This document shows positions 1 to 40,255 of a stretch of 40,255 nucleotides of DNA, piece by piece (the first letter of the stretch is position 1; every line of letters begins with the position of its first letter). The notes under the pieces are model-generated. The model did no database searches. It was not told the origin of the DNA and was given only the letters and a program-made list of their open reading frames with translations. Source of the DNA: Candidatus Hydrogenedentota bacterium (GTDB taxonomy: Bacteria; Hydrogenedentota; Hydrogenedentia; Hydrogenedentales; SLHB01); contig JAIBAQ010000035.1 in NCBI GenBank assembly GCA_019695095.1, forward strand, positions 1-40,255, written 5' to 3'. Made by a program: the position numbers and the translations under genes.

Positions 1-870
1 GCGGGGGAACGACCCATCTATCTGCACTCCCAGGGCAAGACCTACTGGTTTGCAAACGTTATCACGTACAAGGACTTGGCGGGTGTCGATTTCAGCCGCT
101 GGAAACCGGAGCCGGGCGACCGCATCGTGCAGCCCCCCATTCCCTACACGCCGGAACGCTCCAACCTCCGAAACCGGTTAGCGCCCCCGTCCAGGGAACA
201 TCTGCTAGGAACGGACGACCGGGGCCGCGATTGCCTGGCGCGCCTCATTTGGGGAACGCGAATTGCCATGTCGGTGGGATTTGTTGCGGAAGGCATCGCA
301 GTGCTCATCGGCGTCATTCTCGGCGCGCTCGCGGGATACTACCGGGGTAAGGTCGACACGGTCATCATGCGGTTCATCGAAGTCATGATGTGCTTTCCGA
401 CCTTCGCTCTCATTCTCACCCTGATTGCCCTCCTGCCGCCGAGCATTCTGAATGTCATGATTGTGCTCGGCCTTACCGGGTGGACCGGCGTGGCCCGCCT
501 CGTTCGCGGCGAATTCTTCAAGCTGCGCGAGATGGATTATGCCGTGGCCGCGCGCGCCAGCGGACTGCGGGACGGCTGGATCATGTTTCGGCACTTGATG
601 CCGAACGCGCTGTCGCCCGTGCTGGTCAGCGCCACGTTTGGTGTGGCCGGCGCGATTCTCACGGAGTCCGCACTCAGTTTTCTCGGATTCGGCGTGCCCC
701 CGCCAACGGCGAGCTGGGGCGAGTTGCTTTCGCAATCCAAGAGTTATCTCTACCAGGGCGTGTATTGGCTGGTGTGGTTCCCCGGCGCGCAACTGTTCGC
801 GACAGTGATTGCATTCAACTTGGTTGGCGAGGGACTGCGCGACGCCATGGATCCACGAATGAAAGAATGA
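1..870 (+). CDS. ABC transporter permease, YejE/OppC-like (5' truncated)
   Basis: Inner-membrane permease subunit of a peptide-type ABC importer. The frame is open from base 1, so the true start lies outside the window; a TTG at 76 is only an internal codon. The first ~75 residues resemble the large periplasmic insert of YejE-type permeases. They are followed by the family hallmark HLLGTDDRGRD (just before the transmembrane core) and by GLTGWTGVARLVRGEF with AVAARASGLRD, the EAA-type loop that contacts the ATPases. At least five hydrophobic segments follow, and the protein ends in a DPRMKE tail. The partner ATPases are at 2163 and 3167, but about 1.3 kb of repetitive DNA now lies between. The last 27 bases of the gene are duplicated at 1487. 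Family assignment is confident; the substrate is not readable (peptide is the family default). Confidence 0.93.
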   Translation, partial: AGERPIYLHSQGKTYWFANVITYKDLAGVDFSRWKPEPGDRIVQPPIPYTPERSNLRNRLAPPSREHLLGTDDRGRDCLARLIWGTRIAMSVGFVAEGIAVLIGVILGALAGYYRGKVDTVIMRFIEVMMCFPTFALILTLIALLPPSILNVMIVLGLTGWTGVARLVRGEFFKLREMDYAVAARASGLRDGWIMFRHLMPNALSPVLVSATFGVAGAILTESALSFLGFGVPPPTASWGELLSQSKSYLYQGVYWLVWFPGAQLFATVIAFNLVGEGLRDAMDPRMKE

Positions 871-886
871 AGAACAAAGAATATTG

Positions 887-1070
887 AGCAAGGATATACA
901 GGATGAACAGGATAGAAGATCCGAGACCGCAAGAACGGCTGGCCTAACATTCTGCTCTGTCGCTGAAATTGTGTTCGCGCGCAACTTTGGCTATACAGAA
1001 AGCGACGAACACAAGAGGAGAGCTTAGACGTTGTGTTCTCTTCATCCTGAATATCCTGTGCATCCTTGTT
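887..1070. repeat. Inverted repeat pair of unit A (9-mer based arms)
   Basis: The left arm 887-913 and right arm 1044-1070 are reverse complements at 21 of 27 positions. Each arm is three consecutive 9-mers; on the right they read ATCCTGAAT, ATCCTGTGC, ATCCTTGTT. Between them is a second perfect 9-bp inverted repeat, TTGTGTTCG at 969-977 and CGAACACAA at 1006-1014, so the spacer can form its own hairpin. The GxxExxY start codon lies 40 nt downstream of the right arm. Confidence 0.8.
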
Positions 1071-1109
1071 GAGTAGTCTTTGTGCATTTGGATTTTGGAG
1101 GGCGCTTGT

Positions 1110-1478
1110 ATGGGCCTTTTATATGAGGAATTGACAGGAGAGATTTTGGCGGCGTGTTTTGAGGTGTCCAATGAACTGGGACCAGGATTTGTTGAATCGG
1201 TTTACGAAAAGGCGCTGTGCATTGCGCTTGCTGAGCGAGGGATTCCTTTTGTCGCACAAGCGCCTATTGATGTTTACTTCAAAGGGCAGTCGGTTGGAGA
1301 GTTCTTCGCCGATATACTTGTGGATAACAAGGTGATTCTGGAACTAAAAGCTGTCAAGGAGCTGGCGCCAGAACACCAAGCGCAGTTGATCAATTATCTG
1401 AAGGCGACACGAAAGGAAGTGGGACTGCTTATCAACTTTGGAAAGCCAAAGCTTGAGTATAAGCGCCTACATGGCTAA
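1110..1478 (+). CDS. GxxExxY protein, PD-(D/E)XK nuclease-like (PDDEXK_3 family)
   Basis: 122 residues, full length for the family (about 120-130). The eponymous motif is G26-F-V-E29-S-V-Y32. A PD-(D/E)XK-like core follows: D68 in FADILVDNK, then E78-L-K80. The C-terminal NYLKATRKEVGLLINFGKPKLEYK segment is also typical. The ATG at 1110 is chosen over in-frame codons further upstream because GGAGGG (1097-1102) sits 7 nt before it. The family is assigned to the restriction-endonuclease-like fold, but no activity has been firmly established as far as I know, so 'nuclease' is a fold-level call. It is the only intact gene in the repeat array and sits between two subunits of one transporter, which suggests late arrival. 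Its cellular role is unknown. Confidence 0.88.
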   Translation: MGLLYEELTGEILAACFEVSNELGPGFVESVYEKALCIALAERGIPFVAQAPIDVYFKGQSVGEFFADILVDNKVILELKAVKELAPEHQAQLINYLKATRKEVGLLINFGKPKLEYKRLHG

Positions 1479-1529
1479 GTCAGAATGCCATGGATCCACG
1501 AATGAAAGAATGAAGAGTGAAGAATTATG

Positions 1530-1706
1530 AACAAGGATACACAGGATAAGCAGGATAGAACATCCGAGACCGCAGGAACAGCCAGTTTATATTCTGTTCC
1601 GTCATTGTGTTCGCGCGCATCTTTGGCTATACAGAAAGCAACGAATACATGAGGAAAGCTGCGACGTTGTGTTCTCTCCATCCTGAATATCCTGTGCATC
1701 CTTGTT
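1530..1706. repeat. Inverted repeat pair of unit B
   Basis: Left arm 1530-1556 (9-mers AACAAGGAT, ACACAGGAT, AAGCAGGAT) and right arm 1680-1706 match as reverse complements at 24 of 27 positions. The spacer is a diverged version of the unit A spacer. This is the best-preserved pairing together with unit C. Confidence 0.8.
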
Positions 1707-1745
1707 AAATAGTCTTTGTGCATTTGGATTTTGGAGGGCGCTTGT

Positions 1746-1817
1746 ATGGGCCTTTTGTATGAGGAATTGACAGGAGAGATCTTGGCAGCGCGTTTTGAGG
1801 TGTCTAGCAAGCTGGGA
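1746..1817 (+). pseudogene. Truncated GxxExxY gene (unit B remnant)
   Basis: The same GGAGGG ribosome-binding site and ATG as the intact copy open a frame whose first 24 codons (MGLLYEELTGEIL, then AARFEVSSKLG) match the intact protein with a few changes. At about 1817 homology stops and the frame runs into unit C repeat DNA, ending at a stop at 1983-1985. The motif glutamate, tyrosine and the whole nuclease-like core are missing, so no functional product is expected. A 79-residue chimeric peptide could still be translated. Confidence 0.8.
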
Positions 1818-1844
1818 TCGCAGAATTTAGAACAAAGTATTATG

Positions 1845-2028
1845 AACAAGGATGCACAGGATGAACAGGATAGAACATCCGAGACCGCAAGAACGGCTGG
1901 CCTAACATTCTGCTCTGTCGCTGAAATTGTGTTCGCGCGCAACTTTGGCTATACAGAAAGCGACGAACACAAGAGGAGAGCTTAGACGTTGTGTTCTCTT
2001 CATCCTGAATATCCTGTGCATCCTTGTT
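1845..2028. repeat. Inverted repeat pair of unit C
   Basis: Left arm 1845-1871 and right arm 2002-2028 are complementary at 24 of 27 positions. The spacer is identical to that of unit A from 1877 onward. The unit keeps the GxxExxY ribosome-binding site and ATGG (2068-2071) but then jumps to AAAAGTCGGAAT, which resembles the bases just after the intact gene's stop. Confidence 0.8.
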
Positions 2029-2132
2029 GAGTAGTCTTTGTGCATTTGGATTTTGGAGGGCGCTTGTATGGAAAAGTCGGAATCAAAACACCCGAATGTG
2101 TCTGCGTGAGGAAATGAGCGGATTGAATTCAT

Positions 2133-2159
2133 GTCCTGTACATTTTGTGAGTCCTTGTT
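2133..2159. repeat. Degenerate fourth right arm abutting the ATPase start
   Basis: This stretch matches the right-arm 9-mer pattern at about 20 of 27 positions, the last 9-mer (GTCCTTGTT) at 8 of 9. It ends 3 nt before the ATG at 2163. No convincing Shine-Dalgarno sequence lies in that space, so the repeat may have replaced the gene's original ribosome-binding site. Confidence 0.55.
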
Positions 2160-2162
2160 AAA

Positions 2163-3170
2163 ATGTCTTCAATTCTCTCTGTAAATGATCTTCGGACGTA
2201 CTTCCGCACGGAAAGCGGTAATGCGCTGGCCGTTGACGGCGTGTCGTTCGAGGTGTCTGCTGGGAAGACGCTTGCGCTGGTGGGCGAGAGTGGCTGCGGA
2301 AAGACCGTAACCGCGCTTTCGCTGATGGGGCTCGTGCCGCGGCCGCCGGGTTATTATCCCTCCGGCGAAGTGCTATTTGAAGGACGCGATTTGCTTCGTT
2401 TGCCGTTGCGCGAATTACGCAAGATACGCGGCAACCGGATCACCATGATATTTCAAGAGCCCATGACTTCGATGAACCCGGTGTTTCGCATCGGTTCGCA
2501 GATGGGCGCCGCAATCCGCCAGCACCGTAATGTGTCTCGTGCCGAAGCACGAAAACGCTCCATAGAACTACTCGACAAGGTGGGCATTCCCGCGCCCGAT
2601 GAGCGTATCGACGATTATCCACACCAATTGTCCGGAGGCATGCTTCAACGTGTCATGATCGCGATGGCGCTGGCATGCGATCCTGCGCTGCTTATTGCCG
2701 ATGAACCGACCACGGCACTCGACGTGACCATTCAAGCGCAGATCCTGGAACTACTGCGACAATTGCAGTCCGAGACGGGCATGGCGATTCTGCTGATCAC
2801 GCACGATCTGGGAATCGTTGCGGAAATGGCCGATGAAGTGGCGGTGATGTACGCAGGCAAGATCGTGGAACACGCTCCAACGAAAGCGCTCTTTGCGAAG
2901 CGAATGCATCCCTATACGCAAGGTCTGTTCGAGTCGCTTCCGAGCATGCATCAACGCGGCGCGCGGCTCCATACAATCAAAGGGATTGTTCCACCCGCGA
3001 CGCGTTTCCCGGAAGGATGCCGGTTCCATCCGCGCTGCCCGCACGTTATGCAGGCATGCCGCGAAAACGCGCCCGGTCTCCGAGAGACACATGAAGATCA
3101 CTGTGTCGCGTGCTGGCTTCACGACACTACGCAAAAGACTGAAATCAGGTCCGCGAGGGCCGGATCATGA
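2163..3170 (+). CDS. Peptide ABC transporter ATP-binding protein (DppD/OppD type)
   Basis: First of two cytoplasmic ATPases that power the importer whose permease ends at 870. Of its 335 residues, Walker A is GESGCGKT (41-48), the ABC signature is LSGGMLQR (about 156-163), and Walker B is LLIADEPTT (about 176-184). Near the C terminus is the cysteine-rich oligopeptide-ABC extension GCRFHPRCP. DppD/OppD-type proteins pair with a DppF-type protein, here the overlapping next gene. The start ATG follows immediately after a degenerate repeat arm and lacks a clear ribosome-binding site, so expression may depend on read-through from upstream or be impaired. Substrate class (peptides or similar) is inferred from family. 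Confidence 0.95.
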
Positions 3171-4183
3171 GCGCGGTCCCCGAAAAACGCCCCTTGCTGG
3201 TCGTAAGAAATCTGATCAAGCACTTTCCTGTCCGCAAGGGCGTGCTCTCGCGGGTGGCGGGTCACGTGCGGGCGGTGGACGGCGTGAGTTTCACGCTGGA
3301 GAAGGGGCAGACGCTCAGTCTGGTCGGCGAAAGCGGCAGTGGCAAAACGACATGCGGCCGCGCGATTCTGCGCCTCATCGAGCCGACTTCCGGCTCCGTG
3401 ATCTTCGATGGGGTCGAACTGACGACTCTACGGCGCGGTGACCTTCGTGCCATGCGCAAGCGTATTCAGATTATTTTCCAGGATCCGTATGGATCGCTGA
3501 ATCCTCGCATGACGGTGCATTCGATCCTCAGCGAAGTGCTTGCAACTCACGGTATCGTGCCGCGCGCACAGCGGCGCGATCGCGTTGTCGAACTGCTGGA
3601 ACTCGTGGGACTGCCGCCGGAAAGCGCGGACAAGTATCCCCACGAATTCAGCGGGGGACAGCGTCAACGTATCGGAATTGCGCGCGCTATCGCCGGGGAA
3701 CCCGATCTTATCGTTGCCGACGAACCGGTGTCGGCCCTCGATGTGTCCATTCAGGCGCAGATTCTGAACTTGCTGGAAGACCTGCAACAGAAACTCGGCC
3801 TGACATACTTGTTCATTGGTCACGATCTGAGCGTTGTGCGCCACATTTCGGACACGATTGCCGTGATGTACCTGGGCCAGATCGTCGAGTTCGGACCTGC
3901 GGAGACGGTCTTCGAGTCGCCCATTCATCCGTATACAAAGGCGTTGTTGTCCGCGGTGCCCGTGCCCGATCCGGAACGCGTGCGCCATCGCCGAATACTG
4001 CACGGCGATGTGCCGAGCCCCATCGCGCCGCCGCCGGGATGCCGGTTCCATCCGCGTTGCCCCGACTGTCAGGAATCGTGCAAGAGCCGCGAGCAAACGT
4101 TGACCGAATTGAAACCCGGGCATTGGGTTGCGTGTGACGTCCATGTTTCCATCAACTCAAAGCTCCCCGGCCGACTTGATTGA
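3167..4183 (+). CDS. Peptide ABC transporter ATP-binding protein (DppF/OppF type)
   Basis: Second ATPase, 338 residues. Walker A is GESGSGKTT (54-62), the signature is FSGGQRQR (about 160-167), and Walker B is [12 protein letters not shown]. The C-terminal oligopeptide-type motif GCRFHPRCP is present. Its ATG overlaps the upstream stop in an ATGA arrangement, so the two ATPases are almost certainly translationally coupled and work as a heterodimer beneath the permease pair. The last codons overlap the -35 element of the promoter for the downstream toxin-antitoxin-like pair. Confidence 0.96.
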
Positions 4184-4204
4184 AGCTGGGACGAGACTTA
4201 GACT
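4176..4204 (+). promoter_or_regulatory. Sigma70-like promoter for the DUF433/DUF5615 pair
   Basis: TTGATT at 4176-4181, a 17-nt spacer, and TAGACT at 4199-4204. Transcription would begin near 4211, which argues against translation from the ATG at 4211 and for the ATG at 4232. Confidence 0.6.
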
Positions 4205-4231
4205 AAATGGATGCCAAGAGAGGTGCGAACG

Positions 4232-4456
4232 ATGGCCGTCTTGCTCAACAGAATCACCGTGAACATTGACCAATGCGGGGGTCGTCCCTGCGTGCGTGGA
4301 ATGAGGATTCGGGTCACCGACGTCTTGGACCTTTTTGCGGCGGGCTTGTCTATCGATCAGATCTTGGCAGAATTGCCGGATCTTACCCAAGAAGACGTTC
4401 AAGCCTGTCTGCAGTTTGCGGTGGCTAGACTGAACCATCCCACGTTGGTGGCATGA
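4232..4456 (+). CDS. DUF433 protein, VapB-like antitoxin candidate
   Basis: 74 residues. The signature is CGGRPCVRGMRIRVTDVLDLF followed by a helical segment (AAGLSIDQILAELPDLTQEDV), the classic DUF433 layout related to small winged-helix/HTH antitoxins. I place the start at 4232 because AGAGGTG (4219-4225) lies 6 nt before it and the predicted transcript begins close to 4211; the ATG at 4211 would add 7 residues. The stop overlaps the ATG of a DUF5615 gene (ATGA), the usual partner. The expected role is to neutralise that partner and repress the shared promoter. That function is inferred from family pairing, not shown here. Confidence 0.85.
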   Translation: MAVLLNRITVNIDQCGGRPCVRGMRIRVTDVLDLFAAGLSIDQILAELPDLTQEDVQACLQFAVARLNHPTLVA

Positions 4457-4794
4457 CACTTTGGATTGACGCGCAGCTCTCTCCGTCGATCGCGGTATGG
4501 ATTGCGCACACGTTTGCCGTTGAAGCCGTCGCGGTGCGCGATCTGGGGCTTCGCGAAGCATCGGATTCCGCTATTTTCAATGCAGCCCGCGATAGCGGAG
4601 CCATTGTAGTAACCAAAGACCGCGATTTCGTCCGCTTGCTCGAAGTACACGGGCCTCCTCCGCAGATTCTGTGGGTAACGTGCGGAAACACATCCAACGC
4701 TCGTCTGCGTGAAGTACTGACGCAATCGCTTGACGATGCCTTCAAGCTCTTACAGTCCGGCGAATCCTTGGTGGAAATCAGTGACAGGTGGTGA
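4453..4794 (+). CDS. DUF5615 (PIN-like) toxin candidate
   Basis: 113 residues beginning MTLWIDAQLSP. The N-terminal aspartate after a short beta-strand and the later VTKDRDFVRLL (about residues 54-64) are the acidic clusters typical of DUF5615/Mut7-C-like PIN folds, which are predicted RNases. It overlaps the DUF433 antitoxin by 4 nt and shares its promoter, a standard type II toxin-antitoxin order. All the acidic positions I would look for are present, so it appears intact. The target RNA is not predictable from sequence. Confidence 0.85.
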   Translation: MTLWIDAQLSPSIAVWIAHTFAVEAVAVRDLGLREASDSAIFNAARDSGAIVVTKDRDFVRLLEVHGPPPQILWVTCGNTSNARLREVLTQSLDDAFKLLQSGESLVEISDRW

Positions 4795-4809
4795 AAGAGG
4801 GGGTGGGGT

Positions 4810-7476
4810 ATGGCGGCAATCCTCGGCTTGGTGTCTATGGTTCAAATCGTGGCAGCATCCATTGTGCCGTCGTGGTCGTTCGATCGCGCCGAAGATGTGG
4901 CGGCATGGGTGGCGAATGCCGACTTAAAGAATGTCACCGTGAAGGACGGCGTTGTCGGGGCCGATGCCGCGGGCAGCGATCCCTTTTTCTCGTGCGACGG
5001 GCTCTCGTTCGAGGCCACGCCGTACCAAACCGTGACGTTTACCATGAAGGCCAGCGAAAGCGGAACCTGCTACCTCTTCTGGACCGGCACGACCGAGGGT
5101 CCGAACGGCGGTCTGTCGGAATTGAAAAAGACGCCGGTCGAAATCGTCGGCGACAGCCAATGGCACGAAATCACAATTATGCCGTGCTGGCACGTCGAAG
5201 GCGCGATCCGGCGGTTACGATTCGATGTCTTCGACGGCGCGCATTTTGAACTCAAGTCTATTCGAATTGAGGACAAAAGCGCGGGAGTCGCTCCGCAAAC
5301 CAGCGGATACGCGTGGGACACCGTCGCGACTCCGTGGACGAGAGTTTCCGTCGCAGACGAAGTCTTTGCACCTCCACTACGGCTGTCCCTTGAGGGCAAA
5401 GCGTGGGTGAGCGTTCGACTCAAGACGGATATGGACGGAACCGCGGCGCTGCTTTGGAGCGCGGCGGACACTTCGGGGTTGCAGGTCGAGCCGTTTCCGA
5501 TACGGCGTTCGAGTGAAGCGCGCACCTACTTTATCGAGATGGCGCTTAATGAAAAATGGACCGGCGACCTGCTCACGCTGGGCGTGCGCTTTCCCAAGGA
5601 TGCGGACGTAACTCTGGAATCAGTGACACTTGGCGAGGAGCCAATCGGACCTGCGCGATTTGAAGTCAGCTATTTCGGGTTCGAAAACGGCGTGAACCGC
5701 GTTGGCAAACCGGCGCGCGTCACGGTGCGAATCGTCAATCGCGGCGCGATGCCGACGAACGTTCCGGCCACGGATCTGATCCTTCCCGATGCCGTCGAAC
5801 TGGTCGAGAAACCGGCAGCGCCGGCGCAGCAATTGTCGTATGAAGACTACGTGGACCTCACCTGGACGGTGGTAGGAAAGGTGCCCGGCGCACAGGCCGT
5901 GAAGGCGACGTTCGCAGGTGATGCGGCACCCGAAGAAGCGGCTGCCGCGTTGATGTTCATGCCCGCGCTAGAACTACCCAAGGCAGACTACGTTCCCGAG
6001 CCAAAGCCGATCCAAACCACGATGGACGTCGCCGCCTATTACTTCCCCGGCTGGGAATCCGCGCGGAAGTGGGACTGCATTCAACGAGTCGCACCCATTC
6101 GAAAGCCGGTGCTCGGATACTACGACGAAAGCAATCCAGAATGCGTGGATTGGCAAATCAAGTGGTCGGTCGAAAACGGTATCAACGTGTACCTGGTCGA
6201 TTGGTACTGGGTGAAGGGTAGCCAGTACTTAACGCACTGGTTCGACGCATATCGCAAAACGCGCTATCGCGACATGCTGAAGGTCGCCGTCATGTGGGCC
6301 AACCACAATCCGGAGGGATCGCATTCCGTCGAAGATTGGCGCGCCGTGACGAAGGAATGGATCGACCGCTATTTCAACCTGCCTTCCTACTACCGAATTA
6401 ACGACAAACCGGCCGTGTTTCTGTGGAACCCCGAAGGACTTCGAGGCGACCTAAAAGACAGCGCCACCGTGAAATCGGCATTGGACGAATCACAGCAAAT
6501 GGCACGCGATGCCGGGTACAAAGGCATCGAGTTTGTGGTGGTAAACGGTTCCAGTTCACCCGCACTCGTGAAGCTGCTGGTGGACGAAGGCTATGCCGGC
6601 GCGACCAACTACCACGAATGGGGTGGAGCGGCCAGGGACAGCATGTCCGGTCTTCCGGTTTCCTACGAAGACGTGGTGAAAAGCGCTCCAGACGCATGGG
6701 CCAAGCGCGATGAAGTGTGCGCAGGGTTGATGTATTACCCGCTGGTGGATACGGGATGGGACGCGCGGCCGTGGCACGGCGACCGTTCCCTGCAACTTGT
6801 CGGCCGCACTCCAGAGCGTTTCGAACGCATTCTGCGTGAGGCGAAGACGTATTGCGAGGCGCACGCGAAGAGACTTGTCGTGCTAGGGCCCGTGAACGAA
6901 TGGGGTGAAGGCAGCTACATCGAACCTTGTGCCGAATACGACTTCGGCATGCTTGAGGCCGTGCGCGCTGTGTTTGGCAAGGGCGATCCGTCGCTGTGGC
7001 CGGTGAATGTCGCGCCGAGCGATATTGGACTCGGTCCCTATGATTTTCCCGCGAGGCCCGAAGCGAACGTGTGGAACTTCGACAACGATGCAGACGGTTG
7101 GGCCTCCATGATGGGTGTATCCGATCTTCGTGCCGAGGACGGCTCACTGCGATTCCGAACGGCCTCCGGCGATCCTGCCATCACTGCATCGTTGGCGGAA
7201 CTGAAGGCGTCCAAGTTCACGACCTTTGAGTTCACCATTCGCATTGCGGGCGCATCGACAGAAGCGGCCGCCGCCCAGCTTTTCTGGTCGCGAGGAAGCA
7301 CGATGAGCGAAGCTGCGAGTGTGTCGGTTCCAGTGAAAGCGGATGGCTCGGCGCATACGTATTCGATGGATCTGAAAGCGAATCCGAATTGGCGCGGCTT
7401 TGTCTCCACGCTTCGGTTCGATCCGTGCAATGTGGCGAACGTCGACGTGACGATCGATTCCATGCGATTCCGTTGA
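4810..7476 (+). CDS. GH99-like / WbsX-family secreted protein with flanking CBM-like domains
   Basis: 888 residues. A short hydrophobic N terminus (about residues 2-17, without a basic n-region) suggests export, though it is not a textbook signal peptide. Two beta-rich, jelly-roll-like segments occupy roughly 20-270 and a further beta domain 285-385. The catalytic-type barrel spans about 400-735: it opens with AAYYFPGWES, continues through GYYDESNPE and INVYLVDWYW, and ends with NEWGEGSYIEP, the glutamate-bearing WbsX/GH99-like signature. A C-terminal segment (about 755-888, WNFDNDADGWASM) repeats the N-terminal CBM-like pattern. GH99 enzymes cleave alpha-mannosides, but WbsX relatives also occur in polysaccharide biosynthesis clusters, so the substrate is open. 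The next gene, a YfhO-like membrane protein, fits surface-glycan biology. Confidence 0.82.
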   Translation: MAAILGLVSMVQIVAASIVPSWSFDRAEDVAAWVANADLKNVTVKDGVVGADAAGSDPFFSCDGLSFEATPYQTVTFTMKASESGTCYLFWTGTTEGPNGGLSELKKTPVEIVGDSQWHEITIMPCWHVEGAIRRLRFDVFDGAHFELKSIRIEDKSAGVAPQTSGYAWDTVATPWTRVSVADEVFAPPLRLSLEGKAWVSVRLKTDMDGTAALLWSAADTSGLQVEPFPIRRSSEARTYFIEMALNEKWTGDLLTLGVRFPKDADVTLESVTLGEEPIGPARFEVSYFGFENGVNRVGKPARVTVRIVNRGAMPTNVPATDLILPDAVELVEKPAAPAQQLSYEDYVDLTWTVVGKVPGAQAVKATFAGDAAPEEAAAALMFMPALELPKADYVPEPKPIQTTMDVAAYYFPGWESARKWDCIQRVAPIRKPVLGYYDESNPECVDWQIKWSVENGINVYLVDWYWVKGSQYLTHWFDAYRKTRYRDMLKVAVMWANHNPEGSHSVEDWRAVTKEWIDRYFNLPSYYRINDKPAVFLWNPEGLRGDLKDSATVKSALDESQQMARDAGYKGIEFVVVNGSSSPALVKLLVDEGYAGATNYHEWGGAARDSMSGLPVSYEDVVKSAPDAWAKRDEVCAGLMYYPLVDTGWDARPWHGDRSLQLVGRTPERFERILREAKTYCEAHAKRLVVLGPVNEWGEGSYIEPCAEYDFGMLEAVRAVFGKGDPSLWPVNVAPSDIGLGPYDFPARPEANVWNFDNDADGWASMMGVSDLRAEDGSLRFRTASGDPAITASLAELKASKFTTFEFTIRIAGASTEAAAAQLFWSRGSTMSEAASVSVPVKADGSAHTYSMDLKANPNWRGFVSTLRFDPCNVANVDVTIDSMRFR

Positions 7477-7484
7477 GCCGGGAT

Positions 7485-7513
7485 GTGACCAGAGTGCTCG
7501 CCCCGCGTATGAT
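7485..7513 (+). promoter_or_regulatory. Possible promoter for the YfhO-like gene
   Basis: GTGACC (7485-7490), a 17-nt spacer and TATGAT (7508-7513), 40 nt before the start codon. The -10 is good and the -35 weak. Confidence 0.35.
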
Positions 7514-7552
7514 TCAAGAGGCAGCTATGCGAAAAGAACCAACGGAGCACTA

Positions 7553-9913
7553 ATGACTGAACGTACGAAGACGTGTCTGACGACGCTTGCGGCAATTGCC
7601 GGTATCGCCGCAGTCACGCTGACCGTCTTTGGGCGCGTCTTGTGGCACGGCGATCCGTATGTGGCGACGTATCCGGGCACGGACGTCATTCTCCAATATG
7701 CGCAATACCGCTACTTTGCGGCTATGGAATTGCTGCAGGGGGACTTTCCCCAGTGGAATCCGTATCTCTTTTGCGGTATGCCCTACCATGCGACTTGGCA
7801 GTCCGCCCTTCTATACCCGATTAATGTGGTTTACCTCGCGCTGTCCATCCAGACCGCCGTCAATATCGATCTTATGGCGAGCGTGTTCTTGTGCGGAACA
7901 TTCATGGTTCTTTGGGCGCGCGGGCGCGGGCTGAGCGCCCCAGCCTCGTTTTTTGCGGGCTGCGTAACGATGTTGTCCGGCGCGTATTATTGCCACGTCC
8001 AGCCGGGGCATGCGTCGTACCTGGCGGGATTTGCGTGGGCGCCGCTGGTATTTCTGGCTGCGGATAAACTGCTGGAATCCCCGAGACTCACATGGGTCCT
8101 CCTCGGTGCGATGGCTGTGTGCATGCAGATTTTCGGCGCGCATCCCCAGGCGGTCTACGTCACGGCATTTGCGATGGGTCCGTACTGTCTACTCAACCTG
8201 CTGCATGCCCGAAAGCGCTTCCGCTCGGGAATGGCGCTGGCCGCAATGGGCTTGCTTGCGGCTTTGCTCGGCGCGATACAACTCTGGCCGGGAGTGTTCG
8301 CCAGCGACGAGAGTTCGCGCGCGGGTGGCGTAGGTATCAACTTTGCCACCGATTTCTCCATGCCTCCCGAGAACTTTCTTACCGCGATCGTCCCTGGATT
8401 GTTTGGTCGCGTCGATACTCCGCCCTATTGGGGGCAGTGGCTGATTTGGGAAGTCCACGTCTTTATTGGTATCACGGCGCTTGCATTCGCTCTATACGGT
8501 GCGCGGTGGGCGCCCCGAGAACAGCGGCGCTATCTGCTCTTGATTTCGGTTTTTCTCGCGGCTGTCTCGGTCGGTCTGCGGACGCCGTTGTACGGTCTGC
8601 TCTTTCACTACGCGCCCGGCTTCAATATGTTCCGCGTACCTGCGCGCTATTTGGTGCCTGCAACGATGTTTGTCGGCTTGCTCGCCGCCGCTGGATTCGA
8701 TGCCCTGCGCAGGCGACGACACGTTCCGCGTTTCCTCGTTTCCATACTCGCCGCGAGTGTTTGCGCTACGCTCTTGGCGCTTGCATTCCACTGGTACGTG
8801 ACGACACCTGCGGACGCGGTCCGGCCAGCCCACGCATTCCTGCGCGTCGTTCATGCATGGTTCGCGGCGCATTGGCCTCTGACCGTTCCGCCCACCCCCG
8901 AGGCATCGCAGCATGTCGTGCGCGGGTTACTTATGGCGTGTCTAGTGGGAGCAACGCTCGTTGTCTTGTTCTCGCTGAACCGTGTCGGACGTTGGCCCGC
9001 CTATGCGGCGCTGTGTCTCGGCGTTGCGGAACTGGTTCTATTCGCGCGCGCGAATACAGGAATGGCTCCATTCGAGACTGCGCTGCCGGAACCTCTGGCA
9101 GCGATTCGGCAAGATAATCCTGGCGACTACCGCGTACTTCTCGCGGCCCCTGTGAATCAGACGATGATGCACGACATGTACTCGGTATGGGGTTACGATT
9201 CCTGGCTCCTTGGCAGATACTACAGGTTGATGAGCAAGATGACCGCGCCAACCGGCATCGAGTTGGGCGGATGCGGCTATCTCGATCACTTCAATCCGCT
9301 GTTTGCGATGCTACGCTTGCGTTACTACGTGGACCCGAATCTTGGCGACAAGGCGGTGCGAGAGTTCCCCGACCCGCTTCCGCATGCGCTGATTGTGCAC
9401 GACTACAAGGTTGCCAAAGACGCGGACGAGTCTTTGAAGATGACCCTGGAGCCCGGGTTCGATCCGCGCAAGACGGTCATTCTGGAACAAGAACCCAGTC
9501 CGAAGCCTGACCCCAACGGCGCCGGGGGCCGCGTTCAAGTTCTGGACTTAACAACGGACACCTTGACGTGCGAAGTCTACACGGAGTATCCCGCGCTGCT
9601 TTTGATTACCGATGCGTATAGCAGGGATTGGCGTGTTTCATCACTGAAACCCGCCGGTGAACCCTATGCGATCCTGCCCGCCAACTATGCGTTGCGGGCT
9701 ATACCGTTGTCAGCGGGCAGGCATCTTATTCGCATGGTGTACACGCCGAGAGGATTCGTTGCCGGCGCGTGGGTTTCCGCGCTCTCGTGGTTCGCCGCGT
9801 TCCTGCTGGGCGTATGGATGGTACGTCGTTCACGCCGCAAGACCGCGGCGTTACATTACGCGCTGGAAGACGTCTCCGCTGACCTCGCGGTGAACCCAGT
9901 GCGACCCGTCTAG
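7553..9913 (+). CDS. YfhO-family multi-pass membrane protein
   Basis: 786 residues with about a dozen hydrophobic segments. An early extracytoplasmic loop carries the family-typical PGTDVILQY, FPQWNPYLFCGMPY and SALLYP. The pattern matches YfhO/GT-C-like integral membrane glycosyltransferases, which use polyprenyl-linked sugars at the outer face of the inner membrane; YfhO in Bacillus is linked to lipoteichoic-acid glycosylation. The soluble stretch between about 500 and 730 is extracytoplasmic by topology, and a final membrane segment (about 745-765) is followed by a short basic tail. GGAG 7 nt upstream supports the start. The last 63 nt overlap the end of the convergent ilvA gene. The acceptor and donor are unknown. 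Confidence 0.85.
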   Translation: MTERTKTCLTTLAAIAGIAAVTLTVFGRVLWHGDPYVATYPGTDVILQYAQYRYFAAMELLQGDFPQWNPYLFCGMPYHATWQSALLYPINVVYLALSIQTAVNIDLMASVFLCGTFMVLWARGRGLSAPASFFAGCVTMLSGAYYCHVQPGHASYLAGFAWAPLVFLAADKLLESPRLTWVLLGAMAVCMQIFGAHPQAVYVTAFAMGPYCLLNLLHARKRFRSGMALAAMGLLAALLGAIQLWPGVFASDESSRAGGVGINFATDFSMPPENFLTAIVPGLFGRVDTPPYWGQWLIWEVHVFIGITALAFALYGARWAPREQRRYLLLISVFLAAVSVGLRTPLYGLLFHYAPGFNMFRVPARYLVPATMFVGLLAAAGFDALRRRRHVPRFLVSILAASVCATLLALAFHWYVTTPADAVRPAHAFLRVVHAWFAAHWPLTVPPTPEASQHVVRGLLMACLVGATLVVLFSLNRVGRWPAYAALCLGVAELVLFARANTGMAPFETALPEPLAAIRQDNPGDYRVLLAAPVNQTMMHDMYSVWGYDSWLLGRYYRLMSKMTAPTGIELGGCGYLDHFNPLFAMLRLRYYVDPNLGDKAVREFPDPLPHALIVHDYKVAKDADESLKMTLEPGFDPRKTVILEQEPSPKPDPNGAGGRVQVLDLTTDTLTCEVYTEYPALLLITDAYSRDWRVSSLKPAGEPYAILPANYALRAIPLSAGRHLIRMVYTPRGFVAGAWVSALSWFAAFLLGVWMVRRSRRKTAALHYALEDVSADLAVNPVRPV

Positions 9914-11362
9914 CATCTGCTTGAAGGCCTGCCGCTTGTCTTCATTCTCGAATTCGAACCCAAGCAAGGCGCGTCCTACCTGTTCGCCGGTAAACAGGTA
10001 GTTGAAGTAACAGATGCTGCCGAGGCTGCGCGCGTCGCGCAAGAAGTCACGCAACGCGCCCGCGCGTTCCGGAAATTCGAGGATGATCAGATACGGCAGA
10101 TGGAACAGGCTGGATTCGTAGTGAACCATGCGGAATTCAACGTCCGCACACGACGTCACGTCCTCGTATGCATACCCGTGTTCGCGCAACCGTTCCTCGA
10201 GCACGTGCAACTCCGGCGCGCTCGCTTCGACACCGATTACGGGGTACGCGCACTTGGGATCGACCTTGCCATACTGAAACTCGATGATGTTGAGACCGTC
10301 CATCGCGGTATCGAGCAGATCGAGTAGCGACCCGCCGCGTTCGTCGATAGCGATTCGGAAATACCGGCGGCGCGCCGCACCGATGCCCGCATTCCGCGCG
10401 ACCCACGACAGTTGGCCAAAGTCCATATTCGCACCGCAGAGTACAGACAGCGCGAGTTGGCCTTTCAGGCGATCGGCCTGCTGCAACAACCCCGCAAGCC
10501 CCATGGCTCCAGATGGTTCGGGGATGCGACGGCGCGTTTCCCACAGCACTTGAATGGCCGCGCACACTTCTTCATTCGTCACGGTGATGAACTCATCGAT
10601 GAGCTCGGCGCATAACGGATACGTCAGGTCGCCGGCGCGTTTCACCGCCGTGCCGTCGCAAAACACGTCGACATAGTCCAGCGTGACCGGTTTGCCGGCC
10701 TTTACCGCGGCGGCCATGGATGCTTGTTCGACGCCTTCCACGCCCACGATGCGAATCCCCGGATAGTAGGCCTTGAGCCAGCACGCGACCGCGGCGGCCA
10801 TGCCTCCACCGCCGATTTGCAGATAGGCTACGTCGATGGGGCGCTCCGCAGCCATCACCACTTCGTCCGCCAGCGTGCCCTGACCGCCCATGACAGCGAG
10901 GTCGTCATAGGGATGCACGAAGATGCGTCCCGAGTCGGCGGCATTCCGGCGCGCCTCGGCGGCGGCATCGTCATACGTGTCCCCGGTCAGAATCACCTCG
11001 ACATGGTCGCCGCCATGCCGTTTCACCGCCACTTGCTTCATGCGCGGCGTGGCCGTCGGCATGTAGATGCGAGCGCGCACATTGAGTTTCTGCGCCGCAA
11101 GCGCAACACCCTGCGCGTGATTTCCAGCGGAGGCGCACACGACACCGTGTTGCCGCTCCGGTACTGTCAGTTGGGCCATGCGATTGTAGGCGCCGCGCCA
11201 CTTGTAGGCGTGGATCGGAGACACGTCCTCGCGTTTGAGCAAGACTTCCGCATCGATGGGGACTTCAATAGGCTCCAAGGGCGTAGGCCGGGCTACGGCA
11301 TACACCCTCTGGCGCGCCATCAAGATTTCGTGAAACAACTGGTTACGCATGGTTTCGCTCAT
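9851..11362 (-). CDS. ilvA: Threonine ammonia-lyase, biosynthetic
   Basis: 503 residues, the length of biosynthetic IlvA. It converts threonine to 2-oxobutanoate, the first committed step to isoleucine. The PLP lysine is K54 in HAYKWRGAY; the phosphate-binding glycine loop is seen in IGGGGMAAAV, and SAGNHAQGVA is the substrate loop. The C-terminal ~160 residues form the two ACT-like regulatory modules (FPERAGALRDFL and a preceding RYFRIAIDERGGSL segment), so isoleucine/valine allostery is expected. In the usual motif HSFKLRGA the W replaces L, a mild change. The last 63 nt overlap the YfhO-like gene. cysE is on the same strand upstream, separated by a 361-nt stretch with toxin-antitoxin debris, so a shared transcript is uncertain. 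Confidence 0.96.
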   Translation of the reverse strand: MSETMRNQLFHEILMARQRVYAVARPTPLEPIEVPIDAEVLLKREDVSPIHAYKWRGAYNRMAQLTVPERQHGVVCASAGNHAQGVALAAQKLNVRARIYMPTATPRMKQVAVKRHGGDHVEVILTGDTYDDAAAEARRNAADSGRIFVHPYDDLAVMGGQGTLADEVVMAAERPIDVAYLQIGGGGMAAAVACWLKAYYPGIRIVGVEGVEQASMAAAVKAGKPVTLDYVDVFCDGTAVKRAGDLTYPLCAELIDEFITVTNEEVCAAIQVLWETRRRIPEPSGAMGLAGLLQQADRLKGQLALSVLCGANMDFGQLSWVARNAGIGAARRRYFRIAIDERGGSLLDLLDTAMDGLNIIEFQYGKVDPKCAYPVIGVEASAPELHVLEERLREHGYAYEDVTSCADVEFRMVHYESSLFHLPYLIILEFPERAGALRDFLRDARSLGSICYFNYLFTGEQVGRALLGFEFENEDKRQAFKQMLDGSHWVHREVSGDVFQRVM

Positions 11363-11423
11363 GATTGCTTACGTCTCAAAGATCCCTTACGTCCATGCAC
11401 ACTTGATACGTGTTTCGGACCGG

Positions 11424-11531
11424 CTACGAGGCCAGGACTTCATTCAGAATGGGATGGCGTTCGACAGAGCAGACAAGGATCTGAGTATCGACGTAGACCA
11501 TCCCCGAGGTCGGGAGAATCAACGGTCCCAT
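11424..11531 (-). pseudogene. VapC-like PIN toxin remnant (internal deletion)
   Basis: A 35-residue frame: MGPLILPTSG then MVYVDTQILVCSVERHPI, the first strand and catalytic aspartate of a PIN-domain toxin, followed directly by LNEVLAS and a stop, which resembles the C-terminal end of such proteins. The roughly 90 residues that should lie between, with the other acidic active-site residues, are absent. It overlaps the antitoxin-like frame by 13 nt, the normal arrangement of an intact pair. I read this as a toxin gene that lost its centre by deletion. Confidence 0.6.
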
Positions 11532-11623
11532 GAATTGCGCTCGTCTTGAAGGCTTTGTTCTATCTCTTCCCACGTGCGCGCGGAGCGAGGACCCGGCGGC
11601 AGCGATGCCAGGATCTCAGCCAT
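11519..11623 (-). pseudogene. VapB-like antitoxin remnant
   Basis: A 34-residue frame, MAEILASLPPGPRSARTW followed by EEIEQSLQDERNSWDR. The tryptophan/acidic C-terminal helix is like the toxin-binding tail of short antitoxins that precede PIN toxins. The frame is open upstream to about 11647 but runs into a REP-like palindrome, so the N terminus may have been lost or replaced. It could still be a complete very short antitoxin. Confidence 0.5.
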
Positions 11624-11629
11624 GGTAAA

Positions 11630-11672
11630 CCGCTGTTGCGTCGGCGCTCAATCGCGCCGGTGCAAATTGCGG
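11630..11672. repeat. REP-like imperfect palindrome, copy 1
   Basis: A 43-nt imperfect palindrome with a perfect GGCGC/GCGCC core stem and outer arms ending in TGCAAATTGCGG. The stretch 11644-11676 matches 31168-31200 at 29 of 33 positions, so this is a dispersed repeat. It lies between cysE and ilvA, directly upstream of the antitoxin remnant. The rest of the 361-nt gap holds only the toxin-antitoxin debris. Confidence 0.65.
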
Positions 11673-11723
11673 ACTATCCTCGTCCGTCTTCATTGTAACG
11701 TATAGCGTCTTGACTTGCCCGCC

Positions 11724-12554
11724 TCAGATCCCTGCGCCGTATCCGTACACAAAGGGGTGGTCAATGCCAATGCCAAGCAGGTGATCCATATTGAGGGCAG
11801 GCAACTCCTCGCTGGGCTCGCCCACGACCCTCGCGGGCACGCCCACGGCCGTACTATGCGGCGGTATCGAATCCAGGACGACGCTGCTGGCGCCGATCTT
11901 TGCGCCTTCGCCAATCTCGATGTTCCCGAGGATCTTCGTGCCTGCTCCAATGAGCACGCCCCGCCGGATCTTAGGATGGCGATCGCCTTGCTCTTTGCCG
12001 GTGCCGCCGAGGGTTACCTCGTGCAGCATCGACACGTCATCTTCGATAACGGCCGTTTCGCCGATCACAACGCCCGTCGCGTGGTCGATTAGGATGCCCG
12101 AACCGATGCGCGCCGCGGGATGCACATCCACGGCGAACACCTGCGAAATACGGCTTTGCAGGAACAAGGCCAAGGATCGCCTCTCATGGGTCCAGAAGTA
12201 ATGCGCCGCGCGATACGACTGAATCGCGTGAAACCCTTTGAAGTAGAGAAACGGGGTGGAGTAGCCCCTGCAAGCCGGGTCACGCGTTTTCACCGCATCC
12301 AGATCCCGGCGCACAGCCGCTCCTATACTGGGGTCGTTCTCGTAGGCCTCGACCAGCAAGTCCCGCAGCGAGATGGCCGTGATAGTTGTACTCTCGAGCT
12401 TTGCCGCCAACAAAAACGTCAGCGCGTCTTCGAGGGTACGGTGGTTCAGCACGACTCCGTAGAAGAAGTTCGCGAGCATCGGCTCTTGCTGAACTGCTTC
12501 CTGTACTTCTACACGAATCGATTCCCAAATTGGATCGACGTCTGGCTGGCTCAT
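11724..12554 (-). CDS. cysE: Serine O-acetyltransferase
   Basis: 276 residues. It makes O-acetylserine from serine and acetyl-CoA, the first step of cysteine synthesis. The N-terminal ~140 residues are the helical SATase domain (IWESIRVEVQEAV, then FFYGVVLNHRTLEDAL). The remainder is a left-handed beta-helix of hexapeptide repeats (HPAARIGSGILIDHATG through GAGTKILGNIEIG). The catalytic histidine is expected in LIDHATG and the acetyl-CoA/serine loop in TLGGTGKEQGDRHPKI. A GGGAG sequence is 6 nt before the start. The C-terminal tail beyond PARVVG is about 30 residues, ending YGYGAGI; a terminal isoleucine is the usual anchor for docking into cysteine synthase, and it is present here. Confidence 0.96.
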   Translation of the reverse strand: MSQPDVDPIWESIRVEVQEAVQQEPMLANFFYGVVLNHRTLEDALTFLLAAKLESTTITAISLRDLLVEAYENDPSIGAAVRRDLDAVKTRDPACRGYSTPFLYFKGFHAIQSYRAAHYFWTHERRSLALFLQSRISQVFAVDVHPAARIGSGILIDHATGVVIGETAVIEDDVSMLHEVTLGGTGKEQGDRHPKIRRGVLIGAGTKILGNIEIGEGAKIGASSVVLDSIPPHSTAVGVPARVVGEPSEELPALNMDHLLGIGIDHPFVYGYGAGI

Positions 12555-12663
12555 ATGCGTCTCCCGGTGGACAGTCTACAACCGGCATGGCCCCGGCGTA
12601 TAACCGCACAGTGTACTCGTGGAAACGCCCGGGATCGAATGGGTGTTCCTTTAACGTATTTCT

Positions 12664-12692
12664 TTGTGTGGACAATATGCGCACCGTACAAT
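12664..12692 (+). promoter_or_regulatory. Sigma70-like promoter, probably leaderless
   Basis: TTGTGT (12664-12669), a 17-nt spacer and TACAAT (12687-12692). The ATG at 12700 starts 8 nt after the last base of the -10, so transcription would begin at or just before the start codon. No Shine-Dalgarno sequence is present. Confidence 0.55.
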
Positions 12693-12699
12693 AGCGAAT

Positions 12700-12888
12700 A
12701 TGGACAAATCGCAAGCCGAACTTGTTGACAAGCAGGCCCTTGCCTTCGTTCAAACCTGGCACGAGCACCCTTCCATACGAGACGTCTTCGACTACTGCGG
12801 CGTCGACTTGGGTGTTGCCAACGAGTTCGCGCTGTTTACCGTTGTCCTGACGACGCTGGCCGAATCCGTCGAGACTTCCCAAACATGA
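12700..12888 (+). CDS. Small hypothetical protein coupled to a glycosyltransferase gene
   Basis: 62 residues starting MDKSQAELVDKQ; an in-frame upstream codon at 12664 falls in the promoter. The protein looks like a compact helical domain (FVQTWHEHPSIRDVFDY, then GVANEFALFTVVLTTLAES) with no membrane segment or recognisable motif. I do not recognise the family. Its stop overlaps the ATG of the next gene (ATGA), so the two are translationally coupled, and it may be an accessory or leader peptide of the glycosyltransferase. Coding status is supported by the promoter position and the coupling rather than by homology. Confidence 0.6.
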   Translation: MDKSQAELVDKQALAFVQTWHEHPSIRDVFDYCGVDLGVANEFALFTVVLTTLAESVETSQT

Positions 12889-14183
12889 CCCCCTCGATTC
12901 TTCTTTGCCACATTCGGGGTGTTGATGCCTTGGCCCTCGCCCTCCGAAAGCGTACGGACGCCCGTTTCGTGACTTTGCACCAGCCTGGAAGCGTGGTGCT
13001 GGAGCGTGCCGGTATCGAGCATACGCACCTAGACGCATTTCTTTCCGAGACTTTGCTTGGCAAGGTGATGGACCAGGCGCAAACACGGTTGAAATCGTTG
13101 GCGAACGCGTTGCGTAACTCGCCGGCGCTGTGGCCCGAATTGAACGTAAAGTCCTGGACCAGGCTCGCGCCACAAATGATGCAGCTCTTTCAGCGCGACC
13201 TTCCTGAGCAGATGGTCATTGTCGAGGTTATGCGGCAACTTGCGGCAGATCATGCACTGAGCCTTGTCATCACGCCCGAAGACGTCACGCGCGATGCGCG
13301 GACCGCCGTACTCGCCGCCCGCGCGCTTGGCGTGCCCAGCTTGCACGTGCTTCACGGCGTGAACAGCGGCACCATTGCCGCGCATGCCTCGGTGGTTGCA
13401 GACCGCTTTGCGGTCTACAGCGAACACACGCGCGAACACTATGTATCGAACGGAGTCAGTCCCGACCGGATTGTCGTGACCGGTAATCCCGCTTGGGACG
13501 TCTTTGCCCGGCCACTCGATCCCGCCTCCCGTGAACGGTTCTGTGAGCGAATCGGCTTCGATCTCGACCGTCCGATCCTGGTTTACGCGATGACCGGCAA
13601 CCCCGTGCTGAGTGTCGCCGGCATCACGCGAGCGGAATTCCACAACCGCACCACCGAGGCGGTTGTGCGCGCCATTGCGCCGCTCGCGGCTCGCCACCCG
13701 GATTGGCAATTCGCACTCCGTCCGCACCCGAGCGAACCAAGTGCTTCCGAGCTGTTCGTCGCGCTCGCCCGAGACTTGGGAATGAACTCCCTGCGCATTG
13801 ATCAAGGTACGGCGATCGACTGTGTAGCCGCATGCGACGTGTTTGCGTGCACCCACTCCAACATGGGTATCGAAGCAATCCTCGCCGGCAAACCTGTCGT
13901 CAACGTAGCTCTAGACAATGAACTGGGCGACGTATTCTCCGAAGGGGTAGGCCCCCTGTTCACCGAGGTCGACGCGGTTTTGTGGGCTCGCGACGCCGAC
14001 TCCATCGCGCCAACCTTGGAGCGGGCGCTGCTGGACGACACCGCGCGTGAGGAATTGCGCCGCTCGCGGCCTGCCAGTATTGAGCGGTTCAACGGCAATC
14101 TCGACGGCAAGGCCACGGACCGGGTGTGCGACTTGGCGCTTGCGATGGCGAAAGGCGCAAAGGGCACGCTTGGTGTTACGTAA
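12885..14183 (+). CDS. GT-B-like glycosyl/glycerophosphotransferase family protein
   Basis: 432 residues, cytoplasmic or peripheral. The second half has the layout of GT-B transferases of the CDP-glycerol glycerophosphotransferase / UDP-GlcNAc 2-epimerase-like group: HVLHGVNSG, then DRFAVYSEHTREHYVSNGV, DRIVVTGNPAWD at the linker, RPHPSEPSASE, and the donor-binding CTHSNMGIEAILAGKPVVNV. The N-terminal half (residues 1-200) is Rossmann-like and more divergent. It is coupled to a 62-residue protein upstream and lies near a TIGR04073 exosortase-associated gene, which points to surface polysaccharide assembly. Donor and acceptor cannot be read from the sequence. Confidence 0.75.
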   Translation: MTPSILLCHIRGVDALALALRKRTDARFVTLHQPGSVVLERAGIEHTHLDAFLSETLLGKVMDQAQTRLKSLANALRNSPALWPELNVKSWTRLAPQMMQLFQRDLPEQMVIVEVMRQLAADHALSLVITPEDVTRDARTAVLAARALGVPSLHVLHGVNSGTIAAHASVVADRFAVYSEHTREHYVSNGVSPDRIVVTGNPAWDVFARPLDPASRERFCERIGFDLDRPILVYAMTGNPVLSVAGITRAEFHNRTTEAVVRAIAPLAARHPDWQFALRPHPSEPSASELFVALARDLGMNSLRIDQGTAIDCVAACDVFACTHSNMGIEAILAGKPVVNVALDNELGDVFSEGVGPLFTEVDAVLWARDADSIAPTLERALLDDTAREELRRSRPASIERFNGNLDGKATDRVCDLALAMAKGAKGTLGVT

Positions 14184-14222
14184 GTCGTTCTGGAGCAGGT
14201 ATCGACAGAAGCAAGTAAAAGA

Positions 14223-14251
14223 TTGACAGTCTGTTCGGCGCATGCTAGACT
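14223..14251 (+). promoter_or_regulatory. Strong sigma70-like promoter
   Basis: A consensus -35 TTGACA (14223-14228), a 17-nt spacer and TAGACT (14246-14251), predicting a start near 14258. It drives the TIGR04073 gene. Confidence 0.75.
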
Positions 14252-14306
14252 TGCATCAGCGTCCAAAGCGCCGAATTGCATCTGTTTACACATGGAGGAA
14301 CGGGGT

Positions 14307-14690
14307 GTGAGCGCGTGGAGAAAACCTTGGCTTTCATCGGTTTGCGTCGTTCTGATTGCGGCCGTTATGTTGGTTCCGGCCATCAGTTGGTCGCAGTCCT
14401 ATGACCCCGACGATGAAATCCGGCCGCCGACCGGGTTCGAAAAGCGCCTGACGAAGCTTGGGCGTGGTTTGTCGAACATCCTGCTAGGGTGGGCCGAGAT
14501 TCCCGTGACCTTCGACCAGAAGCTCAAAGAAGGCAAGCCTTTGGGGTACTTGTTGGGCGTGGTTCCCGTGTTAGGCACGACCCGCGCGTTCCTTCGCACC
14601 GGTACGGGTGTCTACGAAGTGTTTACTTTCCCGGTATCGGACAAGGAAGTGAACTTCGATCCGATTCTTGAGCCCGAATACATCTTCTAG
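14307..14690 (+). CDS. Exosortase system-associated protein, TIGR04073 family
   Basis: 127 residues. A signal peptide (about 5-30, WLSSVCVVLIAAVMLVPA ending in SWSQ) is followed by the family hallmarks KLGRGLSNILLGWAEIP, then GTTRAFLRTGTGVYEVFTFPV and a closing LEPEYIF. Members occur in genomes with exosortase/PEP-CTERM protein sorting; the molecular function is not known. I prefer the GTG at 14307 because GGAGG (14294-14298) lies 8 nt upstream; the ATG at 14292 would contain that site. Longer frames starting at 14223 are excluded by the promoter. No exosortase gene is in the window. Confidence 0.8.
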   Translation: MSAWRKPWLSSVCVVLIAAVMLVPAISWSQSYDPDDEIRPPTGFEKRLTKLGRGLSNILLGWAEIPVTFDQKLKEGKPLGYLLGVVPVLGTTRAFLRTGTGVYEVFTFPVSDKEVNFDPILEPEYIF

Positions 14691-14697
14691 CCCTGCC

Positions 14698-14961
14698 ATG
14701 GAGTGGAAACGCCAGGGTCCGGCGCTGGTGGCGCCGGTGACCCTGTTGGATGGCCAGTGGGGCAAGGTTGTATTGGTATCTTCCCGCGCCAACCCGCGCG
14801 GCGCAATGTTGGTCATGCCAGCCGACGCCGCAGGCAAGGTTGCGACGTTGCCTTTCCTCGATTGCCTCGCCAGCTTGCATCCCAGGGACATAACTGAGGT
14901 ACTCTGCATGCAAGAGCGGGCCTACGGTTCCTCGGGGCTAACCCCTCCGGACAACGTTTGA
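14698..14961 (+). CDS. Small hypothetical protein
   Basis: 87 residues from the ATG 7 nt after the TIGR04073 stop. There is no clear ribosome-binding site; coupling to the upstream gene is possible. The sequence (MEWKRQGPALVAPVTLLDG, then GKVVLVSSRANPRGAMLVMPADA) has a beta-strand-rich look and no motif I recognise. The first 50 bases also form a strong hairpin, so this may be non-coding regulatory sequence instead. Confidence is low. Confidence 0.4.
   Translation: MEWKRQGPALVAPVTLLDGQWGKVVLVSSRANPRGAMLVMPADAAGKVATLPFLDCLASLHPRDITEVLCMQERAYGSSGLTPPDNV
14713..14745 (+). other. GC-rich hairpin inside or replacing a small ORF
   Basis: CAGGGTCCGGCGC (14713-14725) can pair with GCGCCGGTGACCCTG (14731-14745), 13 bp with a 2-nt bulge. 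No U-tract follows, so it is not a standard intrinsic terminator. It may stabilise the 3' end of the TIGR04073 transcript or attenuate read-through. Confidence 0.5.
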
Positions 14962-15029
14962 CGGAGGCTCGCCAGAGGTCGCCGCGACCCTTGGCAACAG
15001 AGGTCCAGACTTAATTCAAAGAGGCAAAC

Positions 15030-15878
15030 GTGACGGTTGTCCGCAACATAGACTTCCTACTTGACGGCATTGTTACGTTGCCGAGTTTGCCCGCGTCGGT
15101 GGCGTGGATCACGCAACTCATCAACAGCCCCAAGTCGAATCTCTCGGAAGTGGGACAGGCTATTCACAGCGATCCCGCGCTTGCCCTGAAGACGCTGCGT
15201 CTCGTGAACTCGGCCTATTACGGCCTCACCCATAAGGTCACTTCCGTTGACCATGCCGTCAGCCTGCTTGGACTCAAAGTCATCAAGAACCTCGTCTACA
15301 CCGCCACCGTCTTCGACAGTTTCCGCAAAGGGACGGATGAGCTGCTTCGGCACAGCGTAAGCTGCGGCATTGCCATGAAAGTCCTGTCCGAGTGCGTGCC
15401 TCAGGCTGGGATTGACGGCGAGGAAGCGTTCATCTACGGCCTCGTTCACGATATCGGCAAGATAGTCCTCTCGGAATTCATGCCGGAGGACATTGAGCGC
15501 GCGTCGGCCTTGAGTTATGCGCGGCGTGTTCCAGGCCATGTCGCGGAGTGGGAAGTGATTGGCACCGACCACGCCGAGGTCGGCGGACGTCTTGTTCTAA
15601 ACTGGGGGCTTTCCAAGACCCTTTCGATGGCCATCACGTCGCACCACGATCTGAATCGGTGCAAAGACCCCAAGACCCGGCCCCTGGCCGCGTGTATCGC
15701 GGTGGCAGACTACCTCTGCAACGTTTCCGGGATCTTGTCTTCGCAGGAGTCCGTGCCGTCTATTCACGACGAGATGTGGACGGCTTCGGGCATCAAGAAC
15801 TCCCAAATCCCAACGGTTGTCGATCGATTCTGCGCCTCGCTGTATACCGTGGACGAACTCATCCACATGGCGAAGTAG
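15030..15878 (+). CDS. HDOD domain protein
   Basis: 282 residues, essentially one HDOD domain. The N-terminal LPSLPASVAWITQLINSP and the segment ALKTLRLVNSAYYGL with SVDHAVSLLGLKVIKNLV are characteristic, as is YGLVHDIGKIVLSEF (about 131-145). HDOD proteins are non-enzymatic or weakly characterised relatives of HD-GYP phosphodiesterases that act in signalling networks. The protein is soluble and stands alone. The GTG start has GAGG 5 nt upstream. The 68 nt before it can form a hairpin (about 14971-14995), but I could not match a known riboswitch. Transcription may continue into recF, 56 nt downstream. Confidence 0.9.
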   Translation: MTVVRNIDFLLDGIVTLPSLPASVAWITQLINSPKSNLSEVGQAIHSDPALALKTLRLVNSAYYGLTHKVTSVDHAVSLLGLKVIKNLVYTATVFDSFRKGTDELLRHSVSCGIAMKVLSECVPQAGIDGEEAFIYGLVHDIGKIVLSEFMPEDIERASALSYARRVPGHVAEWEVIGTDHAEVGGRLVLNWGLSKTLSMAITSHHDLNRCKDPKTRPLAACIAVADYLCNVSGILSSQESVPSIHDEMWTASGIKNSQIPTVVDRFCASLYTVDELIHMAK

Positions 15879-15934
15879 CGTGACCTGGGGAGGCGTAGGA
15901 ATGCCAAACCCGTCACGCAGACATCCGAACCACC

Positions 15935-17005
15935 ATGCGGTTACTTGAACTATCCTGCGAGAATTTCCGCTGTATCACCGGCATTCGCCTGGTTCCTGGT
16001 GCGGGCATCAACGTGATTCGCGGCAAGAATGCGCAAGGGAAGACCTCCCTATTGGAGGCGCTGCTCTACGCGTCCACGTCAAAGAGTCACCGTACGCGGA
16101 CCGACGCCGAACTCGTTCGCGCAGGCAAGAAGCGCTTTCGGGTGCTCGCTCGCGCGCAGCGAACCGATCGCGAAGTCGCAATCGAGGCCGTGTGGTGGGA
16201 GGGGGCCAAGCGGTTCAAGGTGAACGGAATCGCTCAGACGCGGCTCAGCGACATTCTCGGCAAGATTAACGTGGTCTTCTTCTCGCCCGAAGACGTCGGC
16301 ATTGTCCGTGGGTCCGCGTCGCAACGGCGCGCTTTCCTCGACATGGAGCTCTCGCAAATTAGTCCCCGCTACCTATACGCTCTGCAGCAGTACCGCCTCG
16401 TCCTGCGCCAACGCAACGAACTGCTGCGCCGCCCGACTCCGGATACCGCCCAATTGGACGCGTGGGACACCCAGCTCGTGACGCACGGCGTCGTCCTTAT
16501 GCAGGAGCGCGAGCAGTTTCTCGCCGAGCTGCGACCGCGAGCGCTCGCCGGGTATCAGGCTATCGCCAGCGATGAACCTCTGGAGATCGAATACCGGCCG
16601 GACGCGAAGTCTGCCGATGCGCTTGCGGACGTGATTGCATCGTCGCGCCGTTCCGACTTGAAGCAGGGAGTCACGACCCACGGTCCCCACCGCGATGACA
16701 TGGAGTTCACGCTCGCGGGGACGTCCGCGCGGCAGATGGCCTCGCAAGGGCAGCAGAAGACAGCCGCATTGGCCTTGAAACTGGCGGAGCTGGATCTGGT
16801 GCGGGCGCGAACCGGCGAGTATCCTATCCTCATGTTGGACGATGTCTTCTCAGAGCTGGACGCCACGCGCGCGGAACGACTGGCCCGATCGCTGCCCAGC
16901 GACGCCCAGTGCTTCATCACGACGACCGACCTCGCAGACCGCGACGACCTGTTCCCGAATGGTTGTGTGCGATTCACGATTTCCTCGGGCGGGCTTGTCG
17001 AATGA
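15935..17005 (+). CDS. recF: DNA replication and repair protein RecF
   Basis: 356 residues, normal length. An SMC-like ATPase that loads or assists RecA at gaps through RecFOR. The start LLELSCENFRCI is canonical. Walker A is GKNAQGKTSL (about 31-40), the signature is MASQGQQKTAAL (about 268), and Walker B is YPILMLDDVFSELD (about 291-304). The next gene overlaps by ATGA, and gyrB and gyrA follow, which is the conserved recF-DUF721-gyrB(-gyrA) order usually found beside dnaA-dnaN and the origin. Here dnaA and dnaN are not upstream (an HDOD gene is), so the classic origin block is broken. Confidence 0.97.
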   Translation: MRLLELSCENFRCITGIRLVPGAGINVIRGKNAQGKTSLLEALLYASTSKSHRTRTDAELVRAGKKRFRVLARAQRTDREVAIEAVWWEGAKRFKVNGIAQTRLSDILGKINVVFFSPEDVGIVRGSASQRRAFLDMELSQISPRYLYALQQYRLVLRQRNELLRRPTPDTAQLDAWDTQLVTHGVVLMQEREQFLAELRPRALAGYQAIASDEPLEIEYRPDAKSADALADVIASSRRSDLKQGVTTHGPHRDDMEFTLAGTSARQMASQGQQKTAALALKLAELDLVRARTGEYPILMLDDVFSELDATRAERLARSLPSDAQCFITTTDLADRDDLFPNGCVRFTISSGGLVE

Positions 17006-17406
17006 ACGACAAGAAGACACGCAAGAACGGGTACAGGGCCTATCCGAAACGGCGCCGGAAGGTCGATCCCGACGCCCCGCCCATCAAGCCGTTGGCAGTC
17101 GGAGACATACTCAAGAATCTCAAGGCCTCGTCCGACCTGGGTAAGCGGTTGCAGCAAGCGGAGATCTGGGCGCGCTGGCCCGAACTGGCCGGGCCGAATC
17201 TGGCCGCGCACGGATTCCCTAAAACAATACGTGACAATATGTTATACATAGAGGCGGACAGCCCTGTCTGGATGAATCGGTTTGCCTACGAGAAATGGGG
17301 GCTACTGAAGCGCATCAACAAGCTGGCGGGGCGCGAAGTCGTTTCGGATGTTTTCATCACGCTCAAAAACGAAGATTCCGATCCCTCTGCACAACATGGC
17401 GTATAA
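17002..17406 (+). CDS. dciA: DciA/DUF721-family protein
   Basis: 134 residues with a very basic N terminus (MNDKKTRKNGYRAYPKRRRK) and a DUF721 core (AEIWARWPELAGPNLAAHG, then LYIEADSPVWMNRFAYEK). DciA is the ancestral loader of the replicative helicase DnaB in bacteria that lack DnaC/DnaI. The ATG overlaps the recF stop (ATGA), so it is coupled to recF, and the family is typically encoded between recF and gyrB. The gene symbol is given on family and position; the sequence identity to characterised DciA cannot be measured here. Confidence 0.85.
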   Translation: MNDKKTRKNGYRAYPKRRRKVDPDAPPIKPLAVGDILKNLKASSDLGKRLQQAEIWARWPELAGPNLAAHGFPKTIRDNMLYIEADSPVWMNRFAYEKWGLLKRINKLAGREVVSDVFITLKNEDSDPSAQHGV

Positions 17407-17442
17407 CACACCTTAACCTTGCGCCAAATCTTGGGTTAAATG

Positions 17443-17471
17443 TTGTTTTCGCCCCTCCTTTTTGATATACT
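17443..17471 (+). promoter_or_regulatory. Sigma70-like promoter for gyrB
   Basis: TTGTTT (17443-17448), a 17-nt spacer and TATACT (17466-17471), with the predicted start near 17478, giving about a 50-nt leader. It suggests gyrB-gyrA can be expressed independently of recF. Promoters of gyrase genes are often supercoiling-sensitive, which this sequence alone cannot show. Confidence 0.65.
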
Positions 17472-17506
17472 AACGTGTCTTTCCACTGCACCCAAAACAT
17501 GCCTGA

Positions 17507-19957
<2,451 letters not shown>

Positions 19958-20017
19958 CCGCGTTCATCGCAGGCAGTAGTAGGATCGCGAAGAGCCAAAG
20001 GGAAACCCGGGACCGAC

Positions 20018-22498
20018 ATGGAAACGCCAAGCGAACGTATCATTCCAATCGCAATCGAACAAGAGCTTAAGACCTCGTTTCTCGATTATTCGATGAGCGT
20101 GATCGTAAGCCGCGCGCTCCCCGACGTGCGTGACGGATTGAAACCCGTCCACCGGCGAATTCTCTATGCGATGCACGAACTTGGGCTGGTGAACAACAAG
20201 CCCTACCGCAAATCGGCGGCCATCGTTGGCGATGCCATGGGTAAATACCACCCTCATGGCGACCAGGCCATCTACGACACCCTCGTGCGCATGGCCCAAC
20301 CGTGGGCGATGCGTTATCCCCTGATTGACGGTCAGGGTAACTTTGGCTCCATCGACGGCGACAGTCCCGCGGCCATGCGATATACCGAAGCGCGCATGGC
20401 GGCCGTGACTGCCGAAATGTTGAAAGACATCGAAAAGGAAACCGTCGAGACCCAGGACAACTACGACAGCCGTTTGCAGGAGCCGATCGTACTGCCGTCG
20501 GCCATTCCGAATCTCTTGGTCAACGGCTCCTACGGAATTGCCGTGGGTATGGCGACGAGCGTTCCTCCGCATAATCTGACGGAAGTCTGCGACGCGGTCA
20601 TACACCTCATTGACAATCCGCAAGCGACTTCGCGCGATTTGATGCGATTTGTAAAAGCGCCGGACTTCCCGACAGGCGGCATCATCTACGGCACCGAAGG
20701 CCTTTCCGAAGCCTACGAGACCGGCCGCGGGCGGATTACGGTGCGCGCCAAGGTTGCGGTTGAACACGACGTCAGCAGCGGCAAGGATCGCTTGATCGTC
20801 AGCGAGATTCCTTACCAGGTCAATAAGTCGCGCGTCGTTGAAGCGATTGCCGCGCTCGTGCGCGAAAAGACTGTTGAAGGCATTACGGACCTGCGCGACG
20901 AATCCGACCGCGAAGGCATGCGCATCGTGATTGAGGTGCGCAAGGGCGACGAACCGCAGGTTATTCTCAACCAGCTTTACAAGCACACACAGCTTCAGGA
21001 TACGTACAGCATCATGATGCTGGCGTTGGTGCGCAACCAGCCTCGCGTGCTCTCCCTCGCGGAGATGATCTATCACTACGTGCGGCACCGCGCCGAAATC
21101 GTCAAGCGCCGCACGATGTACGATCTGCGCAAAGCCGAAGAGCGGGCGCACATCCTCGAAGGGCTGCTCAAAGCCATCGATCACATCGACGAGGTTATCG
21201 CGATCATCCGCGCCAGCGCCGACACGGAAGAGGCCCGCAACCGCTTGATGGAGCGATTCGGCTTTACCCATGTGCAGGCCAATGAAATCCTTGCGATGCG
21301 CCTGCGCCGCCTCACGGGCCTCGAACGCGAAGAATTGGAGAAGGAATATCAAGAACTCCTGAAAGAGATCGAACGTTTCAAGCAGATCTTGTCCAGCGAA
21401 CGTACGATCCTCGCCGAGGTTCGCAAAGAGATCCTTGAGGTGCGCGACAAGTACGGCGACGAGCGGCGCACGCAGATTCTTGGGGAGCGCTCCGAGTTCT
21501 CCGTCGAAGACCTCATCGCCGACGAAGACATGGTCGTGACCGTGTCGAACGAAGGCTACATCAAGCGCGTGCCGGTGAACGCCTACCGCAAGCAGCGCCG
21601 CGGCGGGCGTGGCGTCACGGGTATGGAGACGAAGGAAGAGGACTTCGTAAAAGACCTCTTCATCGCGTCGACGCATCAGTACATGCTGTTCTTCACGAAT
21701 CGCGGCAAGGTCTATTGGCGGAAAGTTCACGAATTGCCGAAGGCGAGCCGTACGGCGCGGGGCCGTGCGATTGTTAACGTGCTTGAGCTAACCGGCGACG
21801 AAGTCGTAACGGCATGTCTGCCCGTGCGCGACCTGAACGACGACGGCAAGTTCGTGTTCATGGTAACGAAAGACGGTACGGTCAAGAAGACGGAGTTGAA
21901 AGCGTTCAGCAATCCGCGCGCGACAGGTATCATCGCCATCGACCTCGATAAGGGCGACGAGCTTATTGAAGTCTCGATCACGTCCGGCAACGACAACATC
22001 CTGATTGCGACGTACTTGGGCATGGCCATCCGGTTCCCCGAATCCGACGTCCGTCCGATGGGGCGCAACGCGCGCGGCGTGATTGGCGTCCGTCTCGACA
22101 AGGGCGACCGGGTCATTGGCGTATCCATTGCCCATGAAGAGCAGACCGTGCTGAGTGTGACCGAGAACGGATTCGGAAAGCGCACGCAGGTCGGCGAGTA
22201 CCGCCTGCAGCATCGCGGCGGTCAGGGAATCATCAACATCAAGACCACGGCCCGCAACGGGAACGTCGTCGCCATGATGACAGTCGATGACAATGACGAG
22301 ATCGTGGTGGTCAGCACGGACGGGATCGTAATACGGACCACGGTGAAGGACATTCGCACCATCGGCCGCAACACCCAGGGCGTGAAAGTCATGACCCCGA
22401 ACGAGGGCGCCAAGATTAGCGCCGTGGGCCGTGCCGTGACCGAAGACGACGGCGATGATACCGGCTCGGCGGTTGAAGACGGGGATACCGGGGAGTAA
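20018..22498 (+). CDS. gyrA: DNA gyrase subunit A
   Basis: 826 residues. The catalytic tyrosine is Y122 in AMRYTEARM, numbering exactly as in E. coli. The quinolone-determining region reads [13 protein letters not shown], so residue 83 is Gln rather than the common Ser, with D87 kept. The GyrA box QRRGGRG, which distinguishes gyrase from topoisomerase IV, opens the C-terminal beta-pinwheel (about 525-530), and a strongly acidic tail ([18 protein letters not shown]) closes the protein, as in E. coli where it tunes wrapping. It partners GyrB, the preceding gene. It converges with the sensor kinase with only 6 nt between stops and no terminator visible. Confidence 0.98.
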
Positions 22499-22504
22499 GC
22501 CGAA

Positions 22505-25500
22505 CTACACCGTAACGGGCGCGTCAAGCGATTCTCGAATCTGCCGGAGCAGAACGCCGGGACTGTACGGCTTCTGGATAACCTGAACTCCCGTCTCGGG
22601 CAAGTGTTCCGCCGCAAGCATGCCAAAGCTATACCCGCTGCAGAATAGGACTTTCATGCCTGGCTTCAGAGCCATGATGACGTCGTAAACCGCTTTCCCA
22701 CTCTTCTTTGGCATGACCACATCCAGCAAGCACAGGGAGATCTGCTCCTTGTGCGACTCAAAGATCCGCAGTGCCTCCTCGCCGTCATTAGCAAGCAGTA
22801 CCGTGTAACCGGCGTTTTGCAGCAGCTTTGATGTCAGTTTTCGGACTTGCTCCTCGTCCTCGGCAACCAGAATGGTCTCTGTGCCGGAAGGGGTCGAGGC
22901 CGGCGCATACTGTGACTCGAAGCCGGACTCGGGAGTATTAACGCCCGTTGGCAAGTAGATGCGAAAGACGGTGCCCTTGTTGAGTTCGCTGTACACGTGG
23001 ATGAACCCAGAGTGCTGCTTGACGACTCCGTATACGGTGGCCAGGCCGAGTCCAGTTCCTTTACCCACCTCCTTGGTCGTGTAGAAGGGCTCAAAGATGT
23101 GGCTTTGGACTTCTTGGGACATACCGTGACCGGTGTCCGCAACTTCCAGCAACACATACTTGCCTTCACGAGCCCAAGGATAAAGCCTCACGAATTCGTC
23201 ATTCACGGAAACAGCTTCTGTCTTAATTTGGATGGTGCCACCCGAAGGCATCGCATCGCGAGCATTGACACACAGGTTCATGAGCACTTGGTCAAGTTGA
23301 CCCAAGTCGCCGTGAATAAAAGGCAATTCGGTTGAAATCGATGTCTCCAGGACAATGTGCTCGCCGATCACCCTTCTGATCAACTTCAAGACATTGGCGA
23401 TCACGGCATTCAGATTGACGCTCGTCAACTGCGCCGTATCCTTTCTGCTGAAGGTCAACAATTGTCTGACGAGCGTTGTCGCGCGGGAGGCGGCGCCTTT
23501 CACTTCGTTCAGTTGAGCATACGCAGCGTTCGAGCGCGGCATTTCATCCAGTGTCAGGTCGATATAACCTGAAATCACTTGGAGCAGATTATTGAAATCG
23601 TGCGCCACACCCCCGGCGAGCTGTCCAACGGCCTCCATTTTCTGCGACTGCCGATACTGTTCTTCCAGCCGGCGGTGATCGGTTACGTCACGGCCTATCG
23701 TCGCGATGCCAATCCGAATACCGGATCCGTCCCGCAGATGGGTTGTATCCCAGACCAGATTACGGCGCGAGCCAGACTTTGTGACAATAGTGCGCTGCAC
23801 GTTGGATTGAGCGACTCCGTCATCGATACAGCGTTGGTAAGACTGCCTGGCCTCCGCACGCTCTTCCGGGGCAACGATGGTCTCATAGTAGTCGGATCCC
23901 AGCAATTCTTCCCGCGACCAACCGGTCATCGCAACGAATGAGTCATTGCAGAATGTGATCATGCCGTTCGCATCAAGCATCAGTGCAAGCAGGCTGGTTC
24001 GTTCCAGCAGCTCTCTGAACCGGGCTTCGCTTTCATTTGCCGCAAGCTGCGCCTCATGGATTTCCGTAAGATCACGAACGCTTGCCAGAATGTACACGGA
24101 CCCCCGCAGCGAGATGCTGGTCAAATACACTTCAACGTCAAATTCACTCTTGTCGTTGGGGCGTTGAGCCTTCCACTCGAACAACATGTTGTTTCCGGCC
24201 AGTACACGGCTCCAATTTCTCTTGGCATCGTCAAGAGATTGTTCCGCCACGGAGAGGTCGGCAATCGTACACCGTAGTGCTTGCGCACGCGTAAGGCCGT
24301 ACATCTTCAGCATCTTCTCGTTGACTTCGACAATGTTCCCCCCCCGGTCATGCACGATAATGGCTTCGTATACATTGTCAATCACGGTCTGGAGCGCGTT
24401 TCGCGATTCGACAAGGGCATCCTCGCGCGCCCTCGCCTCCGAGATATCGGTAATTGAGCCCAAGAAGCGAGGCACCCCGGCGGTGTCGCCCTTGACTACC
24501 ATGCCACTATCTTCAACCAGCAAACTCGAACCGTCCGCGCGAGTGAGACGATACTCGAGCATATAGGCGCGTCCGCTTATGCCGGCCAGGTCCAACGAAG
24601 CAAGAACACGCGACACATGCTGGGGGGCGATCATCTTTTCCCACTCTGCCCATTCGATCCCGCGGCGTACGTCCGACGGATAACCTGTTATCGCCTCAAT
24701 CGCGCCTTCCCAAACAATACGGCCCAAACTCCGGTCATAGTCGTACACGAGCTGCCCGGTGCGCGAGGCTACTTCCCGCAGCCGCCGTTCGTTCTCGGCC
24801 AAGAGCTGTCCGGTACGTTTTCTTTCCGAGATGTCGCGCACTGTCACCAGGATGGCGCCTACCGAAGGATCATCCAGCAGATTCTCGGCGATAGCCTCGA
24901 TCCAGTGCAGCGAACGATCTGCATGATAGGCACGAAATTCGATCGTCATCGCATTACCACTCTTCGCCGATGCCTCCTCGAAGAGTCTTCTGCATTCGGG
25001 TCTGTCGTCGGGATAGACAAACTCAAGGGAGGGATGACCAAGGATCGCTTCCGGGTCATATCCCAGTACGCGCTGCACGGAGGGGCTGATATACGAAACA
25101 ATACCATTGCCGTCGAACAAAGCAATCACATCGGAGGAGTGCTGCAGCAGAGCCCGAAACCTCTCATCGCTTACCTCAAGAGCCTTGGAAGCGCGGGCAC
25201 GTTCCTCCAGATTGGCCTGCAGCGACGCCAGCAGTCCGTTGAACGCCGCAGATAGTTCGCAGATTTCGTCGCCGCCATTGTCTTCGGCCCGCAATGAGTA
25301 GTCGCGCGTTCTCTGAACGTCCGCAACCAGGCTATGCAGCTTGGTAAGACGCTGAAACAGAAGCCGATCCAGCAGGAACAGGGCACTTATGCCCGAGATT
25401 GCCAAACCAAGCAGCAGTGTTCCACCTGCCAATGCGGCGGTGAGGATGTAAGTCGTCCGATCGGCCCGCTTTCCCTCGCACCGGATGACGCAAGTGGGCC

Positions 25501-26257
25501 TGCCATGTCCGTCTACAAGCATACTGTAACCCACGGCAATGCCGGCGCCTGGAAGATCAACGGGGGGATCGGAGACAAAATTGCCTCTGCGAAGTGCGTC
25601 TTGAGTATGACCGGGAATTGCAGGATCTTCGAGTTGCAGAACCGTTACCCGTTTCCCCGTAAGCTGAGACACCGATGCGAGCATGTCACTATCCACGCGC
25701 CGGCCAAAAATAAGGGTACCCTTGACGGGACCCGTCAGATCGCTCTTGAGGATGGGTCGATAGGCCAACAAAGTGGGTGTATCCAGCAACATCCAGACAC
25801 CTGCCGCGCCGCCTTCGTCAGCAGCACGTTGCAGAATCTCCCGGTCCCCTGCGATAAGATTGAGGACCTCCTCAGGTACGGGTTGGCATGCGTTCAGTTC
25901 TGGATTGTAGGTCTCGGCATACGCCGATTGCCCTGCTGCATCCAGGAGAATCGCCAGATCCAGACTGTTGTTCGAGAAGGTGGATGGTGGGAAGTTGGAT
26001 TCGATGAACTTGGCGTCTCGGCTAACGATGTATTCGTAGGTGTCGTCCCACCCGGAATAATCTGTCGCAACACGCCCCAGCTCATTCGCTTCTCGTTCAA
26101 GGAGTCTAACGGCAAGCCTCGCTCCGCGCCTGATCTCCTCCCTATCGGCATAATCCGCATTGCGGAAGATAAATACAACGCGAAGCACGAGTAGAGTGAC
26201 AATCAACAGACACAGGATTCCCCAGATGACATAGAAAGCCTTGGTCCTGATGGTCAT
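22505..26257 (-). CDS. Hybrid sensor histidine kinase (CHASE4-HAMP-4xPAS-HisKA-HATPase-REC)
   Basis: 1250 residues from the ATG at 26257 (MTIRTKAFYVIWGIL, typical for this class; an in-frame ATG at 26305 would add 16 residues). Membrane helices at about 6-28 and 285-307 enclose a CHASE4 periplasmic sensor (ATDYSGWDDTYEYI). HAMP follows, then four PAS domains (roughly 375-490, 500-615, 620-735, 740-860). HisKA has VGQLAGGVAHDFNNLL with the phospho-accepting histidine. HATPase has the N box NLCVNARDAM and VADTGHGM, FEPFYTTKEVGKGTGLGL. The C-terminal REC has ILVAEDEE and the phospho-acceptor aspartate in LCLLDVVMP. There is no separate regulator or HTH next door, so output probably goes to an unlinked partner. 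The ligand is unknown. Confidence 0.95.
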   Translation of the reverse strand: MTIRTKAFYVIWGILCLLIVTLLVLRVVFIFRNADYADREEIRRGARLAVRLLEREANELGRVATDYSGWDDTYEYIVSRDAKFIESNFPPSTFSNNSLDLAILLDAAGQSAYAETYNPELNACQPVPEEVLNLIAGDREILQRAADEGGAAGVWMLLDTPTLLAYRPILKSDLTGPVKGTLIFGRRVDSDMLASVSQLTGKRVTVLQLEDPAIPGHTQDALRRGNFVSDPPVDLPGAGIAVGYSMLVDGHGRPTCVIRCEGKRADRTTYILTAALAGGTLLLGLAISGISALFLLDRLLFQRLTKLHSLVADVQRTRDYSLRAEDNGGDEICELSAAFNGLLASLQANLEERARASKALEVSDERFRALLQHSSDVIALFDGNGIVSYISPSVQRVLGYDPEAILGHPSLEFVYPDDRPECRRLFEEASAKSGNAMTIEFRAYHADRSLHWIEAIAENLLDDPSVGAILVTVRDISERKRTGQLLAENERRLREVASRTGQLVYDYDRSLGRIVWEGAIEAITGYPSDVRRGIEWAEWEKMIAPQHVSRVLASLDLAGISGRAYMLEYRLTRADGSSLLVEDSGMVVKGDTAGVPRFLGSITDISEARAREDALVESRNALQTVIDNVYEAIIVHDRGGNIVEVNEKMLKMYGLTRAQALRCTIADLSVAEQSLDDAKRNWSRVLAGNNMLFEWKAQRPNDKSEFDVEVYLTSISLRGSVYILASVRDLTEIHEAQLAANESEARFRELLERTSLLALMLDANGMITFCNDSFVAMTGWSREELLGSDYYETIVAPEERAEARQSYQRCIDDGVAQSNVQRTIVTKSGSRRNLVWDTTHLRDGSGIRIGIATIGRDVTDHRRLEEQYRQSQKMEAVGQLAGGVAHDFNNLLQVISGYIDLTLDEMPRSNAAYAQLNEVKGAASRATTLVRQLLTFSRKDTAQLTSVNLNAVIANVLKLIRRVIGEHIVLETSISTELPFIHGDLGQLDQVLMNLCVNARDAMPSGGTIQIKTEAVSVNDEFVRLYPWAREGKYVLLEVADTGHGMSQEVQSHIFEPFYTTKEVGKGTGLGLATVYGVVKQHSGFIHVYSELNKGTVFRIYLPTGVNTPESGFESQYAPASTPSGTETILVAEDEEQVRKLTSKLLQNAGYTVLLANDGEEALRIFESHKEQISLCLLDVVMPKKSGKAVYDVIMALKPGMKVLFCSGYSFGMLAAEHLPETGVQVIQKPYSPGVLLRQIRESLDAPVTV

Positions 26258-26372
26258 ACCGCTACCCCACCGACTGCCCCGCAACAGTCGGGTACGCCCG
26301 TGCAAAGTCCTTGCCCATCGCCATAGTCATACTAAGAAAATGGCTAATTGTTCTAGCTCAAACCAAGGACAC

Positions 26373-26401
26373 ACTCTAACATACGTTCAGGATTCGGGCA
26401 A
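26373..26401 (-). promoter_or_regulatory. Possible promoter of the sensor kinase
   Basis: On the minus strand TTGCCC (26401-26396), a 17-nt spacer and TAGAGT (26378-26373), about 110 nt before the start codon. It lies in the 284-332-nt gap between the kinase and dsbD, which otherwise holds a second -10-like TATAGT (26471-26466) overlapping a 12-bp palindrome. Confidence 0.45.
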
Positions 26402-26456
26402 CTATTTATTTTTTCGCGGCATATACGGGGTTTTCAATAAACGCGGTGACCAAGTG

Positions 26457-26468
26457 AGTCCTAGGACT
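26457..26468. promoter_or_regulatory. 12-bp palindrome, operator candidate
   Basis: AGTCCTAGGACT is a perfect palindrome. It overlaps by 3 nt a minus-strand extended -10 (TGGTATAGT), a position where a dimeric regulator would block initiation of the kinase gene. No regulator gene is adjacent. Confidence 0.35.
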
Positions 26469-26549
26469 ATACCAGAATGTCACATGATCGCACGGGGGGT
26501 ATCTAGGCTACGCCTCAGCCGGAACGCTCCCCGAAAATGTCGCGTGGGC

Positions 26550-26570
26550 GCCCTCAAGCCTTTGGAGGGC
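26550..26570 (-). terminator. Weak hairpin downstream of dsbD
   Basis: GCCCTCAA (26550-26557) pairs with TTGGAGGGC (26562-26570) with one bulged base, about 20 nt beyond the dsbD stop on the minus strand. The only T-rich run (TTTT) is about 14 nt further on, so it is a doubtful intrinsic terminator. Confidence 0.3.
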
Positions 26571-26589
26571 CGCGGGGGTCTGGGCAGCT

Positions 26590-28347
26590 CTATTTCTGCG
26601 GGGCGGGTTTCAAGACCGCGTAATGCGGCAACCCCACATACTCGAAGTGGGACAAGATATCCTTGGCCGGTGGTTCGTCTGGAGCCTCAGCCTGGTACTT
26701 GACCTTGATATATCCCTCCAGACGCTTCAGGACGGCGGGGTCCTTGAAGGTGGTCTCATTCATGACGAGGCAATTTTTGCACCAGGTTGCCCAGAAGTCG
26801 ATAAAAACAGGTTTTCCCTGCTTCTTGGCCTCAGTCAGACCCTGCTCAAGCGATGAGACCCATCCGGCTTCACCCTTGGCGGCGGCGCTGGCCTGAACCT
26901 GTTCGCGGTCAACCAGATATGTTTCGTTAAAGAGCGTATAGCCAAGGTATCCGTAGTAGGCGGCAAACACGAGTATCAAGACCCCAAAAGCCTGCTTGAC
27001 TCGAACCATCCACATGCCGGGCTTGGGCAGCATCGAGAGGCCTGCTCCCGCAAACGGCCAGGGCAGGGCCATGCCCAGTCCGAGCAGGAAAGGCAAGACC
27101 AAACCGACAGGCGAGCCGCTTGCGTAGGTATCTTGCGCGTAAAGAATGACCGCAATCACGACAGGAGCTACGCAAGCCCCAGCCAATAGGGCATTTACCG
27201 CGCCCATGACGAAGGCGAAAAGGAGACTGCCCTTTTCCTTCTTGATGCCGAGCTTGCTTTGGAACTTGGTGAAATCGATCAAGAGGATATCGAACATGGC
27301 CAAAGCCAGAACGACGAATACGACAGCGATTCCGAAGTTGAACCACGGCGAAGAGTTAATGCTTCCGAAACTGGCCGCGCCAAAGACAGCCACCAAGCCC
27401 AATACGCCATAGACCAAGGCAATTCCAAGCCCGTAGAAACCGCCCAGCACGAACCCCTTTGCACGGGAACCCGCCTTCACACCGGCTCCAATGATGGCCA
27501 GGTTGATTGGGATAAGTGGTAGAACGCAGGGAGTTAGGTTCAGCGCGAGTCCGCCCAGCAGGGTCAGCAAGACGATGGCAAGCACACCCTTGCCGGCGAA
27601 CATGCCCGTCTGAGAGTACGGGGTGCCTGACTCCGCCGCATCCAGGAATTTCAAGAATTCGGCGCTATTCAGATACCCGCCGGTTTGAGCCGTGACTTCG
27701 AATTCCTTAAGTAGTTCGTTCGCACTGCCCTGTGTGTCCGGGGTTTGAACGCCGGGAACTTCCGCAGCGGGTTTGGGGGCTACTTCAACAGGAGCTGCGG
27801 CCGTAAACGACAAGGCCTTGAAGGCTTCGGCATTCTGCGGCTGTACATCCGCATCGGCGGCGACCACGTTGATGGCGAACTCAACCGGCAACTTGGCGGG
27901 GGCTAGGCACTGCTTGTCGTTGCAGGCCTGGTAACGCAGTGTCGCGGGCACCGTCTTCAAGCCGGGAGATGCGTCCGTTGCCACGGAGAATTCCACCCCC
28001 ACGACAACCGTTCCTTCGTACACCGCCACGGGCGAGTCTGAGAACCCCAACTTCACGTTCTTGGCTTCCGGGTAGATGGTCTGACCCACAACGATCCCTT
28101 CGGAGGCCTCAAATGTGAACGCGGTGGGTATAAGGAATTCCTCCAACGGCTTGTTGCCGTTCACGTGCCAGCCTTGCTGGATTGTCAGCGAAACCGCCGC
28201 GTGGATAGACCCGCCGGGCTTGACGCCGGTCGCGTCAAACAATACGGAGGCAGTCACGGTCTGTTCTTTAGGCTGCTGAGCCCAGGCCGAACTTATGACG
28301 CATACGAGGGTTAGTGCGGCAAGCCAAAGGGTACGTAGATTCGTCAT
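26590..28347 (-). CDS. dsbD: Thiol:disulfide interchange protein DsbD
   Basis: 585 residues. It carries electrons from cytoplasmic thioredoxin across the inner membrane to periplasmic thiol proteins. A signal peptide (about 1-23, ending SSAWAQQ) is followed by the alpha domain (25-165) with its cysteine pair in YQACNDKQCLAP. The transmembrane beta domain (about 250-480) has the paired cysteines in NLTPCVLPLIPIN and LLAGACVAPVV. The C-terminal thioredoxin-like gamma domain has FWATWCKNC (CxxC). All six redox cysteines are therefore present. It is the second gene of an operon 7 nt after an exported thioredoxin-fold protein, a plausible client or partner. Confidence 0.94.
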   Translation of the reverse strand: MTNLRTLWLAALTLVCVISSAWAQQPKEQTVTASVLFDATGVKPGGSIHAAVSLTIQQGWHVNGNKPLEEFLIPTAFTFEASEGIVVGQTIYPEAKNVKLGFSDSPVAVYEGTVVVGVEFSVATDASPGLKTVPATLRYQACNDKQCLAPAKLPVEFAINVVAADADVQPQNAEAFKALSFTAAAPVEVAPKPAAEVPGVQTPDTQGSANELLKEFEVTAQTGGYLNSAEFLKFLDAAESGTPYSQTGMFAGKGVLAIVLLTLLGGLALNLTPCVLPLIPINLAIIGAGVKAGSRAKGFVLGGFYGLGIALVYGVLGLVAVFGAASFGSINSSPWFNFGIAVVFVVLALAMFDILLIDFTKFQSKLGIKKEKGSLLFAFVMGAVNALLAGACVAPVVIAVILYAQDTYASGSPVGLVLPFLLGLGMALPWPFAGAGLSMLPKPGMWMVRVKQAFGVLILVFAAYYGYLGYTLFNETYLVDREQVQASAAAKGEAGWVSSLEQGLTEAKKQGKPVFIDFWATWCKNCLVMNETTFKDPAVLKRLEGYIKVKYQAEAPDEPPAKDILSHFEYVGLPHYAVLKPAPQK

Positions 28348-28354
28348 GGCTACT

Positions 28355-30592
28355 TTACGACTCCATCTCGCCCAGCGCTTTCAAGAAAGCATCCACCGTT
28401 GTTGCGGGTTGCCGGCACGCAAAGTCGCGACATACGTACGCTGCCGGCAACGTATCCACCAGCGATTTCGACTGCAGAAGCGGCAGATACTCTTGAATGC
28501 GTGAAGCGTCAGCCGAATCCGGATTGAGTAACGCGATCACTTTATTCGGTGCAAATGTACCGTGCAAGGCCTTTAGAAAGGCTTGCACCGGAGCGCTGTC
28601 CGGTGCGCCAACGAAGGCAATTTCCTTAGTGGGGGACAGGTGGAAATCCGCGACACACAGCATCTTCAAGAACCCACGCGAGGCGTTCTTCATGTTCACG
28701 TGGTTTGCCCGCAAAACCGCCTCGCCCTTCTCATAATACGTCTTGTTGTCGAGTAGTTTCGCCAAGCGCAACAAGGCCAAGGCAGCCATGGAATTCCCCG
28801 AAGGTTCCGCGCCGTCGTACGTGGGCTTAGTACGCAGCAGAACATCGCGGTGATCCTCCGTGGTGAAGAAGAACCCGCCACCGTTGGCATCCCAGAAACG
28901 ATCCAGCATCGTTCTTGCGAACCGATCCGCGGCTTCCAGCCATCGAATGTCGAACGTAGCCTCATACAGATCGATCAACGCGACCGCCATGAAAGCGTAG
29001 TCATCGAGATAGCCGGGCAGTCGGCTTTCACCATGACGGTGTGTACGCAGTAATGCGCCATCCTGCATCATGCGCGTCAAGACAAAGTCCGCCGCGCGTT
29101 CCCCCGCATCGCGATACCGCGTGTCTCCCAGCACTTGGTAACCCTGAGCCAATGCTGAGATCATCAGCCCATTCCACGAAGTCAGCACTTTATCGTCGAG
29201 ACCCGGCCGCACGCGCTTGGAGCGAATCTCCATCAGCTTAGCCGCGCCTCTCTCTAGCGAGGCATTCAACTCTTCCACGGACATGGATAGCGATTTGGCG
29301 ACCTCTTCGCGGGAACGCCTCACATGCAGGATGTTCATGCCCTCGTGATAGTGCTCATGCGAATCGAAATTGCCTTCGCGCCGGACGTTGTAGTACGCAC
29401 ACAAGACTTTGCCGTCATTCTCTCCCAACGCGCCGACAATTTCGTCCTGCGTCCAAATGTAGTACTTGCCTTCCTGGCCTTCGCTATCCGCGTCCTCGGT
29501 GGAATGAAACGCGCCAAGCGGGTCCTGCATCTCGCGCAGTTCGTAATCGAGCGTCTCGCGCGCAACGCGCGCAAACAGCGGGTCCTTCGTGACCTGGTAG
29601 GCCTCAAGATAGACCTGAACCAATTGGGCATTGTCGTAGAGCATCTTCTCGAAATGGGGCACGAGCCAATGTGCATCCACGGAATAGCGATGAAAGCCGC
29701 CACCCAAATGGTCATACATGCCGCCTTCGCACATCTTCTTTAACGTTATGGTTGCCATTTCCAGGAGATGGGGCTCTTTCGTGCGCGCATATTGGCGAAG
29801 CAGAAGCGCAATCGCCGGACTCGACGGAAACTTCGGCGCGTCGCCAAACCCTCCGTCGCGCGGATCGAATGTCTGCCCCAACTCACGCGTGGCCTGCGCG
29901 ATAAGATCGCGATCCACCGCAGCCGGTTCACCGGTGCGCATCGTAACGCTCTGCTTCACATACTGCGTCAGTTGGTCCGCGCTGCGGGTGACTTCAGGAC
30001 GGCGGGAGTCCCATGCCTCGGCGATGGACTTCAAGACGGTCATGAATCCTGGCCGCCCATACGCATCGCGTGGCGGATAGTACGTGCCGCCATAGAATGG
30101 CTTCAGGTCGGGCGTCAAGAAAACGGTCATCGGCCAGCCACCTCCGCCCGTCATGATCTGCACGGCCATCATGTAGATTTCGTCCAGGTCCGGCCGTTCT
30201 TCACGATCGACCTTGATACTGATGAAGTGCTGGTTGAGGTACTCCGCGATGGCCTCATTCTCGAACGATTCCCGTTCCATCACATGGCACCAATGACACG
30301 CCGAATACCCGATGGACAGAAAGATCGGTTTGTCCTCCTCGCGGGCCCGCTTCAGCGCTTCCTCGCCCCACGGATACCAATCAACCGGATTGTGCGCGTG
30401 TTGCAGCAGATAGGGGCTTGTTTCATGTTCCAACCGGTTGGTGTGCCGGGGCTTTGTCGTTTGGGAATCCACTGCCGCACTTCCTTCCTTTGTATATCCA
30501 CTGGTAGTCTGCGCATCGTCGGCCGTCACGACCGTGAGAAACAGCAGGCAGACGAGACTGCTCACAATCGCTAATTGGATTCGTGCGCCCAT
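28355..30592 (-). CDS. Exported thioredoxin-domain protein, SPATA20/YyaL (DUF255) family
   Basis: About 745 residues. The N-terminal DUF255 thioredoxin-like domain has [17 protein letters not shown] and [13 protein letters not shown], with the CHWC redox pair near residue 103, then [10 protein letters not shown] and [11 protein letters not shown]. The rest is a long helical (alpha/alpha)6 toroid as in N-acylglucosamine-epimerase-like folds ([25 protein letters not shown]). A hydrophobic N-terminal segment ([19 protein letters not shown]) indicates export or anchoring. ATG 30592 is chosen; a TTG at 30604 with GAGG 7 nt upstream and an ATG at 30625 are alternatives. It is 7 nt upstream of dsbD in the same operon, suggesting DsbD keeps its CxxC reduced. 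The biochemical role of the family is unsettled. Confidence 0.92.
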
Positions 30593-30676
30593 GATGTACG
30601 CCAAATCACATCCTCTGTGAAGCACGTTCTCTGTCGTAACAGCCCGCGAGACACCGGAATTCCGGAGAGTGGGGCT

Positions 30677-30713
30677 GGGGCCCGCGCCGGGGGGGGATTC
30701 CGACGCGAGCCCC
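30677..30713. repeat. GC-rich hairpin with G-run loop
   Basis: GGGGCCCGCGCCGG (30677-30690) pairs with CCGACGCGAGCCCC (30700-30713) with two mismatches. The loop begins with six Gs. It could be a transcript leader of the dsbD operon or a block to divergent transcription; there is no T-tract for termination. Confidence 0.45.
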
Positions 30714-31014
30714 TACTAAGCGGGGTTCAGGGGGGAGGGAAGTCCGATGAAACTGTGTATTCAAACCCTTACGGGAGGATGACTTCGCTTTGCGGTTCCG
30801 TATGCCTTCTATAACCTGCCGTCCCTCATGAATTCGTGAAAAGCAAGATTCCATGTCGATACGGTTTTTCTGGCGGAGGCGGTGAGTATGAGTCGCGTGT
30901 CTCCTCTATGATTTTGTCACCAAATCGGCAATCGTGTCGCCACACTTCTTGTTACGGTATGCTGCTAATGCTACGCTCTTCATGCCGGTTAAGTGACGGT
31001 TTAATTTCTAGTCC

Positions 31015-31123
31015 GGATTTCTCACGAACGCACAGGCGGCTATCGCATAGCAACTGTATTTGCGGAACTTGCAGCGAAAACAAAAGCAGTTCTCCACAAA
31101 CAGAGTGTGTTCGTGAGAAATCC
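31015..31123. repeat. 109-nt inverted-repeat element, predicted three-way junction
   Basis: The outer arms 31015-31033 and 31105-31123 are reverse complements at 18 of 19 positions. Inside are a perfect hairpin GCTAT-CGC-ATAGC (31039-31051) and a longer imperfect stem (31054-31069 with 31088-31103, 12 of 16). The arms are separated by only a few unpaired bases, giving a compact three-armed fold. It may be a MITE-like sequence or a structured RNA; no target-site duplication is visible. Confidence 0.6.
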
Positions 31124-31154
31124 TCATAGCGTAGACTCAAAGTCATGCACGTGA

Positions 31155-31194
31155 GCAATTTGCACCTGCGCTCAGTTGCGCCGCTGCAAATTGC
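31155..31194. repeat. REP-like palindrome, copy 2
   Basis: GCAATTTGCA (31155-31164) and TGCAAATTGC (31185-31194) are perfectly complementary, with a nested GCGC/GCGC stem in the 20-nt loop. The segment 31168-31200 matches 11644-11676 at 29 of 33 positions. It sits 50 nt before the GH2-like gene start. Confidence 0.7.
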
Positions 31195-31244
31195 GGGCTA
31201 ATGGGGGATTCAAACTTCGCCGCACGACGAGTTAGGAAACGCTC

Positions 31245-34200
31245 ATGCTTTCTTCGCTTCTGGCTCTAAGCCTCGTGCTGTGCTCGTCCGCAGAAACGCC
31301 CATCGACATTTCGCTGGACGGCGAGTGGGATTTCTACTGGTCCAAAGCCGTCAGTGACGAGATGCCTTCCTTGCCCGAAGGCAGCGCATTCTCATCGAAG
31401 GTCCTCGTTCCCGGTGCATGGGACGATCAATGGGACCGGATGCGTAATGCATCGTGGTGGGCGGACGCTACGTTCGAGACGGCGCTAGGTCCCGTGAAGT
31501 ACCTTTCGGGAGTCGGGTGGTACCGCAGAGAATTCCAGGCGCCGGAGGACTGGGAGGGTAGAAGCGTCGCGCTCACCGTAGGCGGCGGCGTGGGCCGCAT
31601 GCACATCTGGCTCAACGGCGAGCTGGTGGGGCGCTACGACCACGGCGTGTACACACCGTGCGACTTCGAGGTGAGCGCTCAACTCCGCGGCGGCGTGAAC
31701 CTGCTGACGATCGCGCTCGACAATACAAAAAGCTTCACTGGCGGTTGGGCTTTTCTGGGTAACGCAGGGCGCGCATCGGGTCTTTCGGGATCGGTGACTC
31801 TTCACGTGGCGGCGGGCAACGGGCGGATCGCCGACGTGTTTGTGCGTCCCGGCGACGACCTCACGCACCTGCTGTTTGATGCGACTCTCGCGGGCGACCG
31901 TGACGTATCCGGCTCGCGGCTTGAATGGCGCGTGACGACTCTCGATCACGGCGAGGTCCTCGCCGAGGCGGAATTGCCGATACCCCCTCATGACGAAGGG
32001 AAGGCGGTGCAGTGGGATGCGCGGGCGCCGTCGATTCTGCCGTGGAGTCCCGACGCACCGCACCTCTATGTCGCGGAGCTGATGTGGAAGGATGCGTATG
32101 GCCATTTGATCGATGCCAAGAGGCAGCGGTTCGGTGTGCGGCGTTGGTCCCACGATGGAAGGAAGCTCTTCCTCAACGGAAAGCCGATCTATCTGCGTGG
32201 TGAGTTCGGGGCATACTATTTCCCCGTCCACGGCGCCGCGCCGCACTCAAAGCCGTATTGGATTGAGCACATCACGCGCGCGAAATCGATCGGCATGAAC
32301 TACATCAACTTCGCCGCGCGGGTCTGCCCGCCCGAACTGATGGATGCCGCGGATGAACTCGGTATCATCCTGCAATGCGGCGACGATTCAACGGCCCTTA
32401 AAGAACACAACGACGCTTACGTCGAGGTGTGGGAACCGATTCTGAGATGGACCCGCGGCCATCCTTCGTTAGGCATCTATGGCTTTGGCGGAGAGCACGA
32501 CTACTACGAGGGCTGTATCGAGCAGTTTCAGCGTCAATACGATCTCATCAAACAAATGAACCCCGAAGCGCTCGTCATGCCGCAACAGGCTATCCGCGGT
32601 ATTGACTATGCCTTCGACGACGCCGACAAGCCGAGTCTGACTCCTGAACCGTTTCCCCACCATGCGGAACGTCTGGCGCAGTACACGAAAGCCTGCGACC
32701 TCTTCGGCCACTATTCCTCTGGAGCTTTCGGCTACTCCTATTTCGCAGGACCCTGGCGCGATATGGAGACCAGGTTCCGGATCTACGAGAAGCCCCTGAT
32801 CATGCACGAACTGTTCATGGGCATGTCGTATCTGAACCCCGATAACGCGGCAAAGTACACCGGAAGAATCCCTCCGTATCTTTACGATCAGGTCAAGTCC
32901 GACCTTGAAGCCGCCGGCCTGCTCGAACGATGGCCAGTCTATTGGCGGAACAGCGCTCTCCTCCAGGCCGCCTGCATCAAGTACTGCATCGAGAAGACGC
33001 GCAAATGCAACGAACTCGCGGGATTCGAGTTTCTCGGCATGACCGACATGCACTTTTGCGAGCACTATACCGTGGGCATGATGGACGAGTTCGGCGTCCT
33101 GAAACCCGGCTCCACGGTCGAGGGTATGCTTCGCTACAACGCCGACAACGTGCTGCTCATCGACTATGACGCGCATTCCATTTCCCGCGACTATCGCGCG
33201 GGCGCCGCCTTCGCGCCAGAATGCCTCGTTTCACTGTACGGCGACCGGCCCCTCACAAATGGGAGAGTCGTATGGCGGCTCACGGACGGCGGCCGCGTGC
33301 TCGCCAGCGGCGAGATTCCGGTGAATGACGCCCCCTTCGGTCAGGTGACGTCGCTCGGCCGCCTCTCCTTCGAGTGGCCGCAGGTATCGGAGACGACTCG
33401 CTGCAACCTTGCGCTCGAGTTGCGGGGAGCGGAACTGTTGGTGAAGAACGATTGGGACTTCTGGGTGTTTCCGAACAGAAGCGCGCTCCAAGTCAAAGCG
33501 GAAGTCGATGGAGCCTTGCGCGGCCTGTTGGACCCCTGCTACGCGTTTGAGCCGGGCAGCCTGCGCATCGTGCGAGAACTCAACGAAAACACAGTCGAGT
33601 TCCTGAAGCGTGGAGGCAGCGTCCTCTTGCTCGGAACGATACCGTTTCCGACGCACAAGGGTTGGACTTCTTTCAGGCCGGGCACTGGTGCGCGCGACCA
33701 ACACAATGTGGGAACAGTCATTGCCGATCATCCGGTATTCAAATACCTTCCGCACGAGGGATGGGGCGATTGGCAATTCTATCCGGTAATCGAAGGAGCC
33801 GCACCGATTCTCGTCACCGATCTCGACACGGCATTCGATCCGATCCTCGAAGTTATCAGCACGGCTGAGGTCGTCCGGAAACAGGCGCTCGTCTTCGAGA
33901 AGCGGGTCGGCGCCGGGCGGCTTCTGGTATCGAACTGCGCGTTCAAGCCGGACAGTCCCGCGTGTGTTGCCCTCATGGACGGAATTCTGGAGTACGTAGC
34001 CGGACCCGGCTTTGACCCACCGACTGAGCTATCGCCCGAAATGCTGGACCGGTTGCTGCGCCCCGCAATGGCTCCGGATGGCGCAGCCAATCTTCCGGGC
34101 GGCAAACCGGGGCAGAAGGAAGAGGCCCCGCAGGCGGACTCCTGGTCGCGCGAGCGCACGGCAGTCACGTTTGACGGCGCAGGCTGGTTGCGTGTCAACG

Positions 34201-35540
34201 GCGGGAAGTGGTTCGAGGGCGACTCGGCAACGGTGAGCGAGCAAGGCGTGTTCGTCGTAGAGTTCAAGAAGACCGAGCGCGCTGAACCTGTCAGCAAACG
34301 GATCGGGGTGGATTGGACTCCACCGGTCATCACGCTGAACGCCGAGCCGCGCCTCGATCAGGAGGGCGGCGTCTACTACGCGCGTCCGAACACGGCGCTA
34401 ACGTTGATCGCGCGCGACAATCTCTCTGGCGTCAAGAAGCTCGAATATGCCGTGGACAATGAGACCCTTGTACCGTGCAATGGTCCGATACACCTCACTA
34501 TCGGAAACCACACATTGCGTTGCCGCGCGGAAGACGCCGCGGGCAATTCAGGAGATACATTGACTGGCGATCAACTCACCGGCGGGGACACGAAAGCAAT
34601 CCAAATCGTCGTGCGAGACGAGAAGGCGCCGCAGGAAGTACTTGTGACAAGCACCCAAGACGGCATGCAGCAGCCGTGTCTGATAGACGTACCCGAGGCG
34701 GTTGCCGGCAACCGTGTGCCGCTGCTCGTAAGCCTGCATAGTTGGTCTACCGGCCGCCGCGCCTACGATGCCTATGAAGCCGCGCTCGCAGGATGCCGCG
34801 AACGGGGCTGGATCTTCTTATCGCCGGAGTTCCGGGGACCCAATAACCATCCCGAAGCTTGCGGGTCGCCCCTGGCGGTGCAGGATGTGCTCGACGCCGT
34901 TGATTGGGCACTCTCCAATACACCCGCGGATCCGCGCCGTGTGTATCTGCTTGGCGGTTCGGGCGGCGGACACATGGCCTTGCTAATGGCGTGTCGCGCA
35001 CCGAAGCGTTGGGCCGCCGTGTCAGCGTGGGTGCCCATCACCGATTTGACCGCATGGCATGCGTTCTGCCGCAAGGAGGGTTATCGCTACGCTGACGATA
35101 TGGAGAAGTGCTTCGGCGGGCCGCCGGAAACGCCGGAACGGATCGAGGCCTACAATAGCCGGTCGCCGGTTTTCGAACTTGAACGAGCCGCCGGTCTTCC
35201 TATCGATTTGCAGACAGGAATACACGACGGTCATGACGGAAGCGCTGTGCCCATTGACCATACGCTTCGCGCATTCAATCGGCTTGCGGAAGCGAACGGT
35301 GTGCCTGACGCCGCGTTGACCGAAGAGACTGTGAACTTCATGACTTCGCGAGCGGAAGTACCCGATGGCTTGGCATTCAAAGGCACGGCCGAGTCTGGCC
35401 GTGCGCAACCGATCTTGTTTCGCCGGGAGGCTGGGCCTGTGCGGCTAACGCTTTTTGATGGTGGCCACGTGATTGACCCGGCAACGGCCCTCTCGTGGCT
35501 CGCGACTTTTAAGCAATCCGCTGCCGAGACTACGCCGTAG
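31245..35540 (+). CDS. Secreted GH2-like glycosidase fused to an alpha/beta-hydrolase esterase
   Basis: 1431 residues. A signal peptide covers 1-17 (LLALSLVLCSSA). The GH2 N-terminal sugar-binding fold is about 22-195 (DISLDGEWDFYW, GVGWYRREFQAPEDW), an Ig-like domain about 200-300, and a TIM barrel about 303-645 (FLNGKPIYLRGEFGAY). The acid/base candidate is E417 in GFGGEHD and the nucleophile candidate E522 in IMHELFMG. Further beta domains lead to an OmpL47-like Ig module (about 1022-1124, DNLSGVKKLEYAVD). A serine hydrolase follows (about 1130-1425), with nucleophile S1239 in LLGGSGGGHMAL, HDGHDGSAVPIDH and a C-terminal DGGHVID histidine. The architecture suggests one polypeptide that removes an ester and cleaves a glycosidic bond on the same polymer. 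AGGA 7 nt upstream supports the start. Confidence 0.82.
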   Translation: MLSSLLALSLVLCSSAETPIDISLDGEWDFYWSKAVSDEMPSLPEGSAFSSKVLVPGAWDDQWDRMRNASWWADATFETALGPVKYLSGVGWYRREFQAPEDWEGRSVALTVGGGVGRMHIWLNGELVGRYDHGVYTPCDFEVSAQLRGGVNLLTIALDNTKSFTGGWAFLGNAGRASGLSGSVTLHVAAGNGRIADVFVRPGDDLTHLLFDATLAGDRDVSGSRLEWRVTTLDHGEVLAEAELPIPPHDEGKAVQWDARAPSILPWSPDAPHLYVAELMWKDAYGHLIDAKRQRFGVRRWSHDGRKLFLNGKPIYLRGEFGAYYFPVHGAAPHSKPYWIEHITRAKSIGMNYINFAARVCPPELMDAADELGIILQCGDDSTALKEHNDAYVEVWEPILRWTRGHPSLGIYGFGGEHDYYEGCIEQFQRQYDLIKQMNPEALVMPQQAIRGIDYAFDDADKPSLTPEPFPHHAERLAQYTKACDLFGHYSSGAFGYSYFAGPWRDMETRFRIYEKPLIMHELFMGMSYLNPDNAAKYTGRIPPYLYDQVKSDLEAAGLLERWPVYWRNSALLQAACIKYCIEKTRKCNELAGFEFLGMTDMHFCEHYTVGMMDEFGVLKPGSTVEGMLRYNADNVLLIDYDAHSISRDYRAGAAFAPECLVSLYGDRPLTNGRVVWRLTDGGRVLASGEIPVNDAPFGQVTSLGRLSFEWPQVSETTRCNLALELRGAELLVKNDWDFWVFPNRSALQVKAEVDGALRGLLDPCYAFEPGSLRIVRELNENTVEFLKRGGSVLLLGTIPFPTHKGWTSFRPGTGARDQHNVGTVIADHPVFKYLPHEGWGDWQFYPVIEGAAPILVTDLDTAFDPILEVISTAEVVRKQALVFEKRVGAGRLLVSNCAFKPDSPACVALMDGILEYVAGPGFDPPTELSPEMLDRLLRPAMAPDGAANLPGGKPGQKEEAPQADSWSRERTAVTFDGAGWLRVNGGKWFEGDSATVSEQGVFVVEFKKTERAEPVSKRIGVDWTPPVITLNAEPRLDQEGGVYYARPNTALTLIARDNLSGVKKLEYAVDNETLVPCNGPIHLTIGNHTLRCRAEDAAGNSGDTLTGDQLTGGDTKAIQIVVRDEKAPQEVLVTSTQDGMQQPCLIDVPEAVAGNRVPLLVSLHSWSTGRRAYDAYEAALAGCRERGWIFLSPEFRGPNNHPEACGSPLAVQDVLDAVDWALSNTPADPRRVYLLGGSGGGHMALLMACRAPKRWAAVSAWVPITDLTAWHAFCRKEGYRYADDMEKCFGGPPETPERIEAYNSRSPVFELERAAGLPIDLQTGIHDGHDGSAVPIDHTLRAFNRLAEANGVPDAALTEETVNFMTSRAEVPDGLAFKGTAESGRAQPILFRREAGPVRLTLFDGGHVIDPATALSWLATFKQSAAETTP

Positions 35541-35550
35541 CGCGCGGCGG

Positions 35551-35596
35551 AAAAAAACAACGTGGGGGTTGTGCCACAACAGACACAACCCCCACG
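35551..35596 (-). terminator. Intrinsic terminator of leuB
   Basis: A perfect 13-bp stem (CGTGGGGGTTGTG at 35561-35573, CACAACCCCCACG at 35584-35596). On the minus strand it is followed by TTG and seven Ts (A-run 35551-35557 on plus). It lies 10 nt past the leuB stop. There is no T-tract on the plus side, so it is one-directional. Confidence 0.9.
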
Positions 35597-35606
35597 CTGA
35601 ATCGAA

Positions 35607-36686
35607 CTATATCGTCGCGACCAAGTCGGCAATCGCGTCGCCGATCTTCGTGGTGGACATGCCGCTCTCTTTGATTTCTTTCGCGGAAAGCCCGGGGATG
35701 AGGCGTTTCTCGAGGAATGCCACGCATGCCTTTTCCATGCATGCCGCCGCTTCGGTCTCGCCGAGGTGGTCGAGCATCATCTGTGCCGAGAAGATGGCCG
35801 CAAGCGGGTTGATCACGTTCTGGCCCGTGTACTTCGGCGCGCTGCCACCGATCGGCTCGAACATGGACACGCCTTCGGGGTTGATGTTGCCGCCCGCGGC
35901 AATACCCATTCCGCCCTGAATCATCGCGCCAAGGTCGGTGATAATGTCGCCAAACATGTTACCGGTCACGATCACGTCGAACCATTCCGGATTCTTGACC
36001 ATCCACATGGTGGTCGCATCGACGTGAGCGTAGTCGCGCTTAATCGTCGGAAAGTCCTTGGCACCCATTTCGTGGAACGCGCGTTCCCACAGATCGAACA
36101 CGTAGGTCAGGACGTTCGTCTTGCCGCACAGCGTAAGCGTGTTGTTCTTGTTGCGCTTCTTCGTGTACTCGAAGGCGTACTTGAGGCAACGGTCGACCTG
36201 ATGGCGCGTGTAGAGCATCACCTGCGACGCGACTTCGTGAGGCGTGCCCTTCTGCATGACGCCGCCAACACCCGTGTACACGTCGCCCGAATTCTCGCGC
36301 ACGACGACAAAGTCGATGTCCTTCGGACCTTTTCCCTTGATAGGCGTATCCACGGTCGGATACAGCTTGACGGGGCGAAGATTGATGTATTGGTCGAGTT
36401 CGAACCGGACGCGGAGCAGAATCCCCTTTTCAAGGATGCCGGGCTTCACGTCGGGATGGCCGATGGCGCCCAACAGGATTGCGTCGTACTTGCGCAACTC
36501 GTCCGTCGCCGAATCCGGCAACACTTCGCCCGTACGCAGGTAACGTTCGCCACCGAAGTCGTAGGACGTGGTATCGAAGGTAATATTGAAGCGCTGGGCG
36601 GCGGCTCCCAATACCTTCACGGCTTCCTGCAACACTTCGGGGCCTGTGCCGTCGCCCCCCATTAACGCAATTTTGTACTTGGCCAT
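35607..36686 (-). CDS. leuB: 3-isopropylmalate dehydrogenase (LeuB-type)
   Basis: 359 residues from the ATG at 36686, which has an excellent AGGAGGAG ribosome-binding site; an open extension upstream to 36893 is spurious because it crosses the promoter. It oxidises and decarboxylates 3-isopropylmalate with NAD in leucine synthesis. Signature stretches are [47 protein letters not shown], and the metal/nucleotide region [18 protein letters not shown] with GGSAPKYTG. The IDH/IMDH family also includes tartrate and homoisocitrate dehydrogenases; [10 protein letters not shown] differs slightly from LeuB's usual RELTGGIYFG, so a sister activity is not excluded. It stands as a single gene between its own promoter and terminator. 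Confidence 0.82.
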
Positions 36687-36770
36687 GGTATGAATCTCCT
36701 CCTGCTGGCAAAAGATGGCGCCGCCCCCGCAATCACGCCGCGCGTACGGCCTTGATAGACAGAGAGGGAG

Positions 36771-36800
36771 ATAGTAGCATTCAACCGTTGAACTGTGCAA
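36771..36800 (-). promoter_or_regulatory. leuB promoter with an operator-like palindrome in the spacer
   Basis: On the minus strand TTGCAC (36800-36795), an 18-nt spacer and TACTAT (36776-36771), about 85 nt before the start codon. The spacer contains the palindrome TTCAACCGTTGAA (36780-36792), six bases each side of one central base, well placed for a dimeric repressor or a spacer-distorting activator. Confidence 0.55.
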
Positions 36801-36904
36801 AGTTTCACGGCTCTTTGCCAAGCCGCGTCCGCAGTCTCGACTTTCGAATGCCGGAGTCGAGGCGCAGGCCGGGCTCACCACGGTTACCCACACCGGAAGT
36901 CAAC

Positions 36905-39127
36905 ATGAGTAAACAATTGGACCGGCGCCGATTTCTCGCGAGCACACTCGGCGGCACTATGGCGACCGCCGCGGGTGGCCTATTGCAGGCTTTTGCCGAC
37001 AGTCCGGGAGCGCGATCCCGCTCAGAAGCCACACACGGGCTGCACGCGGGCGCGGCAGCCGTCGATATCACGCCCACCGTGCTGCCCGTGATTTCCAGCG
37101 GAGGCTTCCTCGAAGGCAAGGCGGATACGATCCATGACCGCCTGTTCGCGAGGGGACTCGTTCTGGACGACGGGTCGACGCGGCTGGCCCTTGTTGTCGT
37201 GGACAACCTGATGTTGCCCCGCGAACTCGTCGACAGAGCCGCGCGTGAAGCGCACGCGGCAACCGGCATCTCCGAGAGCTGCATGATCATTGCCGCAAAC
37301 CACATTCACTCGGGGCCTTCCGTGATGGGCGTGCTGGGCTCGCGCTGCGACGAAACGTATGCCGCCAGCCTTCCCGGGCGTATCGCGGAGTGCATCCGCC
37401 AGGCCAACGAGAGCCGGGTCCCCGCTTCCGCCGGGTGGGCTTCTATCGCCGATCATGAAGACACGCACTGCCGCGTGTGGATTCGACGTCCCGACTGTAT
37501 TGGCACTGACCCGTTCGGTGAAGCCACCATTCGCGCCATGATGCATCCCGGGTATCAGAATCCGGAGTATATAGGCCCGTGCGGTCCGACGGATCCCGAA
37601 TTGGGCCTGTTGGCCGTGCGCACCCGCGAAGGCAAACCGCTGGCGCTTCTGGCCAACTACTCCATGCACTATTTCGGCACGACGCCCATTTCCGCGGATT
37701 ATTTCGGCATGTTTTGCGCGGAGATGCGCGCGCGCATCGCCCCCGGCCAGACCGACCCGGAATTCGTTGTCATGATGTCGAACGGAACCAGTGGTGACCA
37801 GCATTGGATGGACTATTCGCGGCCGCAGGTCCAAATCGACATGGCCCACTATGCGAAGCAGGTCGCGGCGAAGGCGGAAGAGGCTTTTCGGCGAATCGAG
37901 TACCGCGACAATCCGCCATTGGCCGCTGCCGAAACCGCGCTCACACTCGAGCGCAGGCTTCCATCCGAAGAGCGGCTTGCATGGGCGCAAACGGTTCGCG
38001 ATGGGATGGGCGACCGCACTGTGCCCACAAGTCAGCAGGAGGTCTATGCGCTGGAGCAGTTCTATCTGCGCGAGGAACCCAAACGCGAACTCCTGCTTCG
38101 GGCACTTCGGATCGGCGGTCTCGCGATCACGGCCATTCCCTGCGAGGTGTATGCGATCACGGGACTCAAGCTCAAACGGCGAAGCCCCTTCACGCAAACG
38201 ATGAACATCGAATTGGCAAACGGGGCCGAAGGCTATATTCCGCCGCCGGAGCTTCATCCATTCGGCGGATACAACGCGTGGCCGGCCCGTTCCGCGAGCC
38301 TTGTGCCGGAGGCTGAGCCGCGAATTGTGGACGCGATGCTGGGTCTACTGGAGCAGGTTTCCAGCAAGAAGATCCAACCGATGCCGCAATCCCGAGGTCC
38401 GCTGGTGCGAGCGATGCGCAACTCGGATCCCCTTGCGTATTGGCCCATGGATACCATGTGCGGATCGCGTTGCGCCGACGCTTCGGGCAATCGTATGCAC
38501 GGACGGTACGAGCCCAACGTGGCGTACTTCCTTGAAGGGCCCGGTATTGAAGAGACCGGCCATCCAGACGGCGTCTGCCGTGCCGCACATTTTGCCGGCG
38601 GACGCATGGCCGTATCCGTCCCGAATCTGGGCGACACGTTTTCCATCGCCTTTTGGTTTTGGAACGGTCTGCCCAACGATGCACGCGCCGTAACCGGTTA
38701 TTTATTCTCTCGCGGCGCGGACGGTGTGCAAGGCGCGCCGGGCGATCATCTGGGCATCGGCGGTACGCACCGAGGCGGCTCCGCGACAGGCCGTCTCATT
38801 CTCTACAACGGCGACCATCTCGGTCAGACGCTGGTAGGCGCAACCGTGCTTGAGCCCCGGAGCTGGACGCATCTCGTGCTGGTACGCGAAGGACGCAAAG
38901 CTTCCGTGTACCTGAACGGCAACTCGACGCCCGACTTGGTCGGAGAGATCGAGGCAGGGCATTCCGCGGACGCTCCCGGTGTGTGGCTGGGAGGGCGAAG
39001 CGATTCTCTGTTTGGTTTTGAAGGCAAAATGTGCCATGTTGCCTTGTATCGCCGCGTGTTGAAGCCCCGCGATATCGCCGGGATCTACTTCGCGCCGAAG
39101 CTGTCCGCGGGCGCGGCAGTTGGATGA
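36905..39127 (+). CDS. Tat-exported neutral/alkaline ceramidase-like protein with LamG domain
   Basis: 740 residues from ATG 36905. The N terminus carries a twin-arginine signal, DRRRFLASTLGGTMATAAGGLL, so it is exported folded. The ceramidase-like domain (about 45-490) begins AGAAAVDITP, as in PF04734, with metal-ligand-like NHIHSGPS, then SMHYFG and a weakened MSNGTSGDQH in place of the usual GDQNP-type loop. The C-terminal ~200 residues form a LamG/concanavalin-like domain (LAYWPMDTMCG at the start, SIAFWFWNG, ASVYLNGN), common in carbohydrate or surface binding. Known ceramidases hydrolyse the amide of ceramides, but members in such bacteria may act elsewhere. A related gene follows at 39165. 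Confidence 0.82.
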   Translation: MSKQLDRRRFLASTLGGTMATAAGGLLQAFADSPGARSRSEATHGLHAGAAAVDITPTVLPVISSGGFLEGKADTIHDRLFARGLVLDDGSTRLALVVVDNLMLPRELVDRAAREAHAATGISESCMIIAANHIHSGPSVMGVLGSRCDETYAASLPGRIAECIRQANESRVPASAGWASIADHEDTHCRVWIRRPDCIGTDPFGEATIRAMMHPGYQNPEYIGPCGPTDPELGLLAVRTREGKPLALLANYSMHYFGTTPISADYFGMFCAEMRARIAPGQTDPEFVVMMSNGTSGDQHWMDYSRPQVQIDMAHYAKQVAAKAEEAFRRIEYRDNPPLAAAETALTLERRLPSEERLAWAQTVRDGMGDRTVPTSQQEVYALEQFYLREEPKRELLLRALRIGGLAITAIPCEVYAITGLKLKRRSPFTQTMNIELANGAEGYIPPPELHPFGGYNAWPARSASLVPEAEPRIVDAMLGLLEQVSSKKIQPMPQSRGPLVRAMRNSDPLAYWPMDTMCGSRCADASGNRMHGRYEPNVAYFLEGPGIEETGHPDGVCRAAHFAGGRMAVSVPNLGDTFSIAFWFWNGLPNDARAVTGYLFSRGADGVQGAPGDHLGIGGTHRGGSATGRLILYNGDHLGQTLVGATVLEPRSWTHLVLVREGRKASVYLNGNSTPDLVGEIEAGHSADAPGVWLGGRSDSLFGFEGKMCHVALYRRVLKPRDIAGIYFAPKLSAGAAVG

Positions 39128-39164
39128 TGGCGAATTCGCAATCGCACAATAAAGGAGTCTATCG

Positions 39165-40255
39165 ATGAAGCTGGTGTTGCGACTGTGCGTGTGTGTGCTG
39201 ATTGCCGTTGGCATGTCCGGCGTCGCGGGCGCCGAAGGACTTAAAGTCGGCGCGGGCCGAATCGTCATCACGCCCGAGCAGCCCATTTGGCTTGCAGGAT
39301 ACGCGGCTCGAACCGAACCTTCGCAGGGAAAGCTCCACGACATCTTCGCCAAGGCCCTTGCAGTCGAAGACGAAACCGGCGCGCGCACCGTCATCGTGAC
39401 GACGGACCTGGTGGGCCTGCCTGCGAGCATTTCACGAGACGTCGCGAAGCGCGTCGAATCGGACTATGGCATTCCGAGAGAGCGGCTGGCGTTGACGGCT
39501 TCGCATACGCACAGCGCGCCCGTGCTGCGGGACAACCTTCGCGTGACCTACGACATGTCGCCCGAGCAATGGAGCGTGGTCGAGGCCTACAGTGACAAGC
39601 TCAAGGAGCAGTTGGTTGAAGTGATCGGGCTTGCGTTGAAAGACCTGGAGCCGGGCAATCTGCGGTGGGGCATCGGCGAGGCCGATTTCGCGAAGAACCG
39701 CCGCAAATATACGCTCGACGGCGTCATCAACGATTTCAACCCAATTGGCCCCGTCGATCACGATGTGCCCGTGCTTGTGGCGCGCCGTCCGGATTCCTCC
39801 ATCAAGGCCGTGCTGTTCGGATACGCCTGCCACAACACCGTGCTGGCGCTTCAGCAAATCAGCGGAGACTACGCGGGCTTCGCGCAGGCGTACGTCGAAA
39901 AGGAACTGCCTGGAACAACGGCCCTCTTCTTCATGGGGTGCGGCGGCGACCAGAACCCGATACCGAGGCGCACCGTGGAGCTTGCCCAGCAATACGGCGA
40001 AGAATTGGGCAAGGCCGTTGTGGGCACCGTGGGCGACTCCTCGGGTGATGTGCATGGACCGATACGCGCTGCGTACAAAGAGATTCCATTGAAGTTTGCG
40101 GAAGTCCCGACGCGCGAGAAGCTCGTCGAACTTCAAGGCAGCTCCGATGTCTATCAGCAGCGCCTCGCGAAACTGCTTCTGGAGAAACTCGACAAGCAAG
40201 GTTCGCTGGATGCCACCTATCCGTACCCGATCCAAGTGTGGCAATTCGCGGACAC
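39165..40255 (+). CDS. Neutral/alkaline ceramidase-like protein (3' truncated)
   Basis: The frame runs from ATG 39165 with AAAGGAG (39151-39157) 7 nt upstream to the window end without a stop, 363 residues so far. A Sec-type signal peptide (MKLVLRLCVCVLIAVGMSG, cleaved near AGAEG) leads to KVGAGRIVITP. The zinc-site-like motifs are better preserved than in the upstream paralogue: TASHTHSAPV, GYACHNTVL and MGCGGDQNP. It starts 37 nt after the Tat-exported paralogue and is probably in the same operon, giving two ceramidase-like hydrolases sent out by different export routes. Function as for the family; substrate uncertain. Confidence 0.85.
   Translation, partial: MKLVLRLCVCVLIAVGMSGVAGAEGLKVGAGRIVITPEQPIWLAGYAARTEPSQGKLHDIFAKALAVEDETGARTVIVTTDLVGLPASISRDVAKRVESDYGIPRERLALTASHTHSAPVLRDNLRVTYDMSPEQWSVVEAYSDKLKEQLVEVIGLALKDLEPGNLRWGIGEADFAKNRRKYTLDGVINDFNPIGPVDHDVPVLVARRPDSSIKAVLFGYACHNTVLALQQISGDYAGFAQAYVEKELPGTTALFFMGCGGDQNPIPRRTVELAQQYGEELGKAVVGTVGDSSGDVHGPIRAAYKEIPLKFAEVPTREKLVELQGSSDVYQQRLAKLLLEKLDKQGSLDATYPYPIQVWQFAD

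Follow-up and report, generated by a model that had tools for sequence, protein, structure and literature searches.

A high-copy 186-bp repeat in Candidatus Hydrogenedentota, probably an IS1380-type MITE, with stems that covary between genera and frequent placement at stop codons

The analysed window is a stretch of 40,255 nucleotides from a Candidatus Hydrogenedentota bacterium (contig JAIBAQ010000035.1), in which gyrB and gyrA lie side by side at 17528-22498. The strongly folding stretch of 109 nt (31015-31123) that was followed up here lies between two divergently transcribed genes. The one at 28355-30625, on the minus strand, encodes a DsbH-like protein with a thioredoxin domain, and the one at 31245-35540, on the plus strand, a protein with glycosyl hydrolase family 2 and prolyl oligopeptidase domains. 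No named relatives were found when the gene next to the folding stretch was scanned at the protein level.

The folding energy of 31005-31135 is -47.0 kcal/mol compared with -28.8 +/- 3.2 for dinucleotide shuffles (z = -5.7), and none of 200 shuffles equalled it. In the first-pass annotation the stretch was a compact three-way junction, and its separate parts were all recovered: the arms of the 19-bp closing stem, 31015-31033 (GGATTTCTCACGAACGCAC) and 31105-31123 (GTGTGTTCGTGAGAAATCC), match in 18 of 19 positions with a G-U pair in the odd one, the perfect 5-bp hairpin GCTAT-CGC-ATAGC is present at 31039-31051, and another imperfect stem lies inside the left hairpin. As a fold the 109-nt element holds, but as a unit it fails, since it makes up no more than the left arm of a repeat 186 bp long. 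The three-way junction is likewise no conserved unit: among the 100 best copies just 1 has the inner arms GCTAT..ATAGC, conservation is confined to the outer stem, and what lies within the left hairpin differs from copy to copy, with one to three loops. Scans for tRNAs and intrinsic terminators gave no match for the hairpin stretch, and an Rfam scan of the window at gathering score gave 0 matches. The promoter-like TTGTTA-17-TACGCT (30949-30977) stayed under the threshold of a consensus scan that found 0 sites in 30600-31300, where shuffles give 0.6. Since the promoter-like site does not rise above chance, Rfam gives no match and the inner junction is private to the window copy, the proposal of a small RNA with its own promoter was not borne out.

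Similarity among the aligned copies runs 74 bp past position 31123, through a small stem and then a strong second hairpin (GCAATTTGC...GCAAATTGC), so that the plan of the element comprises three hairpins, a large one on the left, a small one in the middle and one on the right, as shown in Table 1. The termini are imperfect inverted repeats, YCCGGATTTCTCAC on the left and YCCGCAATTTGCAC read inward from the right (there YCCGCA...), with the general form YCCG[GC]A[TA]TT..CAC at both ends. Both strands of the element fold nearly equally well, and its 186 bp are without coding capacity for a transposase. The copy between the two diverging genes is not at a stop codon. The other copy in the window, at 11639-11676, is truncated to its right hairpin and terminus (TGCGTCGGCGCTCAATCGCGCCGGTGCAAATTGCGGACTA), and no matching duplication lies to its left.

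Table 1. Features of the element in the window.
Feature	Position	Strand	Basis
Complete element, 186 bp	31012..31197	+	Extent common to dozens of copies in the window's genome, bounded by target duplications
Left target duplication CTAG	31008..31011	.	YTAN duplication across copies
Right target duplication CTAA, identical to the left one in 3 of 4 bases	31198..31201	.	YTAN duplication across copies
Left terminal repeat TCCGGATTTCTCAC	31012..31025	+	14 of 16 positions equal to the left end of one sister-genus IS1380 element
Right terminal repeat, CCCGCAATTTGCAG read inward	31184..31197	-	Match to IS1380 end 9 of 16, weaker than left
Left hairpin H1, the 109-nt stretch	31015..31123	+	Conserved part is the outer 19-bp stem only
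Middle stem H2, predicted	31124..31154	+	Minimum-free-energy folds, 5 of 6 representatives of three genera
Right hairpin H3, GCAATTTGCA..TGCAAATTGC	31155..31194	+	Folds and cross-genus covariation
Second copy in window, right end only	11639..11676	+	Right hairpin and right end

The genome of the window is a 95% complete MAG of 6.77 Mb in 405 contigs. A 121-bp query gave at least 40 full-length matches in it at 75-80% identity, with self-pairing arms set aside, and a covariance model (R1) built from 41 copies found at least 150 dispersed copies, the weakest among the matches listed having an E value of 7e-11. The pattern of the 19-nt arm with at most 3 mismatches matched 252 times, and the reversed control never. 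Identity to their consensus is 91-98% for the 40 best copies; the window copy, with 75-80% identity to the others, is an older or divergent member. Shortened lengths of 139, 174 and 180 bp recur among the copies, as if deletion forms had spread themselves. At one locus (L016) a diverged right-hairpin sequence (C114:4939-5015, 75% identical) lies directly beyond the right end of a complete copy (C114:5030-5219), as though a second insertion had taken place next to the first. Lone left arms on contigs C38, C83 and C17 were considered as ends of an autonomous element and rejected, being truncated or shortened copies. Right-end-only copies (window 11639-11676, L203, L206 and L208), inspected by eye, have no matching left duplication; an origin as reverse-transcriptive insertions was rejected for them, and they are read as putative deletion remnants.

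The left and right flanking 4 bp are identical in 51 of the 100 best copies, compared with a mean of 11.2 and a maximum of 21 in 2000 shuffles. The free fourth base of the duplication agrees in 77 of these copies where 28 are expected, and agreement of the bases immediately outside is at chance level. Insertion of the element therefore duplicated 4 bp, with the target consensus YTAN in the window's genome. In two other genera identical duplications were found in 22 of 30 copies, mostly of the form YTAR. The element is short, multicopy and dispersed, has no transposase gene, and carries terminal inverted repeats and a duplication of fixed length, as MITEs do.

No relatives were found by DNA search of 29 related genomes. 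With the R1 model, diverged relatives were found in two other genera of the same family, with 19 + 1 copies in two genomes of one genus and 27 + 8 + 2 copies in three genomes of the other, these per-genome counts being lower bounds. These relatives share the plan YTAN, [Y]CC, long left hairpin, short middle stem, long right hairpin, GG[R], YTAN. An R1 search with stricter filters of 43 genomes from other families of the order gave none, an absence that is soft. A degenerate pattern searched over GTDB genomes placed 17 of 19 stretches in Candidatus Hydrogenedentota MAGs; the other two, in Clostridia and Pararcticibacter (L254, L259), are taken as chance, since R1 finds no element there. Searches for plasmid and phage relatives of the element gave no match.

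Between the genera the left and right stems differ in sequence yet pair in 94.9% of cells (19 sequences). For the outer H1 and H3 stems of these 19 sequences, cells with double changes number 73, compared with 27.2 when shuffled and at most 11 with slid partners, and over the three genera the covariation score of the same stems is 0.365, compared with 0.163 for shuffled and at most 0.119 for slid pairings. The arms were located by complementarity, which somewhat favours pairing, but this bias is unlikely to explain the covariation, given the fixed terminal positions and the slid controls. The signal rests on three genus-level groups and hence on few independent events; within the window's genome the stems hardly vary (covariation term -0.09), and the cross-genus comparison alone is informative. 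The homologues thus show the compensatory changes of a conserved structure, in both outer stems, and these changes do not tell RNA from DNA. Together with the many genomic copies they dispose of the two outcomes, no compensatory changes and a single copy, that would have spoken against the first-pass annotation, and this result fits a transposon as well as a small RNA.

Two intact IS1380 transposases were found in genomes of the same family (NF033539, E 3e-118, 395 bits each), in elements of 1693 and 1685 bp. The first has the ends CCCGGATATCTCACGAAAG / CCCGCATCGCTCACC and the duplication TTAG, and the second the ends CCCGGATTTCCCATATGG / CCCGGGATTTCCCATATGG and the duplication TTAA. The left end of the first agrees with the MITE consensus in 15 of 16 positions, compared with 2-4 of 16 for an IS1182-like control, and its left and right ends correspond in order (GGAT versus GCAT). 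The right ends of the MITE match IS1380 in 9-13 of 16 positions depending on genus, the window's genus having 9 of 16. The type of duplication also agrees, being TTAG or TTAA at the two IS1380 elements and YTAR or YTAN at the MITE. Because of these similar ends and the TTAG and TTAA duplications in sister genera, the 186-bp element is best read as an IS1380-type MITE, very probably a non-autonomous DNA transposon of which the 109-nt stretch is the left arm. The MITE that had been offered as an alternative for the 109 nt has accordingly become the main reading, through the at least 150 copies, the terminal repeats, the 4-bp target duplications and the ends resembling IS1380 transposons.

The transposases of IS1380 elements belong to the DDE enzymes and are regarded as relatives of piggyBac, whose target is TTAA; the YTAN and YTAR duplications fit this. 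In piggyBac trees IS1380 serves as the outgroup (PMC10813416). Other findings speak against the IS1380 reading. IS1247, another member of IS1380, is listed with a duplication of 5 bp and not 4 (PMC3281130). A PF13701 (IS1380) search of the window's genome gave no match, although repeated elements of 1.7 kb can be missing from such a MAG. No MITE of the 186-bp family was found in the genomes with intact IS1380 (G014, G033), and the IS1380 gene in a MITE-bearing genome (G031) is partial only. An autonomous partner in the same genome is not required for derivation from IS1380. Of the transposase types sought, the window's genome has few: a search for IS701-type DDE_5 gave none, and as an insertion sequence with matching ends its sole DDE_Tnp_1 match (C133) was rejected, being IS1182-like with the unrelated ends GAGGCTGTCTCACAATT; this element (L218, C133:15600-16298) is apparently intact. 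Judged from its ends, the MITE would have been mobilised by an IS1380-family DDE transposase. Its gene would lie outside the assembled sequence or have since disappeared from the genome; the enzyme would bind the terminal repeats YCCG[GC]A... and move the 186 bp into a YTAN target, giving rise to the 4-bp duplication. Since compensatory changes between the genera have preserved the subterminal palindromes, the pairing of these probably plays a part in the spread of the element, as paired transposon-end DNA or as RNA.

On the opposite strand YTAN reads NTAR and hence contains TAA or TAG. In 25 of the best 60 copies, and in 33 of the best 100, the right-hand duplication coincides exactly with the in-frame stop of a frame that stays open for 150 codons or more; the two other frames, used as control, gave 1 of 60 and 0 of 60. 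With non-overlapping gene calls there are 29 such copies in 100. Stop codons account for 31 of the 245 non-genic YTA sites (12.7%) in the window and three loci, and the excess at the copies has p values of 1e-5 (29 of 100) and 2e-8 (25 of 60); the gene calls are crude, being longest open frames, and the rates of about 30-40% are approximate. Insertions within genes would be purged by selection, and those at a TAG or TAA stop would leave the gene intact and accumulate, and the direction of the enrichment would follow from this purging in combination with the YTA target. Orientation is also biased at the YTAR targets of the window's genome, with the gene on the right in 14 cases and on the left in 2, and this bias is not explained by purging and target. 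In the two other genera this orientation bias at stop codons is absent: of 30 copies, 5 have the gene on the right and 9 on the left. Among the 100 best copies of the window's genome, those between co-directional genes have both genes on the element's minus strand in 44 cases and on its plus strand in 12, a bias that purging and target likewise leave unexplained. The right-end-only fragments L203, L205, L207 and L209 still border directly on a stop codon, that of an open frame on the opposite strand.

The covariation of the outer H1 and H3 stems over three genera and the 44 against 12 co-directional contexts would also suit a structured RNA, whose fold would work as a free small RNA or at the 3' end of mRNAs, with the copies as its amplified carriers. 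This is distinctly unlikely, as there is neither a promoter or terminator above chance nor an Rfam match, the inner structure is not conserved, the near-equal folding of both strands fits palindromic DNA as well, and the stop-codon orientation bias is absent in the other genera. The exact abutment to stop codons, in about 30-40% of copies and 12.7% of non-genic YTA sites, could alternatively mark a domesticated 3'-end device of MITE origin, in which the copies at stop codons are kept for a right hairpin that protects or ends the upstream mRNA; the right-end-only fragments that still abut stop codons speak for it. Palindromes selected for such a role would make the mobile family a supplier of structured 3' ends, with the fold and not the sequence conserved between genera and the orientation chosen with respect to transcription in the window's genome. 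Both the device and this selection on it are considered unlikely, since purging and the YTA target yield the same direction of enrichment and no U tract follows the hairpin.

DDE transposases typically leave exact 4-bp duplications, and Y1 enzymes would not be expected to. The duplications at the element count against mobilisation of a REP/REPIN-like palindrome by a Y1 (RAYT) transposase of the window's genome, even though this genome has three Y1_Tnp matches, one of them an intact frame of 152 aa, and a diverged right-hairpin-like sequence lies in one Y1 locus (L242, about 2150-2240). Different repeats (CCTAGGGCG.., GCGCCCTTACAGGGCGC) flank the Y1 genes at the two loci read and the MITE ends match IS1380, which leaves Y1 mobilisation highly improbable. 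The Y1 genes of RAYT size at L242 (C43) and L243 (C22), one intact and one interrupted, are surrounded by palindromes that form a separate repeat system.

Read as an IS1380-type MITE, the element shares with the IS1380 family (NF033539 / PF13701) the ends YCCG[GC]AT..CTCAC and the 4-bp duplications TTAG and TTAA of two same-family copies; it differs in lacking a transposase gene, in measuring 186 bp and not about 1.7 kb, in its long subterminal palindromes and, in the window's genome, in accepting the looser target YTAN. It is well established that MITEs can be 100-200 bp long and have terminal repeats, duplications and stable stem-loops (PMC2229807). Correia/NEMIS, ERIC and RUP elements resemble it in their 100-200 bp, terminal repeats, duplications, high copy number, stable stem-loops and mostly intergenic location, and differ in having TA termini and, in most cases, TA-type duplications (PMC2229807), whereas the present element has 4-bp YTAN duplications, IS1380-like ends and two separate terminal hairpins with a middle stem. 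MITEPye1 of Paracoccus yeei is likewise non-autonomous, with an IS family assigned from its ends and a predicted long stem-loop, but has 1-3 copies per chromosome and IS1182-type ends (PMC11578231), compared with at least 150 copies and IS1380-type ends here. The CIR elements of Caulobacter and Brucella also have two long inverted-repeat arms with a linker and are conserved between genera; they carry a GANTC motif and their mode of mobility is uncertain (PMC2229807), while the 186-bp element has clear target duplications and IS1380-like ends.

A literature search among open-access papers gave no description of an IS1380-derived MITE or of this 186-bp repeat, which would make it an undescribed high-copy MITE family in Candidatus Hydrogenedentota. 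Two of its traits are unusual, namely the stems kept by compensatory change across genera and the frequent exact placement at stop codons. The hairpins of MITEs are usually noted in one genome; here the outer stems keep pairing through double changes in three genera, so that the need of transposon ends for the palindrome as such can be put to the test. Insertion at stop codons illustrates how a short target motif lets an element pile up in a gene-dense genome while the genes remain unbroken.
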